Below are positions 1 through 64,000 of a DNA stretch of 64,000 bases, piece after piece. The stretch is taken from positions 248,001-312,000 of the forward strand of contig PGZJ01000002.1 of NCBI GenBank assembly GCA_002840055.1, in the 5' to 3' direction. Every line of letters starts with the position of its first letter. Position 1 is the first letter of the stretch. The DNA is from Gammaproteobacteria bacterium HGW-Gammaproteobacteria-11. GTDB taxonomy: Bacteria; Pseudomonadota; Gammaproteobacteria; Pseudomonadales; Pseudomonadaceae. The notes under the pieces are model-generated. The model had not been told where the DNA came from. It saw only the letters and a list, made by a program, of their open reading frames with translations, and searched no databases. Both the position numbers and the translations under genes were made by a program.

Positions 1-84
1 AATCAGTTCCTTGCCAAGCTCTCCGGCCCCCAACAACATTACCCGGGTAGCGTTTTCCGAACCGGGCGTTCCAATTCTGGCCAT
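1..84 (-). CDS. purT: Formate-dependent phosphoribosylglycinamide formyltransferase PurT, N-terminal fragment
   Basis: Only the first 28 codons lie in the window; the frame stays open to the left edge. The protein starts MARIGTPGSENATRVMLLG followed by GAGELGKEL, which is the characteristic PurT N-terminus (variable start, then the glycine-rich turn of the first ATP-grasp subdomain). PurT uses formate and ATP to formylate GAR in purine synthesis, a folate-independent alternative to PurN. The ATG at 84 is the natural start. The DUF1289 gene lies 12 bases upstream on the same strand. Confidence 0.85.
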   Translation of the reverse strand, partial: MARIGTPGSENATRVMLLGAGELGKELI

Positions 85-96
85 GACGTGCTTCCT

Positions 97-294
97 TTAA
101 TCGGTTGTTGGCGAAAACCACAGGCCCTGCTCGCGCGCCCGCTCCTCACAGCGGCGCAGGACCTCAGCACGCTGCACCTCGGTCATGCGGCTCCACAGGG
201 TAATTTCCGCACCTGTGCGCTGGCAGCCGGTGCAGATATCCTGATCGTCCAGCGCACAGACGCCGATACAGGGCGAGCGCAACGGAGCGGACAT
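97..294 (-). CDS. DUF1289 domain small cysteine-rich protein
   Basis: A 65-residue protein with the DUF1289 cysteine pattern SPCIGVC...CTGC near its N-terminus, followed by a short helical region with WSRMTEVQRAEVLRRCEER. The four cysteines could bind a metal or an Fe-S cluster; the function of the family is not established. It overlaps by one base the stop of the upstream gamma carbonic anhydrase-like gene and ends 12 bases before purT, so the three probably share a transcript. Length and motif order are typical of the family. Confidence 0.85.
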   Translation of the reverse strand: MSAPLRSPCIGVCALDDQDICTGCQRTGAEITLWSRMTEVQRAEVLRRCEERAREQGLWFSPTTD

Positions 295-818
295 CAGTCT
301 TCCTGCACCTTGAGATCGCGGCGATAACGTGCAGCATTGTGCACATAATGCGCGGCGCTGGCCTCAAGCATTTTCTTCTGCTGCTCGGTCAGTTCACGGA
401 CCACCTTGCAGGGCGAGCCGACCACCAGCGAACCATCGGGTATTTCCTTGCCCTCCGGCACCAGGGCATTGGCGCCGATGATGCAATGCTTGCCAATCTT
501 CGCGCCGTTGAGCACCACAGCATTGATGCCGATCAGGCTGTAGTCGCCCACGTTACAGCCATGCAGCATGGCGTTATGGCCAACGGTCACGCCCTTGCCC
601 AGGGTCAGCGGATAACCCATGTCGGTATGCATCACCGCCCCGTCCTGAACATTGCTGTGCTCGCCGATATGGATCAGCTCATTGTCACCGCGCAGCACCG
701 CGCCAAACCAGACATTGGCACCGGCATCCAGACGCACCTTGCCAATCACCGCTGCCGAGTCGGCAATCCAGGCGTCATCGGCCATCTGTACACGATCTTG
801 TCCCAGGCTGTACTTCAT
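294..818 (-). CDS. Gamma-class carbonic anhydrase family protein (YrdA/PaaY-like)
   Basis: A 174-residue left-handed beta-helix protein. It shows the repeated hexapeptide pattern typical of bacterial transferases and gamma carbonic anhydrases ([20 protein letters not shown], then [37 protein letters not shown]). The histidines in VQDGAVMH and GHNAMLH sit where gamma carbonic anhydrases bind their metal. Relatives are called YrdA or CaiE/PaaY-like; whether this one hydrates CO2 is unknown. Its ATG overlaps the stop of the upstream Nudix gene (ATGA), which indicates translational coupling. Confidence 0.85.
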
Positions 819-1423
819 TTCAGCTCCTGTTGGCGTTCTTGGTCATAGGGGGTGTGCAACTCAATACCGGCATCAAAGGCCAGATTGACAAATTCGACCA
901 GCATCAAGGCGGTCAACCCCCAGATCTTGTGGCCGTCAAAACGGTAACTGGGCACGTACCAGCTGCGCCCCTGATAGTCGATACGGTGGGTCATCTCGCG
1001 CCGGTCTTCAAGGAAAAAGCTGACCGGCACCCGGAATACGGTTTCAATTTCACCACTGTTGGGCGCCAGATCGAAGACGTCCGGCACCAGACCGACAAAG
1101 GGAGTGACCTTGATCCCGTAGCGCGAGACCAGCGAACTCATGGGACCGATGACCTCTACCAGCTCCGGTAGCAGGCCGATTTCTTCATGGGTTTCACGCA
1201 GGGCGGTATAGCGCAGATCCACATCACCGGGGTCACGCCGACCACCGGGAAAAGCCACTTCGCCCGAGTGGGTCGACAGTCGCCGCGAGCGCACTGTGAG
1301 GATAATTTCCGGACGCTCGTGCACGCTGGTGACCGGGATCAGTACCCCGGCCTCCGGCAGGCCCGGCGCATCCACAGGCCGCGGCCTGAACTCACCCACC
1401 CGCATGCGCATTTGATCCAGCAT
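815..1423 (-). CDS. CoA pyrophosphatase-type Nudix hydrolase (NudL-like)
   Basis: A protein of about 202 residues. It has an extended Nudix box, [18 protein letters not shown] followed by THEEIGL, preceded by the GEVAFPGG element of CoA-pyrophosphatase family members. These enzymes cleave CoA and its derivatives to 3',5'-ADP and phosphopantetheine. An upstream GTG at 1465 is possible, but the ATG at 1423 follows an AGAGG ribosome-binding site by 7-8 bases and gives the family's usual length ([12 protein letters not shown]...). It is divergent from the next Nudix gene and coupled to the downstream carbonic anhydrase-like gene. Confidence 0.82.
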
Positions 1424-1545
1424 GCAGAGTACCTCTGAGGTTTTTCCCCATGATGTCATGATCACTTACGCAGAACCAGTTGCCCGGTTGGCAAATGCCA
1501 CGCAAGATAGTCAAAAATAGTTATCCGAATGAGACGTCATAAGCC

Positions 1546-2103
1546 ATGAAGTTCTGCAGCCAGTGTGGGCAACCGGTGATCCAGCGCATCCCGGAGGGCG
1601 ACAGCCGCAGCCGGTTTGTCTGCAACCACTGTGACACCGTGCATTACCAGAATCCGCGTATCGTTGCCGGCTGTCTGGTCGTGCATGAACACCAGGTACT
1701 GTTGTGCCGCCGCGCCATTGAGCCGCGCCGTGGATTCTGGACCTTGCCCGCCGGCTATATGGAAAACGGTGAAACCACCGAAGAGGCGGCCCTGCGCGAA
1801 ACCTGGGAAGAAGCCCAGGCCAGGGTCAGCGGCCAGCACCTGTACATGCTCTACAACCTGCCGCATATCAATCAGGTGTACATGTTCTTTCATGGCCAAC
1901 TGGTTGACGGGCAATTTGCTGCCGGCGAGGAAAGCCTGGAGGTGCGGCTGTTCGACGAGGCCGATATCCCCTGGGATGAGCTGGCCTTTCCTACCGTGGG
2001 CGAGACGCTCAAGCACTTTTTCGAGGATCGGCAACAGAACCACTTCCCGATCCATGTGAAGGATATCCGTTACAACCCGGCCCGACGGCGTCAACCCGAG
2101 TGA
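1546..2103 (+). CDS. Zinc-ribbon Nudix hydrolase (NudC/ADP-ribose pyrophosphatase-like)
   Basis: A 185-residue protein. Its N-terminal zinc ribbon has CSQCG at residues 4-8 and CNHC near residue 27. A Nudix domain follows with the box GYMENGETTEEAALRETWEE. This arrangement is found in NUDIX proteins related to NADH pyrophosphatase, but the chain is shorter than classical NudC. Predicted role: housecleaning hydrolysis of a nucleoside diphosphate derivative; the substrate cannot be told. Its stop codon overlaps the ATG of the L,D-transpeptidase gene (ATGA at 2100). Confidence 0.83.
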   Translation: MKFCSQCGQPVIQRIPEGDSRSRFVCNHCDTVHYQNPRIVAGCLVVHEHQVLLCRRAIEPRRGFWTLPAGYMENGETTEEAALRETWEEAQARVSGQHLYMLYNLPHINQVYMFFHGQLVDGQFAAGEESLEVRLFDEADIPWDELAFPTVGETLKHFFEDRQQNHFPIHVKDIRYNPARRRQPE

Positions 2104-2585
2104 TGCGCGCAAGCCTGTGCCTGCTGCTGTGCCTGCTGGCCGGCCCACTGCTGGCTGACCCGCCCATAGACCAGTTGCTGATCCACAAGCATGAACGCCG
2201 ACTTGAGGTCATCAGCAACGGGCAGGTGATCCGCACATACCGCGTGGCCCTCGGCCGGCAACCCCTTGGCCACAAGCAGGAGCGCGGCGATCAGCGCACC
2301 CCCGAGGGCATCTATACCATTGACTGGCGCCAGCGCAGCGAACAGTTCAACCTCAGCCTGCACCTGGATTATCCGAATCTCAAGGACCGCATCAGCGCCT
2401 ATGAGCGCGGCGTGGACCCGGGTGGCATGATCATGATCCATGGCACGCCGATTGATGAGGAGTACCCGGAGTGGTTCTTCAAGGGTCTGGACTGGACCAA
2501 CGGCTGCATCGCCCTGACCAATGCCGAGATGCGTGAACTCTGGGATCTGGTGCCAGACGGTACGCTGGTGGAAATCCGTCCCTGA
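2100..2585 (+). CDS. Secreted L,D-transpeptidase (YkuD/ErfK family)
   Basis: A 161-residue protein with a cleavable signal peptide (MRASLCLLLCLLAGPLLADP) and a YkuD catalytic domain. The active-site signature is visible: the histidine in MIMIHGTP and, about 20 residues later, DWTNGCIALTNAEM with the catalytic cysteine. Such periplasmic enzymes make 3-3 peptidoglycan cross-links or attach proteins to the wall. There is no LysM or other wall-binding domain. It is translationally coupled to the upstream Nudix gene and convergent with the NIF3-like gene, whose stop is one base away. Confidence 0.87.
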   Translation: MMRASLCLLLCLLAGPLLADPPIDQLLIHKHERRLEVISNGQVIRTYRVALGRQPLGHKQERGDQRTPEGIYTIDWRQRSEQFNLSLHLDYPNLKDRISAYERGVDPGGMIMIHGTPIDEEYPEWFFKGLDWTNGCIALTNAEMRELWDLVPDGTLVEIRP

Positions 2586-2586
2586 A

Positions 2587-2916
2587 TCAGCCCGGCGGCA
2601 AATCCGCCAGGGCAAACACCGGCCAGCAATCATAAGCGGGTTCTTCATAGGGATGGGCAGCAATCAATGCCTTGACCGCTGCCCGTATGACCCGGTTGCT
2701 GCAGACCAGTTCGACCCGCACCTCGTCAACCCGGGTCAGCTCACCGAGCTGGCCAATAAAGGCCTGACTGCCCGGCAAGGGGCGGAACTGGCCCTGCCCT
2801 GCGACCTGCCAGCAACAGTGTTCATAATCACCAATGCGCCCGGCACCGGTGGCAAAGACTGCCTCCTTGACCGACTCAAGATGGCTCGCGGGTACGTAAA
2901 AACACAGCTTGTACAT
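2587..2916 (-). CDS. NIF3/YqfO-type small protein
   Basis: A 109-residue protein that corresponds to the inserted PII/CutA-like domain of YqfO/NIF3 proteins, here free-standing. It opens MYKLCFYVPASHLESVKEAVF and contains GAGRIGDYEHCCWQ and the terminal HPYEEPAYDCWP motif. It probably forms trimers and binds a small ligand or metal; no activity is established. This single-domain form is common next to cell-wall and Nudix genes in Pseudomonas. A separate full-length NIF3-like protein without this insert is encoded at 39.5-40.3 kb. Confidence 0.8.
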   Translation of the reverse strand: MYKLCFYVPASHLESVKEAVFATGAGRIGDYEHCCWQVAGQGQFRPLPGSQAFIGQLGELTRVDEVRVELVCSNRVIRAAVKALIAAHPYEEPAYDCWPVFALADLPPG

Positions 2917-3103
2917 GCCCCTATACCTCAGCAGTCGCCTGCGGCAGTCCCGGTGACGACCGTTTGGCGAATCAGATTACGTCGCTTGTGCGGGCAGCCA
3001 GCGGTGAACAGGGTGTCGTTGTGGACCTCACCGGGCCGACCGTCAGTCAGCAAAACCTAGACACCATCGCCTAAATTCATGTGATCTTGATGACAACAAC
3101 ACC

Positions 3104-3967
3104 TCAGCCCGACAACTTGGCTGCTTGCTGCGCAGCACGGAAGAGCGCCACGTGCTTTTCAACCTGCGGTTTGTCACACGCCAGACACAGGCTGGGCTTG
3201 CCCTTGCCGGTCAGCATCACCATGCTGTCACCACCACAGCCTTTACAGTAGCCGATGCCACTGTCTTTCAGGGCATAGTAAGGTGCAAACCAGCGGCAGG
3301 TTGTGTCCGGCAAGCGGGCCGACAACCAGGCATACTCCTGGTAGGGCAAGCGCCCGCCAAGCCCCAGCTCTCGCAGCCCGGTCAGACTGGCAAGGGGTCG
3401 CAGGGAATCGACCTGGGCGGTATCAATATACAGCTCTGAGAGCCAGGTCATGGTCGCAAAGGGTTCCAGACTGCCTATGGTCTGCCGCGACCACATGCTG
3501 CCGGTCACCGCCAGGCTCTGCAGTTTGCGCAGCTTGGCCAAAGGCGCAAAGTCGCTGATGCGTTTGAGGTTTTCGATCTCCAGCACACGCAGTTCGCTCA
3601 ATTGCGACAGCGGCTCAACGGACTCAACCTGGGTCGAGCTGCCCAGCGACAGTGCTGTCAATTGCTGCAGTGAGGCGATGGCGTCAAGACGCTGGATGCC
3701 ACTCCACTTGATCTGCAACACCTGCAATTGCTTCAGGCTGCAGGCGGCATCAAACAACGGCTGACTGACCCGGCACCAGAGTCTGAGCCGCTTGAGATGC
3801 TGCAACTCAGGCAGCCTGGCAATCCAGGCCTTGATCAGCTTTTTCTTCTCCGCCTCGGTCAGATCGCCCAGATCCCAATCCAGACTCAGTACATCACTGC
3901 CATCGTAGTCCTGCGGCGCAACGATGGATCTTGGCCAATGACGGCTGTGAAACGGGTTGTCATTCAT
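3104..3967 (-). CDS. Leucine-rich-repeat protein with C-terminal zinc-ribbon-like cysteines
   Basis: A 287-residue soluble protein without a signal peptide. Residues of about 55-220 form leucine-rich repeats of 20-24 residues (LPELQHLKRLRLWC, SLKQLQVLQIKWSGI, SLQQLTALSLGSS, QLSELRVLEIENL, TGLRELGLGG). The C-terminus carries two cysteine pairs, CKGCGGD and CLACDKP, likely a zinc ribbon. LRR domains generally bind proteins; the partner is unknown. The ATG at 3967 overlaps the stop of the upstream kinase-like gene (ATGA), so the two are co-translated. The leader of this gene is the 79-bp repeat at 3973-4051. Confidence 0.65.
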   Translation of the reverse strand: MNDNPFHSRHWPRSIVAPQDYDGSDVLSLDWDLGDLTEAEKKKLIKAWIARLPELQHLKRLRLWCRVSQPLFDAACSLKQLQVLQIKWSGIQRLDAIASLQQLTALSLGSSTQVESVEPLSQLSELRVLEIENLKRISDFAPLAKLRKLQSLAVTGSMWSRQTIGSLEPFATMTWLSELYIDTAQVDSLRPLASLTGLRELGLGGRLPYQEYAWLSARLPDTTCRWFAPYYALKDSGIGYCKGCGGDSMVMLTGKGKPSLCLACDKPQVEKHVALFRAAQQAAKLSG

Positions 3968-4668
3968 CTGACTGAAGTCCGGTTGAACAATCTGATCAAG
4001 CGCCTGCGCGGTTCAGCGCGGTGCAGTATGAACGGCGATAAAACATCATTGTTGTCGACCACCATAGTCGCACGACTGAAGGGCGCACAAGCTCGTATAT
4101 AGTGCTTTTGTCCCTGGCAATAACGCCAGTTGAGGTGCGTAAAACGATCAGCAGGGCCGCCATCGCGCTGTCTCATTCGGGCGATTGAGCGATCAAAACG
4201 CACATCCAGGAATACCGTGATGTCCCAATAACCGCGTAACTCCGGTCGTTGGGCAAAAATACCATCGAATAGCAGAATAGCCCCTGCAACCGCTTGCTGC
4301 GGCGCACTGGTTATCGGTGAATCACTTCGGTGATCAAACAGAGCCTGGGTCCACTGCCCCGACCCTCCGGGCGATAGCGGCTCAAGCACGGCGGTTTTCA
4401 GCCCACAGTAATCGTATGAGTCGAGATAAAAACCCTCGGCAGAAAAACGTCCACGCCGGTAACGCACTGAACGCGGATTATGAAAACCGTCAACCGAAAC
4501 ACGGATAACAGTCCGACCTGAAGCGCTCAGCGCACGGCCCAAGGCATCGGCAAATACCGTCTTGCCCGCCCCATCTACGCCATCGACAGCAACGCGGGTA
4601 ACAAAGGCGCTTGGCTTATCGCTGATGACCTTGGCAATACGCGCCATCAGACGCGTCATCTCATTCAT
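3964..4668 (-). CDS. Uridine-kinase-like P-loop phosphotransferase
   Basis: About 234 residues. Walker A is GVDGAGKTVFADAL near residue 34. It is followed by VIRVSVDGFHNP, the substrate-binding strand of the uridine kinase/phosphoribulokinase fold, then LLFDGIFAQRPEL (Walker B region) and the lid R-rich stretch RSIARMRQRD. The frame is open to 4875, but the ATG at 4668 follows a GAGGGA ribosome-binding site and gives the normal length. The substrate is not determined. The last 26 codons (from about VLSPFILHRAEP) are encoded by a 79-bp element repeated at 9981-10059, so the native C-terminus appears to have been replaced. Confidence 0.72.
   Translation of the reverse strand: MNEMTRLMARIAKVISDKPSAFVTRVAVDGVDGAGKTVFADALGRALSASGRTVIRVSVDGFHNPRSVRYRRGRFSAEGFYLDSYDYCGLKTAVLEPLSPGGSGQWTQALFDHRSDSPITSAPQQAVAGAILLFDGIFAQRPELRGYWDITVFLDVRFDRSIARMRQRDGGPADRFTHLNWRYCQGQKHYIRACAPFSRATMVVDNNDVLSPFILHRAEPRRRLIRLFNRTSVR
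3973..4051. repeat. 79-bp dispersed repeat, copy 1
   Basis: This block matches 9981-10059 with three substitutions in 79 positions (TTGAAC versus TTGCAC and GATCAAG versus GATCGGG). It begins TGAAGTCCGGTTG and ends AAACATCATTG. Copy 1 encodes the C-terminus of the kinase-like gene and lies 5 bases upstream of the LRR start codon. Both copies lie immediately upstream of a minus-strand start codon. A short imperfect dyad (GCGCGGTTCAGCGCGG) is inside it. No transposase is near. Confidence 0.85.
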
Positions 4669-5083
4669 TTGCGGCAATCCCTCGCACACACAGACATTCA
4701 AACTCAGCGTTTGCTTGAAAGCACATAAGCCCCAACAAGCAAGGCAGACCTTGCTCGGCACGAGCCTGCATGTCGCTGCCCGACTGTCAGGCCAGGTCGC
4801 TGATTGCGTGTGAGAGTAGCATTTAACAGTCTGTTTTGCCGTTCCAAACAGGTGATTACTTGGGCTAAACGTCACCCACCGCCCAGTGCTCCGACAACGC
4901 CCAGGCCTGTCTTGCGAGGACTGCTTTTTGCCAAAAGGAGACTGGGTAGCCCATACTAACTGCCTACTGGCGAGCAGTCAGTGTCACTAGAAGTGTTGCA
5001 GGATCGCTTCAGATTCAACAAGCAACCATTCCTCTAACCTGCCTGACGTAACGGCAGACCCTCTGCTAGGGAGCATACGACCC
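4669..5083. other. Divergent intergenic region, kinase-like gene / BCCT transporter
   Basis: A 415-bp stretch between two divergent starts. No convincing gene is present; the frame continuing upstream of the kinase-like gene is rich in cysteine and lacks family similarity. It must hold the promoters of both flanking genes, but I see no clear -35/-10 pair. An AGGGAG ribosome-binding site lies about 10 bases before the BCCT ATG at 5084. Confidence 0.5.
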
Positions 5084-6748
5084 ATGGGCAACGACCCGAC
5101 CAAAGCGGTTACCGCCGATCCGCATCAGGATGCTGGCCCACCGATACCGGCCCCGTCCGGAGAAACCAACCTGATCGATACTGACTACGTCATCGGCCAG
5201 GACAACATCAAAGGGCAGTTTTCCATTTCACTGGATATCCACGGCAAGGTCTTCAGTATTTCTGCCATCACCATTTTGTTGTTCGTGGTATTAACATTGG
5301 CCCTGCAGAATGAAGTGGAGCCGCTCTTTTCAGCCGTGCGTGGCTGGCTGACAGCCAATCTGGCCTGGTTTTTTATCAGTGCAGCGAATATTTTCGTGCT
5401 GCTTTGCCTGGCGCTGATCGTGTCCCCATTGGGTAAGGTACGTCTGGGCGGAATGGAGGCGGTTCCTGATCATTCCTACCTTGGCTGGTTCTCCATGTTG
5501 TTTGCAGCAGGTATGGGTATCGGCCTGATGTTCTATGGTGTCGCCGAGCCCATGGGCCACTTTTCAGCCGCCATGGGTGGTACCAACATCGGTGAAGCGG
5601 GCATACGCACCGACTGGTCACCGCTGGCCGGTGCCGAAGGCGATGCCGCAGCCGCCGCGCGCCTGGGCATGGCGGCGACGATTTTCCACTGGGGTCTGCA
5701 TCCCTGGGCTATCTATGCCATTGTGGCGCTGGCATTGGCACTGTTCACCTTCAACAAGGGCCTGCCGCTGAGTATCCGGTCAATCTTTTATCCGCTGCTG
5801 GGTGAGCGCGTATGGGGTTGGCCGGGGCATGTCATTGATATTCTAGCTGTCTTTGCCACCCTCTTTGGTCTGGCCACCTCACTCGGCCTTGGCGCTCAGC
5901 AGGCCGCCGGCGGGATCAGTTACCTGTTTGGCATCGGCGGCGGTGACACCAGCATGGTATTGCTGATCATCGGCATCACGCTGATTGCCTTACTATCCGT
6001 TCTTGCCGGGCTGGAAAAAGGCGTGAAAGTCCTCTCGCAAATCAACATGGCTCTGGCCATTTTGCTGTTGCTGTTTGTCATTCTGGTAGGACCTACGTTA
6101 GCTATCTTAACCGGCTTTTTCAGCAATCTAGGCGCTTACCTAGAGTACCTGCCCGCGTTATCCAATCCTATTGGCCGTGAAGACGCCAACTTCAGTCAAG
6201 GCTGGACAGCCTTTTACTGGGCCTGGTGGATCAGTTGGTCGCCCTTCGTTGGCATGTTTATCGCCCGGGTCAGTCGTGGTCGTACCGTGCGCGAGTTTCT
6301 AATTGCCGTGCTGCTGGTGCCCTCGCTGGTATCCGTGTTGTGGATGACGACCTTTGGGGGTACCGCAATCAGCCAATTGCTCGGTGGGTTTGCCGGGGTC
6401 CAGGAGGCAGCCCTGGAAATTCAACTCTTTGCCATGCTCGCTGAACTGCCCTTGGCGGAAATCACCTCCTTTATCGGTATCATTCTGGTGATCGTGTTCT
6501 TTGTCACCTCATCCGATTCCGGTTCCTTGGTTATTGATACCATCACAGCCGGTGGCAAGGTCAACGCTCCCGTACCGCAACGGGTTTTCTGGGTGCTGAT
6601 CGAAGGGATCATTGCCATTGCCCTGCTGCTGGGTGGCGGTCTGGTCGCATTGCAAGCCATGGCCGTTTCGACCGGGCTGCCCTTTACTCTGGTTTTGCTG
6701 GTGGGCTGCATTGCCATCGTCAAAGGGCTCATGAGCGAGCCACGCTGA
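5084..6748 (+). CDS. BCCT-family betaine/choline/carnitine transporter
   Basis: A 554-residue inner-membrane transporter with 12 hydrophobic segments. Family signatures are GMGIGLMFYGVAEPMGHF (TM3), the Trp-rich segment WAWWISWSPFVGMFIARVSRGR (TM8 and following loop) and VTSSDSGSLVIDT. BCCT carriers import quaternary ammonium osmolytes with Na+ or H+. The N-terminal extension of about 55 residues is polar, but the C-terminus ends soon after TM12, so the long osmosensing tail of BetP/BetT is absent. It is a single gene with an AGGGAG ribosome-binding site. The exact substrate is not predictable from sequence. Confidence 0.88.
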   Translation: MGNDPTKAVTADPHQDAGPPIPAPSGETNLIDTDYVIGQDNIKGQFSISLDIHGKVFSISAITILLFVVLTLALQNEVEPLFSAVRGWLTANLAWFFISAANIFVLLCLALIVSPLGKVRLGGMEAVPDHSYLGWFSMLFAAGMGIGLMFYGVAEPMGHFSAAMGGTNIGEAGIRTDWSPLAGAEGDAAAAARLGMAATIFHWGLHPWAIYAIVALALALFTFNKGLPLSIRSIFYPLLGERVWGWPGHVIDILAVFATLFGLATSLGLGAQQAAGGISYLFGIGGGDTSMVLLIIGITLIALLSVLAGLEKGVKVLSQINMALAILLLLFVILVGPTLAILTGFFSNLGAYLEYLPALSNPIGREDANFSQGWTAFYWAWWISWSPFVGMFIARVSRGRTVREFLIAVLLVPSLVSVLWMTTFGGTAISQLLGGFAGVQEAALEIQLFAMLAELPLAEITSFIGIILVIVFFVTSSDSGSLVIDTITAGGKVNAPVPQRVFWVLIEGIIAIALLLGGGLVALQAMAVSTGLPFTLVLLVGCIAIVKGLMSEPR

Positions 6749-6767
6749 ACTGAGGTTAATGTGTAAC

Positions 6768-6796
6768 GGGGCAGTCAGGCCAACTCAGGCTGCCCC
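6768..6796. terminator. Possible bidirectional hairpin between convergent genes
   Basis: Stem GGGGCAG (6768-6774) and CTGCCCC (6790-6796) with a 15-base loop, located between the stop codons of the convergent BCCT and exonuclease genes. There is no clear T-tract on either side, so intrinsic termination is uncertain. Confidence 0.35.
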
Positions 6797-6804
6797 CTTG
6801 GCCT

Positions 6805-7515
6805 TCAGCGCCAGTAATGGCTGACCGGGCGAGAGGCATCAATGTGCCTGCAGCGTTGCGCTTGCAACAGTTCGGCGGTGGCAATCGCATCAGTAAGTGC
6901 GTGATGTGGCTGGTAGGCCGGCAAATGATAGCGCGCACGGCAATCAGCCAGTCGCAGTGACACCGGGCGTTTGGCACGCCACCAACCAAACCAGCGCCGG
7001 GACTCTCGAGGGTACAACCGAGCTTCCAACAGCATGGTATCGAGCAGCGGAAAGTACAGCGCCTGGCCCAGGAGCTGCTTGACAGCATGACCAAGAAACT
7101 CACGCTCGACCGGGTGGTAATGGACCAGTGCCACCTTGCCCTTCAACTGTTTCAGCAGCTCAGGCAGTACCTCGACCAAGGGCGGAGCATCTCGCACTTC
7201 GCTGTGGGTAATACGGTGCAAGGGAATGCTGTCGATATTCAGATGCCGCGGACGCACAACCTGATACCAGCTCTCACCGCATCGCACGCTTTGCGCATTA
7301 CAGCTGACCAAGCCAATGCTGACGATGGCATCCCGGGTCGGATTCAAGCCCGTGGTCTCAATGTCCAGCGACACCAGTGGTACGTCCGCCAGGGGCGTAT
7401 CAGGCGACAAGTCAAAGGCGCGGTAATAATCTGCCAACGCCCGCTGCCCCCGTTGCTCGGCATACGCCGCATGGTCTGCCATCAAACGTGGCCAATCCGT
7501 TAGACCGTGAGTCAC
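6805..7515 (-). CDS. DEDD-family 3'-5' exonuclease (DnaQ-like)
   Basis: A 236-residue protein of the DNA polymerase III epsilon exonuclease superfamily. Exo I is PLVSLDIETTGLNPTRD (DxE), exo II lies around ALVHYHPVEREFLGHAV, and exo III is HHALTDAIATAELL (H...D). It is not the replicative DnaQ: the chain ends soon after exo III and lacks the clamp-binding and alpha-binding regions. The GTG start at 7515 overlaps the stop of the upstream cNMP/CBS gene by four bases. This pair is a known association in Pseudomonas-type genomes; the biological role is not established. Confidence 0.82.
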   Translation of the reverse strand: MTHGLTDWPRLMADHAAYAEQRGQRALADYYRAFDLSPDTPLADVPLVSLDIETTGLNPTRDAIVSIGLVSCNAQSVRCGESWYQVVRPRHLNIDSIPLHRITHSEVRDAPPLVEVLPELLKQLKGKVALVHYHPVEREFLGHAVKQLLGQALYFPLLDTMLLEARLYPRESRRWFGWWRAKRPVSLRLADCRARYHLPAYQPHHALTDAIATAELLQAQRCRHIDASRPVSHYWR

Positions 7516-9398
7516 AAACTGCGCTCCGCTCCGCCACTGGGGTAACGAAAGCGGAGAAATTTCTGTGCATTACTGACAACCTGAAAAGCCTCTTTAAGAC
7601 TGTGTCGCTCTGCGGCCATGAGGGCCTCAGGCTCAATGTAGTTGTTCGGTTCCTCGCCATGTTCCAGCTGCCAGGCCTGATGACGAATACGTACGCTGGA
7701 CAGGCACTCCAGCGCCGCACGTAGACCGGCAATAGCCTCACTGGTCAGGAGTTTGGTCTTGGCAATATCGTCCAGGCGATCACTGCTGTTTTGTGCCAGT
7801 GAGCCACAGGCCAGCGCATGCACCCGAATCAAGTCAGTCAGTGGCGCCGTACCGCGGCCCTTGAGGTTAATGATGTTGTTCTGTTTACCGTCCTTTTCCA
7901 TGACAAAGGTGCGGAAAAAGCCCAGTGGTGGCGTCCGGTTGAGCGCATTGCGTGCCAGACTAGCCAGAAAAGCCGGACTCTTGCTGGCCTGCTCGGCAAC
8001 CTGTTGTTGCAGTTGAATAACCAGTTCGGGTTCACCGTGAACCGGGTCAAGATCAAAGAAAATGCTGCTATTGAGCAACGTTTGAGGATTGGGTTTAGCG
8101 ATCCAGTCCCGGAAGTAACCTTGCCAGACCCTGAGCGGTTGTCGCCACTCAGGGTTGGTCGCCATGATCCCGCCTTTGCAGTAGCTGTAACCACAAGCGG
8201 CCAGACCATCGCTGACGCGGGCAGCCAATTGCATGAAGTAGTCATCATGGATCGCAGGGTCAAAACGGTTATCCAGAACCAGTGCGTTGTCCTGGTCGGT
8301 GACGATCAACTGCTCATCCCGCGCCATCGAACCCAGCGCCATAAAGCAGTAGGGGATAGGTGCTGGACCCAGTTCAAGCTCGGCCAGCTCAATCAATCGC
8401 TGTGTCAGATTGCGACCGATACTCGACATCGCTCGCCCAATCATATTAGCCGTGGACGCTTCCTTGGCCATGCGTGCAAAGGTCGCCTGAACGTCGGGCA
8501 GCAAGTCTTGCAACGCATTCGCCGAAGTACAGTTAAAAATGCTGTTGACCAAATAGAGGCTACTTTGGGTTTCAAAGCGAATGATATCGGCAAGATTGAT
8601 GACGCCCATTGCCCTCTCGCGACGGACAATCGGCAAGTGATGGATATTGAAGCGCAACATGGTCAGCATGGCGTCAAACACCGAGTCCGTATCCTGCAGA
8701 GTGACCGGGTTGGCCGTCATGACCTCACCGATAGGCACGTCGTAACCCAAGCCCTGGGCAATCACCCGATTACGAAAGTCACGGTCAGTCATAATGCCGA
8801 CCATGCTCGGCTCAACCGAACCGTCCGCTGTCTCCGCCATAATCAACAATGAGGACACACTGGCCTCACTCATGGCTTGAGCCGCGGCCTGCACCGTGCA
8901 GCTCGCAGACACACTGACGGCGCGTCTGTTAAGCAGCTTGCTGACACGCACCTGCATACGCTCCGCCGCCTCATCCTGAGCAGCCACCGCTTTTTGCAAG
9001 CGGCTCTGGCCTTCGGCCTCGACAAAGTCAGCGAAATGCACAAAATGCTCGCACAACTGATGAAACAGCTGCTCCGGGATCAGGTAAATCAAGGCATCTT
9101 CCAATGCCTTGGCAGGAAAGCGCACACGGTTACTGCGTAGCAGGCCAAACTGACCAAAGATGTCGCCTTCACTCAGCCGGTTATACAGCTCGCCATTGCG
9201 CCGGTAGACCTCAACCGCGCCGCTGCGGATATAGTGCAGATGAAAGATCGGTTGATCGAAGACCACAATCTCGCTGCCGGCCTGGAAATAGCGGATTTCA
9301 ATCTGACCCGCAATCCGTTCCAGCTCTTCTTCGGGCAGTTGCTCGAAAGGGGGAAAGCGACTTAAGTGATCTCGAATCTCGATAAGCTCAATCTGCAT
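7512..9398 (-). CDS. cNMP-binding / CBS-pair / DUF294 nucleotidyltransferase-like protein
   Basis: A 628-residue multidomain cytoplasmic protein. Residues of about 10-130 form a cyclic-nucleotide-binding fold (FEQLPEEELERIAGQI, GDIFGQFGLL). Residues of about 155-280 form two CBS motifs (GIMTDRDFRNRVIAQGL, HHLPIVRRERAMGVINLADI). A nucleotidyltransferase-like DUF294 domain follows with GSMARDEQLIVTDQDNAL. The C-terminal domain continues to GSLAQNSSDRLDDIAKTKLL. The GS and D-x-D motif suggests GlnD-type uridylyltransferase ancestry. It probably senses an adenine nucleotide or cNMP and modifies an unknown partner. It is coupled to the exonuclease gene downstream. Confidence 0.86.
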   Translation of the reverse strand: MQIELIEIRDHLSRFPPFEQLPEEELERIAGQIEIRYFQAGSEIVVFDQPIFHLHYIRSGAVEVYRRNGELYNRLSEGDIFGQFGLLRSNRVRFPAKALEDALIYLIPEQLFHQLCEHFVHFADFVEAEGQSRLQKAVAAQDEAAERMQVRVSKLLNRRAVSVSASCTVQAAAQAMSEASVSSLLIMAETADGSVEPSMVGIMTDRDFRNRVIAQGLGYDVPIGEVMTANPVTLQDTDSVFDAMLTMLRFNIHHLPIVRRERAMGVINLADIIRFETQSSLYLVNSIFNCTSANALQDLLPDVQATFARMAKEASTANMIGRAMSSIGRNLTQRLIELAELELGPAPIPYCFMALGSMARDEQLIVTDQDNALVLDNRFDPAIHDDYFMQLAARVSDGLAACGYSYCKGGIMATNPEWRQPLRVWQGYFRDWIAKPNPQTLLNSSIFFDLDPVHGEPELVIQLQQQVAEQASKSPAFLASLARNALNRTPPLGFFRTFVMEKDGKQNNIINLKGRGTAPLTDLIRVHALACGSLAQNSSDRLDDIAKTKLLTSEAIAGLRAALECLSSVRIRHQAWQLEHGEEPNNYIEPEALMAAERHSLKEAFQVVSNAQKFLRFRYPSGGAERSL

Positions 9399-9546
9399 GA
9401 CAATCCTGTTGGTAACGTGATTGGAATACTCTTGAATTCAAGAGAAGCGATAACAACCTCATTCGGCAAATGGATAAAGCGCTAACCCACATGGTACTGA
9501 CACCCTGGCCCCGGGGGAAATCCAACCCCTCATGGCGCGGTGGCTG

Positions 9547-9969
9547 TCAGAGCACCTTGAACAGGGCAAGAAAAACCAGCACCAACATCAACATGACCAA
9601 GACCACGCCAAACATGAACAGTCGTCGCCGGGTTGGAACATGGTTCGATCCGGTGTGAATCAAGGCGTGTACAACCCGGCTCAGCACAAACAGACCGGCA
9701 AGCAAGAGAGCAATCAGGTCTACTCCATTCAAGGCCCACAACAGCACAGCAAGCACATAGAAGAGGACCGGCACCTCGAATTGATTGCGGATGCAGTTGT
9801 TCACCAGGATCACATCCACCGGCCAGGCGTCATCAAAAATACCGCGCCTGGACTCGTCTACCCGCCCTTCCCTTGCCGCTTTGCGCTTTCTGGCACTGAG
9901 CAGAAAATACAGTGCCAACGTCAGCAATATCTGCAAAGCCACAGGGAAGAAAATCAGATAATTATTCAT
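9547..9969 (-). CDS. MAPEG family membrane protein
   Basis: About 140 residues with four predicted membrane helices: FFPVALQILLTLALYFLL; FEVPVLFYVLAVLLWAL; LIALLLAGLFVLSRVVHAL; FMFGVVLVMLMLVLVFLAL. The motif NCIRNQFEVPVLFY is the MAPEG signature (membrane-associated proteins in eicosanoid and glutathione metabolism). Bacterial members may have glutathione transferase activity, but most are uncharacterised. An ATG at 9996 lies within the 79-bp repeat and is less likely than the ATG at 9969, which begins MNNYLIFF. Confidence 0.8.
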   Translation of the reverse strand: MNNYLIFFPVALQILLTLALYFLLSARKRKAAREGRVDESRRGIFDDAWPVDVILVNNCIRNQFEVPVLFYVLAVLLWALNGVDLIALLLAGLFVLSRVVHALIHTGSNHVPTRRRLFMFGVVLVMLMLVLVFLALFKVL

Positions 9970-9980
9970 TGTTATCCGCC

Positions 9981-10059
9981 TGAAGTCCGGTTGCACAATC
10001 TGATCGGGCGCCTGCGCGGTTCAGCGCGGTGCAGTATGAACGGCGATAAAACATCATTG
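9981..10059. repeat. 79-bp dispersed repeat, copy 2
   Basis: This is the second copy of the 79-bp element found at 3973-4051, with 76 of 79 identical bases. It fills the gap between the stop of the GFA-family gene (overlapping its last two codons) and the start of the MAPEG gene, and so forms the MAPEG leader. On the minus strand it still encodes most of the 26-residue tail of the kinase-like protein, but not as part of a gene here. Confidence 0.85.
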
Positions 10060-10467
10060 CTGCTCTGGCGGCACATAGGCACCGGGGAATCTGGGCAGAT
10101 CATCGGTCAGCTCAAACCAGTTCGCCTTTGACGCTGCATAAAAGTGGGCAATGACCTGGGTTGCAAGCTCGCCATCGATAGTGCCGGCTCTGACCCGCAG
10201 CACCTCTGGCAAATCGACCCGCTTGCTGAACAGCGGCGAGCCACAGCCGGTGCAGAACACCCGCTGCTTACCCGGTGACGACTCGTATGAGCCCAGCTGA
10301 TCAGCCCCCGACAGCAGCCGGTAGGCAGACACCGGGACGGGGATATTGGCGGCAAAGGCCGAACCTTGTGCCTTGCGACACTGCCCGCAGTGGCAAATCT
10401 GAATGGGCTCCAGCGCAGCGTCAATTTCAAAGCTCACGGCACCGCACAAGCAACTACCTGTATACAT
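10054..10467 (-). CDS. GFA-family (glutathione-dependent formaldehyde-activating-like) protein
   Basis: A 137-residue beta-rich zinc protein. Cysteine motifs are in the family order: CLCGAVSFE (residues 6-8), CHCGQCRKAQGSAFA (about 32-46) and FCTGCGSPLF (about 72-81). GFA proteins resemble S-hydroxymethylglutathione synthase and Mss4-fold proteins; most are uncharacterised. The C-terminus (PRFPGAYVPPEQQ) overlaps the end of repeat copy 2. The next gene upstream on this strand is a small membrane protein. Confidence 0.85.
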   Translation of the reverse strand: MYTGSCLCGAVSFEIDAALEPIQICHCGQCRKAQGSAFAANIPVPVSAYRLLSGADQLGSYESSPGKQRVFCTGCGSPLFSKRVDLPEVLRVRAGTIDGELATQVIAHFYAASKANWFELTDDLPRFPGAYVPPEQQ

Positions 10468-10531
10468 GATCTTTCCTTAGCAGAGACGACATCACAGCGT
10501 GTATGGCTAGCGACGGCAAGGGGGCTGGCAC

Positions 10532-10864
10532 TCAACGCATCAGCAGCGGCGCAAACAGGACCAGCCAGAACAACACCAGTATTACCCCGACCAGCCACCC
10601 TGCCTGCCTGGCACTGCGGGCAAAGAACACCAGTGGCATCAGGCCGATAACGCAGAGCACCAGACCATAGTGTTGTGCATCATCGCCGAATAACGGGCCT
10701 GCAAGGCCGAAGCGAGTCCAGCGCTCAGGGGCATAGGCCGACAACAGACTCAGCAGGCCTACACCCGAGACCACCATGAACATCAGCGCAGCAAGGAGAC
10801 GGACCAGCAAGGGCTGGCTTTTTACTGAACCCTGCAGCTTCTGTTCTGGTTCTTGTTGGCGCAT
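10532..10864 (-). CDS. Small membrane protein of unknown function
   Basis: A 110-residue protein with three hydrophobic segments: LLVRLLAALMFMVVSGVGLL, YGLVLCVIGLMPLVFFA and AGWLVGVILVLFWLVLFAPLL. The N-terminus is polar (MRQQEPEQKLQ). I do not recognise a family. The ATG at 10864 is preferred over a GTG one codon upstream. It is followed by a 64-base gap to the GFA gene on the same strand. Confidence 0.55.
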   Translation of the reverse strand: MRQQEPEQKLQGSVKSQPLLVRLLAALMFMVVSGVGLLSLLSAYAPERWTRFGLAGPLFGDDAQHYGLVLCVIGLMPLVFFARSARQAGWLVGVILVLFWLVLFAPLLMR

Positions 10865-10964
10865 CACGGGCTCTCAGGCGGTTTTGTCGACATACTGAGC
10901 AATAGACCGGTTCGACACGCCCGTCAATCCGTCTGCCAGCCCGCTAAACGTCAGCCGCTAAATA

Positions 10965-11660
10965 TCACGCCAGTTTTGGCAGAAAAGAGGTATCCATGTG
11001 GTATTTCTTGGGATTGTTACGATCGATATAAACCGTGATCTTGTCTGTTGGTATATGGCTTGAAGGGTCGAACCAGATGTTATTGCTTTTGAAAATGTGC
11101 AGCTCTGAGGTCATCGGGTTTATCCAATGGGCCAACACCTGGAAAGGACAGTTCCCATTAACCTGAATCCCTGTATTCAACTGAACACCCTGGTAATCGG
11201 CCTGAATCCGGGTGCCGTTGACTTTAAGGTTGTTGGCCTGGCGCACGCTCAAGGCACCAGACAACATAAAACCGCCACCCAGAATAAAGAACAGGCCGCC
11301 CAATCCACCCGTAATACTGGCACCACCCCACAGTGAGAAGAAGCCCTTGATCCTGGCGCTATTGGGGTTTGCCGGGGAGTACAACACCTCAACCTGCTCC
11401 CCTGTGGCGTAACTGGGTGGGTTGCTGCCCGCGGTTGAGGTGAACTCAATGACCTCGCCATCCTGAGTGGCAAATCGAACCACCGGGCGGTAAGTAACAG
11501 AGTCAGTTGAACGCGATGGCGTAAGCGCCGTTACCACACCCTCGGCGGTGGCCGCATCAGCAAGAAAGGACTGGGTATTCTGGTACAAAAAGAAAGCACC
11601 CAGCAGAAGTGCAATACCCAGCAGGGTGAAGCCATATTTGATGATGGTTAAAATTTTCAC
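10965..11660 (-). CDS. DUF3592 membrane protein
   Basis: A 231-residue protein with an N-terminal membrane helix (ITIIKYGFTLLGIALLLGAFFLY), a DUF3592 domain (AEGVVTALTPSRS, TYRPVVRFATQDGEVIEFTS, YATGEQVEVLYSPANPNSA) and a second membrane segment (LGGLFFILGGGFMLSGAL). The C-terminal half repeats a related beta pattern ending FWFDPSSHIPTDKITVYID-like residues. The role is unknown. The start is GTG at 11660, after GGGACATAGA. The gene is monocistronic as far as can be seen. Confidence 0.75.
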   Translation of the reverse strand: MKILTIIKYGFTLLGIALLLGAFFLYQNTQSFLADAATAEGVVTALTPSRSTDSVTYRPVVRFATQDGEVIEFTSTAGSNPPSYATGEQVEVLYSPANPNSARIKGFFSLWGGASITGGLGGLFFILGGGFMLSGALSVRQANNLKVNGTRIQADYQGVQLNTGIQVNGNCPFQVLAHWINPMTSELHIFKSNNIWFDPSSHIPTDKITVYIDRNNPKKYHMDTSFLPKLA

Positions 11661-11848
11661 TCTATGTCCCTATATTGAGTTTTGATACGTGGTGATCGGG
11701 CGGGCTATAGCCAGGAAAAGACATCGTCACCCTTTCCTGCCAGCACATCCCTGTTAATCGGCTCGATCCGTTACTGCTGGTCGGGCGTAATGATGACAGC
11801 ACAAACCCTGAGCGGCAAACGACAAGCGCGCTAGCCTGATCAAACCGC

Positions 11849-12052
11849 TCAGGGCAACGGCCCTATACGAGACAGCCATGAAGGGGCGCACGCATAGGCA
11901 GAATAAATCAGGTTGCCGCCCAGCAACGCCAGTCCCGACCCGACAAGGACGACCCAGTGCCATGCTGCGTCACTGCAGAGCAGCACATAGGCACCCACGC
12001 CCAGCAGAAACACACCGAAAACCGTCGAGAACAGGCGCTCCATCTTGTTCAC
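11849..12052 (-). CDS. Small two-helix membrane protein
   Basis: About 67 residues with two hydrophobic segments (FSTVFGVFLLGVGAYVLLC; WVVLVGSGLALLGGNLIY). GGAGG at 12057-12061 is 4 bases before a GTG at 12052 and 13 bases before an ATG at 12043; either may be the start. No family recognised. It lies 20 bases downstream of the DUF2007 gene on the same strand and may be cotranscribed with it. Confidence 0.5.
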   Translation of the reverse strand: MNKMERLFSTVFGVFLLGVGAYVLLCSDAAWHWVVLVGSGLALLGGNLIYSAYACAPSWLSRIGPLP

Positions 12053-12072
12053 ATAACCTCCAATGCAGCTTG

Positions 12073-12468
12073 TCAGGTCTTGGAAACAGCCCCGCAGGCG
12101 TTGCATTTGATACCCTCTCTCACCGGGAAAAGAGGAAAGTTCAAACCCAGAAAAACCAGAAAGGCCCAGCGCCGCCCTATTTGATAAAACGCGGTGTCCT
12201 GGCTGCCGCAGTGGGGACAGGTTTGCGCAGACTCGCCTACTTCCTCAGCCAGATCCTGCTCCCGGTCCTCGTTCAGAATGCTGGCGGCGGCCTCCGCAAA
12301 AGCTTCCGGCACCTGCAGCCGCACGCCACCCAGAGCATCCGAATACAGCCACTGCATATTGATGGTGTGCTCATCGGCCACAAAGGCCGGTATGCCCTCC
12401 GAGTCCAACAGCGCTCGGGCTATATGGGCTTCATAGGGCAAGCTGTAACGTGCAACGGTAACAAGCAT
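12073..12468 (-). CDS. DUF2007-type signal-transducing protein with zinc ribbon
   Basis: A 131-residue protein. The N-terminal 75 residues are a DUF2007 ferredoxin-like domain (RYSLPYEAHIARALLDSEGI, then DALGGVRLQVPEAFAEAAAS). The C-terminus carries CPHCGS and, 35 residues later, CNACG, a likely zinc ribbon interrupted by a hydrophobic stretch (WAFLVFLGLNFPLFP). Proteins of this kind are widespread in Proteobacteria with unknown function. ATG at 12468. Confidence 0.75.
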   Translation of the reverse strand: MLVTVARYSLPYEAHIARALLDSEGIPAFVADEHTINMQWLYSDALGGVRLQVPEAFAEAAASILNEDREQDLAEEVGESAQTCPHCGSQDTAFYQIGRRWAFLVFLGLNFPLFPVREGIKCNACGAVSKT

Positions 12469-12563
12469 GGAAACCTTAATTAAGTCGTAGCGGCGAACGG
12501 CAGCCGGGTTTCAGCTTCACAACGCCGGTTTTTATCCTTGGTCCAGTTAAAGCCCCCAGCAGC

Positions 12564-13682
12564 TCACACATCCTCGCCGTCCTTACCCAGGGCAGCACCC
12601 CAGCCCTCCCGCGTCATCAAGCCGCGGTGATGGAAGAACACCAGCTGAGCAAAACGCCGGAACAAGCTATTGCCAAAGGTAAACTCGATCAGTGAATTAG
12701 GTACGCCGTAATTGGCTACTCTGCGCAACTGGCGTTTGAAGCGGTAATGCGGTGACGCCGCCAGCAGGGCCTGCTCCGGACTTTGCGTACCGCCGCCCAG
12801 GTGAGCAGCCACCGCGCGCCCAGCCAAACCACCCAGTTCGAGCGCCTTGTGTATGCCACCGGCCGTCAGCGGTGACACCATGCCAGCGGCATCACCCACA
12901 ATCAGCGCACGGTTTTTGGCGATAGGTTTGACCACACCGCCAACCGGTATCAGACCACCGCGCCGCTCAAGCGGTTGCATGGTTGAGAAGTCACAGAGTG
13001 GCCGCAATTTCTCGATCAGCTTTTCAACTGACAGATGAGCAGGATGGCGACATGCCAGGCCAACCTGGGTAATACCCACCCCCGGAACAACCCAGGCGAT
13101 ATAGCCCGGTGCCAGATCAGAATCAACAAACACATGCAGAAAACGCTCATCCAGATGGGCATGGCCAGCAAACTCCATTTCCATGCCAATCAAAAACTCA
13201 CTGTTGGTGCCCAGACCGAAATGACTGGCTACCGCTGAGCGCGCACCGTCGGCCCCAACCAGAGCGCGGGTCAGCAGATCCTGCTCCGGCAAATACAGAC
13301 CATCAGCCCGCTCTTCTGCACCCTGAAAGCGCGACCTGGTGCGCAGGGTCACGTTGTCTTTCTTCAACAGCTCGTCGGCCATCCAGCGCAGCAAACCCGG
13401 TGTATCAGCGGCGAGAAAGGCGTAACCATCCGAGAACAGATCAAAACTGCGCAGCGAGGGTGAGTACAAACGCACACCGCGTACTGGCCGTACCAGAGAG
13501 GCTGGGATCTCCGGCAACTGCTCCACCGCTTCCTGTACAAGAATGCCGGTAGTATGCGGACGATGCCCGACCTCCGGCTTGGCCTCAAGAACAGTGACAG
13601 ACAGGCCGTTTGAAACGGCAGCCGACGCACAGGCAAGGCCGGCATAGGAGGCACCCACCACGCATAAATCAGTTTTGTGCAC
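12564..13682 (-). CDS. FAD-dependent oxidoreductase, geranylgeranyl-reductase-like
   Basis: About 372 residues. The N-terminus (DLCVVGASYAGLACASAA) is a dinucleotide-binding motif of the GxGxxG type with the second glycine replaced by Ser (GASYAG). Further family motifs are GADGARSAVA near residue 185 and VGDAAGMVSPLTAGGIHKAL near residue 280, characteristic of p-hydroxybenzoate hydroxylase and geranylgeranyl reductase families. The substrate may be an isoprenoid or aromatic compound; it is not determinable. The start is taken as GTG at 13682, downstream of GAAGGGAT; the open frame upstream to 13841 has no family similarity. Confidence 0.75.
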   Translation of the reverse strand: MHKTDLCVVGASYAGLACASAAVSNGLSVTVLEAKPEVGHRPHTTGILVQEAVEQLPEIPASLVRPVRGVRLYSPSLRSFDLFSDGYAFLAADTPGLLRWMADELLKKDNVTLRTRSRFQGAEERADGLYLPEQDLLTRALVGADGARSAVASHFGLGTNSEFLIGMEMEFAGHAHLDERFLHVFVDSDLAPGYIAWVVPGVGITQVGLACRHPAHLSVEKLIEKLRPLCDFSTMQPLERRGGLIPVGGVVKPIAKNRALIVGDAAGMVSPLTAGGIHKALELGGLAGRAVAAHLGGGTQSPEQALLAASPHYRFKRQLRRVANYGVPNSLIEFTFGNSLFRRFAQLVFFHHRGLMTREGWGAALGKDGEDV

Positions 13683-13752
13683 GTATTTTATCCCTTCGCC
13701 TCTGGCTGGCCTGGATGGAGGAGTGATTATCGATGCTGACCCTGCTTGCCTA

Positions 13753-14061
13753 CTAATGGACCTCAAAGTACGGAAGGCCCTCAGGGTCAAGCAAGCAGCC
13801 ATAAAAGGCCACAGTGAAGCGATTGAGTTCCGCTGTGTCATCCTGATTATTCAAAAAATCACGCCAGTTGCTGCTCTCCATGCAGGCTTTGGTCTGTGTT
13901 TTGACTGCAGTAATACAGGCCTCTTCGTCGTCACAGAGCTTGACCAGCTGGTACTCCAGGGTTTTTCTGAAGACAAACTCTTCTGTGTTCTCAACGCTGC
14001 ACGCAGTCAGCAACAACAGACAAAACAAAATAGCCAGTGTGCGCATAACCGTCCTTGTCAT
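13753..14061 (-). CDS. Small lipoprotein, unknown function
   Basis: A 102-residue protein with a type II signal peptide: hydrophobic LAILFCLLLLTAC, lipobox LTAC, then a mature domain with four further cysteines (CDDEEACITAVKTQTKAC, GCLLDPEG), suggesting disulfides in the periplasm. ATG at 14061 is preceded by AGGA with 7-base spacing; a second ATG is at 14046. I do not recognise the family. Confidence 0.6.
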   Translation of the reverse strand: MTRTVMRTLAILFCLLLLTACSVENTEEFVFRKTLEYQLVKLCDDEEACITAVKTQTKACMESSNWRDFLNNQDDTAELNRFTVAFYGCLLDPEGLPYFEVH

Positions 14062-14100
14062 GGATAAGTCCTGTTGATCGGTAAAGTCAAAATACCTTCG

Positions 14101-14622
14101 TTATAACCCCGCACCCGTAGGGCGATGCATTAACGGATTCAGCTCATGGTATTCGCCGGGCTGATTGAACTCACGTTTTTGCCCGTCAAAGGCATCATAC
14201 AGCGCCCTATGCCTTGCCAGCCCGTACTCATCAAGGCGCGTTTCATAGGCGCTGACCCAATCAATCAGGTTGTTCAGGTTGGCATCCTGTTCTGCTTTGG
14301 AGCTGAATTTCTCAGGCTCCCAGGGCCGCGCTCGACAGTGGGCAATACAAGCATCCACCCCGGGATTCAAAAACAGCAATTGATCACAGGCCGGCAACAC
14401 AGGCTCGATGATATCGGCGTAGCAGCCCTCGATTACCCAGTGCGCATTGTGACTGATAAACGCCCTTACATCCGCAATACTGTCCGCCAGCGGGCGCCTC
14501 TGGGCGCCACCCTGAAAGGCCACCTCATCCAGTGACAGACGAGCCGCAGGCTGCCTGGTCAGGAGCTGCCGTGCCAGGGTGCTTTTGCCAGACCCGGCGT
14601 TACCTAGAATAATGATTCTCAC
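14101..14622 (-). CDS. P-loop adenylate-kinase-like ATPase (topology-modulation/FlaR-type)
   Basis: A 173-residue protein. Walker A is ILGNAGSGKSTLARQL at residues 4-19. The short helical lid and the SLDEVAFQGG and WVIEGCYADIIEP elements fit the shikimate/adenylate-kinase-like proteins often annotated FlaR or DNA topology modulation protein. The enzymatic substrate is unknown. The start is GTG at 14622. It is 5 bases from the stop of the upstream lipoprotein gene, so the two likely share a transcript. Confidence 0.72.
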   Translation of the reverse strand: MRIIILGNAGSGKSTLARQLLTRQPAARLSLDEVAFQGGAQRRPLADSIADVRAFISHNAHWVIEGCYADIIEPVLPACDQLLFLNPGVDACIAHCRARPWEPEKFSSKAEQDANLNNLIDWVSAYETRLDEYGLARHRALYDAFDGQKREFNQPGEYHELNPLMHRPTGAGL

Positions 14623-14627
14623 CCTGC

Positions 14628-15065
14628 TTACCTCTCAGTAGCTGGGTCACTGACAGGCCGCCATTGGCCATTGACCGCATCCCGGGTAAAGCGCGCCTGA
14701 CTACGCGGAAAGCACGCGCCAGACAGCTCAGCAAAGTCGCCACTGGCTCTTGAATGGATGACATAGTCGAGCACCGCCGTCTGCGTCGCAAACACAAGCA
14801 CATTATGGCCATCTGAATGCAGCACATCGGTATGCTCACCCACATGCCAGTCAAAGCCCAGCGCCTCGGCTGATCCTTCGTTGTAGGGACCAAAAAAGCA
14901 CAGCTGGGACCAGTCATTACCCGCTAGCTGCGTAAAGTCTACGGCGCTGTATTCCGACGCTTGAAGCTGCTGATCAATTGATGTGCTCAGCTCATTGGCA
15001 ACATAAGCCGGATCAGAGCAGGCGGCCAATAAACAGGCTGAAAACAAGAAGGGGATTTTAGGCAT
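14628..15065 (-). CDS. Putative lipoprotein, unknown function
   Basis: About 145 residues from ATG 15065. Type II signal peptide: MPKIPFLFSACLLAAC, lipobox LAAC. The mature part (QLCFFGPYNEGSAEALGFDW, VFATQTAVLDYVIHSRAS) has no domain I recognise. An alternative start at 15122 would add 19 residues ahead of the signal peptide and is unlikely. The P-loop gene follows 5 bases downstream. Confidence 0.58.
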   Translation of the reverse strand: MPKIPFLFSACLLAACSDPAYVANELSTSIDQQLQASEYSAVDFTQLAGNDWSQLCFFGPYNEGSAEALGFDWHVGEHTDVLHSDGHNVLVFATQTAVLDYVIHSRASGDFAELSGACFPRSQARFTRDAVNGQWRPVSDPATER

Positions 15066-15256
15066 GGCTGAGCGTCCAGTTTGCGATAGGGGTGCGACGT
15101 AGTTAGGGCTCGCCGCTAGCATTTATCGTGCTGGGACGACCCTTGTCAATATTGAAGCGCCGTACCCACATATCAGCTTCCTGGACGTTCCACTCAAAGC
15201 AAAATATATCTGAGCGGCACTCTATTGCCCCGAATGCATGCTGCCTTCAGGCCGTT

Positions 15257-17287
15257 TCAGGCTGTACCGGGCAAATCTGTACTGCCCTGCAACCCACCAG
15301 CCGGTAAACGCTCGGCGCCCCAACTGCGCTGAATGTACCCGATCACCTCGTCCAGCTCGCCACGCGACACGGCGGCCTTGGTCCCGTGCTCAAGCGGATC
15401 AAAGTGGAAGATATACAGGCGCGACAGAAACTGCTCGAAGGGCAGCGAGGCTTCGCCGAAGCGCTCGCCGTTGCCGGCTGTGCTGACCATCACCCCATCT
15501 CCCCAGTTCTGCCCGCTGTCATTGTTCGGGTTGTAGAAGTACACCCGCATGCAGTCCTTGGGGTCCAGGTTGACACGCAGAATGGTGATGGCATGCCAAC
15601 CGATAAAGCGCGCCGCGCTGTCGGTCACGGCAATACCGGCCGGTTGCGGATGAATCAACGGCTGGTTGCCATTGTGAAAGGGGTGATAGGCAGCGTAGAA
15701 ATGCTGCAGAAAGTCTTCCAGATCAACCAGCTTGCCGGTCGGCACATCGACATTCAGGCGGAAGCCGCGGCCCGACCACCAGCCATGGAACTCCGGGTTG
15801 ACCCAGCGGTGCGGGTCGCCCTCGCGGCCAATACAGCGGCGGCCCATCTCGGCATAGATACGATCCAGGTGCGGGACCACGATCAACGACACCGGATCAA
15901 GGTCCATGGGCGCACTGGTCGCCACACCGGATAGGCTTTCCTGCGAAGAAATGGCCTGCCCCTCGAAGTGCATGATGATTTCATCGTCACGGGCCGCCCA
16001 GGTGACCATCTGCAACAGGTAGTCGGGATCGTTGTAGGCCCACATCGACAGCGCCCGCGCCGACTGACAGGTGGGGTTGTTGCCCTGCCCCACCCCCAGC
16101 GGCAAGCCGAGCATGCACAGAACCCCTTCAAGCAAAAACGCCTCGGGCGTGGCCTGACTGCCAAAGGCCATGCTCAGCCGCTCGCGCGTACTTTGGCACA
16201 AGGGTAACCCGAGCTGGCGCCACATGGCTGGAGCCACCGGCAACTGGTAAAGAATGCCGCGTTCAAGCATCAGAGACAGACCATAGACCGCCTGTGGCGT
16301 CGCCGGAAAGACGCTGGCGTCGATCAGGTTGAGCACCAGCTCGCGGTAACACAACAGACAGTCCCGGCCTGTAGACGACAGGCCCAAGGCCTCTGACAGC
16401 AGGTGCTCGCCGGCCGTCAGCAGATGACGCACCAAGACCGTGTGGTAAGCCGATACCAGACCCGTATCATGCATGGCGCGGGCTAAACCGGTGGCCTCGC
16501 TGAGCAGCGCGGTATTGTCCATGTAGTCGAGGCGTTCCTGATACAGCGCGACTCCCGGATCTTCGCGGCAGGCCTGGGTCGGCCCGAACAGACTGCTGAC
16601 CAGACGGTCGGCACCCTGGCCGCTGTTACCCAGATCAATATCCGGATTAGCCCGGCAGATCGCAATCTGGGTGATCATCTGCCGCACCGCACTGACCTGA
16701 ATCGGACGTTGCTGCTGAATGCGCCAGATCTCATCTATCAACTGATCGATGATGAGTTCGTAGCCAATGACGTCTGCCAGGTGCGCCAACAGATGGCGCG
16801 GCAGCATGACCCATTTACCTTGATTTTCCCGCTCGGCTTCATTCGGCGGGGAAAACAGCAGCGCCAGATTGCTGGCCAGCACCTGGGTAAGAAAGTGATG
16901 CGCCTGCTCTGCACTGATCAGCGGATGCACATAGTCACCCTTGGCCACCGCCAGCAACCTGAGCTGACTCAGAGCCTCGATCACCAGGGTATTGGCATCG
17001 GCGCTGCGCAGGGTATTGGCTGTCAGGGCGGGCAACAAGGTCTGCGGACTGGCCCAATCCGAACCGAGAAACACCCCGGCCTGGTCCATGGCCGCCGCAC
17101 GCTCGACCACTGCCGCGCAACCCCCACTAACCAGCAGCAGACGCCGCGCGCTGTCAAAAACCCGATCCAGCTTACCGAACTTGGCAAAGTCAGGGGCTCG
17201 GTCCAGCGCCTCGAGCGCGTCATCAAACCGGCTCAGCAGCAGTGCCCGCCTGTCCTCGGCCTGATTGTCGATGTCATCGCTGGTCAC
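15257..17287 (-). CDS. Large protein with possible papain-like Cys-His-Asn centre, partner of ATP-grasp ligase
   Basis: A 676-residue protein with no signal peptide. I do not recognise the family. The N-terminal two-thirds are helical (LDRAPDFAKFG, HLADVIGYELIIDQLIDEIW). In the C-terminal third, GQGNNPTCQSARALSMWA (Cys about 407), ARFIGWHAITILRV (His about 565) and VYFYNPNNDSGQNWG (Asn about 586) are spaced and surrounded like the Cys, His and Asn of papain/transglutaminase-fold enzymes, with a Gln four residues ahead of Cys. This is inference. GTG at 17287 is the likely start, 5 bases after GGGGAG. It lies 58 bases downstream of the ATP-grasp gene on the same strand, so the two probably form an operon. 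Confidence 0.6.
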   Translation of the reverse strand: MTSDDIDNQAEDRRALLLSRFDDALEALDRAPDFAKFGKLDRVFDSARRLLLVSGGCAAVVERAAAMDQAGVFLGSDWASPQTLLPALTANTLRSADANTLVIEALSQLRLLAVAKGDYVHPLISAEQAHHFLTQVLASNLALLFSPPNEAERENQGKWVMLPRHLLAHLADVIGYELIIDQLIDEIWRIQQQRPIQVSAVRQMITQIAICRANPDIDLGNSGQGADRLVSSLFGPTQACREDPGVALYQERLDYMDNTALLSEATGLARAMHDTGLVSAYHTVLVRHLLTAGEHLLSEALGLSSTGRDCLLCYRELVLNLIDASVFPATPQAVYGLSLMLERGILYQLPVAPAMWRQLGLPLCQSTRERLSMAFGSQATPEAFLLEGVLCMLGLPLGVGQGNNPTCQSARALSMWAYNDPDYLLQMVTWAARDDEIIMHFEGQAISSQESLSGVATSAPMDLDPVSLIVVPHLDRIYAEMGRRCIGREGDPHRWVNPEFHGWWSGRGFRLNVDVPTGKLVDLEDFLQHFYAAYHPFHNGNQPLIHPQPAGIAVTDSAARFIGWHAITILRVNLDPKDCMRVYFYNPNNDSGQNWGDGVMVSTAGNGERFGEASLPFEQFLSRLYIFHFDPLEHGTKAAVSRGELDEVIGYIQRSWGAERLPAGGLQGSTDLPGTA

Positions 17288-17345
17288 ACACACTCCCCTG
17301 CCCGAACCTGTTGCGACCCATGATAGGGACCCGTATTGCGATGTG

Positions 17346-18572
17346 CTAGACGTAAAAGTCCAGCTCTTCCTGACGCTTGAGCAGATCGTGCATCACCGTG
17401 GCGTCCTCGCCAACGAAGTACAACAGCCCCCAGTGCGTACCGAATGCGGTGCGCTTAGTGACCATTTCTTCCATTGGCGTGGTCAGCTCATGCGACTCGA
17501 AGTAGGGGTGATCCTCGGTTTCGGCTGGCATTTCCAGCTTGCTCACCACCCGGCGCCGGGGATACACGCCAAAGCAGCCGGCATAGCCACTGGCATCCTG
17601 AATCTCCTTAGGGAAGTAGGCCTTGACCTCGTCCTCGGTGGATTTAGGGTCAAACACCAGCATGCTCGCGTGGTAGGCATTGAAGCCCTTGTAAACGCGC
17701 CCCAGCAGCTCGAAAACCTTGAAGCCCGGCGGCCGGTAAGCCACTTCGCCAAAGTACATTTCACCATCGCTGGTGACAAAGTATTCAGGGTGGATCATGC
17801 CGAACTCGATGTCAAAGGTCTTGATCAGCTTCTCGATCTGCTTGACGATCTGCGGCCGGTAGGCCTCCAGCTCGGGTGACGCCGGCACATGCACCGAATA
17901 GCCCAGACGCACATATTCGGAGATGTTCAGAAAGCAGATCTTGCCCTTGTGCACCCAGGCTTCCACCGCAAACTCCCAGCCATCCAGGTGCGACTCCATC
18001 AGTGAGGGAAATTCGTCATCGGGTATCGCGTCCACATCATCCGGCGTACGAATCACCCTGTGCCCCAGGCAGCCCGCCTTGTCGAATGCCTTGAAATGGA
18101 TCGGGTCGTTCGGGTCGCCGGCCAGCTTCAACAGGGTCTGATTGACGCGCCGGAGAAAACGCATCACATCCTCACGGTCGTGCGCCTCCTCAAAAATCCC
18201 CACCCGAATACCACCCAGCTGCGCGCGTCGCTTCATCAACGACTTGTCACGCATCAACATGGCCTGACCAAACAGGCGGGGGTTGTCGAGCAGCACGGAG
18301 TTGATCGCACCGGCCCACTCGACCGTTTCTTCAAACAGGGGAATCGCCACATCCACCCCCATATCCTTCAGGGTCTGGGCAATTTCCACCGAGCGGTCAT
18401 TCAGCCGCTCAAAATTCCAGGGCAAAAAGGGAATATCGTGGGTCTTGCAGTACTCCTCCGCCCATTCAGGCGCCACCACTACATAGCGACGGTCAAAAGT
18501 AGCCGCTGCCTCGACAGCATTGGGTGCCCAGCCGAGCAGGGCAATGAACCCTTTATTGGGATCCTTCTTCAT
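17346..18572 (-). CDS. ATP-grasp ligase-like protein
   Basis: About 408 residues with the carboxylate-amine ligase layout. The N-terminal Rossmann-like domain is FIALLGWAPNAVEAA. The central ATP-grasp domain contains LLKLAGDPNDPIHFKAFDK, MESHLDGWEFAVEAWVHKGK and a metal-binding stretch near FGMIHPEYFVTSDGEMYFGE (E in EVAYRPPG). ATP-grasp enzymes join a carboxylate to an amine through an acyl phosphate; the substrates here are unknown. The start is certain: AGGAGG lies 6 bases before the ATG at 18572. It precedes the Cys/His/Asn protein gene, suggesting a two-step peptide- or amide-forming pathway, not a purine or biotin enzyme. Confidence 0.78.
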   Translation of the reverse strand: MKKDPNKGFIALLGWAPNAVEAAATFDRRYVVVAPEWAEEYCKTHDIPFLPWNFERLNDRSVEIAQTLKDMGVDVAIPLFEETVEWAGAINSVLLDNPRLFGQAMLMRDKSLMKRRAQLGGIRVGIFEEAHDREDVMRFLRRVNQTLLKLAGDPNDPIHFKAFDKAGCLGHRVIRTPDDVDAIPDDEFPSLMESHLDGWEFAVEAWVHKGKICFLNISEYVRLGYSVHVPASPELEAYRPQIVKQIEKLIKTFDIEFGMIHPEYFVTSDGEMYFGEVAYRPPGFKVFELLGRVYKGFNAYHASMLVFDPKSTEDEVKAYFPKEIQDASGYAGCFGVYPRRRVVSKLEMPAETEDHPYFESHELTTPMEEMVTKRTAFGTHWGLLYFVGEDATVMHDLLKRQEELDFYV

Positions 18573-18836
18573 ACATATCCTCCTTATGGGTGGACTGTCT
18601 GACGCGTCGCGACATAGCGATTTATCGTTTAGAAGTGTAACAACCATACACGACTAGAAGCGCTACGGCTAACGCAGGAACCCTTATTAAATCAATAGTG
18701 ATACAAGAAGAGAGGAATTATTCGCGCATTAACATAGTTAGTACTGAAAGCATAATTCACAAATCAGATGGCAGATGTGCGCGGCAGACGAGAGGTTGCT
18801 GGTGGCGGTGGGGAGCGCTATACAAGGCAGGACAAA

Positions 18837-19298
18837 TCACGGTTTGGTTACCTGATGCACTTGGATCGCAGCCTCACCAATAAACGCCCTTATCTTCTCT
18901 GCAACAAGCTCAAGCTCAGCGGGGTCAGCCATCTCGACGGCATGCCCCTTGATGCCGCTTGCGTTAAAGATCGAGCCAGGAAAGATGTGAAAGTGAAAAT
19001 GCGGAACCGTTTGCCCTGCTTCCTTGCCATTATGCTGAAAGACAGTCGACCCCTTGACCCCCATTGCCAACTCAACAGCCTTGGCGACAATTTTTACTGC
19101 GCGCATACAGGCCAGCGACGCCGAATCCGAAAGATCAAACAGACTTGATGCTGGTTCCTTTGGAATAACCAAGGTATGCCCTTCAACTTGCGGCATGATG
19201 TCCATAAAGGCCAGCGTGCAATCATCCTCATGGACTTTTATACAAGGCGCTTCGCCGCGAAGGATTTTTGCGAAGATATTAGCGTTGTCGTATTTCAA
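18837..19298 (-). CDS. HIT-family nucleotide hydrolase
   Basis: About 153 residues. The histidine triad is PHFHFHIFPG (HxHxH), with the upstream NGKEAGQTV and a typical N-terminus (DNANIFAKILRGEAPCIKV). Hint-type HIT proteins hydrolyse AMP-lysine or similar phosphoramidates. A clear AGGAGG lies 8 bases before a TTG at 19298, taken as the start; an upstream ATG at 19346 would add 16 residues. It is not obviously linked to neighbouring genes. Confidence 0.82.
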   Translation of the reverse strand: MKYDNANIFAKILRGEAPCIKVHEDDCTLAFMDIMPQVEGHTLVIPKEPASSLFDLSDSASLACMRAVKIVAKAVELAMGVKGSTVFQHNGKEAGQTVPHFHFHIFPGSIFNASGIKGHAVEMADPAELELVAEKIRAFIGEAAIQVHQVTKP

Positions 19299-19405
19299 TT
19301 TATGCGCCTCCTGAAGGTTACTTAGCGTTTTAGCGCCCAAGGCCACGGACCAGTTTGCAACCAGAGCAGTGACAGATTGTCCGGTAACAACATCCTGTCA
19401 AGAAC

Positions 19406-19750
19406 TCACTCTGACTCCAACTGAACATCTCTCACAAGCGCCTTGTAGCTGCCAGTATCAAACTCTACCGCTTTGTATCCTGGCGCAGAAATGCTCACAG
19501 TACTGGATAGCCTGGTTGCCGATATCGGGGTGAAGGTCAATACCCGAAGCTTTTTCAACATGTAGTAGCCATTGCTATCGGTGGTTTGTGCTGTGGATTT
19601 CTCAACGAACCGATTATGTCTAAGTACCACAGTGGCTACGACCGGCTGTCCATCTTCATTTACGACGCGACCCTCAACGGAAGGACTTACCTCTACAATT
19701 GCGCAGCCATGAAGGAATAGCATGAAGCCCAGGATGAAGATTTTTTTCAT
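19406..19750 (-). CDS. Lipoprotein with carboxypeptidase-regulatory-like beta fold
   Basis: A 114-residue protein. Signal with lipobox: ILGFMLFLHGC. The mature part reads GRVVNEDGQPVVATVVLRHN ... TDSNGYYMLKKL, the pattern of a carboxypeptidase-regulatory-like (Ig-type) domain as in peptidase-linked or TonB-associated proteins. Start ATG at 19750. It is followed on its 5' side by a palindromic element at 19781-19812. Confidence 0.6.
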   Translation of the reverse strand: MKKIFILGFMLFLHGCAIVEVSPSVEGRVVNEDGQPVVATVVLRHNRFVEKSTAQTTDSNGYYMLKKLRVLTFTPISATRLSSTVSISAPGYKAVEFDTGSYKALVRDVQLESE

Positions 19751-19780
19751 ATGCTTAACGCTACTACAAGATGATCGGGA

Positions 19781-19812
19781 GCCAGATAAAGGTTAAAAAA
19801 TGTTCATCTGGC
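19781..19812. repeat. Palindromic element with TTCATCTGG core, copy 1
   Basis: Inverted repeat GCCAGAT (19781-19787) and ATCTGGC (19806-19812) around a loop containing TTAAAAAATGTTC. The same AATGTTCATCTGGCC sequence recurs at 20388-20403, and a variant at 22304-22319. It lies between two unrelated genes. Confidence 0.6.
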
Positions 19813-19834
19813 CACGCTTTTTACGCTTTTCCGT

Positions 19835-20323
19835 TTAAGAAAAAGCACTCCAACCAAACATAAAATAAATACCCAAACTAAAAATAAACGTTCCCAAAAG
19901 CGCATACACTGGATATATAAAAGGAAAAAACCAAGCCTTCTCCCCCTTTCTAATGACACTCCATGACTGACCTTTCAACAATCGTATACTTCGCTTGCAA
20001 ATCCAGAAACCCAGTAAAGCAAATTGAACATCGAAATAAATTGGGAAAAAGGCATCTACCGCAACATCAACTATACCCAGCATGCAATATTGAATCGATT
20101 TTATAATCGCCTCAGGCATAAAAATCAATGACACACATATAACCAATATACCCATAATGAATAAAGCAAAACCAGTTATCGCCGACAACAACCTATATTT
20201 TGAGGGCTTTATATTTCCGTTATCATTCGCAGCCCCAAACTGTACATCAGAGAAATCCAGATCATCTTCTGCAGCGTGCAGCGCTGTATTAATTATGCCA
20301 TCCTTATTCATATTTCTTATCAT
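19835..20323 (-). CDS. Small membrane protein, unknown function
   Basis: A 162-residue protein with three or four predicted membrane helices (LLSAITGFALFIMGILVICV, AVDAFFPIYFDVQFALLGFW, FFPFIYPVYALLGTFIFSLG) after a polar N-terminus with DDLDFSDVQFG. Codon use is AT-rich compared with flanking core genes. I recognise no family. ATG at 20323 or 20311. Both sides of this gene carry the TTCATCTGG palindromic element. Confidence 0.5.
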   Translation of the reverse strand: MIRNMNKDGIINTALHAAEDDLDFSDVQFGAANDNGNIKPSKYRLLSAITGFALFIMGILVICVSLIFMPEAIIKSIQYCMLGIVDVAVDAFFPIYFDVQFALLGFWICKRSIRLLKGQSWSVIRKGEKAWFFPFIYPVYALLGTFIFSLGIYFMFGWSAFS

Positions 20324-20349
20324 CCATACATTTAAATATTATTATTCAA

Positions 20350-20402
20350 CCAGACAGTGGGTTATTTAGGATTTGATAACATCAACAAATGTTCATCTGG
20401 CC
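20350..20402. repeat. Palindromic element with TTCATCTGG core, copy 2
   Basis: A CCAGA at 20350-20354 faces TCTGG at 20396-20400, with GTTCATCTGGCC in the same orientation as the copy at 19781-19812. It separates the membrane protein gene from the Ada-like gene. Confidence 0.45.
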
Positions 20403-20439
20403 CGGTTTCTTCGCCGTTTCTTCAGGTTGCATAGCATTT

Positions 20440-21282
20440 TTATAGCGCAACCGACTCATCACGCATTTTTTCCCAGGTTTGCACCATAAGCTTCTTGGTT
20501 GGTCCCCAGCGGTACCCCCCCAGCGCGCCACTCTGCTGTATAACCCGGTGGCAGGGAATCAGTAAAGCAACTGGATTTGCTCCAATGGCGTTACCAACTG
20601 CCCTCGCAGACCTGGGGGCGCCGAGTGATCTGGCTACTTCGGCATAGCTGGTCACAGCGCCCGCTGGTATTTTCAACAGAGCTCGCCACACAGCAATTTG
20701 AAAATTGGTTCCTGCCACGTGGAGTGATAGCGGACCATGCCTGGAAGCAGCACCACTGCTAAAAAATGCGTCAATAGCATGGCGCGTAGCGGGGAGGCTC
20801 TCTCTGATTGAACTGAGCGGCCAAGCGTTATGCACGTTTTCTAGCAACTCGTCCATGCTGTTGAAGTCCATGAACTCTGCCCGGCACACACCACGCTGGG
20901 TTACCGCAACAAACATCGGTCCCAAGGGGGTAGCGTGTACACCGTACTCAATATGAACCTGCTTACCTCGACTTTTATACTCACCGGGCGTGACAGCTTC
21001 CAGCTGCACAAAGTGATCATGCAGTCTTGAACTGCCGCTTAACCCTAGTTCATGCGAGACCTCGAGCAGGGAACGGGAACTCTCCAACAACACTTTGCCC
21101 CGCTCCAATGTCAGGACCTGTAAAAAGCGCTTCGGCGTAGTACCCGCCCACCGACAAAACAGCCTTTGAAAGTGATACGGACTCAGATGCACATGGGCGG
21201 CTATCTCTTCAAGGCTGGGCTGATCAATTGCCCGATCGACCAAATAGGCCATAGCGCTTGCGATTCGATCATAGTCTGACAT
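20440..21282 (-). CDS. AraC-type regulator fused to O6-methylguanine-DNA methyltransferase (Ada without its zinc domain)
   Basis: A 280-residue protein. Residues of about 1-105 are an AraC helix-turn-helix pair (SLEEIAAHVHLSPYHFQRLF, LEVSHELGLSGSSRLHDHF). Residues of about 115-275 are the alkyltransferase with the active site IPCHRVI and the preceding RSARAVGNAIGANPVAL. The N-terminal methyl-phosphotriester zinc domain of full Ada is absent, as in the shorter bacterial form. It probably repairs O6-methylguanine and may regulate genes. It is 11 bases downstream of the SDR gene on the same strand, so the two form a unit. Confidence 0.85.
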   Translation of the reverse strand: MSDYDRIASAMAYLVDRAIDQPSLEEIAAHVHLSPYHFQRLFCRWAGTTPKRFLQVLTLERGKVLLESSRSLLEVSHELGLSGSSRLHDHFVQLEAVTPGEYKSRGKQVHIEYGVHATPLGPMFVAVTQRGVCRAEFMDFNSMDELLENVHNAWPLSSIRESLPATRHAIDAFFSSGAASRHGPLSLHVAGTNFQIAVWRALLKIPAGAVTSYAEVARSLGAPRSARAVGNAIGANPVALLIPCHRVIQQSGALGGYRWGPTKKLMVQTWEKMRDESVAL

Positions 21283-21293
21283 GGCGCGGCCTC

Positions 21294-22058
21294 TCAGACA
21301 CGATTGATGGATACACCGCCATCTACCAACATCGCAGAACCAGTTGTGAAACTGGAGGCATCGGATGCTAAGTACAATGCGGATTGAGCAATTTCATCGG
21401 GTGTCGCCATACGCTTGAGCGCATGCAGGTTATGCACAAACGCCAATGCTTCTGGCGTACTGGCAAATTCACGTCCTGCTGGCGTATCAGTACCACCGGG
21501 CAGAAGGGCATTGACGCGGATATTCTGAGGCCCATGCTCTGACGCCAGCACTTGAGTCAAGCCAATAAGACCCGCCTTACTGGCGGCGTAGGCAGCCATG
21601 CCAGGCATACCAGCGCTGTAACCCACGAAGGTAGAGGTAAAAATTAACGAACCGCCCTTTCGGGCAGCCATGGCGGGCAGTTGGTACTTTGCGCCCAGAA
21701 ATGCACTGGTCAAGTTGGTCGCAATAACCTGATCCCAGTCCGTTTGCGACATCTCAGGGACAGGGCCCATAGCACCCAGGATAGCCGCATTGTTGAAAGC
21801 GATATCCAATCCGCCAAAGTGACTTACCGCCTTGTCTACCAATGCTTTGGCAAACGCCTCATCCCCAACGTCACCGGCTAGTGCCAGTGCCTGACCGCCT
21901 TCCGCATTGATTGAGTCCACAAGGTTATCAAGCTCCTTTTGTCGCCTTGCCGCCACCACGACGGCAGCACCTTCTTTCGCAAAAAGCTTCGCGGTTGCGT
22001 AGCCAATACCGGTGCTGGCGCCAGTAACGATAGCAACCTTGTTAGCAAGTATGGACAT
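21294..22058 (-). CDS. Short-chain dehydrogenase/reductase (SDR)
   Basis: A 254-residue classical SDR. Coenzyme motif TGASTGIGYATA (residues 12-23), NNAAILG strand motif, catalytic Ser near STFVGYSAGMPG, YAASKAGLIG (Tyr, Lys) and C-terminal MLVDGGVSINRV. Cofactor probably NAD(H). Start ATG at 22058 (a TTG at 22061 is less likely). Ribosome-binding site AGGGGG about 9 bases upstream. Next on the strand comes the Ada-like gene, an operon with possible alkylation-stress relation. Confidence 0.85.
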   Translation of the reverse strand: MSILANKVAIVTGASTGIGYATAKLFAKEGAAVVVAARRQKELDNLVDSINAEGGQALALAGDVGDEAFAKALVDKAVSHFGGLDIAFNNAAILGAMGPVPEMSQTDWDQVIATNLTSAFLGAKYQLPAMAARKGGSLIFTSTFVGYSAGMPGMAAYAASKAGLIGLTQVLASEHGPQNIRVNALLPGGTDTPAGREFASTPEALAFVHNLHALKRMATPDEIAQSALYLASDASSFTTGSAMLVDGGVSINRV

Positions 22059-22170
22059 CAATCATTCCCCCTGGCTCTGCTCACTATAAAAGGGCACATG
22101 CCCGAACAGGGCCTATCTTAGGAGGACAAACGACTACTGCCGACCCGAATCTTGCTGTACTTCAATTGTG

Positions 22171-22266
22171 CAATGACGCCCAAATATGGGGCCGGAATGT
22201 AGGTTCGAAGCGCCGGAACGGCGGTCCCCGCAGAGCTCACGCGGCGACATGATTTGCTTGTTAAAC
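22171..22266. other. Degenerate attC-like site
   Basis: Minus-strand GTTTAAC (22260-22266) is a good R'' core. At the other end CAATGAC (22171-22177) replaces the expected core, followed by GCCC as in other sites of the array; CATGATTTGC partly pairs with GCCCAAATATG. It lies 3' to the 187-aa cassette-like gene at 22371 and may be the decayed last site of the array. Confidence 0.35.
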
Positions 22267-22281
22267 ATGGCCAGGATAACT

Positions 22282-22326
22282 GGGGTCGGATGAAATTTAA
22301 GAAACGTTCATCTGACCCCGTTTTTT
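22282..22326 (+). repeat. Palindromic element with TTCATCTGA core and T-tract, copy 3
   Basis: Hairpin GGGGTC-GGATGAA facing TTCATCTGACCCC (22282-22319), followed by GTTTTTT. It resembles a rho-independent terminator on the plus strand, but no plus-strand gene reads into it. It is related to the elements at 19781-19812 and 20350-20402. With the attC-like site it is all I see in the 22059-22370 gap. Confidence 0.55.
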
Positions 22327-22370
22327 ATCGTGATAGCAACCAAACACTTCAGCTACCAAAAAACCAAGCC

Positions 22371-22934
22371 TCAATGGACACATGGTTGCCCTTTGCAAGC
22401 TGTTGCAGACAACCATTGTATTGAGTTGAATTCCAGTGGATTGTGACCCTGGTCCCGGTTATATACGATCGAACCACCTTCGTCCAAACGCCAACCAATC
22501 AGGCGAATACCGGAAGCCTGTTGATCTTGAGTTCTATGAGGCGAACCAAGAATGGATTCGAGGTATTGCATCGCATTGCCATGCGACCACCAGGGGATTG
22601 CAGATGCGACACGAACCAAGCGTTCATCGCTGAACCAGTAGTTCATGTACATGGTAGGGACGCCGTTAAGACTCTTAAGGTAGACCGTACAACGTAGAGA
22701 CACCCCCGGATGACCTGTTGTTTCTCGATCGCATTGCACATTGTTTCCGGGAAACTGTTCCTTGACTGTGTCGGGCGCCCAGGTTTCTGAAAATCGCTTC
22801 CAGTCCATTTGAGCCGCTGGACGATCTTCTAGCAGATAATGGCGGTATTCTCGTACCTCCCGTTGCTGGGTATTTACCAGCCAAACAAAAGGCAGGAGGG
22901 CGAATAGAACAAATAAAAGAATACCCCGACGCAT
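22371..22934 (-). CDS. Hypothetical membrane-anchored protein
   Basis: A 187-residue protein with an N-terminal membrane anchor or signal (GILLFVLFALLPFVWLVN) and a periplasmic domain with four cysteines (CDRETTGHPGVSLRC; ACKGQPC). I do not recognise it. It lies just past the truncated attC at 23001-23055 and is followed by a degenerate attC-like site, so it may be a former cassette. ATG at 22934. Confidence 0.5.
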   Translation of the reverse strand: MRRGILLFVLFALLPFVWLVNTQQREVREYRHYLLEDRPAAQMDWKRFSETWAPDTVKEQFPGNNVQCDRETTGHPGVSLRCTVYLKSLNGVPTMYMNYWFSDERLVRVASAIPWWSHGNAMQYLESILGSPHRTQDQQASGIRLIGWRLDEGGSIVYNRDQGHNPLEFNSIQWLSATACKGQPCVH

Positions 22935-23000
22935 GTTACGATCCCTGTGTTTTTATTGGTAAAAAACGAATTATGGCTGTCCACTAAAGTGGTGCAAGAT

Positions 23001-23055
23001 CAGCGGGCTTTAGCCCGTCCAAGAGAGCGAAGCGAGCGGTTTGAACAAGTTATTT
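23001..23055 (-). other. Truncated attC site (end of cassette array)
   Basis: Read on the minus strand: the 5' part (AAATAAC at 23049-23055, then CAAACCGCTCGCTTCGCTC and GGGCTAAAGCCCG) matches the attC at 26108-26183. The other half (the R'-side) is replaced by CACTAAAGTGG-type sequence at about 22984-22995. The stop of the upstream cassette gene (23050-23052) lies within the core, as is common for cassettes. Confidence 0.55.
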
Positions 23056-23709
23056 TGCTAGTCGAGTGTACTTCTTTTTTAGGTTTTTGTTTTTCCCGAA
23101 CTGGTGTCTTTGGGCGGCCCATTGCCTTGCGATTTCTTGAATGCCCTCTGTGGCAACACTAAATGCCTGTATCAGCTCTAACTTGTGCTTTATCTCAATT
23201 TCTGACTCGTCAGATCCTATGTAAAAACCTCTCTCATTGGATTCTGGGATTGCTTCAGATTTATTTAATAGATGATGAAAGCTGACATCTGAAAGATGGA
23301 TATACCCAGAGCAAAGCGAGTAGACATGTGTTAGCCAAGGATTTTCCTTGGCCAAGAGATTAACCAGATAACCATCGGAAAGTCTTTTTCCGGTTTTGTC
23401 TTTTATTTTAGATAATTTTTCTCCGCAAATTACTTTGTTCGCGGAATCGTGTGCATCGTGAGTTATTGTAATTCCATATAGGCGAAGAATTGAATCAAGC
23501 TGAAGGCGGAGTAGTGCGACACCGCAGGAGTAACCACCGTTTTTTACTATAAGTGTGAATCCATGTGACACCTGCAATGCCCTATTACAGCTTGCAAGAA
23601 AAAGAGCGTCTGCTGGAAAAAGCTGACCTTCGCATGAATCAAAGAGCTCCTTTCCAATGGTGTCGAACTCATCGCTTAGCTTTTTTAGTGCGCTCAACTG
23701 TTCTTCCAT
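23050..23709 (-). CDS. Cassette protein, possibly HEPN-like helical protein
   Basis: A 219-residue, mostly helical protein. LFLASCNRALQVSHGFTLIV and the stretch VALLRLQLDSILRLYGI resemble helices of DUF5677/HEPN-like proteins, and SLCSGYIHLSDVSFHH follows, but I cannot assign a family. The start is ATG 23709 (MEEQLSALKKL); GTTATGC of the upstream attC overlaps an alternative ATG at 23724. The stop codon lies inside the following attC core. Confidence 0.55.
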   Translation of the reverse strand: MEEQLSALKKLSDEFDTIGKELFDSCEGQLFPADALFLASCNRALQVSHGFTLIVKNGGYSCGVALLRLQLDSILRLYGITITHDAHDSANKVICGEKLSKIKDKTGKRLSDGYLVNLLAKENPWLTHVYSLCSGYIHLSDVSFHHLLNKSEAIPESNERGFYIGSDESEIEIKHKLELIQAFSVATEGIQEIARQWAAQRHQFGKNKNLKKKYTRLAK

Positions 23710-23720
23710 GTTGCACCTAT

Positions 23721-23792
23721 GCATAACGCCCGCATTTGCGGCTGTCTTAGAGCGCAGCGGAAAACCAGTCCCGGTACACGCGCTTGTTAAAG
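23721..23792 (-). other. attC site (cassette of TIR-like pair)
   Basis: Minus strand: R'' CTTTAAC at 23786-23792, R' GTTATGC at 23721-23727, 72 bp apart. The 5' arm reads AAGCGCGTGTACCGGGAC and the 3' arm GCCGCAAATGCGGGC. It is a different subtype from the 76-bp sites. Confidence 0.6.
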
Positions 23793-23866
23793 GTTGTCAT
23801 CACGGAACCTGACAAATTGCATTATTAGGCCGCCGCAGCGGCCCTTCGATCGTAGCGGATCGCGTA

Positions 23867-24766
23867 TCAAACGCGCATAACCTTGTTCCAATCTATACTA
23901 TGGCCAGCTGCTTCGAGTTCGCGTGCAAGTGCCTGCTTCCAGCCACCGTTGCTGTCCATCGTCTCCCAGACGACACCCGCGAAATCACTTGGAATTTCCA
24001 AGTTACCGCGCTTTAGGGCACATACTTTGTCTCGGCCCAACCGACCTATGAAGTAGCCCAGCTCCAACAATACATTTTGCCGAGCCCGTGGCTCGGGATT
24101 ACCTCCCTTTGCGCAGCCCTCATCATCCGGTGTGAGAAGGACTACCGCAAATCCAACATCGCTGTTTGCAACGACTTTTTCGATAACTGTTCGTCCTTGA
24201 TTGGCCTGCTCATGGAGAATGATGGCCTCCAAACCAATGCGTTCCAGAAAGCGAGCCACTGTTTCGCGCGCACCATCGTCATGGCCATGAACAATAAATA
24301 CCTTGCTTGAAAATGGTGGCCTTAACACAGTTTCGGTACTCCCCTTCGATTGGATATAGTTCTTGTAATCACGAACAAAGGGAATGATGAGTTGTCCGGT
24401 AAGCGAATGGATGCCAGCAATGACTTTCTTCCCGGAATAGAAAAAATGATGACCGAAGTTTGTAGCGTAACCAGGATTGTTGGCCAACTTCTCGATCAAA
24501 AGCAACGTTAACCCCATAGTCTTTTTGGGGTCATCTGGCCAAGCAAGCTGGGCACTGCCAACCATGCTACCGCCAGTTTTTTCACTTTCCGCAATGAAAG
24601 CATCGAGATCAACGTCTTTTGTCAGCTCTTCGTTGTAAGGCTCAAGGTCGGAATGTCGTAACAATTGGGCCAGCTTCTTCATTGGACGTTCGTACGTCTG
24701 TAGCTGCGAGTTCTGCAAATCTAGAACGGCGTTGTTGATTTCTCCGAAAATGTCTTGAGCCATCAT
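23867..24766 (-). CDS. TIR-like nucleotide-binding protein (CAP12/Pycsar-type TIR family)
   Basis: A 299-residue protein. The N-terminal 165 residues form a family-specific domain (KLAQLLRHSDLEPYNEEL, GSMVGSAQLAWPDDPKKTMG, FGHHFFYSGKKVI). From about 170 the TIR-like fold starts with SKVFIVHGHDDGARETVA, then LHEQANQGRTVIEKVVANSD, VVLLTPDDEG and PRARQNVLLELGYFIGRLGR, where the Glu in LLELG is the expected NADase catalytic residue. Related proteins (pfam TIR-like, COG4271) include cyclic-nucleotide-triggered antiphage NADases; no cyclase is present here. It overlaps the 95-aa gene upstream by four bases (ATGA) and shares its cassette. Defence role is inference. Confidence 0.8.
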   Translation of the reverse strand: MMAQDIFGEINNAVLDLQNSQLQTYERPMKKLAQLLRHSDLEPYNEELTKDVDLDAFIAESEKTGGSMVGSAQLAWPDDPKKTMGLTLLLIEKLANNPGYATNFGHHFFYSGKKVIAGIHSLTGQLIIPFVRDYKNYIQSKGSTETVLRPPFSSKVFIVHGHDDGARETVARFLERIGLEAIILHEQANQGRTVIEKVVANSDVGFAVVLLTPDDEGCAKGGNPEPRARQNVLLELGYFIGRLGRDKVCALKRGNLEIPSDFAGVVWETMDSNGGWKQALARELEAAGHSIDWNKVMRV

Positions 24767-25050
24767 TCATCCTCGCTAGACTGCAATCGAGCCTCAGCGG
24801 CTTTCTGGAGAATGTTTTCTCTATAGCTTTCCTTCATTTGATCGGCGAACGACCCAACAATAGGGTTGTTAGCGTACGGCTCAATTCGGCTATCAATTAT
24901 TCGAATAACTGACTGAATTGCAGCTTCAATGCTGGCAGGATCGTTAGGATCAAAGTTAACGACGCACAACTCGCCATCTAATTCATTCAACGCTTGCTGT
25001 GCTTGTTTTAGTTCTTTCTGTAGCTTGTCGAGTCCAGTTATTTTAACCAT
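24763..25050 (-). CDS. Small coiled-coil protein coupled to TIR-like gene
   Basis: A 95-residue charged protein. Residues 5-25 (GLDKLQKELKQAQQALNELD) are coiled coil; the middle (VVNFDPNDPASIEAAIQSVIR) and the C-terminus (MKESYRENILQKAAEARLQ) are helical. No family recognised. Its ATG at 25050 follows an AGGGGG ribosome-binding site, and its stop overlaps the ATG of the TIR-like gene, so the two are co-translated in one cassette. It may be a regulator, sensor or antidote. Confidence 0.6.
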   Translation of the reverse strand: MVKITGLDKLQKELKQAQQALNELDGELCVVNFDPNDPASIEAAIQSVIRIIDSRIEPYANNPIVGSFADQMKESYRENILQKAAEARLQSSEDE

Positions 25051-25126
25051 GACACCCCCTTATTAATGACCTACCAACGACTCTTTGCCCCTCAACCAAC
25101 TAAACCGAAGCCACAATGCCCTTCCG

Positions 25127-25222
25127 CTTTAACGCCGCCAACACGGGCCGCAATGGAGCTGAGAAGCAGCGGAATGCAGGTCCAGCCAGCTTCGCTGGCG
25201 ACCGTGCTTGGCTTTGTTATGC
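25127..25222 (-). other. attC site, 96-bp type
   Basis: Minus strand: GCATAAC (25216-25222) at the 5' end, GTTAAAG (25127-25133) at the 3' end, with inner arms GCCAAGCACGG and CCGTGTTGGC that pair imperfectly and a central hairpin TCGCCAGCGAAGCTGGC. The size and arms differ from the common 76-bp sites, so this cassette came from another attC family. Confidence 0.65.
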
Positions 25223-25226
25223 ACTT

Positions 25227-26084
25227 TCATGCGCTAACTTCTTCTCTGCGGACCCAGCTATGCTTAATATAAACCTCATCTATGAGGTCTAGGCCAGTTT
25301 GCTCATTAAACAGGCTACAGTACGGATTTCGAAATGAAATGTAGAATCCATTTTCGTCTTCAGCTTCCCTAGTGAAGCAAGGATGTAGCGGGCTTACCAA
25401 ATTTGCGCAGGCCTGACTAATTGGGCCTTCAAACTCTTCTTCAATAAACTTCATAACTTCAATTAATTCATTTTTCTCTGGCGTGAGGCTTTCGAAAAAG
25501 TCAGCCATATTTGAATCTATTTCAGCTTTCCACTGAACTTTTACGTAATCTCGGGTTGTGGGATGGATTTTATAGAGGTCTGTATCGCCATCAATATTTG
25601 TGGTGCGAATAATATATTTGTTGGTTTTGAGAGAGCCTACATACTCTAAACGCCAATCCATTCTTTGTTCTTTATCTATAAGGAGCCTAAGAGCATCCCT
25701 TTTCCAATAAGGGAAATGTTCAAATGCCTTTTTGAACCCCTCTAGAAATTCTTTATTTGCTTGATCTACTGATCGTTGTTGAGCTTTCTCTAATTCGTCT
25801 TTTTTCTGCTTCTCTTTCTTCTCTTTGGCAGAAGTTTCAATTTTCTCCCATATTGAAGAAACTATAATATAGATAGCCTGACCAACAATAGATCCGATAC
25901 CAAGCCCAATTAGCAATACTATAAGGCCATGATGTTCTTTTGGTGCACCCAAAGAAGATAGGGTGTTATCGAGATACTTCCATGAAAGCACAAGGAAAAT
26001 ACCGACTGATATGTATTTGACTGAAGCCTTTGGCGAGGTCAAAGCGGACAATAGCTTGATCACTGTGCCTGCAGTTTCACTCAT
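25227..26084 (-). CDS. Two-helix membrane protein with cytosolic domain, SieB-like architecture
   Basis: A 285-residue protein. Two predicted membrane helices lie at about residues 22-42 (YISVGIFLVLSWKYLD) and 52-77 (LIVLLIGLGIGSIVGQAIYI). A Lys/Glu-rich coiled coil follows (EKKEKQKKDELEKAQQRS), then a soluble region (KAFEHFPYWKRDALRLLIDK, TREAEDENGFYISFRN). The arrangement resembles superinfection-exclusion protein SieB, but the similarity is not firm. ATG at 26084. It lies between attC sites at 25127 and 26108. Confidence 0.55.
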   Translation of the reverse strand: MSETAGTVIKLLSALTSPKASVKYISVGIFLVLSWKYLDNTLSSLGAPKEHHGLIVLLIGLGIGSIVGQAIYIIVSSIWEKIETSAKEKKEKQKKDELEKAQQRSVDQANKEFLEGFKKAFEHFPYWKRDALRLLIDKEQRMDWRLEYVGSLKTNKYIIRTTNIDGDTDLYKIHPTTRDYVKVQWKAEIDSNMADFFESLTPEKNELIEVMKFIEEEFEGPISQACANLVSPLHPCFTREAEDENGFYISFRNPYCSLFNEQTGLDLIDEVYIKHSWVRREEVSA

Positions 26085-26107
26085 ATATTGATTCTCCGGT
26101 ACTTAGT

Positions 26108-26183
26108 GCATAACTTATGGTTAAGGGGCGGGCTTTAGCCCGTTCCAGTGAGCGAAGCGAACGGTTTGAACCACTTGTTAGGT
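26108..26183 (-). other. attC site, 76-bp Pseudomonas-like type
   Basis: Minus strand: ACCTAAC (26177-26183) R'', then AAGTGGTTCAAACCG, stem halves TCGCTTCGCTCACTGGAAC and GGGCTAAAGCCCGCC, and GTTATGC (26108-26114) R'. The length is 76 bp and the layout matches the sites at 27954 and 28796. Confidence 0.8.
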
Positions 26184-26205
26184 TTCAATTGCACAATTTC
26201 GTTCT

Positions 26206-26996
26206 TTAGAACTCGATTACAGGCTGCTTCATACTCATGTCTGATGGGAAAACTGGATGAAGCGCTTGAGGATTCTTTTTAAGTGCTAGTTCAACGAACT
26301 CTTTGTCTTCTTCAAATGTGTGGATGATTTTGAACTTTTTGATACCAAGCCTCTGTGACCTTATTGTGTCGTGAAGAGAATTTGCCCTGAAACTAATGGT
26401 TCTCATGAATAAGGAGTACAGCTCGCAATCGAATTTGCTGTGTATCTGGTTGATTTTTTCAATTACTACAGCTGAGTTTTCTATGCTGGGCACTATTTTT
26501 AGAGCTTCGATGATTTCATCTTTCTTTGCTTTTGCTGAAAGCACTACCTGACTTTCGCTGCATAGTTCTTTTAGGTCGCTAACTTTCAATTTTTGCAATA
26601 GTATTTCTATGCTACTGGAGTCGAAATTTGGCCTTACTGGGAATCTAGATGGAAACTTTCCAATTTCTAAAAATACTCTTTTCCATTCTTCGTATTCACA
26701 CCATTGCCATTCTTTATCTTTGAAGTGCTCTTCCCATACGCTGGAATAGTAACCTGACATATTGAGGAAGCCGCCATCGCTGCCTTTTATTACGCGAAGT
26801 ATTTTTTCTCTTGCGCCAGCTTCGAGCCCCTTAATGTCCTTGATCATTGAATCAAAGATTTTGTCATAGCACTCATACAGCTCTTTGTCTGGTGTTATTG
26901 TTAGAATTGGAGAGCTTGGCTCGCTTACTTTTATTGTGCTACTAGCAACTCTGTTTTCCTTGCTTTTATTCGGCCGTAGAAAATCGAAAAACCCAT
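26206..26996 (-). pseudogene. Cassette gene with SAP-like motif, one-base frameshift near its start
   Basis: The downstream frame begins with an ATG at 26847 (MIKDIKGLEAGAREKI), but the same frame runs open to 27051 without a start codon. AGGAG at 27003-27007 is 6 bases before an ATG at 26996, which opens in another frame as MGFSIFYGRIK and stops early. Adding one T to the run of five at 26987-26991 would give MGFFDFLRPNKSKENR and 263 residues in one frame; the span is 791 bases, one short of a multiple of three. The region around residue 150 (LKVSDLKELCSESQ, AKAKKDEIIEALKIV) resembles a SAP DNA-binding motif. Function unknown. Either a real mutation or a homopolymer error. Confidence 0.7.
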
Positions 26997-27060
26997 AATA
27001 AACTCCTATTTTATTGCTCTTAGTGGACTTTAAGGCCGGTTTATTCTTGAGCTACTTGAA

Positions 27061-27135
27061 ACCTAACGCCTCAATAACCGGCGCAGCTTTGCTGCGTCCA
27101 GCGCCGAAGGCGCGAAGTTGATTGACTTGTTATGT
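27061..27135 (-). other. attC site
   Basis: Minus strand: ACATAAC (27129-27135) R'', then AAGTCAATCAACTTCGCGCC, central stem TTCGGCGCTGGACGCAGC, and GTTAGGT (27061-27067) R'. The length is 75 bp. Confidence 0.75.
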
Positions 27136-27137
27136 GA

Positions 27138-27932
27138 CTACTCACTAATTATCTCCTTGAAAACTGTTACCCTTTTCAGGCGTTCATCATGAACATCAAT
27201 AAAATCCGTCTCTAAGCGGCCTTCGAGCATTTGCCTAACATAATAAGGTGGCTCACTACGTAAATATTCGTCTTGCTCGCTTGTACGAAAATACTCTTGT
27301 TCATCCAATATGCCAATTCCACCTAGCCAATTCAAAGCTCTATCAGGTAATTCTCTGCCACCGAAGCCCTTGCAACAGAATATACAATGCATAGGTTTCA
27401 ACGACCCAATAACAGAACTGAGGCGATTTTCATTTTTGGATTGAAGGTTCTTTACAACACTTGGAGCAAGAATCGAGGTGCCGTAATGTCTGACAGTGGG
27501 TTTGTGAGTTTGGCATTCCCATGCAGTCTTATATCTTGAAGGTTCCCAGTTGCTGTACATGCAATAGAGTGGAATTAATCCATTCTTCTTTGCATCACTG
27601 ATTAGAAGGTCGACTTGAAAGCCATGTTTATTTTTATGGTGTAAATGCTCATATTTTTCAGTCTTTAGATTCAAGACTTTTGCCTGAACTCTCATGCCCA
27701 ACCATTTACCACTGGGCCCTGTAAACCACCATTCCCAGTCTGAGCCATTCAAAGACTCCGCATGTCTTGTGAAGGTATCGATAGCTATTTTACCTTCACC
27801 CCATTTCTTTATATTAAGAACGATAAAATCAGTAAGCGACTCTTCTCCAACTTGGAATTCGAGAGTTCTAGCTTCTCTGAGCTTACTCCATGCCCAGGCA
27901 GAGTTTTTTATGGCTATCTCATCTAATTCCAT
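27138..27932 (-). CDS. DUF6615-like protein (cassette encoded)
   Basis: About 264 residues. EESLTDFIVLNIKKW, then IDTFTRHAESLNGSDWEWWF, GMRVQAKVLNLKTE and GFQVDLLISDAKKNGLIPLY match the DUF6615 pattern. The Trp-rich ExxxxSDWEWW and the VQAK strand suggest a PD-(D/E)xK-like nuclease-type fold, but this is not shown. C-terminal cysteines CIFCCKGFGG may bind metal. The ATG at 27932 is preferred (AGAGGA about 12 bases upstream); a TTG at 27941 is possible. It is one cassette between attC 27061 and 27954. Confidence 0.65.
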   Translation of the reverse strand: MELDEIAIKNSAWAWSKLREARTLEFQVGEESLTDFIVLNIKKWGEGKIAIDTFTRHAESLNGSDWEWWFTGPSGKWLGMRVQAKVLNLKTEKYEHLHHKNKHGFQVDLLISDAKKNGLIPLYCMYSNWEPSRYKTAWECQTHKPTVRHYGTSILAPSVVKNLQSKNENRLSSVIGSLKPMHCIFCCKGFGGRELPDRALNWLGGIGILDEQEYFRTSEQDEYLRSEPPYYVRQMLEGRLETDFIDVHDERLKRVTVFKEIISE

Positions 27933-27953
27933 TGGGTACAAATTTCCTCTGTC

Positions 27954-28030
27954 ATATAACGATTAAGCTAAGGGGCGGGCTTTAGCCCGTCCCAGTGAGC
28001 GAAGCGAACGATTTGAGCGCCTTGTTGTGC
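27954..28030 (-). other. attC site, 77-bp Pseudomonas-like type
   Basis: Minus strand: GCACAAC (28024-28030) R'', then AAGGCGCTCAAATCG, stem halves TCGCTTCGCTCACTGGGAC and GGGCTAAAGCCCGCC, and GTTATAT (27954-27960) R'. Almost the same inner sequence as the site at 26108-26183. Confidence 0.8.
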
Positions 28031-28055
28031 GCTTAAGGTCGCCAAAAATCTTCTT

Positions 28056-28793
28056 TCATTTTGGTTGTTTATTTCTTTTAGGGTCGGTAAGGAATCCAAT
28101 ATCAATTCCAGAAATTAAAATGAAATGATGAAGAAATTCTTCACAAGCTGACACTGCCCACGCTGCACACTCTTTAGTTAGAATGTCTTTAGGAAAGGTT
28201 GCTGAGCGAGTTAGCTTCAATGGTCCGCGTAGTTTCCGTACGATTTCTTGCTGGGAAGAATAGTCGTAATCCTCTGATGCCATAAACGTTGTTACACGCC
28301 CAGGGGTTGGATGCACTAGCATGTTGCGTAAAACTCTAACTAACTCAGCGTTTTGATAGATTTTGTTGCCGCTATCTATTTCAGGCTTACCCATTATACG
28401 AAGCAACATGTTGAATCTGCCAAGCGTTGTTTGATTTTTCTTGGGAATTAGCTCGCCTTGAGTTATAGAATAAACAATATTTCTCTCTGATTCATTAAGA
28501 GGGCTGTCTTTGGTTAAAGCATGAATATGAAATATTTCGTTCAATGAAGCTTCAAGGAATGAGTAAGAGAGGATGATGGCACCGTTAATGAATGCTTTAA
28601 TTTGCCAATATGTTTCCGTCGTTTCTTCAAGGTTCTTTGCAGAGTTAACCATGACTCTGGCAGAGTTACGTAGTTCGAATGCAAATGTGTACTCCTCCTC
28701 AGTATATGTGAGTTTTGCCGATCCATCCGATTGGCGCACAATATGAGAAACTCCACCCCTGCGGGAAACTGGAACTTTCCGGTCTTTAGTCAT
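28056..28793 (-). CDS. HEPN-like protein with RNxxxH motif (cassette encoded)
   Basis: About 245 residues, helical. The segment INGAIILSYSFLEASLNEIF is followed, about 70 residues later, by LVRVLRNMLVHPTPGR; RNMLVH fits the RX4-6H active-site pattern of HEPN ribonucleases, often toxins or defence effectors. The start is ATG 28793, three codons after a GTG at 28799 that lies in the attC. There is no antitoxin-like gene in the same cassette. Family assignment is inferred from the motif and helix pattern only. Confidence 0.6.
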   Translation of the reverse strand: MTKDRKVPVSRRGGVSHIVRQSDGSAKLTYTEEEYTFAFELRNSARVMVNSAKNLEETTETYWQIKAFINGAIILSYSFLEASLNEIFHIHALTKDSPLNESERNIVYSITQGELIPKKNQTTLGRFNMLLRIMGKPEIDSGNKIYQNAELVRVLRNMLVHPTPGRVTTFMASEDYDYSSQQEIVRKLRGPLKLTRSATFPKDILTKECAAWAVSACEEFLHHFILISGIDIGFLTDPKRNKQPK

Positions 28794-28795
28794 AG

Positions 28796-28871
28796 GCACA
28801 ACGTTTAAGCTAAGGGGCCGGCTTCGCCGGTCCCAGCGAGTGAAACGAGCGATTTTAGCGCATTGTTAGGT
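28796..28871 (-). other. attC site, 76-bp Pseudomonas-like type
   Basis: Minus strand: ACCTAAC (28865-28871) R'', then AATGCGCTAAAATCG, stem halves TCACTCGCTGGGACCGGCG and GCCGGCCCCTTAGCTTAAAC, and GTTGTGC (28796-28802) R'. The stop of the cassette upstream (28866-28868) is inside R''. Confidence 0.82.
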
Positions 28872-29212
28872 GTATTTTTCTTCATGCTTGGCAATGTATT
28901 GTTCCAGATTTTCATCGACTTCGCTTTGCGAGTCTTTTTGGTCTAACCGCAAGCGAATGACATATTCAGATGATTCTTGATTGAATACCAATGTTAAGCC
29001 TGCATCGTAAGGGAAAAAGTTATAGCCGAGAAACTCAATGACAGTGCCGAAATTGTGAATTTTGTAGTCATAGTCTTGAAATTGTTTGGAGATAATATAT
29101 TTTTTCCTTTTGTAAGGTGCTGATATGTTGGTTTGAAGTGTTCTAAATGCTCAGAAGAGGCAATATTTTTAGTGCTATTTTTTGAAAATAGGCTGAGAAA
29201 CTTACTGAGCAT
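28866..29212 (-). pseudogene. First cassette gene, frameshifted by one base
   Basis: ATG 29212 opens MLSKFLSLFSKNSTKN. About 33 codons on, the frame continues as a low-complexity stretch ending at 28994, while a second frame encodes KKYIISKQFQDYDYKIHN, FGTVIEFLGYNFFPYDAG and ends KHEEKYT with a TAA inside the attC core, as expected for a cassette gene. The full span is 347 bases, one less than a multiple of three, and adding a base to the A-run near 29099-29107 would join the frames into about 115 residues. No family recognised. Confidence 0.65.
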
Positions 29213-29220
29213 AACTAAAG

Positions 29221-29400
29221 GCACCTAACATTTGTATAGTGGTCGCACCGACTCATATCTCGGTGATCGTTTTGTCATTTTCAATATCTACCAAAAATCT
29301 TGCCAACCACTTGAAATTAAAACGCTTTCAGCTTGTTCTCTGACTTTTCCAGCTTGTGCAAAACGGTCGTAGCGACTCATATCTCACTTTTCACACAAAT
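29221..29400 (-). other. attI-like site with two direct repeats
   Basis: Minus strand: TATACAAATGTTAGGTGCC (GTTAGGT at 29223-29229) resembles the end of attI sites (AAACAAAGTTAGGC). Upstream, at 29241-29261 and 29365-29385, a 21-bp sequence with GAGATATGAGTCG and CGACC occurs twice with two differences, 124 bases apart; these may be integrase- or regulator-binding sites. Each contains an inverted GTCG-N3-CGAC. Confidence 0.5.
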
Positions 29401-29723
29401 TCTTAACCGTATGATTTAACAAGATAAATAAGCCGATTCGAGCACACACTCCAGATATCGGTCATTACGATCGTTTTTCCCGTTATTCAACGTTCTTTCA
29501 CGCCCTCTGCGAGCCATTTTTGACGGCGCACTTATCTCCAGACACGCTACCGCCCGATCCTGAGCACGGACAAATTGCGAGTAACGTTCAAAATGTAGTT
29601 GCGTGGGCGGCTGGCTGTCCTTGCCTTGTGGGCGGGGGTGGCTGGCAGTCCATTGCGGTTTCAGGTTAATGCAAAGCGCTGGGTGATGTCCAAGTGCTTT
29701 TTGCTGGCCAATGGCCGTGCCAT
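29401..29723. other. Gap between attI-like region and purL terminator
   Basis: This stretch has no gene I can support. Neither strand carries a recognisable integrase (no R..H..R..Y pattern, no remnant seen by eye). Base composition rises from AT-rich to GC-rich near 29500, which may mark the boundary of the integron with the core genome. Confidence 0.4.
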
Positions 29724-29746
29724 AAAAAACCCCGGCAGGGCCGGGG
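29724..29746 (-). terminator. Rho-independent terminator of purL
   Basis: Minus-strand hairpin CCCCGGC (29740-29746 side) and GCCGGGG (29730-29736 side) with a three-base loop, followed by TTTTTT (29724-29729). It lies about 30 bases after the purL stop. Confidence 0.85.
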
Positions 29747-29774
29747 TTTGGGGTGTTGCCTGGCAGTGCGACGG

Positions 29775-32700
29775 TTAACCGACCCAGACCCGGGCATTGC
29801 GGAACATGCGCATCCAGGCGCCGTCTTCGCTCCAGCTGTCCGGGTACCAGGAGTTCTGCACGCTACGGTATACCCGCTCCGGGTGCGGCATCATGATGGT
29901 GACGCGGCCGTCGCGGGTGGTCAGGCCGGTGATGCCACGCGGTGAGCCGTTGGGGTTGGCCGGGTAGCGTTCGGTCATGCGGCCACGGTTGTCGATAAAG
30001 CGCAGGGCTACGCTGCTGCTGGCTTCACAGGCGTCCACGGCGGCGCTGCTGGCGAACTCGGCGTGACCTTCACCGTGGGCGATGGCGATGGGCATGCGTG
30101 AGCCGACCATGCCCGCGAGGAAGATCGAAGGCGAGGCCTGCACTTCAACCATGGCAACGCGGGCTTCAAACTGCTCCGACTTGTTGCGTACAAAGCGCGG
30201 CCAGTGCTCGCTGCCGGGGATCAGTTCGTGCAGGTTGGAGAGCATCTGGCAGCCGTTGCACACGCCCAGGGTAAAGGTATCCGGGCGTGCGAAGAAGGCG
30301 CTGAAGGCATCGCGGGCGGAGGCATTGAACAGGATGGATTTGGCCCAGCCCTCGCCTGCCCCCAGTACGTCACCGTAGGAGAAACCGCCACAGGCAACCA
30401 GTCCACGGAAGTCAGCCAGATCAACCCGGCCACTGAGGATGTCGCTCATGTGTACGTCGATGGCATTGAAACCGGCGCGGGTGAAGGCGGCGGCCATTTC
30501 TACCTGACCGTTGACGCCCTGCTCGCGCAGGATGGCCACACGGGGTCGCAGGCCGCTGTTGATGTGCGGGGCGGCGACGTTGTCGTTCTGGTCAAAGCTG
30601 AGTTGCGCATCCAGGCCGGGGTTGGCGTCGTCGGCCAGGGCTTCAAACTCCTGATCGGCGCACTCGGCGTTATCGCGCAGCCGCTGAATCTGCCAGCTGG
30701 TTTCGCTCCAGGCCTGTTGCCAGGCGCCGCGCGTGCCACTCACAATGCTGTTGCCGTCATAGGCAAATTCCAGCGTCTGCGGCTGCTGCGGCTGACCAAT
30801 CACCGCGCTGCAATCGCCCAGACCGGCGGCGGCCAATTGGCTGAGCACAGCCTCGGTGTCGCTCTGGCGTACCTGAATCACGGCGCCCAGCTCTTCATTG
30901 AAGAGTACGGCGGGCAGCTCGCTGGCGGCATCGGCCAGTACATCCAGATTGATGTTCAGACCGCAGTGCCCGGCAAAGGCCATTTCCGCCAGGGTGGTGA
31001 GCAGACCGCCGTCGGAGCGGTCATGGTAGGCCAGCAGCAGGTCGTCCTGGTTGAGGCCCTGAATCACCGCGAAGAAGGCTTTCAGGTCGTCGGCGTCGTC
31101 CAGATCAGGGGCGGTCTGGCCAATACGGTTGTAGACCTGGGCCAGCGCCGAGCCGCCCAGACGGTTCTGCCCGCGGCCCAGATCGATGAGGATCAGGTCG
31201 GTATCGCCCTGGTCCAGTCGCAGTTGCGGGGTCAGGGTCTTGCGGATGTCCTGTACCGGGGCGAAGCCAGTGATGACCAGCGACAGCGGCGAGGTCACGC
31301 TCTTGTCTTCGCCAGCCTCATTCCAGCGGGTTTTCATGGACATGGAGTCCTTGCCCACCGGGATGGTAATGCCCAGTTCGGGGCAGAGTTCCATGCCCAC
31401 GGCACGCACGGTATCAAACAACCGGGCATCTTCGCCGGGGTGGCCGGCGGCGGCCATCCAGTTGGCGGACAGGCGAATGTCGGAGAGCTTGTCAATCCGC
31501 GCCGCAGCCAGATTGGTGACGGCTTCGGCAACGGCCATACGGCCGGACGCCGGGGCATCCAGCAGGGCCAGCGGCGTACGCTCGCCCATAGCCATGGCTT
31601 CACCGGTGTACACATCAAAGCTGGCGGCGGTCACGGCACAATCGGCTACCGGCACCTGCCAGGGGCCAACCAGCTGGTCGCGGGCTACCAGACCGGTGAT
31701 GCTGCGGTCACCAATGGTGATCAGGAAGTTCTTGCTGGCCACCGAGGGCAGGCGCAGGACGCGCTGCACAGCTTCTTCCAGCTCTACCGCCGTGGCATCG
31801 AAGTCGTCCTGCGGCTCGGCTTCACGGGTAACGCTGCGGTGCATGCGCGGCGGCTTGCCAAGCAGGACCGAGAGCGGCATATCGACCGGCTGGTTATCAA
31901 AGTGCTGGTCGTTGAGTACCAGCAGTTGCTCTTCGGTGGCTTCACCCACTACCGCATAGGGGCAGCGCTCACGTTCACAGATGGCCTTGAAACGCTCGAA
32001 GTCGGCGTTGTCCACGGCCATCACGTAACGTTCCTGGGATTCGTTGGACCAGATTTCCAGCGGGCTCATGCCCGGCTCGTCATTCGGTACATTGCGCAGT
32101 TCAAAGCGCCCGCCGCGACCACCGTCATTGACCAGCTCGGGGAAGGCGTTGGACAGGCCACCGGCGCCGACGTCGTGGATAAAGGCGATCGGGTTCTTGT
32201 CGCCCAGCTGCCAGCAACGGTCGATGACCTCCTGACAGCGGCGCTCCATCTCCGGATTTTCGCGCTGCACCGAGGCAAAATCCAGGTCTTCGGCGCTGCT
32301 GCCGGTATCCATCGAGGAGGCCGCACCGCCACCCAGACCGATCAGCATGGCCGGGCCGCCAAGCACAATCAGCTTGGCACCGACCGGAATGTCGTTCTTT
32401 TCCACGTGCTCGGCACGGATGTTACCCATGCCGCCGGCAATCATGATCGGCTTGTGGTAACCGCGCACTTCCGGCCCGCGCGGAGAGCTGACGGTCTGCT
32501 CGTAGGTACGGAAATAGCCGGTCAGGTTCGGGCGACCGAATTCGTTGTTGAAGGCGGCGCCGCCCAGCGGGCCGTCGATCATGATCTGCAGCGGGGTAAC
32601 GATACGCCCCGGTTTGCCGTTGTCTTCTTCCCAGGGCTGCACAAAGCCCGGAATACGCAGATTGGAGACAGTAAAACCGACCAGACCGGCCTTGGGCTTG

Positions 32701-33671
32701 CCGCCCCGACCCGTGGCACCCTCATCACGGATCTCGCCGCCGGAGCCGGTCGAGGCGCCGGGGAAAGGCGCGATAGCGGTGGGGTGGTTGTGGGTTTCCA
32801 CCTTCATCAGGATATGTACGGGCTCTTCATGGGCGCGGTATTCGGCGCTGCCCGGCTGCGGGAAGAAACGCCCGGCCACCGAGCCTTCAATAACGGCGGC
32901 ATTGTCCTTGTAGGCGGACAGCACCCCTTCACTGCGCATCTGATAGGTGTTCTTGATCATGCCGAACAGGCTTTTTTCTTCCGCCTGACCGTCGATATCC
33001 CAGGTGGCGTTAAAGATCTTGTGCCGGCAATGCTCGGAATTGGCCTGGGCAAACATCATCAGCTCGACGTCGCTGGGGTTGCGCTTGAGCTCGGTAAAGC
33101 TGCTGACCAGATAATCGATCTCGTCGTCGGCCAGGGCCAGACCCAGTTCGTTGTTGGCCTGTGCCAGTGCCTCACGGCCACCGGCAAGAATATCCACCCG
33201 GTTGAAGGGCTTGGGTACGGCGTGGCTGAACAAGCCGGCCGCGGCCTCAAGATCAGCAAGTACCCGTTCGGTCATGCGGTCATGCAACAACGCCGCGACC
33301 TGCTGCTGCTCGGCTGCGGTCAAGTCACCCGCGACGTAGTAGGCCAGGCCGCGCTCAAGCCGCAGCACCGTACTCAGGCCGCAGTTGTGGGCGATATCCG
33401 TGGCCTTGCTGGACCAGGGCGAAATGGTGCCAAAGCGCGGCACCACCAGAAACAGCTGGCCGCTGGCCTCTTCCACCGCAACCGAGGGGCCGTATTTCAA
33501 TAACCGCGCCAGAACCTGTTCGGTGGTGGCGTCCAGCTCTGCGCTCAACTCGGCAAAGTGCATGAACTCGGCATACACACCGGTCACGCCGGGCACCTTG
33601 GCCTGCAGGCGGGCAAGCAGTTTGTGACGGCGGAAGTCGGAAAGGGCTGGAGTGCCACGCAGAATATGCAT
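29775..33671 (-). CDS. purL: Phosphoribosylformylglycinamidine synthase
   Basis: A 1298-residue large-type FGAM synthase. It converts FGAR, glutamine and ATP to FGAM in de novo purine synthesis. N-terminal PurS-like domain ([19 protein letters not shown]), then two AIRS-type halves with nucleotide motifs ([12 protein letters not shown]-like [46 protein letters not shown]), and the C-terminal class I amidotransferase with GVCNGCQML (catalytic Cys) and MPHPERVYR (His, Glu). The ATG at 33671 is preferred over an upstream ATG at 33749 because it gives the normal PurL start. It diverges from mltF. It is an intact core gene just outside the integron array. Confidence 0.95.
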
Positions 33672-33820
33672 GCTGGTTTCGGCCTCGGGATACTGAACAG
33701 GTGGAAAAAGAAGGCGCATAGGATACCCCATGAAGGCCCTTTGAGCCATGCCAGCGGGCGGACAGAAAACGCAATGTTTTGACGCTATTGCCGACCAACG
33801 CTTTTGCCTATACTGGGCTC

Positions 33821-35266
33821 ATGTCATCCCCGTTGATTCGCCCCGCCCCGCTGCCCCTGTTGGCCGCCCTGCTCAGTGCCCTGCTGCTCAGCGCCTGTGG
33901 CGAGCCGGCATCGCGCATGGAGCAGATCCGCGAAGAAGGCACGCTACGGGTGATCACCCGCAATACGCCGACCACCTATTATCAGGACCGGCATGGCGAT
34001 ACCGGGCTGGAATACGAGCTGGCCAAGCGCTTTGCCGACAGCCTCAATCTTGATCTGCAGATGCTGACCACCAACACCCTGGATGACCTGTATCGGCAAC
34101 TGGCCGAGGAAGATGGCCCGCATATCGCCGCCGCCGGTGTTACCGTGAATCCACAACGCAGTGATCAGGTGCGTTTCTCCGACCCTTATCTGGATGTAAT
34201 CCCCCAGGTGGTCTATCGCCGTGGCGGCCGCCAGCCGCGCTCACTGGAAGACCTGTACGACAAACGCATCATGGTCCTGCGTGGCAGCACCCTGGCCGAC
34301 CAGTTGCGCGCCCTGCAGACCGAGCACCCGCAATTGGTGTTTGAAGAGTCCGATGCGGTGGAGGTGGTGGATCTGCTGCGGCTGGTCAATGACAACGAGA
34401 TTGATCATGCCGTGGTCTATTCCAACGAGCTGGTGGTCAACCAGGCCTTTTACCCGGCAGTGCGTGTCGGCTTCGACCTGTCCGATGCCCGGCCCATGGC
34501 CTGGGCATTACCCAATGACGCCGAAGACAGCCTGCAACAGGCGGTGAATGCCTACTTTGACAGTATTCGCAGTGACGGCACGCTGGACCAACTGATCGAG
34601 CGCTTTTACGGCCACTCGGATGTACTGGATTACGTGGGTGCACGGGCCTTTGCCCGGCATATGCAGCAACGCCTGCCGCGCTATGAGACGCTGTTCCGTC
34701 AGGCCGGCGATCAGTACGGGCTGGACTGGCGCCTGCTGGCCGCCATGGGCTATCAGGAATCACTCTGGGACCCGGATGCGGTGTCCTTTACCGGCGTGCG
34801 TGGCTTGATGATGCTGACCCTGCCGACCGCGCGCTTTGTTGGCGTAACCAACCGCATTGACCCCAAGCAAAGCATCTTTGGTGGCGCCCGCTATCTGGTC
34901 TGGGTACGCGATCAACTGCCCACCGACATCCCCGAGCCTGACCGCACCTGGTTCGCCATGGCCGCCTACAACGTTGGCATCGGCCACCTTGATGACGCCC
35001 GCACCCTGACCCGCAACAACGGCCGCGACCCCAACCGCTGGATCGACGTCAAGGACCACCTGCCCCTGCTCTCGAAGAAGGAGTGGTACACCCAGACCCG
35101 CTACGGCTACGCCCGCGGCGCCGAACCCGTGCATTACGTACAGAACATCCGCCGCTACCACGAAATCCTGCAATGGGTGACCCAGCCGCAATCGGAAATG
35201 GATACCACCGACGCCGAGCAATATCATGCGCCGGGGATCCTGGAGCAGTTACCCCAAGGCTTTTAG
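33821..35266 (+). CDS. mltF: Membrane-bound lytic murein transglycosylase F
   Basis: A 481-residue lipoprotein with two domains. The signal is LLAALLSALLLSACGE (lipobox LSAC). Residues of about 35-265 are a bacterial extracellular solute-binding (ABC) module (LRVITRNTPTTYYQDRHGDT), and residues of about 285-420 are the SLT catalytic module (DWRLLAAMGYQESLWDPDA with catalytic Glu, then GVRGLMMLTLPTAR). It cleaves glycan strands with 1,6-anhydro product formation at the outer membrane. ATG 33821 is used; upstream in-frame ATGs lack signal features. Its stop lies inside a perfect palindrome. Confidence 0.9.
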   Translation: MSSPLIRPAPLPLLAALLSALLLSACGEPASRMEQIREEGTLRVITRNTPTTYYQDRHGDTGLEYELAKRFADSLNLDLQMLTTNTLDDLYRQLAEEDGPHIAAAGVTVNPQRSDQVRFSDPYLDVIPQVVYRRGGRQPRSLEDLYDKRIMVLRGSTLADQLRALQTEHPQLVFEESDAVEVVDLLRLVNDNEIDHAVVYSNELVVNQAFYPAVRVGFDLSDARPMAWALPNDAEDSLQQAVNAYFDSIRSDGTLDQLIERFYGHSDVLDYVGARAFARHMQQRLPRYETLFRQAGDQYGLDWRLLAAMGYQESLWDPDAVSFTGVRGLMMLTLPTARFVGVTNRIDPKQSIFGGARYLVWVRDQLPTDIPEPDRTWFAMAAYNVGIGHLDDARTLTRNNGRDPNRWIDVKDHLPLLSKKEWYTQTRYGYARGAEPVHYVQNIRRYHEILQWVTQPQSEMDTTDAEQYHAPGILEQLPQGF

Positions 35267-35286
35267 CCTTGGGGTAACTGCTCCAG
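35240..35286. terminator. 22-bp-arm perfect palindrome at the mltF stop
   Basis: Arms 35240-35261 and 35265-35286 are perfectly complementary over 22 bases with a three-base loop. The mltF stop TAG (35264-35266) falls at the loop. There is no T-tract on either side. It may act as a bidirectional terminator between mltF and tadA, which converge, or stabilise the 3' end. Confidence 0.6.
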
Positions 35287-35287
35287 C

Positions 35288-35450
35288 TGCAAGCGGCAAG
35301 CTATAAGCGGCAAGCTGCAAGTTGTCCCTAACACCAGCTCCAAGCCCCAAGCGTCAAGCTATAAGCTGTCCGTGCAAACTAATGCTGGTGCTTTTGGGTT
35401 TGCTTTTGGGTTTGCTTGCCGCTTGTAGCTTAAAACTTGTAGCTGGCGGC
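35288..35450. repeat. Intergenic hairpin repeat, CAAGC-type
   Basis: Imperfect repeats AAGCGGCAAGCTATAAGC and AAGCGTCAAGCTATAAGC, and in inverted form GCTTGCCGCTTGTAGC, fill the gap between mltF and tadA. The same units recur at 39325-39497 and near 56650. Confidence 0.7.
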
Positions 35451-35454
35451 GGCG

Positions 35455-35907
35455 CTAGCGCCGCCCTCTAAAAAAGGCTCTGAGCAGTTCCCCACACTCC
35501 TCCGCCAACACCCCCCCTTCCACCTCGATCCGGTGATTCATCCAGGGTTGGGCAAGGACTTGGGATTGGCTGGCGATGGCGCCGGCGCGGGGTTCGGTGG
35601 CGCCGTAGACCAGGCGCTTGATGCGGCTGTGAATCAGTAGCCCGGCACACATGGTGCAGGGCTCCAGCGTCACGTATAGCGTGCTGTCGGGCAGACGATA
35701 GTTGCCCTCGGCCTGGGCGGCGGCGCGCAGCGCAACCATTTCCGCGTGGGCGCTGGGGTCCTGACTACTGATCGGCTGATTGAAACCGCGACCAATGACC
35801 TGACCATTGCGCACCAGCACGGCACCCACCGGCACCTCACCCAGGGCCGCGCCCTGTTGGGCTTCGGCCAGGGCCAGGCGCATGAAGTCGATATCAGCGG
35901 GGGTCAC
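35455..35907 (-). CDS. tadA: tRNA-specific adenosine deaminase TadA
   Basis: A 150-residue enzyme that deaminates A34 of tRNA-Arg(ACG) to inosine. Zinc motifs: HAEMVALRAA (HAE, with catalytic Glu) and EPCTMCAGLL (PCxxC). The N-terminus DFMRLALAEAQQGAALGEVPV GAVLV fits TadA with a start at GTG 35907, although an ATG at 35883 is possible. It follows cysNC with 13 bases between. Confidence 0.93.
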   Translation of the reverse strand: MTPADIDFMRLALAEAQQGAALGEVPVGAVLVRNGQVIGRGFNQPISSQDPSAHAEMVALRAAAQAEGNYRLPDSTLYVTLEPCTMCAGLLIHSRIKRLVYGATEPRAGAIASQSQVLAQPWMNHRIEVEGGVLAEECGELLRAFFRGRR

Positions 35908-35920
35908 ACCGGCGGCCTGA

Positions 35921-37828
35921 TCAGATCAGACCGCGCTCGCGCAGCAGGCCCACCACCCGGTCGACACACTGCTCAAGGTTCAGCTCGGCAGTGTTCAGCA
36001 CCAGATCAGCGTTTTCAGGCGCTTCATAGGGGTAGGACACGCCAGGCACAGTGCCTTCAACGTTGGCTGCATACAGCCCGGAGGGATCACGCTGCTGGCA
36101 CAACTCGAGCGGGGCATCGAGGTGGATCAGCAGGCAGCGCTCGCCGAGGATATAGCGTGCGGTGTCGCGACTGGCCTTGGTTGGCGCAACAAAGGCACCA
36201 ATGGCAATCAGACCCGCTTCGTTGAGCTGACGGGCAATGCGTGCGCCCTTGTGCAGGTTTTCTGCACGGCCGGCGGCATCCTGGCTCAGACCCTTGCTGA
36301 TATCCTGGCGCAGCACCTTGCCGTCCAGCACATAGCAGGCGCGACCCGCATCAAACAGCTTGCGTTCCAGAGCGAAGGCGATGGTGCTCTTGCCGGCGCC
36401 GGACAGGCCGGTAAACAGCAGCGTTACCGGCTCCTGGCCAAAGCGCTGGGCACGCTCACTGGCCGTTACGTGGGCAAAACCGCCGTGGCGACTGCCGCTG
36501 GTGTTCTGTCCGAGCAGGCCCTTGGCGACAATCATGCCGGCACCCACGGTGCCATTGGTCATGCGGTCGATGACGATAAAGGCGCCGCTGGTGCGGTTGG
36601 CGCGGTAATCGTCATAGGCAATCGGACGCTCCAATGACAGCTCCACCCGGCCGATTTCATTAAGGCCCAACTGACCGGCAGCCTGCTTGTCCAGGGTATT
36701 GACGTCAATGCGATGAACAATACGGGTAAAGGAGCCAGGGCTATAGCTGGTGGCGCGTTTGATATCGTATTTGCGGCCAGGCTGCATGGGCTGATCGGCC
36801 ATCCAAACCAGATCGGCTTCGAACTGGTCACCAATCAGCGGCCGGTTGTCGACATGCGCCAGCACGTCGCCACGGGAAATATCGATTTCATCTTCCAGCG
36901 TCAGGGTCACAGCCTGACCGGGGCCGGCGCTTTCCAGCTCGCCGTCGAAGGTAACGATGGACTTGACCCGGCTGCTCTTGCCCGAGGGCAGGACCACCAG
37001 CTCATCACCCTTGTGCACCACACCCGAGGCCAGGGTGCCGGCAAAGCCACGGAAGTTCAGGTTCGGACGGGTGACCAGCTGTACCGGGAAGCGCAGATCG
37101 CTGAGGTTGCGGTCAGCCGAGACTTCCACGGTTTCGAGGATTTCCATCAGCGTCTGGCCGGTATACCAGGGGCTGCGCTCGCTGCGGTTGACCACGTTGT
37201 CGCCCTTGAGGGCCGACATGGGGACAAAGTGCACGCTGTTGCCGTCCAGGGTTTCAAGGCCTTCGGCAAAACTGCGGTAGTCGGCACAGATCTGGTTGAA
37301 TACGCCTTCGTCGAAGTCTTTCAGATCCATCTTGTTGACGGCGACCACGATGTGCTTGATGCCCAACAACGAGGCAATGAAGCTGTGCCGTTTGGTCTGG
37401 GTCTGCACACCGTAACGGGCGTCGATCAGAATGATCGCCAGGTCGCAGGTCGAAGCGCCGGTGGCCATGTTGCGGGTGTACTGTTCATGGCCGGGGGTAT
37501 CGGCAATGATGAACTTGCGCTTGGTGGTGGAGAAATAGCGGTAGGCCACATCAATGGTGATGCCCTGCTCACGCTCGGCCTGCAAGCCATCGACCAGCAG
37601 CGCCAGATCCACTTCTTCACCGGTGGTGCCGGATTTCTTCGAGTCGCGGGTAATGGCTTCCATGTGATCTTCATAGATCATCTTGGAGTCATGCAGCAAA
37701 CGCCCGATCAGCGTACTTTTGCCATCGTCGACGTTGCCGCAGGTCAGAAAGCGCAACAGTTCCTTGCGCTCGTGCTGGGCCAGATAGGCCAGAATGTCTT
37801 CGCTGATCAAATCCGATTGGTGCGACAT
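35921..37828 (-). CDS. cysNC: Bifunctional sulfate adenylyltransferase subunit 1 / APS kinase
   Basis: A 635-residue fusion. Residues 1-435 are CysN, an EF-Tu-like GTPase ([40 protein letters not shown]). Residues of about 445-635 are APS kinase CysC ([28 protein letters not shown]-like [16 protein letters not shown]). With CysD it makes APS from sulfate and ATP using GTP, then phosphorylates it to PAPS. In most Pseudomonas cysD directly precedes cysN; here a small gene and repeats lie between. ATG 37828. Confidence 0.95.
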
Positions 37829-37852
37829 TAGTTCAATCCCGATCTATGAGCG

Positions 37853-37884
37853 GAAGGCTGAAGGCTGAAGGCTGAAGGCTGGAA
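37853..37884. repeat. GAAGGCT heptamer repeat, four units
   Basis: Four head-to-tail GAAGGCT units followed by GGAAG, just before cysNC. The same CTGAAGGCTG type occurs near 42620 and 38266. It flanks the four-helix-bundle gene on its cysNC side. Confidence 0.8.
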
Positions 37885-37900
37885 GCCCTCCCTTTTGCTC

Positions 37901-38257
37901 TTAGCACTGCTCTGATGTCCGAACGATGTGCCGCTGCAACGCCGTCAACATCGACGCGATACGCTTGCAGCGCCCAACCCATTCCTGACCCAAAGCCCGT
38001 GGTATCAGCCCAACCTCCGTGCCAATGTAAATTTGTGTTCTCAGTTCCGAACAGGACCCCTTGGCCATGTTCAGAAAATGATGTTTTTCCCGGTCACCGC
38101 CTCTGGTCATGCCTTCGGCAATGTTGCTGGGCACTGATAAGGACGATCGCGTGATCTGATCCTTGAAACCATAATCACGGCATCCGGCAAAATGCTTGTA
38201 CACGTCTACCGAAAGCCTTGCTGACAACCGCCAAACATCCAACTTTTCAAAATCCAT
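37901..38257 (-). CDS. Four-helix-bundle protein of the 23S rRNA intervening-sequence family
   Basis: A 118-residue helical protein. DFEKLDVWRLSARLSVDVYK is the family start, followed by SLSVPSNIAEGMTRGG (NIAEG motif) and SELRTQIYIGTEVGL. Homologues are encoded in 23S intervening sequences and near reverse transcriptases of diversity-generating elements; their function is unclear. It sits between cysD and cysNC with repeats on both sides. No ribosomal RNA lies nearby. Confidence 0.8.
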   Translation of the reverse strand: MDFEKLDVWRLSARLSVDVYKHFAGCRDYGFKDQITRSSLSVPSNIAEGMTRGGDREKHHFLNMAKGSCSELRTQIYIGTEVGLIPRALGQEWVGRCKRIASMLTALQRHIVRTSEQC

Positions 38258-38265
38258 TTTCTTTC

Positions 38266-38295
38266 AGCCTCCAGCTTCCAGCTATCAGCGGCTTT
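38266..38295. repeat. CTCCAGCTTCCAGCTATCAGC repeat
   Basis: TCAGCCTCCAGCTTCCAGC is the inverted form of the CTGAAGGCTGGAAG-type unit at 37853. It flanks the four-helix-bundle gene on its cysD side. Confidence 0.6.
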
Positions 38296-38297
38296 TT

Positions 38298-39203
38298 CTA
38301 GAAGTACCCCTGCCGCTTCTTCTCTTCCATCGACCCGGCCTGGTCGTGATCGATGACGCGGCCCTGGCGTTCGGAGGTACGGGTCAGGAGCATTTCCTGG
38401 ATGATGTCTGGCAAGGTCGCGGCGCTGGACTCAACGGCTCCGGTCAAGGGATAACAGCCCAGGGTACGGAAGCGCACCATCTTCATTTGCGGCGTCTCGC
38501 CCGGTTCCAGTGGCATGCGATCGTCATCAACCATGATCAGCGAGCCATTGCGCTCGACCACTGGGCGTTCGGCGGCGAAGTACAGCGGCACCAGCGGAAT
38601 GCTTTCCAGGTAGATGTATTGCCAGATATCCAGCTCGGTCCAGTTCGACAGCGGGAAGACACGGATGCTTTCGCCCTTGTGAACCTTGCCGTTGTAGATG
38701 TTCCACAGCTCCGGACGCTGGTTCTTCGGGTCCCAGCGGTGGTGCTTGTCACGGAAGGAGTAAACCCGTTCCTTGGCGCGGGATTTTTCCTCGTCACGAC
38801 GGGCGCCGCCAAAGGCCGCATCAAAACCATACTTGTCCAGCGCCTGCTTGAGGCCCTGGGTTTTCATGATGTCCGTGTGCACGGCGCTGCCATGGGTAAA
38901 GGGGCCTACGCCCTGGGCCACGCCGTCCGGGTTCTTGTGAACCAGCAGATCAAGATCCATTTCCTTGACGATTTTCTCGCGAAAGCTGTACATCTCGCGG
39001 AATTTCCAGCCGGTATCAACGTGCAACACCGGGAACGGCAAGCGACCAGGATAAAAGGCCTTGCGCGCCAGATGCAGCATCACGGCGGAATCCTTGCCGA
39101 TCGAATAGAGCATGACCGGATTCTGGAACTCGGCCGCCACTTCACGAATGATATGGATGCTTTCCGCTTCCAGTTGCTTCAAATGGGTCAGTTTTTCCAG
39201 CAT
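38298..39203 (-). CDS. cysD: Sulfate adenylyltransferase subunit 2
   Basis: A 301-residue PP-loop ATP-binding enzyme. N-terminus [21 protein letters not shown]-loop [14 protein letters not shown], and the later [13 protein letters not shown] and [13 protein letters not shown] motifs. It works with the CysN GTPase to make APS. ATG 39203 fits E. coli CysD; an upstream ATG at 39266 lacks similarity. It is followed by the four-helix-bundle gene. Confidence 0.95.
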
Positions 39204-39324
39204 GGCGTACTCACGATCAAAAGGGGAATGTGCTGCTTCCCGAAATTGGATGGCGCATTGTAGCAAAGAGGGTTTCTTATAATAAGCAGGTATTCAAGAA
39301 CCTTGGGCTATAAGCATATACCCC

Positions 39325-39497
39325 AGCGGCAAGCTTCAAGCGACAAGCTACAAGCGACAAGCTACAAGCTAAAACCTACTCTGTGCACCTCTGGAACATT
39401 GCACATTGGACGTATGGATTTACTGTTTTCGCTTTTCGCTTTTTGTTTTTTGTTGCAGCTTGAAGCTTGTAGCTTGTCGCTTGTAGCTTGCGGCTGC
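39325..39497. repeat. Large imperfect hairpin of CAAGCTACAAGCGAC units
   Basis: 39325-39370 contains AAGCGACAAGCTACAAGCG in tandem; 39456-39497 is its inverted complement (GCTTGTAGCTTGTCGCTTG). About 85 bases with poly-T (TTTTTGTTTTTTG) separate them. It occupies most of the 39204-39499 gap upstream of cysD. Confidence 0.75.
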
Positions 39498-39499
39498 TT

Positions 39500-40258
39500 T
39501 CAGACCGGATTATCAATATCAATAAACTCATGCTCCAACCCGAACCGCTCCGCCAAATGCTCGCCCAGCGCCTTGACGCCGTAGCGTTCGGTGGCGTGGT
39601 GGCCGGCGGCGAAGAAGTGGATGCCGTTTTCCCGCGCGGCATGTACGGTGGGTTCGGATACTTCGCCGGTGACAAAGGCATCCACCCCCAGGGCAATGGC
39701 CTTGTCGATATAGCCCTGGGCGGCACCGGTACACCAGGCGATACGCTTGATCGGCCGGTTGTTGCCGGCAATGTGCAGCGGTTCACGGCGCAGTGCAGCG
39801 GCCAGTTGGCCAGCCAGATCGGTGGCGGCCAACGCCTCGGGCAACTCACCATGCAAACCGACCGAACGTGGATTACCTGGTTCCAGTCCACCCAGTATCT
39901 GCCAGCCCATCAGTTCGGCCAGCTGTACGTTGTTACCCAGCTGAGGGTGGACATCCAGCGGCAGATGATAGGCCAGCAGGTTAAGGTCGTTGAGCAACAA
40001 GGCCTTGAGTCGACGCTGCTTGATACCGGTCACCGGGGCTGATTCGCCACGCCAGAAATAGCCATGGTGCACCAGCAACAGGTCGGCACCCGCAGCCACC
40101 GCGGCGTCTACCAATGCCTGGCTGGCGGTAACGCCGGTAATCAACCGGCGAATCTGCGTGCGTCCTTCCACCTGTAAGCCATTGGGGCAATAGTCCTGAA
40201 AAGCCGGACTGTCCAGCAGGCTGTCGCAATAGCTGACCAGTTCACTGCGTTCGACCAT
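39500..40258 (-). CDS. Nif3-like dinuclear metal centre protein
   Basis: A 252-residue Nif3/YbgI-type protein. Metal ligands: LLVHHGYFW (HH), AYHLPLDVHPQLGNN (H, D) and HFFAAGHHATERYG. The family forms toroid hexamers with a dinuclear metal site and may act as GTP cyclohydrolase-like or nucleotide-binding protein; the role is not proven. In Pseudomonas it is next to algW. ATG 40258. Confidence 0.85.
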   Translation of the reverse strand: MVERSELVSYCDSLLDSPAFQDYCPNGLQVEGRTQIRRLITGVTASQALVDAAVAAGADLLLVHHGYFWRGESAPVTGIKQRRLKALLLNDLNLLAYHLPLDVHPQLGNNVQLAELMGWQILGGLEPGNPRSVGLHGELPEALAATDLAGQLAAALRREPLHIAGNNRPIKRIAWCTGAAQGYIDKAIALGVDAFVTGEVSEPTVHAARENGIHFFAAGHHATERYGVKALGEHLAERFGLEHEFIDIDNPV

Positions 40259-40399
40259 GCAAACCTCGCGTTGTCGGTAGGGTGATATTCGCTACAGGGG
40301 CGGCGCATGTGCGCACCGTCACTGTATTATGCGGGCTTTCATCATATACTCTCTGCCAGCAAGCCGCATGCTGGCAGCGGCACTTTCAGGATGGAACGG

Positions 40400-41539
40400 A
40401 TGAACGTATTGTTGCGCAACTGGGGCTGGCCCGCGGTATGTGGGGTATTGATTGCCCTGCTGATCAGCCAGGTGTACCCGCAGTGGCTGGGGCTTCCAGC
40501 GCGCGATCTGTCTGTGCAGGCCGCCTCTGGTGCCAATCCGGTCAGCAATGGCCCCTACTCCTACAGCGCAGCAGTTGCACGTGCCGCGCCTGCGGTTGCG
40601 AATATCTATACCAGCAAGCCCGCCACGGCCAGCGAGAATCCGGCCTTTCGCAATCCGACCCTGCGCGATTACTCCGACAACATGCCCGCACCGGCGCGGC
40701 GTCAGTCCAGTCTGGGCTCGGCGGTGATTCTCAATCCCGACGGTTATCTATTGACCAATAACCATGTGATCGCCGGTGCCGACCAGATTCTGGTGGCCCT
40801 GCGCGATGGTCGCGAAGCCCTGGCGACACTGATTGGTACCGACCCGGAAACCGATCTGGCGGTTCTCAAGATTGATCTGCCGGATTTGCCTGCGGTCTCC
40901 ATCAGCCAGGCCGACGAGCAACGTATCGGCGATGTGGTCATGGCCATCGGCAACCCCTTCGGCCTGGGTCAGACCGTGACCATGGGGATTGTCAGCGCCA
41001 CCGGGCGCAACCAGCTTGGCCTCAATACCTATGAGGACTTTATCCAGACCGATGCAGCAATCAACCAGGGCAACTCGGGCGGCGCCCTGATTGATGCGCA
41101 TGGCAATCTGATCGGCATCAATACGGCCATATTTTCCCAATCCGGTGGTTCACAGGGTATCGGCTTTGCCATTCCGGTGAAGCTGGCGGTCGAGGTCATG
41201 CAGGCCATTATCAATCAGGGCCGGGTGATTCGCGGCTGGCTGGGGGTGGAGGTGCAGCCACTGACGCCGGAGCTGGCGGAGTCCTTTGGTATTGATATCC
41301 GCGAGGGCATCGTGATTTCCGGGCTATATCGCGAAGGCCCGGCTTGGCTGGCCGGTCTGCTGCCGGGCGATGTGATTTTGCGTATTGACGGTCAGCCTTC
41401 GGGCACCGGCAGACAGGCCATGAACCAGGTAGCCCGCGCCAATCCGGGCCAGGCTGTGACCCTGGACATTCTGCGCAATGGCCAGGCCATGCAGTTCAAG
41501 GCGGAAGTCGGCGTCAGACCGAGCTTCCGCAGCCAGTAA
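40400..41539 (+). CDS. algW: Periplasmic serine protease AlgW (DegS-like)
   Basis: A 379-residue HtrA-type protease. N-terminal membrane anchor (GWPAVCGVLIALLISQVYP), a trypsin domain with NNHVIAGAD (His), DPETDLAVLKID (Asp), AINQGNSGGALID (Ser) and one PDZ domain from about 275 (GLLPGDVILRIDGQP). AlgW senses mis-folded outer membrane proteins and cleaves MucA, releasing AlgU. ATG 40400 has AGGA 8 bases upstream; ATG 40391 lacks a suitable site. It diverges from the Nif3-like gene. Confidence 0.92.
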   Translation: MNVLLRNWGWPAVCGVLIALLISQVYPQWLGLPARDLSVQAASGANPVSNGPYSYSAAVARAAPAVANIYTSKPATASENPAFRNPTLRDYSDNMPAPARRQSSLGSAVILNPDGYLLTNNHVIAGADQILVALRDGREALATLIGTDPETDLAVLKIDLPDLPAVSISQADEQRIGDVVMAIGNPFGLGQTVTMGIVSATGRNQLGLNTYEDFIQTDAAINQGNSGGALIDAHGNLIGINTAIFSQSGGSQGIGFAIPVKLAVEVMQAIINQGRVIRGWLGVEVQPLTPELAESFGIDIREGIVISGLYREGPAWLAGLLPGDVILRIDGQPSGTGRQAMNQVARANPGQAVTLDILRNGQAMQFKAEVGVRPSFRSQ

Positions 41540-41542
41540 GGC

Positions 41543-42598
41543 TCAGAGCAGCTGGCCGAGCGCCTCAACCAGTTTGAGGTTCTGCTCCGGCGTGCCGATG
41601 GTAATGCGCAGGAACTGGTCTATGCGCGGCTTGGCAAAGTGTCGAACAATGATGCGCCGCTCACGCAGGCCCTGCGCCAGCGTCGCCGCGTCATGCTGCG
41701 GATGGCGGGCAAAAACGAAGTTGGCCGCCGATGGCAAGACCTCGAAACCCAGGGTCTGCAGCTGGCTGGTCAGTCGTTCACGACTGTCTATCACCGCGTT
41801 CCGGGTCATCTCGAAATAATCGTTATCGGCAAAGGCGGCCTCGGCCCCGGCCAACGCCAGACGATCCAGCGGGTAGGAATTGAAGCTGTTCTTGATGCGC
41901 TCCAGCGCCTCGATCAGATCCGCATGTCCAACCGCCAGCCCGACCCGTAAACCCGCCAGACTCCGGGATTTTGACAGACTCTGGGTAACCAGCAGATTGG
42001 GGTAGCGATCAACCAGGCTGATGGCCGTCTGCGCACCAAAGTCGACATAGGCCTCATCCACCACCACTACCGAATCCGGATTGGCCTGCAGCATCTGCTC
42101 GATCTGGGCAAGTCCCAGCGCCATACCGGTCGGCGCATTGGGATTGGGGAAGATGATACCGCCATTAGGCTGGCTGTAATCCGCCGGGTCGATGCTGAAA
42201 TCCTCGGCCAGCGGCAGCATCTTTGCCTGAATGCCATACAGCCCACAGTAGACCAGGTAGAAGCTGTAGCTGATATCCGGAAACAGCAGCGGCTTGTCGT
42301 GCTGGAACAGGCCATGGAACACATGCGCCAGCACCTCATCCGAGCCATTACCGACAAACACCTGTTCGCTTTTGACCCCGTAGTAGCTGGCTATGCCGGC
42401 CTTCAGCGCATCGCAATTGGGTGCGGGATACAGACGCAGACTGTCATCCAGCACCGCCCGAATCGCCTCGATCACCTGCGGCGAGGGGCCGAAGGGGTTC
42501 TCGTTGGTGTTGAGCTTGACCAGATTGTCGATCTTGGGCTGCTCACCCGGCACATAAGGCACCAGGTTCTTGACAAAGGGACTCCAGAAACGGCTCAC
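41543..42598 (-). CDS. hisC: Histidinol-phosphate aminotransferase
   Basis: A 351-residue PLP enzyme of fold type I. Motifs: [12 protein letters not shown], the conserved [11 protein letters not shown], and [18 protein letters not shown] with the PLP Lys in SLSKS. It transfers the amino group from glutamate to imidazole-acetol phosphate in histidine synthesis. GTG 42598 follows GGAG by 6 bases. Convergent with algW (3 bases between stops). Downstream of hisD, separated by a hairpin repeat. Confidence 0.93.
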
Positions 42599-42618
42599 GG
42601 CAATCTCCAAAAATCCGC

Positions 42619-42697
42619 TCAAGGCTGAAGGCTGAAAGCTGGAAGACCCCAATCGGCGTTGGTCTTACAGCTTTCAGCTTATGGCCTTCAGCGGCTG
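42619..42697. repeat. Hairpin of AAGGCTGAAGGCTGAAAGC units
   Basis: Left arm AAGGCTGAAGGCTGAAAGCT (42621-42640), then GGAAGACC; right arm GGTCTTACAGCTTTCAGC and GGCCTTCAGC. The 12-base loop holds CCAATCGGCGTT. It separates hisD from hisC. Confidence 0.75.
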
Positions 42698-44008
42698 TTA
42701 GGGTTTGATACGGTATTCCGCGCTGCGTGCGTGCGCGGTCAGGGATTCGCCGCGGGCCAGGACGGAGGCGGTTTTGCCGAGTTCAGAGGCGCCGTCGGGC
42801 GAGCAGAAGATGATCGACGAGCGCTTCTGGAAGTCATATACCCCCAGTGGCGACGAAAAGCGCGCGGTACCGGAGGTCGGCAACACGTGGTTCGGGCCGG
42901 CACAGTAGTCACCGAGCGCCTCGGGGGTATAACGGCCCATGAAGATCGCACCGGCGTGACGGATGGAAGGCAACATGGCCTCCGGATCGGCGACCGACAA
43001 CTCAAGGTGCTCGGGGGCAATGCGGTTGGACAGCTCGCAGGCCTGCTCGAGACTGTCGACCTTGATCAGTGCGCCCCGGGTATTCAGCGAGATACGCACC
43101 ATGTCGGCACGCTCCAGACTGTCCAGCAGCCTGTTCAGGCTGGCCTCGACGGCATCGAGAAAAGCCGCATCCGGCGACAGCAGGATGGATTGGGCGTTCT
43201 CGTCGTGCTCGGCCTGGGAAAACAGGTCCATGGCGATCCAGTCCGGATTTGTCTGGCCATCACAGATCACCAGAATCTCCGAGGGCCCGGCGATCATGTC
43301 GATGCCCACCTGACCGAATACGGCGCGCTTGGCAGTCGCCACATAGATATTGCCGGGGCCAACAATCTTGTCGACCTGGGGAACGCTCTCGGTGCCATAA
43401 GCCAAGGCCGCAACCGCCTGCGCACCACCGAGGGTAAAGACCCGGTCTACGCCGGCCAGACAGGCAGCGGCCAGCACCAGCTCGTTGATCTCGCCACGCG
43501 GGGTCGGTACCACCATGACCACTTCGCGTACGCCAGCGACCTTGGCCGGGATGGCATTCATCAATACCGACGAGGGATAGGAGGCTTTGCCGCCCGGCAC
43601 ATAGAGACCGGCACGGTCCAGCGGGGTAATCTGCTGCCCCAGCACTGTGCCATCGGCCTCGGTGTAGCGCCAGGAGGGTTGCAGCTGCTTTTCGTGGTAG
43701 CTGCGTACGCGCTCGGCAGCCACCTCCAGCGCTTCGCGCTGCGCCGGGGTAATCCGGGTCAGGGCCAGTTCCAGACGGACACGATCAAGAATCAGATCGG
43801 CCATGCTGGCAACATTCAACTGGTCAAAACGACCGGTGTATTCCACCAGCGCGGCATCGCCACGGGCGCGCACGGCGGCAATGATTTCCTCGACACGCTC
43901 GTTGACGGCCTTGTCGGAAACGCCTTCCCAGGCCAACAGTGCATCCAGATGCTGCTTGAAGTCCGCCTGATTGGCATCCAGACGGGCAATTTTCAGCGGC
44001 GTACTCAT
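42698..44008 (-). CDS. hisD: Histidinol dehydrogenase
   Basis: A 436-residue zinc enzyme that oxidises histidinol to histidine with two NAD+. Motifs: [43 protein letters not shown] and [11 protein letters not shown] (zinc His), and the late [17 protein letters not shown] 44008 has AGGTG 6 bases upstream; a GTG at 44017 is less likely. Follows hisG by 30 bases in the same operon. Confidence 0.95.
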
Positions 44009-44038
44009 GGCATTCACCTATGCAACAGGGACGGGGGT

Positions 44039-44680
44039 TCAGGCTGCGCGCTGTTCGACAGCCGCAGCCAGCAGTTCAATCAGCGCCTTGATGCGCGCAT
44101 GCTTCATTTTCATCGACGCCTTGTTGACCACCAGCCGTGAGCTGATGGTGGCAATCAGCTCCTGCGGCTCCAGACCGTTGGCCTTGAGGGTGTTACCGGT
44201 ATCCACCACGTCGATGATCTTGTCCGCCAGACCCACCAGCGGTGCCAGCTCCATGGAGCCATACAGTTTGATCACTTCGACCTGACGACCCTGCTCGGCG
44301 TAATAGCGCTTGGCGACGTTGACGAATTTGGTGGCCACCCGCAGGCGTCCCGTGGGTTCAGGGGTATTCACCGGACCGGCGGTCATCAGCCGGCAGTTGG
44401 CAATTTTCAGGTCCAGTGGTTCATACAGGCCCTGGCTGCCGTACTCCATCAACACATCCTTGCCAGCCACGCCCAGATCGGCCGCGCCGAGTTCGACATA
44501 GGTCGGCACATCGGTGGCGCGGACAATCAGTAGCCGCACACTGGGATCGCTGGTGGCGAAAATCAGCTTGCGACTTTTCTCCAGATCCTCAATGGGTTCA
44601 ATACCCGCCAGTTTCAGCAGTGGCAGGGTGTCATCGAGAATCCGGCCCTTGGACAGGGCAATGGTCAGGGTATCGGTCAT
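44039..44680 (-). CDS. hisG: ATP phosphoribosyltransferase, short form
   Basis: A 213-residue short-form HisG that joins ATP and PRPP in the first step of histidine synthesis. It opens [19 protein letters not shown] and contains [17 protein letters not shown] and [17 protein letters not shown]-like [16 protein letters not shown]. Short forms need the regulatory partner HisZ, not in this window. ATG 44680 is used; the open frame upstream to 44797 overlaps murA. Confidence 0.94.
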
Positions 44681-44690
44681 GTCATTTCTC

Positions 44691-45980
<1,290 letters not shown>

Positions 45981-46017
45981 CTAGGTAGTAAGAAATTGGA
46001 GCAGGCCAGGCACGCAT

Positions 46018-46257
46018 TCAAACGCGGTTGGCCCAGGCCTCGCGGGTAAAGAATTTCATGGTCACGGCATGAATGCTGCCGTCGGCAATCTGCTCATTGA
46101 GCAAGGCATAAATCTGTTGCTGGCGTTTGACCGGAGACAGCGCCGCCAGGCTGTCGCTGATGACCAGCAACTGGAAGTTGCAGCCCTCTCCTTCGACTTC
46201 GACACGGGTGTCTGTCAGCCGGGTTTCAATCAACTCTTTAACCTGTTGCGCCTGCAT
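46018..46257 (-). CDS. ibaG: BolA-family protein IbaG
   Basis: A 79-residue BolA/YrbA-type protein: MQAQQVKELIETRLTDTRV, then RQQQIYALLNEQIADGSIHAVTMKFFTREAW. BolA-like proteins bind monothiol glutaredoxins with Fe-S clusters; IbaG affects acid stress and envelope traits. ATG 46257 preferred over 46311 because the upstream part lacks similarity. Located between mlaB and murA as in other gammaproteobacteria. Confidence 0.87.
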   Translation of the reverse strand: MQAQQVKELIETRLTDTRVEVEGEGCNFQLLVISDSLAALSPVKRQQQIYALLNEQIADGSIHAVTMKFFTREAWANRV

Positions 46258-46307
46258 AGATATTCCATAAGTCAGTGAAACCGGCCACCTGCTGGCGACC
46301 GGCTTGA

Positions 46308-46613
46308 TCAATTAACAGCCAGAGCCTCGAGCCAGTCATCCAGCTCACAGACCCGGGCAATACTCTGCAGTCCGACTGGCATGGCGCGGACCCGCAGGCT
46401 ACGGCCTGTGCCCAGTTCGCGGGCGACAAACAACAGCAGTGACAAGGCTACGCTGTTGGCTCGCGTCACGCCGGACATATCCAGGGTCAGATCACCGGAC
46501 AGCGTTTTGACCTGATGCTGCAACGCCTCGCGCAGGGTCATCGCGGTAGTGAAGTCGATCTCGCCCTCAAGGCTGACCACTCCCTTTTCCGCCTGGGTTA
46601 TACGCGCTGTCAC
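46308..46613 (-). CDS. mlaB: STAS-domain protein MlaB
   Basis: A 101-residue STAS domain: ARITQAEKGVVSLEGEID, LTLDMSGVTRANSVALSLLL (the conserved DLSGV-like strand with Ser/Thr) and GLQSIARVCELDDWL. In the Mla complex MlaB stabilises the ATPase MlaF. It overlaps mlaC by four bases (ATGA). Confidence 0.85.
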   Translation of the reverse strand: MTARITQAEKGVVSLEGEIDFTTAMTLREALQHQVKTLSGDLTLDMSGVTRANSVALSLLLFVARELGTGRSLRVRAMPVGLQSIARVCELDDWLEALAVN

Positions 46614-47257
46614 TGCTTGGCCTCTTGTTCGGCCTGTTCGATGGACTGGGCAACAACGCCGCCCCAGCCATCAATAACCGCATCCAGATTATTGCGATTG
46701 GACTGCATGGCCTGGGCAAACTGGTCACGGAACAGCAAGCCGATATTGATACCTTCAACAATCACGTTGCGTACTTTCCATTGCCCGTCGAGGTTCACCA
46801 TGGTGTAGGTGACCGGATAAACGGTGCCGTTGGCCGTGCGAATTTCCATATTGACGCTGGTGCGGTCATCAGACTGCTGGTCACGGTCCGAGGCCGGCAA
46901 CACGTTGATCTGACCGCTGTCGAACTCCAGCAAGGCATTGCCGTAGAACTGCACCATGCTGCGCTTGAAGGTATCAATGAAGCGTTCCATCTGCTCATCG
47001 GTAGCCTGTCGACTGTAGCGTACAGTCATGACGCTGCGGGCAATGCCGTGAAAATCCACGACGGGATCGAGGACTTCATTCAGGCCTTGCATAAAGGCAT
47101 CAGTGTCCTGGCGGTAAGTCTCACGATTGGCATCCAGCACTTGCATGACCCGCGTGGACGTGTCTTCGACGACCTGTTGAGGTGTCGGTGCATTACCCTG
47201 AGCCATCAATGGCATGGCCAGCAGAGCTACAACGAGGGTACTGATAAGGCTACGCAT
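46610..47257 (-). CDS. mlaC: Periplasmic phospholipid-binding protein MlaC
   Basis: A 215-residue secreted protein with signal peptide STLVVALLAMPLMAQG. DFHGIARSVMTVRYSRQATD and YGNALLEFDS fit the Ttg2/MlaC fold. It ferries phospholipids between the outer-membrane MlaA and the inner-membrane MlaFEDB complex. C-terminus ends with a long helix (AEQEAKQ). 14 bases after mlaD. Confidence 0.9.
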   Translation of the reverse strand: MRSLISTLVVALLAMPLMAQGNAPTPQQVVEDTSTRVMQVLDANRETYRQDTDAFMQGLNEVLDPVVDFHGIARSVMTVRYSRQATDEQMERFIDTFKRSMVQFYGNALLEFDSGQINVLPASDRDQQSDDRTSVNMEIRTANGTVYPVTYTMVNLDGQWKVRNVIVEGINIGLLFRDQFAQAMQSNRNNLDAVIDGWGGVVAQSIEQAEQEAKQ

Positions 47258-47271
47258 GGCACTACTCCTGA

Positions 47272-47736
47272 TTATTCGTCTTTGTTGACAGTATTGAGCA
47301 GAAAACGACCGATCAGTTCCTCCAGCACCAGAGCCGACTGGGTATCGAAGATTTCATCGCCGTCACCCAGCATCTGCTCTTCTCCGCCGACACTGATACC
47401 AATGTACTTTTCACCGAGCAGACCCGCCGTGAGAATGGAGGCCGTGCTGTCTGACGGCAAGGTGTTGACGTCGCCATTGATGGCCATTTCAACCTTGCCG
47501 GTATAGCGGTTCTTGTCGAACTCGATACGGGTCACCTGGCCTATGGTGACACCAGCCATGGTGACCTTGGCACGCGGTGTCAGACCGGCGATGTTGTCAA
47601 AATGGGCATAGACCTTGTAGCTGTCGGCGGTTGCACTGACGGTCAGGCCGCTGACGCGCAATGCCAGTACCAGCAGGGCCAGAACACCAACCAGGATGAA
47701 CAATCCAACAATCAATTCCAGTGTACGGGTACGCAT
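47272..47736 (-). CDS. mlaD: MCE-domain substrate-binding protein MlaD
   Basis: A 154-residue inner-membrane-anchored protein. N-terminal helix (LIVGLFILVGVLALLVLALRV), then an MCE domain (YKVYAHFDNIAGLTPRAKV, GVTIGQVTRIEF). It forms a hexameric ring through which lipids pass. The length is normal for the family. Follows mlaE by 19 bases. Confidence 0.93.
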   Translation of the reverse strand: MRTRTLELIVGLFILVGVLALLVLALRVSGLTVSATADSYKVYAHFDNIAGLTPRAKVTMAGVTIGQVTRIEFDKNRYTGKVEMAINGDVNTLPSDSTASILTAGLLGEKYIGISVGGEEQMLGDGDEIFDTQSALVLEELIGRFLLNTVNKDE

Positions 47737-47755
47737 GTTCGTTTTCCTTGGCTGA

Positions 47756-48538
47756 TCAGAACATCAATGCAGTGAGAATGAAGTCCAGGCCGAGTACGGC
47801 CAGTGAGGCATAGACCACAGTACGGGTAGTAGCACGACTGATGCCTTCAGAGGTCGGCTCACAGTCATAACCCTGGAACACCGCAATCCAGGTCACCACA
47901 AAAGCAAATACCACCGCCTTGATCAGGCCATTGAGCACATCACTGCCGAACTCGACCGAGTTCTGCATGTTGGCCCAGTAGGAGCCGGCATAGACTCCCA
48001 GCCAGTCAACCGCGACCATGGCGCCGCCCCAGATGCCGACCACACAGAAAATCATGGCGAGCAAGGGCATGGAGATGAAACCGGCCCACAGACGTGGGGC
48101 AATCACATATTTGAGCGGATCAACGCCTATCATTTCCAGGCTGGACAACTGCTCGGTCGCCTTCATCAGGCCAATTTCGGCTGTCAGTGCCGAACCGGCG
48201 CGCCCGGCAAACAACAGTGCCGTTACCACCGGCCCGAGTTCACGCAACAGGGTCAGGGCGACCATTTGCCCAACCGCCTGCTCGGAACCATAGGTGCTGA
48301 GGATGTTGTAACCCTGCAGCGCCAGCACCATGCCAATGAACAGACCGGACACTATGATGATGGCCAGCGACAGCACGCCAACGGCAAAGAGCTGCTTGAC
48401 CAGCAAGGTCCAGGCATTGCCAAAGTTCGAGCGCCCTGTCAGGGCGTGAAACAGAAACACACCGGAGCGGCCCAGTCCCGCCAATACGTCAAGGCCCGCA
48501 GCACCCATCAGCGCCAGGCGATCAGCCAGGGTTTTCAT
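47756..48538 (-). CDS. mlaE: Phospholipid ABC transporter permease MlaE
   Basis: A 260-residue permease with five membrane segments. Typical: [42 protein letters not shown] (EQ-loop to the ATPase) and VAVDWLGVY. With MlaF, D and B it moves phospholipids across the inner membrane. Its ATG overlaps the MlaF stop by one base. Confidence 0.94.
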
Positions 48539-49353
48539 TACGGCCTACCCCGCTTGAGCAAATCGTCCATATAACCCGCAGCCGGATAGTGGAAGGGAAC
48601 CGGGCCATCCGGCTCACCCAGCATGAACTGGCGAATGCGCGGATTATCGGAGTGCATCAGGTCGTCCGGCTTGCCATGGCCCAATACCTGACCGTCACCA
48701 ACAACATATAGATAGTCGGCAATACTGGCGGTCTCGGCCAGATCGTGGGAGACCACAATGCTGGTCAGTCCCAGCGCGTCATTGAGCTGGCGGATCAAGC
48801 GCACCAGCACGCCCATGGAAATCGGATCCTGACCGACGAAGGGTTCGTCATACATCAGCAGCTCGGGATCCAGGGCAATAGCACGGGCCAGGGCAACACG
48901 GCGTTTCATACCCCCTGACAGCTCATCCGGCATCAGCTTGTTGGCGCCACGCAAACCGACGGCCTGAAGCTTGAGCAGGACGATATCGCGAATCATGTCT
49001 TCGCTCAGTTCGGTATGCACGCGCAAGGGGAAGGCGACGTTTTCATAGACCGACAGATCGGTAAACAAGGCGCCACTCTGAAACAGCATGCCCATGTGCT
49101 GCCGCGCTTCGAACAGTGATTCGCGCTTGAGGCGCGGGATATCCTGGCCATTGACCAGCACCTGGCCGCTCTCGGGGCGCAACTGGGCGCCAATCAGCCG
49201 CAGCAGCGTGGTTTTACCACAGCCGGACGGTCCCATGATCCCGGTGACCTTGCCGCGCGGTATGCGAATGTCCACCTCGTTGAAAATAGTGCGACCTTCA
49301 CGCTTGAAGGTGACCTTCTTCAAGTCAACGATAAAGTCTTCAGAATCAGTCAT
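48538..49353 (-). CDS. mlaF: Phospholipid ABC transporter ATPase MlaF
   Basis: A 271-residue ABC ATPase. Walker [15 protein letters not shown], signature [14 protein letters not shown], Walker [16 protein letters not shown] and H-loop SHDLAE. First gene of the minus-strand mlaFEDCB-ibaG-murA-hisGD-hisC run; promoter proposed at 49408-49436. It diverges from kdsD. Confidence 0.95.
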
Positions 49354-49725
49354 AAAAAGATATGGCTTCCGTTGCTGTCGGCACAGGGCGGACCAATTGA
49401 ACGCGCTAATATAACAGTTTGGTCAGTACAGCCCAAGTAACAGGCCAAACAATTAGGCGTCAGTCGTTTTACCGGGCCAGCCACCCCCTGCTACCGCTAA
49501 GGGCCTCATAGCCCTAAAGGAATCAATCGCTTAGTCGAATCTGGCCGCCCTTGCCCGCCAAACCGCCGCCGCTCCAGCGCAGTGCAACGGCCCTCAGGCA
49601 ATATTCGTTAACCATATCGTCACCGCTTCATTTAATGCCGAGGTGACTATCATCGGGCAAACGGATGAGTTGCCGGCAACAAAACGCTATACTTGCTCGC
49701 CTGACCCAAGACAGCACGTGAGCCC
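49354..49725. other. Divergent mlaF / kdsD control region
   Basis: A 372-bp gap with no gene. It holds the mla promoter (49408-49436) and, near 49688-49693, a good -10 TATACT for kdsD about 30 bases from its ATG, without a matched -35 at the usual spacing. Confidence 0.45.
49408..49436 (-). promoter_or_regulatory. Putative sigma-70 promoter of the mla operon
   Basis: Minus strand: TTGGGC (49431-49436) and TATATT (49408-49413) separated by 17 bases, about 55 bases upstream of the mlaF ATG. The -35 is weak (three of six consensus bases) but the -10 is near-consensus. Confidence 0.45.
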
Positions 49726-50697
49726 ATGCCTGATTTTGATTTTATTGCCTCTGCCCAGCGCAGCATTCGCCTTGAACGTGACGCTGTAGACAGCCTGTTG
49801 GCGCGCCTTGACGAGCACTTTGTGAATGCCTGCCAGGCACTGCTGCAGTGCAAGGGACGGATAGTCGTGACCGGCATGGGCAAGTCCGGCCATATTGGCA
49901 AGAAGCTCGCTGCCACCCTGGCCAGCACGGGCAGTCCGGCGTTTTTTGTCCATCCGGGCGAAGCCAGTCACGGCGACATGGGCATGATTACCCGCGATGA
50001 CGTAGTGATTGCCTTATCCAACTCAGGCAATACCGCTGAGGTCGTCACGCTGCTGCCGCTGCTCAAGCGCCTGGGCGTACCGCTGATCAGTATTACCGGC
50101 AACCCGGAATCCATCATGGCCCGCTCCGCCCTGGCCAACCTGCATACCGGCGTTGAGCAGGAAGCCTGTCCGCTGAACCTGGCGCCCACCTCCAGCACCA
50201 CAACGGCACTGGTCATGGGCGACGCACTGGCCATTGCCCTGCTTGAAGCCCGCGGTTTCAGTGCCGAGGATTTTGCCTTTTCCCACCCCGGCGGCACCCT
50301 GGGCCGACGCCTGCTGCTGCTGGTTGATGACATCATGCATAGCGCCGAGCGCATGCCGCTGGTCTCACCCGAGAGCTCACTGCGTGACGCCCTGCTGGAA
50401 ATGACCCGCAAGGGCCTGGGCCTGACCGGGGTGGTCGATAGCAACGGCCTGCTGGCCGGCATCTTTACCGATGGTGACCTGCGCCGCACGCTGGATCTGG
50501 GCGCCGATATCCACAGCCTGACCATGGCCCGACTCATGACCCCACGCTGCAAGACAGTCCGCGACGGCATTCTTGCGGCTGAAGCCCTCAAGGTCATGGA
50601 GGACAGCAAGATCAACGGCCTCTTTGTAGTCGATGCCGAAGGCCGACCGGTCGGCGCCTTGAACATGCATGACCTGCTGCGCGCGGGGGTGGTATGA
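49726..50697 (+). CDS. kdsD: Arabinose-5-phosphate isomerase KdsD
   Basis: A 323-residue KpsF/GutQ-type isomerase. SIS domain (GKSGHIGKKLAATLASTGS, PTSSTTTALVMGDALAIAL) followed by two CBS domains from about 205. It converts ribulose-5-P to arabinose-5-P for Kdo synthesis. Overlaps kdsC by four bases. Confidence 0.94.
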   Translation: MPDFDFIASAQRSIRLERDAVDSLLARLDEHFVNACQALLQCKGRIVVTGMGKSGHIGKKLAATLASTGSPAFFVHPGEASHGDMGMITRDDVVIALSNSGNTAEVVTLLPLLKRLGVPLISITGNPESIMARSALANLHTGVEQEACPLNLAPTSSTTTALVMGDALAIALLEARGFSAEDFAFSHPGGTLGRRLLLLVDDIMHSAERMPLVSPESSLRDALLEMTRKGLGLTGVVDSNGLLAGIFTDGDLRRTLDLGADIHSLTMARLMTPRCKTVRDGILAAEALKVMEDSKINGLFVVDAEGRPVGALNMHDLLRAGVV

Positions 50698-51224
50698 GCC
50701 ACAACCATGAGTTGCTGACACGCGCCAGCCGGATTCGCCTGGCGATTTTCGATGTCGATGGCGTACTGACCGATGGCCGCCTGTTCTTCATGCCCGATGG
50801 TACCGAATTCAAATCCTTCAATACCCTGGACGGCCACGGCATCAAGATGCTCATGGCTTCAGGTGTCGAGGTCGCCATCATCAGCGGGCGCCAATCACCG
50901 CTGGTCGAACGTCGCGCCGCCAACCTGGGCATCAAGCATCTTATTCAAGGCCGTGAAGACAAGCTCAATGCCCTGGCCGAACTGCGCCAGATAGTGCCGG
51001 TCGAGCTGGAACAGATTGCCTTTCTCGGTGACGATCTGCCCGACCTGCCGGTCATGCGCCGGGTCGGCCTGGGTATCGCCGTGGCCACCGCCGATGCCTT
51101 TGTCCGCGAGCAGGCCCATGGCGTGACCCTGGCCAATGGGGGTGCAGGCGCGGCACGTGAGTTCTGTGAACTGATCATGCAGGCACAGGGCACGCTGGAC
51201 GCGGCCCGGGCGGCTTACCTCTGA
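50694..51224 (+). CDS. kdsC: Kdo-8-phosphate phosphatase KdsC
   Basis: A 176-residue HAD phosphatase: LAIFDVDGVLTDGRLF (DxD), VAIISGRQSPLVERRA, and AFLGDDLPDLPVMRRVG. It dephosphorylates Kdo-8-P. Its stop overlaps the lptC ATG by one base, in operon. Confidence 0.94.
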   Translation: MSHNHELLTRASRIRLAIFDVDGVLTDGRLFFMPDGTEFKSFNTLDGHGIKMLMASGVEVAIISGRQSPLVERRAANLGIKHLIQGREDKLNALAELRQIVPVELEQIAFLGDDLPDLPVMRRVGLGIAVATADAFVREQAHGVTLANGGAGAAREFCELIMQAQGTLDAARAAYL

Positions 51225-51802
51225 TGCCGTCGATTCCACGCTATCTGTTGACTGGCGGACTCGTCGGACTGGCCATGATCCTGGCACTGGCGGTTGGCTA
51301 CTTCAATATCCGGCCGGCCAGCTTCACCCCGCCACCACTGGTGACCGATCCGTCGCAACCGGATTTTTTCATGCACAACACGCGCATTTTGCAACTGAAT
51401 GAGGCTGGTACCACCGCCTACCAACTGACCAGCGAACGCGCCGTCCACCTGCGTGACGATGACAGCACCCTGCTGACCGAGCCGCGCCTGCAGTTTTTCC
51501 GTGACAATGAACCTTTGCCCTGGCTGTTGCAGGCGGAAAGTGGGCGTGCCGCTGAAGGCGGCAACCGCGTTGATCTGGAACGCAATGTGATACTGCAGCG
51601 TGACGACCCCGCACAGACCACAACACGCATGAATACCGAAGCCTTGACGCTGTTCCCGGACCGGGATTATGCCGAGACCGCCGAGGACGTTAGAATCGAG
51701 GCCGCCGGCAGCGTTACCACTGCCACCGGCATGAAGGTTTATCTCAATGACGGCCGCTTGGAGCTGCTGTCCACCGTACGAGGTCAGCATGAGGCGCGTT
51801 AA
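51224..51802 (+). CDS. lptC: LPS export protein LptC
   Basis: A 192-residue protein: N-terminal membrane anchor (GGLVGLAMILALAVGYF), then a periplasmic beta-jellyroll (FMHNTRILQLNEAG, VTTATGMKVYLNDGRLEL). It passes LPS from LptBFG to LptA. The 3' end overlaps lptA by 14 bases. Confidence 0.88.
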   Translation: MPSIPRYLLTGGLVGLAMILALAVGYFNIRPASFTPPPLVTDPSQPDFFMHNTRILQLNEAGTTAYQLTSERAVHLRDDDSTLLTEPRLQFFRDNEPLPWLLQAESGRAAEGGNRVDLERNVILQRDDPAQTTTRMNTEALTLFPDRDYAETAEDVRIEAAGSVTTATGMKVYLNDGRLELLSTVRGQHEAR

Positions 51803-52322
51803 AACCCTGTGTCTTCTAGTTTTGTTATCCGGACCGACAACGGCTCTGGCCCTGCCTGAGGATGCCAACCAACCCATCCGCATCCAGGCCAACAGCGCAA
51901 CCCTCAACGAACGACAGAGCACGGCTGTCTACAACGGCAATGTCATCATTACCCAGGGCAGCATGCGCCTGACCGGTAGCCGTGTGACGCTGAATACCGA
52001 CAGCGACGGCCAGGTCAGCAAGATCGTCAGCGAAGGCAGCCCTGCCAGCTATGAATCGACGCCACGGGCCAATCAGAATCCGGTCAAGGCACGCAGCAAC
52101 ACGATTGAATACCACGCCGATACCGAGCGCGTGGTACTGATCAACAACGCTTTCCTGGAACAGGACGGCAATACCTTTCAGGGCGAGTACATCAGCTACG
52201 ACATCAATCGCCAGATTGTCGATGCCGGGCGCAACGGTGGTACCAGCGGGGCCGAGCAGCCACGCATCGAAATCACCATTCAGCCCCGTCGTCGCACCGA
52301 CACCAGCGAACCCCAGCCATGA
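51789..52322 (+). CDS. lptA: LPS transport periplasmic protein LptA (LptH)
   Basis: A 177-residue secreted protein. Signal [18 protein letters not shown]; OstA-type jellyroll motifs [32 protein letters not shown]. It forms the periplasmic LPS bridge. ATG 51789 starts within lptC. Ends four bases into lptB (ATGA). Confidence 0.9.
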
Positions 52323-53044
52323 CCACACTTGAAGCCCGTCACCTGGCCAAAGCCTACAAGTCACGCAAGGTCGTGCGTGACGTGTCGGTCTCGATCAAGA
52401 GCGGTGAAGTCATTGGCCTGCTGGGCCCCAATGGTGCAGGCAAAACCACCTGCTTCTACATGATTGTCGGCCTGGTCAAGGCTGATGAAGGCAGCATTCT
52501 GGTCGACGGTGTTGATGTCACCCGCCTGCCCATGCACGGTAGAGCACGCCAGGGTATCGGCTACCTGCCGCAGGAGGCCTCGATTTTCCGCAAGCTCAGC
52601 GTGGCTGACAACATCATGGCGATTCTCGAGACCCGCAAGGATCTTAATCGCAAGGGCCGTGAGGGCAAACTCGAATCCCTGCTGCGCGAATTTCACATTC
52701 ACCATCTGGCCGACAGCCTGGGCATGAGCCTCTCCGGTGGTGAGCGGCGGCGCGCTGAAATTGCCCGGGCCCTGGCCACCGAACCCAAGTTCATTCTGCT
52801 CGACGAGCCCTTTGCCGGTGTGGATCCGATCTCGGTCAACGACATCAAACTGATCATCAAGCACCTCAAGGACAAGGGGATCGGCGTGCTGATCACCGAT
52901 CATAATGTGCGCGAAACACTCGATATCTGTGACAAGGCCTATATTGTCAATGACGGTCACATCATTGCCGAAGGCGATGCCGATACCGTACTGGCCAACC
53001 AGACCGTAAGGGATGTCTATCTGGGGCATGCCTTCCGTCTGTAA
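52319..53044 (+). CDS. lptB: LPS export ATPase LptB
   Basis: A 241-residue ABC ATPase: [16 protein letters not shown] (Walker A), [15 protein letters not shown] (signature), [16 protein letters not shown] (Walker B), ITDHNVRE (His). It drives LPS extraction with LptFG, which are not in this window. 85 bases before rpoN. Confidence 0.96.
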
Positions 53045-53129
53045 AATAAGTTACAAATAAGGCATGCTGGCCACATGGCCAGCACACTGGATTTTGCCCA
53101 ACCCTGAGTACAAGGTAAGTCGCCTGAAC

Positions 53130-54632
53130 ATGAAACCCTCGCTCGTCCTCAAGATGGGGCAGCAGCTGACAATGACACCGCAGCTGCAGCAGGCCATCCG
53201 ACTGCTTCAGCTGTCCAGTCTGGATCTCCAGCAGGAGGTGCAGGAGGCGTTGGAGGCCAATCCGATGCTGGAAATGGCCGACGAGGGTGACGACGACTAC
53301 GGCAGCAATGGCGCAGACACCTCGGGTGATAGCGATGACGCCCCCTCCGTGACCATCCCGGAGCCGGTGGCCATGGACGCCATCGAGCAACACAGCCAGG
53401 CCGAAGAAGAAGGCAACTGGAACGAGCAGATCCCCAACGAACTGCCGGTCGATACCCAGTGGGACGACGTCTACCAGACCTCGGCCAGCTCCTTGCCCAG
53501 CAATGATGACGAGGAATGGGACTTTACCGCCCGCACCGGCACCGGCGAGACCCTGCAAAGCCATCTGGAATGGCAGCTCAATCTGATTCCCCTGTCCGAA
53601 ACCGACCAGATCATTGCCCTGTCGCTGATTGATGCGATCAATGCCGACGGCTACCTGGAAGAATCCCTGGACGAGATTCTTGCTTCACTCGACCCCGAAC
53701 TGGAGGTGGAGCTGGACGAAGTGGAAATGGTCCTGCACCGTATTCAGCAGTTCGAGCCCGTCGGTGTCGCGGCACGCAACCTGAGTGAATGCCTGCTGCT
53801 GCAACTGCGCCAGTTGCCGGCCGATACGCCACTGCTGGAACAGGCCATGAAGGTAGTCAAGGATCACCTCGAACTACTCGGCAGCCGTGACTTCGCGCAA
53901 TTGATGCGCCGCACCCGGCTCAAGGAAGATCAACTCGGCAAGGTCATCAGCCTGATCCAGACGCTGAACCCGCGGCCCGGTTCGGAGATCGCCTCAGGCG
54001 AGCCTGAGTATGTGATCCCGGATGTGATCGTGCGCCGTGACAACACCCGCTGGATAGTCGAGCTGAACCAGGAAGCCGTACCCAAGGTACGGGTCAACAA
54101 CCATTACGCTTCCATGGTCCGCCGCGCCGACTCGAGCCAGGACAACACCTACCTGCGCAATCATCTGCAGGAAGCCCGCTGGTTCATCAAAAGCCTGCAA
54201 AGCCGCAACGAAACCCTGATGAAAGTCGCGACGCAGATCGTCGAACATCAGCGCGGCTTTCTCGAGCAGGGCGAAGAAGCCATGAAGCCGCTGGTGCTGC
54301 ATGATATTGCCGAGGCTGTGGGCATGCACGAATCGACCATTTCGCGGGTTACCACGCAGAAATACATGCATACCCCGCGCGGCATATTCGAGCTCAAGTA
54401 CTTTTTCTCCAGCCACGTTGGCACCGCCGAGGGCGGTGAGTTCTCGTCCACGGCGATTCGCGCGCTGATCAAGAAACTGGTCGCCGCAGAAAACCCGAAG
54501 AAACCATTGAGCGACAGCAAGATCGCTGGTTTACTGGAAGAGCAGGGAATTGATGTAGCAAGACGCACCATCGCCAAATACCGCGAATCGCTGAACATCG
54601 CTCCGTCCAGCGAACGCAAAAGGCTGGTTTAA
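53130..54632 (+). CDS. rpoN: RNA polymerase sigma-54 factor
   Basis: A 500-residue sigma-54. Region I ([20 protein letters not shown]) is glutamine-rich; region II is acidic ([11 protein letters not shown]); region III has the core-binding and HTH parts ([18 protein letters not shown]), and the RpoN box [10 protein letters not shown] ends near residue 484. Directs transcription of nitrogen, flagellar and other genes with enhancer-binding proteins. The start ATG at 53130 matches the family. The gene begins the rpoN-hpf-ptsN-rapZ-ptsO cluster. Confidence 0.96.
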
Positions 54633-54671
54633 CCGGCCTGGATCAAGAAGTCAGTACGTTACCCGTGGCAC

Positions 54672-54698
54672 CATGGGATAACCTTGGGATATCCCATG
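54672..54698. other. Hairpin upstream of hpf
   Basis: Perfect nine-base stem CATGGGATA and TATCCCATG around a nine-base loop, 27 bases before the hpf ATG. It is not followed by a T-tract. It may modulate hpf translation or processing of the rpoN transcript. Confidence 0.45.
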
Positions 54699-54724
54699 CC
54701 ACACAGCCCAACAGGAGAAGACGT

Positions 54725-55033
54725 ATGCAACTGAATCTCAGCGGTCACCATGTTGATATTACCGAGTCCATGCGTGAGTACGTGAACGAGAAAATGTCTC
54801 GACTGGAGCGACACTTCGACAAGATCACCAATGTTCAGGTTACCCTGGAGGTTGAAAAGCTGCGGCAGAAAGCCGAAGCAACCCTGCATATCGCCGGCGG
54901 CGAAGTCGTCGCCAACTGCGAACACACTGACATGTACGCCGCCATTGACCTGCTGGTCGACAAGCTGGATCGCCAACTGATCAAGCACAAGGAAAAGAAC
55001 CTCGACCGCCAACAGGGCGTCAACGACCGCTAA
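54725..55033 (+). CDS. hpf: Ribosome hibernation promoting factor, short form
   Basis: A 102-residue protein of the YfiA/HPF family: QLNLSGHHVDITESMREYVN, then EATLHIAGGEVVANCEHTDM. Short HPF with RMF makes 100S dimers in stationary phase. ATG 54725 preferred over 54665, which lies in the hairpin leader. Part of the rpoN cluster. Confidence 0.93.
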   Translation: MQLNLSGHHVDITESMREYVNEKMSRLERHFDKITNVQVTLEVEKLRQKAEATLHIAGGEVVANCEHTDMYAAIDLLVDKLDRQLIKHKEKNLDRQQGVNDR

Positions 55034-55052
55034 GGCAAACCGACGCAAAACC

Positions 55053-55511
55053 ATGCAAATTGATCACATACTTACCCCCGAGCGCACCTTTGCCGGCGTG
55101 CAGGGGGTTTCAAAAAAACGCGTCCTGGAACAGATCGGCAAGCTGGTAGCCCAGCACAGCCACCTTGACCCGGACGCCATCTATGAAAACCTGATTGCCC
55201 GTGAAAAGCTCGGTTCAACCGGCTTTGGCAACGGCATCGCCATTCCCCACTGTCGTCTGCTGGATTGCCACAAGGCCGTCGGCGCCTTGCTGCAGCTGGA
55301 GGACAAGATCGACTTCGACTCCCTCGATGGCGAACCGGTTGATCTGATCTTTGTTCTGCTGGTGCCCCAGGAAGCCAACGAACAGCACCTGCAAATCCTC
55401 AAGATGCTGGCCGAGAAGCTCGACCAGGCCAGTCTGCGTGAAGCGCTGCGGGCCGCACCGGACGCTGAAAGCCTGTACCGCATCATGACCACCAGCGCGA
55501 CGGGAAGCTGA
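55053..55511 (+). CDS. ptsN: Nitrogen-regulatory PTS EIIA protein
   Basis: A 152-residue EIIA-Ntr. Phosphorylated His in [13 protein letters not shown] (residue about 67). It receives phosphate from NPr and controls K+ transport and nitrogen-related functions. 5 bases before rapZ. Confidence 0.94.
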
Positions 55512-55516
55512 ACCCA

Positions 55517-56371
55517 ATGCGCCTGGTTGTGGTCAGTGGTCGCTCCGGTTCGGGCAAGAGTACCGCGCTGCACCTGCTCGAAGACAACGGCTTCTACTGT
55601 ATCGACAACCTGCCGGCCGGTTTGCTGCCGGAGCTGGCGCGTCAGGTCAATCTGTCCGAACTGGAACTGCCCAAGGTGGCCATCAGCATTGATGCGCGCA
55701 ACCTGCCCAGCGACCTGAAACGCTTCCCCGAACTGCTCAAGCAGGTCCGTGATGCCGGCGTACACTGCGACGTGCTGTTTCTCGCCGCGACCGATGATGT
55801 GCTGATCAAGCGCTTTTCGGAAACCCGACGCAAACACCCGCTGACCGATCAGAACCATTCGCTGGGCGAAGCCATTGCTGAAGAGCTGAGACTGCTCGAG
55901 CCGATCATTGATCTGGCTAGCCTGAAGATCGACACCAGCCACCTGACCCTGTACCAGTTACGAGACCTGCTTAAACAACGATTGCTCGGCACCCGCGCCC
56001 ATGGGCCATCGGTATTGGTGCAGTCCTTTGGTTTCAAGCGCGGCGTGCCGGTCGATGCCGATCTGGTGTTCGATGTGCGCTGCCTGCCCAACCCTTACTG
56101 GAAGCCTGAGTTGCGCGCCTTTTCCGGCCGCGACCAGGCCATCCGTGACTACCTTGAAGCACAGCCCGAGGTAGAGGATATGTACCAGGACATTCACCAT
56201 TTTCTGGAAAAGTGGTTACCCCGCTATGCCGCCGGTGAACGCAGTTACATGACCATCGCCATTGGCTGTACCGGCGGTCACCACCGTTCGGTGTATATCG
56301 CCGAACGCCTGCTGCAGAACCTCACCGGCAAGGTCTCGAACCTGCTGATCCGTCACCGCGACCTGCCCTGA
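55517..56371 (+). CDS. rapZ: RNase adapter RapZ
   Basis: A 284-residue P-loop protein: [19 protein letters not shown] (Walker A), [22 protein letters not shown] and [17 protein letters not shown] (the second nucleotide motif). Controls GlmS through GlmZ RNA in enterics; in Pseudomonas the RNA partner is uncertain. Next gene is ptsO. Confidence 0.94.
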
Positions 56372-56374
56372 ACC

Positions 56375-56647
56375 ATGCCGACCACCCGCGTAGAAATCAT
56401 CAACAAGCTCGGCCTGCACGCCCGCGCCGCCGCCAAATTCGTCGGCGTCGCCAACCGCCACGGCTGTCAGGTACGTATCGGTAACAGCGAGGACAAGCTC
56501 GTCGATGGTAAAAGCATCATGCAAGTGATGATGCTCGCCGCCAGCAAAGGCACAGAAATCTGCATCAGCTGCGAAGGTGACAACGCCGACCAGGCCATGG
56601 CCGAGTTGCTGGCGTTGATTAACGATTACTTCGAGGAAGGCGAATAG
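56375..56647 (+). CDS. ptsO: Phosphocarrier NPr
   Basis: A 90-residue HPr-like protein: phospho-His in NKLGLHARAAAKF (His about 16), then LVDGKSIMQVMMLAA. Donates phosphate to EIIA-Ntr. Start ATG 56375, three bases after rapZ. Confidence 0.93.
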   Translation: MPTTRVEIINKLGLHARAAAKFVGVANRHGCQVRIGNSEDKLVDGKSIMQVMMLAASKGTEICISCEGDNADQAMAELLALINDYFEEGE

Positions 56648-56882
56648 ACCAGCGGCAAGCTATAAGCGACAAGCAAGAACAGAATCAAACAAACTTGCGG
56701 CTGGAGGCTGGAGGCTGGAGGCTGGAGGCTGGAGGCTGGAGGCTGGAGGCTGGAGAAGGATACGGCCGCCTATACGCATTGCAACTCGTTTCTTGGCCAT
56801 CTAAGGCTTTGCGGTCCTCAGCCCAGTCCCTCTCCACCCCAATAACGGCTTTCAGCTTACAGCCTATAGCGTTCAGCGATTA
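56648..56882. repeat. Intergenic repeat region after ptsO
   Basis: It includes GCGGCAAGCTATAAGCGAC near 56652, the CTGGAGG tandem array at 56701-56755, and CTTTCAGCTTACAGCC near 56851-56878. No gene is seen. Confidence 0.7.
56701..56755. repeat. CTGGAGG heptamer tandem repeat, 7 full units
   Basis: Seven CTGGAGG units (56701-56749) followed by CTGGAG. A likely variable-number repeat between ptsO and pmbA. Confidence 0.9.
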
Positions 56883-58238
56883 TCAGGCCCCTCCCACCGT
56901 CATGCCATCCACCAGCCAACTGCCGGTCAGATTGTTGCCACGGCGTTCGAGATCCGAACCGACGCAGCGCAACTGGCGGAACATGTCGCGCAGATTGCCG
57001 GCAATGGTGACTTCCTGTACAGGGAACTGGATTTGCCCCTGCTCTACCCAGAAGCCGCCGGCACCACGTGAATAGTCCCCGGTCACGCTGTTAACGCCCT
57101 GCCCCATCAGCTCAGTCACCAGCAGACCGGTACCCATCTCGGCCAGCAGGGCCTGCAGGTCACCGGCATTGCTGCTGATATGCAGGTTATGCACACCGCC
57201 GGCGTTGGCGGTGCTGGGCAAGCCAAGCTTGCGACCTGAATAGCTGCCCAACACCCAGCTGCGCAATACGCCCTGTTCGACGAAGGCCTGCGCGCGGGTT
57301 GCCAGTCCATCGCCATCAAAGGCCGCACTGCCAAGGGCGCGCGGCAGGTGTGGTCGCTCATCGACATTGACCCAGTCCGGAAAGATCGGCTGACCCAGTG
57401 CATCGAGCAGAAAGCTCGACTGCCGGTAAATGGCCCCGCCGGCAATCGCGCCCATCAGATGCCCGAGCAAGCCCGCAGCCTGGTCGGCAGCAAACAGCAC
57501 TGGCACCTTGGCGGTCTTGACCGACCGCGTGCCCAGCTTGGCCAGTGTCCGCTCGGCGGCCTTGCGACCCAAGGCTTCGGGACTTGGCAGGTGGCTGGCA
57601 ATGCGATCCACGTCATACCAGTAATCGCGCTGCATACCCTGTTCCGAGGCGACAATCATCACAGCTGAGGCGCTGTGACGGGTACCCAGCGAACTGCCGA
57701 TAAAACCGTTGCTGTTGCCGTATACCCGGCAACCCTGCTGGGTACTGATATTCGCGCTGTCGCTGGTCAGGCGCGCATCCACGGCCAGTGCAGCGGCTTC
57801 GCAGGCCAGCGCGCGCTCGATCGCCTGCTCGGCGTTCAGGGCCCAGGGATGATAGAGGTCCAGATCCGGCAGTTCGGTGGCCATCAACTCGGGGGCGGCC
57901 AGACCGGCATAGGCATCTTCCGAGGCATGCCGGGCAATGCCCAGTGCCGCGGTGATGGCTGCACGAATGGCTTCATCGGAGGTATCGGAGGTGCTGGCGG
58001 AGCCTTTGCGCTGACCGTCATACAGGGTAATGGCAAAGCCCTGGTCGCGATTGAACTCGACGGTCTCAACCTCACCCTGGCGCACACCCACCTGCAAGCC
58101 GGTATTCTGGCTGACACCCACTTCACAGGCGCTGGCGCCCAGACGCCTTGATTCCTCGAGAATATAGGCCACCCGCCGTTCCAGCTGGGCACGCAGTACT
58201 TGCGGGTCTTCAGGGCTGACCCTGTCTATCTGCTTCAT
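56883..58238 (-). CDS. pmbA: TldE/PmbA metalloprotease-like protein
   Basis: A 451-residue TldD/E family protein, the PmbA subunit. It shows SASAVMIVASEQGMQR, GGAGGFWVEQG-like GAGGFWVEQGQIQFPVQEV and GNLRDMFRQL. With TldD (not in the window) it degrades peptides such as microcins and CcdA; PmbA itself lacks the zinc motif. ATG 58238. Confidence 0.92.
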   Translation of the reverse strand: MKQIDRVSPEDPQVLRAQLERRVAYILEESRRLGASACEVGVSQNTGLQVGVRQGEVETVEFNRDQGFAITLYDGQRKGSASTSDTSDEAIRAAITAALGIARHASEDAYAGLAAPELMATELPDLDLYHPWALNAEQAIERALACEAAALAVDARLTSDSANISTQQGCRVYGNSNGFIGSSLGTRHSASAVMIVASEQGMQRDYWYDVDRIASHLPSPEALGRKAAERTLAKLGTRSVKTAKVPVLFAADQAAGLLGHLMGAIAGGAIYRQSSFLLDALGQPIFPDWVNVDERPHLPRALGSAAFDGDGLATRAQAFVEQGVLRSWVLGSYSGRKLGLPSTANAGGVHNLHISSNAGDLQALLAEMGTGLLVTELMGQGVNSVTGDYSRGAGGFWVEQGQIQFPVQEVTIAGNLRDMFRQLRCVGSDLERRGNNLTGSWLVDGMTVGGA

Positions 58239-58342
58239 GAATTCTCCTTGGCTGCAGCGCATTGTACCTCGGACAGGCAGGCTGTGAACGGGTATCATGG
58301 CGCATTGAACAGTACCCGCCTGCGGGCCGCAATGAGGTGACC

Positions 58343-58873
58343 ATGACAGAGTTTTACGACGAGGAACAGGATGACGATGGCATCAGCAAAAGCCAGGTCA
58401 AGCGCGAGCTGCAGGAGATGCGTGACCTGGGCAATCGGCTGGTCGAGCTGAAGCCGGCACAATGGCAACAGCTGAACCTGACCGACAAGCTGCGCGCAGC
58501 CCTTGAAGAAGCCCCTCGGCACACTGCCCGTGGCGCGCTCAAGCGGCACCTGAGCTTTGTCGGCAAGTTGATGAAGGATCAGGATCTGGATGCCATCCGC
58601 GCCTACCTCGGCCGCCTCGACAGCAGCAGTCAGGAGCATGCCCAGCACTTTCACCAGATCGAGCGCTGGCGCGACCGTCTGCTGACCGGCAGTGCCGAGG
58701 AGCAGGAAGCCTTCATGACCGCCTATCCCGAGACCGACAGACAGAACCTCAGGCAGCTGGTGCGTCAGGCGCAGAAGGAAGCCAAGGAAAACAAGCCACC
58801 GGCAGCGGCGCGCAAGATTTTCAAACTGGTGCGTGAAATCGTTGAAGCCGAGCTGAATTCCGGCGCAGACTGA
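58343..58873 (+). CDS. darP: Ribosome-associated protein DarP (YjgA)
   Basis: A 176-residue acidic/basic helical protein of the DUF615 family: MTEFYDEEQDDDGISKSQ, RELQEMRDLGNRLVEL, ALKRHLSFVGKLMKDQD. Involved in 50S subunit assembly. ATG 58343 follows GAGGTG. Divergent from pmbA. Confidence 0.9.
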   Translation: MTEFYDEEQDDDGISKSQVKRELQEMRDLGNRLVELKPAQWQQLNLTDKLRAALEEAPRHTARGALKRHLSFVGKLMKDQDLDAIRAYLGRLDSSSQEHAQHFHQIERWRDRLLTGSAEEQEAFMTAYPETDRQNLRQLVRQAQKEAKENKPPAAARKIFKLVREIVEAELNSGAD

Positions 58874-58916
58874 TCAGCGCTTTGCCTCAAGGACATTGTC
58901 CGCATCAGGCAGAGTT

Positions 58917-58946
58917 AAAAAAACCCGGCACATGGCCGGGTTTTTT
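58917..58946. terminator. Bidirectional rho-independent terminator
   Basis: Stem CCCGGC (58924-58929) and GCCGGG, with A-tract before and TTTTTT after. It serves the darP transcript and the convergent acyl-CoA dehydrogenase gene. Confidence 0.85.
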
Positions 58947-58965
58947 ATTCTGCAACCAACCTGAA

Positions 58966-60771
58966 TCAGTAGCCCAGAGCAAAGTTCTCTTCGGACATGT
59001 CCATCAGGTTGTCGGCACCGGACATCATGGAGTCGACGTGCATGCGGGTACGCGGCAGGATGCGCTGGAAGTAGAAACGCGCGGTCTGCAGCTTGGCCTG
59101 GTAGAAAGCCTCGTCAGAGGTGCCTTCAGCCAGCTTGGCAGCGGCTACACGGGCCATATCCGCCCAGAAGTAGGCAAGGCAGGCGTAACCGGAATACATG
59201 CAGTAATCCACGGCAGCTGCACCGACCATTTCACGGTCCTTCATGGCCGCCATGCCGATCTTCATGGTCAGCTCGCCCCACTCCTTGTTCAGCTGGGCCA
59301 GCGGCGCAACGAATTCCTTGATGGCGTCGTTGCCTTCCTGGTTCTGACAGAACTTGTGGACGATCTTGGTGAAGCACTTCAGCGCCTCGCCCTGGGTCAT
59401 CAGTACCTTGCGGCCGAGCAGGTCAAGCGCCTGAATGCCGGTAGTACCTTCGTACAACATGGAAATACGCGCGTCACGGACGTTCTGCTCCATGCCCCAC
59501 TCAGCGATAAAGCCGTGGCCACCGTAAATCTGTACGCCGTGGTTGGCTGCTTCAAAGCCCACTTCGGTCATGAATGCCTTGGCAATCGGCGTGAGGAAGG
59601 CCAGCAGCGCATCAGCCTGCTTCTTCTGCTCTTCGTCCTGGCTGTTCTTGAGGATATCAACCTGCTTGGCGGTGAAGTACACCATGGCACGGTTACCTTC
59701 GGTAAACGCCTTCATGGTCAACAGCATACGACGTACATCAGGGTGCACGATGATCGGGTCAGCCGGCTTGTCAGGTGCCTTGTTACCGGTCAGTGAACGC
59801 ATTTGCAGACGCTCACGGGCGTACTTGATACCACCCTGGAAAGCCACTTCGGAATGCGCCAGACCCTGCAGTGCGGTACCCAGACGGGCAGTGTTCATAA
59901 AGGTGAACATGGCGTTCAGACCCTTGTTCGGCTCGCCGATCAGCAGACCGGTGGCGCCGTCAAAGTTCATTACGCAGGTAGCGTTACCGTGAATACCCAT
60001 CTTGTGCTCGATCGAGCCACAAGAAACGCTGTTGCGTTCGCCTTTCTCGCCATTGGTATCGGGCAGGAACTTGGGCACGATGAACAGCGAGATACCCTTG
60101 GTACCAGCCGGCGCATCGGGCAGACGGGCGAGTACGATGTGGACGATGTTCTCGGCCATGTCGTGGTCACCGGACGAAATGAAGATCTTGGTGCCGCTGA
60201 TCTTGTAGGTGCCATCAGCCTGGGGCTCGGCCTTGGTGCGCAGCATGCCCAGATCGGTACCGCAATGCGGTTCGGTCAGACACATGGTGCCGGTCCACTG
60301 ACCGGATACCAGCTTGGTCAGGAACACGTGTTTGTGTTCATCGGTACCGTGGGTAGCGATGGTGTTCATGCAACCATGGGACAGACCGGGATACATGCCC
60401 CAGGACCAGTTGGCCTGACCGACCATTTCGCTGATCGCCAGACCCAGTGATTCGGGCAGACCCTGACCGCCGTGGTCAACGTCATGGGCCAGACTCGGCC
60501 AGCCGCCTTCAACGTACTGCTCATAGGCCTGCTTGAAACCGGTAGGGGTTTTCACGCCGTCGGCACTCCAGGTGCAACCTTCGGTGTCACCAATACGGTT
60601 CAGCGGCGCAATGACGTTTTCACAGAACTTGGCGCCCTCTTCCAGAATGGCATTGACCATATCAGGAGTGGCGTCTTCGCAGCCTGGCAGGCTCTTGTAG
60701 TGTTCTTCATAACCCAGTACTTCATCGCGAACGAAGCGAATGTCACGCAGGGGAGCCTTGTAATCTGGCAT
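58966..60771 (-). CDS. Acyl-CoA dehydrogenase with C-terminal extension
   Basis: A 601-residue flavoprotein of the long FadE-like type. [24 protein letters not shown]-type [19 protein letters not shown] and [25 protein letters not shown], with [16 protein letters not shown]; a further C-terminal domain runs to residue 601. The catalytic base is the Glu in YEGTTG, as in the short/medium-chain type. Substrate probably acyl-CoA of unknown chain length. ATG 60771. Confidence 0.9.
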
Positions 60772-60988
60772 GGTACTTGACCTCAACGGTTATAACGGGT
60801 TTCAAGAGCAGCATGCAGCTGCGATTTTGTGGCTGCCTTGGCAGCAGATTCAAACAGACGTTTGAAACATACGTTTACGCCCGGACCATGTCAAGTAGTT
60901 GTGTCTTTATCAAAGACAAAAAATTTGTAACCGGGGAGAGAAACTGGGAGGCATCGCCTGGCCTGGAGCCAGACCGGAAAGGCAAACC

Positions 60989-61732
60989 TCAGGCTTGCAG
61001 GGACAACTCGCTGAGCGGCGTACGCTCATCGGCAATCTGGCGGTAGAGCGCCAGCTCTTTATCGCTGTTCGCGCCGGCGCGACTGACAGACGCATCGGCT
61101 TCAGGCTCAACATCCGCGCTGGCATCATCCTGCGGATCTGACTGTGACTGCGTCGCAATCTCGGCCCGCGCCTGGGCGATGATCTGTGCAGCCTGTGCAG
61201 CAATCGCCAGATCCTGGGATGAAGGCTGAGCCGGCGCCAGCGCAGCCCGCTGTACTTGTTGAAGTTTTTCGACCGTCGCTTCCGGGTCACCCGGCACGGG
61301 TGCGGTATCAATGCTGACCGATCCGCCAACCGCATACAAACGTCCGTCAGGCCCACGGGTGTAATCGTACCTGACGGTACCGGCATATTGACCACCCACT
61401 GCCAGGTGGGCCTGTTCGTGGGCCCTGACTTCACGATCACGGCTGGCCAGTGAGCGCACTTCGGCCTGGATCAAGCGCTGTTGTTCGGCCTCAACCCGTG
61501 CCAGCTGCTGACGCTGCTGGGCGGACACGGCAAGATCGTCACTGCCGGCAGCCGGTGCCGTCTCGACAGATGAGCCGGTACTGGCAGGCTCGGATCTTTG
61601 AGCAGCTGCAGCTGCAGGAGTTACCGATAAAACAGGTCGAGGCGTGACGGGATTGTCAGCGGGAATCGAAGGTAAACGACTATAGGCCTGAACGGCCGGA
61701 GAGATGACAGGTGACGGACTGATTGACATCAT
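60989..61732 (-). CDS. SprA-family putative metalloprotease
   Basis: A 247-residue protein. The Pro/Ala/Gln-rich N-terminal third is low complexity; from about 85 the family core has REVRAHEQAHLAVGGQYAG with the HExxH motif (HEQAH) and YTRGPDGRLYAVGGSVSID. Similar proteins (SprA/CJM1_0395 family) may be membrane-linked peptidases; activity is unproven. It is 17 bases downstream of the small flagellar-like gene. Confidence 0.8.
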   Translation of the reverse strand: MMSISPSPVISPAVQAYSRLPSIPADNPVTPRPVLSVTPAAAAAQRSEPASTGSSVETAPAAGSDDLAVSAQQRQQLARVEAEQQRLIQAEVRSLASRDREVRAHEQAHLAVGGQYAGTVRYDYTRGPDGRLYAVGGSVSIDTAPVPGDPEATVEKLQQVQRAALAPAQPSSQDLAIAAQAAQIIAQARAEIATQSQSDPQDDASADVEPEADASVSRAGANSDKELALYRQIADERTPLSELSLQA

Positions 61733-61749
61733 GTTCCATCACCTGCGGA

Positions 61750-62058
61750 TCAGGCAGTCACGTCCAGCAAGGTGCCGAGGACTTCATCGGCGGTATCAAT
61801 AACCGATGCACCGGCCTCAACCTCTCGTTGGCCCAGGCGCAGTTCAACCAGGCTATCCACCAGATTGACCGGACGATTGGAATCGACCTGGGTAGTGGCA
61901 GCAGGCTGACCATTGGCCGCTTGCACGGGAATGGCCTGGGACGCAGCCGGGTCCGCTTCAACACCGACGCGGGCAATTTCAGCCGCAGCAGTCGATGCGC
62001 GATACTGGCCCTGCCTTACGGTATTCAGTCCTGAGGACATCAGGTCAAGGGATGGCAT
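61750..62058 (-). CDS. Small protein with flagellar-rod-like C-terminus
   Basis: A 102-residue protein. MPSLDLMSSGLNTVRQGQY and its C-terminal helix RPVNLVDSLVELRLGQREVE, VIDTADEVLGTLLDVTA match the pattern of the flagellar basal-body rod C-terminal helix (NLV..mv.l...qra.ea.a.vi.taDemLgtLL). It lacks the rest of a rod protein. ATG 62058 is used. Function unknown. It lies between bioD and the SprA-like gene. Confidence 0.65.
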   Translation of the reverse strand: MPSLDLMSSGLNTVRQGQYRASTAAAEIARVGVEADPAASQAIPVQAANGQPAATTQVDSNRPVNLVDSLVELRLGQREVEAGASVIDTADEVLGTLLDVTA

Positions 62059-62135
62059 AAACGACGCCTCCAAATGGATTGATCACTTTATATTCAAGCA
62101 CAAAGTGCCAGTATGCGGTACCACCGCTGGTCAGT

Positions 62136-62816
62136 TCAGACCAGCGGTGCAATATCCAGATGGCTGGCAATCACTTCCGGCAGTGGCTGGGCCAACCAGG
62201 GCACCACGCCAAGACAGGGGGCCTTGAGCCGTTCCTTCAAGGTAGCCAGGTTCTCGGCAGCACGGTTCATCTGCGGATCAACCTGATTGGCCACCCAGCC
62301 AACCAGCTTCAAACCGTCGGCAGCAATGGCCTCAGCCGTCAACAAAGCATGGTTGATGCAACCTAGCTTCATACCGACCACCATGATCACCGGTACATTC
62401 AGGTTGCACGCCAGATCAGCCAGGGTCTGCTCGGCATTCAGTGGCACGCGCCAGCCGCCTGCGCCTTCCACCAGCGTCAGTTGCGCCTGATGCTGGAACA
62501 CCCGCTGGCAACCTGCCGCGAGCCGCTCAACCGTCAGCTCGACGCCCTCTTCCTGAGCGGCAATATGCGGGGCGATGGCCGCCTCAAGGCACAAGGGATT
62601 GATGTCATCGTAGGCCAGCGCCGGCTGACATTGGGCCTGCAGCGCAAGCGCATCGTCATTACGCAGCCCCTGCGGCGTTGATTCCGCGCCGGCGGCAACC
62701 GGCTTGACCGCAGCGGTACTCAGGCCACGCTGACGCGCCGCGTACAACAAGGCAGCAGCTATGGTGGTTTTGCCAATCTCGGTGTCGGTGCCGGTAACAA
62801 AATAACGCTGGTGCAT
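62136..62816 (-). CDS. bioD: Dethiobiotin synthetase
   Basis: A 226-residue ATPase: VTGTDTEIGKTTIAAALL (P-loop), AAVKPVAAG, VEGAGGWRVPLN. Forms dethiobiotin from DAPA, CO2 and ATP. Follows bioC by 1 base. Start ATG at 62816. Confidence 0.94.
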   Translation of the reverse strand: MHQRYFVTGTDTEIGKTTIAAALLYAARQRGLSTAAVKPVAAGAESTPQGLRNDDALALQAQCQPALAYDDINPLCLEAAIAPHIAAQEEGVELTVERLAAGCQRVFQHQAQLTLVEGAGGWRVPLNAEQTLADLACNLNVPVIMVVGMKLGCINHALLTAEAIAADGLKLVGWVANQVDPQMNRAAENLATLKERLKAPCLGVVPWLAQPLPEVIASHLDIAPLV

Positions 62817-62817
62817 G

Positions 62818-63606
62818 TCAGGCCTCCTTGAACATCAGAATATGCGCCACCTGGTAGGTAGCCGTCAGCCCGGCGGGCTGACGATAGGCTTCATAGGCCT
62901 CGGTCAAGGCCCGCAAGCGCGCCCGACCGGTCAAGCCGCCGGGGCGACCCGGATTCAGGTTGTGCGCACCCAGCGCCTTGAGCTCTCGGGTCAGGTCGCT
63001 CAACTGCGGGTAATGCAGTACATGGGACTCAATGTCGCAGTGCCAGCGGGCAAAGCCGGCAGCAGCCAGTTGGCTTTGCAGGGATGCCAGTGCGCTGAAA
63101 CGGTTGACGTGGACAAAGCCGTCTACCTGCTGCCAGGCCGCTTGCAGCTCATATAAACTGCCCTCGACCAAGGTAGTAAAAGCCAGGTAACCGCCAGGCC
63201 GCAGGCACCGTCGTGCTTCCGACAAGGCACGCGGCAGATCGGGGCACCACTGCAGCGCCAGGCTGGAAAACAGCAGATCCTGACTGGCATCGCGCAGCGG
63301 CAGCGCTTCGGCATCGGCAACCACCCAGTCGCCCTGCCCGGCCTGCTGGCTGCGGGCAAACTGCAGCATGCCTTCGGCCAGATCCAGGCCAATGACCGGC
63401 TGGGCAAAATGCATTTGTAACTGGCGGGTAAAATAGCCGGTACCGCATCCCAGGTCAGTGACTGCCCGGGGCTGCAGCTGCGCTGGAAGACGCGCCAACA
63501 AATTGCTACCAACCTGACGCTGGAAGGCCGCCGCCTGATCATAGCTGTGTGCGGCACGGCTGAATGAGGCAGCCACCTGCCCCTTGTCGATCTGCGCTTC
63601 AGTCAT
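62818..63606 (-). CDS. bioC: Malonyl-ACP O-methyltransferase BioC
   Basis: A 262-residue SAM methyltransferase: VTDLGCGTGYFTRQL (motif I), VVADAEALPLRDASQDLLFS and ARRCLRPGGYLAF. Methylates malonyl-ACP to start pimeloyl synthesis. ATG 63606 overlaps bioH's end by 8 bases; an ORF start at 63759 lies in bioH. Confidence 0.92.
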   Translation of the reverse strand: MTEAQIDKGQVAASFSRAAHSYDQAAAFQRQVGSNLLARLPAQLQPRAVTDLGCGTGYFTRQLQMHFAQPVIGLDLAEGMLQFARSQQAGQGDWVVADAEALPLRDASQDLLFSSLALQWCPDLPRALSEARRCLRPGGYLAFTTLVEGSLYELQAAWQQVDGFVHVNRFSALASLQSQLAAAGFARWHCDIESHVLHYPQLSDLTRELKALGAHNLNPGRPGGLTGRARLRALTEAYEAYRQPAGLTATYQVAHILMFKEA

Positions 63607-64000
63607 GTTCAGCAGCCAGAAAATCGCCAATCTGCTCAGCCAGCCACTGCGGATGCTCCAGCGGCAGAGCATGACTTGCCTGATCATTGATACGGATTCG
63701 GGCCCCGGGATTGAGTGCCTGCAAGGCTGGCGCAACGCCCACCGGCACCAGCGCATCACCAGCGGCCAGGCAATGCAGCATGGGCACAGTGCTGTGACTC
63801 AGGGCCCGGCGGTTATCCAGTACCGCCAACAGGGCCAGGGCATGCAGGCGCTGCTCTTCATCGGCATGGTCCCAGGGCATGGCTTTGCTCAGGCTGCGGG
63901 CCTGCTCGCTACCCTGACTGACCAGCAGGGCAAAGCGCTTGAGGCAACGTGGCTGATCCTGTCGCGCCGCCGCGTAAAAATCCTTGAATACCGCTTGAGG
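63599..64000 (-). CDS. bioH: Pimeloyl-ACP methyl ester esterase BioH, C-terminal part
   Basis: The frame is open to the right edge; the visible 133 residues run from PQAVFKDFYAAARQDQP to FLAAEHD. LHCLAAGDALVPVGVAP carries the catalytic Asp and NDQASHALPLEHPQWLAEQI the catalytic His of an alpha/beta hydrolase; the nucleophile Ser is outside the window. BioH releases pimeloyl-ACP from its methyl ester. First of the visible bioH-bioC-bioD run. Confidence 0.85.
   Translation of the reverse strand, partial: PQAVFKDFYAAARQDQPRCLKRFALLVSQGSEQARSLSKAMPWDHADEEQRLHALALLAVLDNRRALSHSTVPMLHCLAAGDALVPVGVAPALQALNPGARIRINDQASHALPLEHPQWLAEQIGDFLAAEHD

Follow-up and report, generated by a model that had tools for sequence, protein, structure and literature searches.

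The window analysed here, a 64,000-base stretch of DNA, carries on its minus strand an array of gene cassettes headed by an attI site next to purL, the gene that marks an integron site in Halopseudomonas. Between purL and attI lies a leader that contains an ops element (Table 1). Rfam searches at gathering scores gave no match anywhere in the window.

Table 1. Features of the cassette array and of its head, listed from purL along the minus strand.
Feature	Position	Strand	Remarks
purL	29775..33749	minus	NCBIfam PRK05297.1, 2209 bits (cut-off 783)
Terminator-like hairpin 3' of purL	29728..29742	minus	
Promoter-like part of leader	29665..29693	minus	TTGGAC, 17 bases, ATTAAC; found by eye from aligned leaders
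Conserved leader	29543..29620	minus	GGACAGCC ... GGGCGGTAGCGTG
ops element	29543..29554	minus	GGCGGTAGCGTG; letters identical to ops12 of PMC5995543
Second promoter-like site, between ops and attI core	29277..29306	minus	9/12, consensus scan
attI (type 2)	29226..29284	minus	core GTTAGGT at 29223-29229
Cassette 1 gene	28875..29213	minus	ORF broken across two frames (frameshift or sequence error)
attC of cassette 1	28796-28871	minus	76 bp; R1 E 0.31; aligns with attC 26108
Cassette 2 gene	28056..28799	minus	247 aa; weak HEPN match only, E 0.065
attC of cassette 2	27954-28030	minus	77 bp; R1 E 0.23; aligns with attC 26108
Cassette 3 gene	27138..27941	minus	DUF6615, E 5.1e-13
attC of cassette 3	27061-27135	minus	75 bp; R1 E 2.7e-12
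Cassette 4 gene	26206..26847	minus	213 aa, no assigned function
attC of cassette 4	26108-26183	minus	76 bp; R1 E 2.3e-4
Cassette 5 gene	25227..26084	minus	285 aa
attC of cassette 5	25127-25222	minus	96 bp; R1 E 2.5e-8
Cassette 6 small gene, ahead of TIR gene	24763..25050	minus	95 aa
Cassette 6 TIR-domain gene	23867..24766	minus	CAP12-type TIR; PADLOC PDC-S35
attC of cassette 6	23721-23792	minus	72 bp; R1 E 9.4e-8
Cassette 7 gene	23050..23724	minus	224 aa, no assigned function
Truncated attC of cassette 7	23003-23055	minus	alignment; second half missing
Possible cassette 8 gene	22371..22934	minus	187 aa, no assigned function; between truncated and last attC
Degraded last attC	22176-22261	minus	R1 E 1.7e-4; model positions 6-67 only

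Home-made palindrome scans separated attC sites poorly from noise, and a model (R1) was used instead, built from 32 attC sites of other Halopseudomonas genomes and none from the window's own. These were the aligned members of a set of 39, kept after near-duplicates, three loci of the window's own genome and sites shorter than 58 or longer than 98 bp had been removed. R1 was applied to both strands of the whole 64,000 bases with filters off and returned seven matches, every one on the minus strand, and the best match after these had an E value of 1.7. Five reached E 2.3e-4 or better and two were weaker. The weaker ones, the attC sites of cassettes 1 and 2, are not significant by themselves; they were accepted because they align along their length with the attC of cassette 4 and because, as with the other attC sites, a gene precedes each of them.

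An earlier note on this DNA, made from the letters alone, had listed six complete attC sites and proposed a search with attC models. All six were recovered by R1 with the lengths given there (72, 75, 76, 77 and 96 bp), two of them weak on their own, and the search yielded significant sites, all on the minus strand, rather than none. The truncated site of the note, at about 23003-23055, was borne out by alignment. The attC core consensus is RYYYAAC/GTTRRRY; in the R1 alignments several cores are at least one base off this consensus, so that the description of all pairs as canonical was too generous. The limits 23001..29231 were too narrow: the array extends to about 22176, a further degraded attC at 22176-22261 having been overlooked.

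The note had also spoken of candidate defence genes, which is supported for cassette 6 alone, with its TIR pair (PADLOC PDC-S35). An anti-phage defence island would hold several recognised defence genes, and here the TIR gene is the only strong match. The cassette 5 protein has a 92% identical counterpart close to intI in another genus (G291, L188).

An intI gene or its remnant adjoins purL in 22 of 34 Halopseudomonas loci. At the present locus the earlier note saw none, and this was confirmed: no integron integrase was found in the window, none scored above cut-off in the assembly, which is 75.9% complete, and a search of 22001-29780 with two Halopseudomonas IntI proteins as queries turned up no remnant (best E 0.53). 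Of the parts of a complete integron, intI was thus not found in this incomplete assembly, while attI is recognised by its conservation. Its core lies where the note had placed the array head. The attI sequence recurs with 59/59 identity at G000:C62:146735-146793 and is conserved up to the GTT core across 11 aligned sites, two of them beside intI; a third such site stands beside intI in L085. It is of the type found next to a second IntI lineage (G013, G030, G020). Judged by this conservation, attI is retained at the window array.

The locus fits the definition of a CALIN, as the note had proposed, with at least two close attC sites and no integrase nearby. It does not stand free, however: it occupies the integron site of the genus and has attI and an ops leader. 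Because purL marks that site and both the conserved attI and the leader with ops are as in intact integrons, intI has most likely been lost, and the window array is best understood as an eroded Halopseudomonas chromosomal integron. Recruitment of the cassettes would then be ordinary, through the former IntI or an IntI elsewhere in the cell. When the purL site of the window, which has no intI, is aligned with G006, G013 and G014, the matches stop at the core. Their first cassettes are therefore different, in keeping with cassette exchange following intI loss or with swapping of whole arrays.

The ops element is a DNA signal of very long bacterial gene clusters. It recruits RfaH, according to the sections of PMC5995543 consulted, which also give the ops12 letters. 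At the window array it lies ahead of attI on the same strand as the cassettes, a feature absent from the earlier note. The motif GGGCGGTAGCGTGCCTG had been considered as the boundary of a platform or as an RNA gene present in several copies; this was rejected, since another class of its sites precedes wzc, wzb and glmS genes (six of these genes named), by which it was recognised as ops. The Rfam JUMPstart family (RF01707) scored 14.1 bits at ops (E 4.4), below the gathering score of 35, and the element is not counted as a member. Upstream of ops, the promoter-like block is conserved in the leaders of relatives; the window copy is weak, with a poor second hexamer, and was missed by a consensus promoter scan, which found two sites in 600 bases against a shuffle mean of 0.7. 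One of the promoter-like sites, at 29277-29306 and downstream of ops, could drive the array without ops.

The ops 12-mer occurs three times in the window's own assembly, each time at the head of an attC array and on the correct strand, and a reversed control does not occur; the genus totals are 124 and 40, respectively. In 14 of the 22 purL loci ops (at most one mismatch) begins 31-43 bp past the end of the IntI match, whereas comparable closeness was reached in 4 of 2000 shuffled regions. Behind the second IntI lineage (46-47% identical) ops with one mismatch follows at 36-44 bp in three genomes, and in another genus exact ops stands 25-27 bp behind intI in two genomes. The leader pattern was present in 23 of 37 Halopseudomonas genomes and in none of 361 other Pseudomonadaceae (control, 1/398). 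Nine of its 33 places were newly examined; six have downstream attC sites, one has an attI-like core preceded by an eroded intI, one has such a core alone, and one is cut off by a contig end. For alignment only leaders with ops at no more than two mismatches were collected, so that conservation of ops among them is not independent evidence. Clusters of attC were counted by hand (E up to 0.01) in eight of the nine one-contig Halopseudomonas genomes, G029 being excluded. Ops within one mismatch lay upstream on the same strand in 10 of 12 clusters of at least four attC sites; among clusters of at least two, 13 of 24 were without it, mostly small ones. It was absent at three further intI genes of the genus (G029, G035, G022:C2; 48-50% identical) and at 28 family loci (L156-L183, the best scorers listed outside the genus; each covers intI and as much as 1.5 kb of flank on either side).

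RfaH is encoded in the window's own genome (165.7 bits, cut-off 144.5) and matches E. coli RfaH at K10, R73, E48, I93 and F130. Of the DNA-contact residues K10, H20, R23 and R73, described as highly conserved in the part of PMC5995543 consulted, two of four are kept, H20 and R23 being different. They likewise differ in the RfaH of G031 (seven other loci were tried, of which three fitted the search pattern), although ops stands 221 bp behind G031 rfaH. Exact ops follows rfaH at 113-262 bp on the same strand in 18 of 33 rfaH genes; none was seen in the 300 bp after the window genome's own rfaH. At the 22 purL loci, ops within one mismatch was present in 12 of 15 with RfaH (8 exact) and in 3 of 7 in which RfaH was not detected (1 exact), a tally that excludes six loci known by their leader alone, as biased. 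The three RfaH genomes without ops (G001, G008, G012) all have a broken intI, and of the three with ops despite undetected RfaH (G010, G026, G027) the last two are incomplete. Among RfaH-less genomes at least 99% complete, one of four purL loci has ops within one mismatch and none has it exact. In other genera with related intI, both ops-bearing genomes have RfaH; of the 11 ops-free ones, 8 have none and one more scores just below cut-off; G202 and G198 have RfaH and no ops. These counts hint at most that ops and RfaH tend to be lost together. Our literature searches found no link of RfaH to integrons.

Ops, attI and the attC sites, all conserved, follow in this order on one strand. Two marks of an RfaH/ops operon are present, ops in the leader on the right strand and RfaH in the genome. 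From the sequence we consider it probable that the locus is an eroded integron in which leader, ops, attI and cassettes are left and the cassettes are transcribed as one RfaH-antiterminated operon. RNA polymerase would initiate in the leader between purL and attI and pause at ops, where RfaH would load and replace NusG; antitermination would then carry transcription across about 330 untranslated bases, attI and the cassettes with their many attC sites, all as a single long operon. In relatives intI, apparently gone here, is placed between ops and attI, and their leader lies beyond the intI 3' end, facing it. It would point through intI (antisense) toward the cassettes, and the untranslated kilobase over intI would otherwise attract Rho. 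We also lean, somewhat less firmly, towards a wider reading, in which the larger Halopseudomonas arrays, whether they have intI or not, together make up an RfaH regulon. The module would be independent of intI, and a genome could therefore keep several attI-headed integrase-free arrays as reserves of foreign genes open to expression, whether these arrays are still filled in trans or are frozen.

The locus might instead be an ordinary CALIN, a dead integron whose ops is a leftover from its ancestor, with whatever expression there is driven from a promoter close to attI, such as the site at 29277-29306. CALINs that arose through intI loss are known, for example in Xanthomonas (PMC12444791), with routes treated in PMC8618304, both in the portions consulted; intI is absent or broken at many purL loci, and ops is lost in G001, G008 and G012, whose intI is broken. 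We nevertheless regard this as unlikely, since leader, ops and attI are kept together in many intI-less platforms, including four in the window's own genome (one with one mismatch) and most of the nine places examined late. The same retention without intI, in the window and elsewhere, makes it very unlikely that the leader serves intI itself through an antisense transcript that represses the integrase, with ops helping the RNA to reach the intI promoter, even though the leader faces the intI 3' end wherever intI is present. In a further reading the leader block would mark a hot spot for insertions, or form one end of a mobile unit that transports integron platforms, and would resemble ops by chance or secondarily. 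This would fit the presence of several platforms of leader and attI in a genome, and the fact that the leaders fall into several sequence types; the reading seems most improbable, as the same 12-mer precedes wzc, wzb and glmS and stands just after rfaH in the genus.

Compatible with the RfaH-antiterminated operon is an intI that the strain has but the assembly lacks, and that acts in trans on this and other attI sites. An assembly 75.9% complete leaves room for such a gene, the attI type is that found beside the second IntI lineage in relatives, and different first cassettes stand behind the same intI-less site. Against it, the one-contig genome G014 has the same kind of sites and no intI at E up to 1e-40, only an 83-residue remnant of the second lineage, and we hold this possibility tentatively, as the less probable case.

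Integron biology has long asked how cassettes distant from the array head are read. If the RfaH-antiterminated operon is real, ops at the array head would answer this directly, through antitermination by an activator dedicated to foreign genes, and would explain how an array head can outlive its integrase. The leader and ops suggest how integrase-less arrays may be read, and the ops leader offers a sequence tag for platforms missed by integrase-only searches.

Among known systems, the CALIN at the Xanthomonas ilvD site (PMC12444791, sections consulted) is alike in that its attC sites remain at an ancestral integron position from which intI has been lost; here, in contrast, attI and a conserved ops leader are kept, and a single genome holds several such platforms. 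Chromosomal integrons with a Pc promoter, as described in the consulted parts of PMC8876359 and PMC11014356, are likewise read from the attI end with unidirectional genes, whereas the Halopseudomonas leader lies beyond intI and carries ops; the word 'antitermination' does not occur in PMC8876359. With the RfaH/ops operons of PMC7593976, PMC5995543 and PMC4048246, as far as the consulted sections describe them, the array has in common that a long foreign operon carries exact ops in its leader and that the genome encodes an RfaH; in Halopseudomonas relatives ops often follows rfaH itself. It differs from them in that the cargo is a cassette array, attI lies inside the untranslated leader, the Rfam JUMPstart match is sub-threshold, and dependence on RfaH is here a prediction.

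Seven consecutive cassettes, one of which carries two genes, lie on one strand between the attI core beside purL and a truncated attC site that was borne out by alignment. An attC model (R1), built from 32 sites all belonging to other Halopseudomonas genomes, recovered the six complete attC sites described in an earlier note made from the sequence alone. Two of these are individually weak (E 0.23 and 0.31), and both align with a third, significant site. R1 also located an extra attC in the window (see table below). Across the assembly, 23 matches were obtained at E ≤1, all except one on contigs C1, C54, C62 and C77. The array pieces on C62 and C54 each break off at a contig end; their directions are compatible, so that they may be a single array. 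Relatives of one attC type of the window were found on 15 of 72,556 plasmid records (14 Pseudomonas, 1 Enterobacter).

Positions of features in the window, elsewhere in its genome (G000) and at loci of related genomes
Feature	Sequence	Position	Strand
purL	window	29775–33749	−
ops 12-mer	window	29543–29554	−
Rfam JUMPstart match	window	29543–29569	
Site named by promoter scan	window	29277–29306	
attI core (GTTAGGT)	window	29223–29229	
Cassettes, core to truncated attC	window	29229–23003	−
attC type with plasmid relatives	window	28796–28871	
Extra attC	window	22176–22261	
Second copy of the 59 bases before the core	G000:C62	146735–146793	
Array piece at contig end	G000:C62	146735–147834	
Array piece at contig end	G000:C54	140800–142406	
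rfaH	G000:C17	274312–274770	
ops, eroded intI, attI-like core	L266 (G035)	258–700	
Remnant of second IntI lineage	L105 (G014)	7972–8220	
LexA-box-like sequence	L052 (G005)	about 2049–2065	
Signal recognition particle RNA gene before ops-headed array	L141 (G020)	215–311	
Counterpart of cassette 5 protein	L188 (G291)	880–1734	

The 64 kb window is part of a 414 kb contig. In the assembly (3.24 Mb, 75.9% complete) no integron integrase scored above the cut-off, and no intI remnant was found in the window between 22001 and 29780. Such an integrase occurs in 24 of 37 Halopseudomonas genomes. Since 22 of the 34 purL loci fetched have intI or a remnant no more than 2 kb from the end of purL (some of the other 12 being shortened by contig ends), purL marks the integron site of the genus, and the window array is best read as a Halopseudomonas integron that has lost intI. 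The earlier note's observation of an integrase-free, CALIN-like array of seven genes is confirmed, and the interpretation given to it proved partly right. Upstream of intI at purL in G005, a LexA-box-like CTGTATTTTTATACAG was found by eye.

A second array of this genome repeats the 59 bases preceding the window core without a change, although the flanks differ. The alignment of eleven attI sites (these two and nine from five relatives) holds as far as the GTT core and is lost beyond it. Sequence that G006, G013 and G014 share with the window purL site ends at the core. Two of the eleven (G013, G030) adjoin intI of a second lineage, about 47% identical to that beside purL, and a further attI of the window type stands beside intI of this lineage in G020. 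An 83-residue remnant of the second lineage (95% identical) was seen in G014, whose single-contig genome has no complete intI. The arrays on C1 and C54 carry the attI type found beside intI of the purL lineage.

Between purL and attI lies a block found repeatedly across the genus, which ends in GGGCGGTAGCGTG; GGCGGTAGCGTG is named 'ops12' in PMC5995543. The Rfam JUMPstart match (14.1 bits, E 4.4) gives by itself no support. At 14 of 22 purL loci, ops (≤1 mismatch) begins 31–43 bp past the end of the IntI match, and shuffled regions were equally close in 4 of 2000 cases. Three genomes have it at the corresponding position behind intI of the second lineage, and it also follows intI in two genomes of another genus; three other intI of Halopseudomonas have no ops behind them. 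The exact 12-mer occurs three times in the assembly, every copy at an array head. The C54 array head has ops with one mismatch, and a small cluster of two attC on C77 near 47 kb is without it. In G020 a signal recognition particle RNA gene immediately precedes an ops-headed array.

The leader pattern (GGACWGCY, 35–65 bases, GGGCGGTAGCGTG) has 33 occurrences, spread over 23 of the 37 Halopseudomonas genomes; in the window's own genome they lie on C62 and C77 only. The other 361 Pseudomonadaceae genomes searched lack it, and the reversed pattern, used as control, matched in 1 of 398 genomes. Nine of the 33 places were new to the analysis. Six have attC downstream (L258, L259, L260, L261, L264, L265), L262 has an attI-like core with no attC within 7 kb, and L263 is cut off. 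At the ninth, L266, an eroded intI lies between ops and an attI-like core, an arrangement that is a stage of intI loss. By our own count, eight closed genomes hold 24 clusters of at least two attC. Upstream of 11 of them, on the same strand, is ops (≤1 mismatch): 10 of the 12 with at least four attC versus 1 of the 12 smaller ones. Two more clusters, where ops has two mismatches and lies in a leader-like setting, would bring the total to 13. The opposite strand of the 15 regions retrieved upstream of such clusters contained no ops at ≤1 mismatch.

RfaH is encoded in the window's genome (165.7 bits, cut-off 144.5) and scores above the cut-off in 29 of 37 Halopseudomonas genomes. With E. coli RfaH (5OND) the protein aligns at 5.1e-21 and shares K10 and R73, as well as E48, I93 and F130, which PMC7593976 links to DNA binding and autoinhibition. 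It differs at H20 and R23, counted like K10 and R73 as highly conserved in PMC5995543. These changes need not spoil ops recognition, since the RfaH of G031 differs at the same two positions and has ops 221 bp behind its gene. ops and RfaH go together in Halopseudomonas, because exact ops lies 113–262 bp downstream, on the same strand, of 18 of 33 rfaH genes above the cut-off (17 genomes) and another class of sites precedes wzc-, wzb- and glmS-like genes. In other genera with related intI, RfaH is present in both genomes with ops; among 11 without, it is present in 2, just below the cut-off in 1 and absent in 8.

The sequences show the order purL, leader with ops, attI and cassettes, on a single strand and retained whether or not intI is present, as well as an rfaH gene. 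Transcription would start in the leader, RfaH would load at ops, and antitermination would then carry through attI and the cassettes. The promoter is the weakest step of this mechanism: related leaders show plausible hexamers by eye, the second hexamer of the window copy is poor, and a promoter scan names another site downstream of ops. We consider it probable that the window array is an eroded integron read as an RfaH-antiterminated operon from its ops leader. With somewhat less confidence, we propose that the larger Halopseudomonas cassette arrays, with or without intI, form an RfaH regulon in which the leader makes each an operon. The differences at H20 and R23 and the E value of the Rfam match slightly reduce both estimates.

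As for the cassette genes, the reading frame of the first is split. Another, a TIR gene, has matches to PADLOC PDC-S35 and to the CAP12-type TIR family. Of 5426 E. coli genomes, 7 contain DNA resembling this gene and its small neighbour; in 6 of these the resemblance extends over at least 80% of the length, and the five matches listed are 73.6% identical to the window's DNA. Cassette 3 encodes a DUF6615 protein. The cassette 5 protein has a 92% identical counterpart near intI of another Pseudomonadaceae genus, a sign of cassette exchange. The remaining cassette proteins gave no firm match in the protein libraries searched.

Among open-licence papers, nothing relevant on Halopseudomonas integrons was found, and none of the matches listed linked RfaH or ops to integrons by title or start of abstract; PMC4048246, which mentions both integrons and RfaH, discusses RfaH at a capsule locus. 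CALINs and their origin through intI loss are already described in PMC8618304 and PMC12444791. The integrase-less array is of a known kind, and the new element is the ops leader that heads integron arrays.
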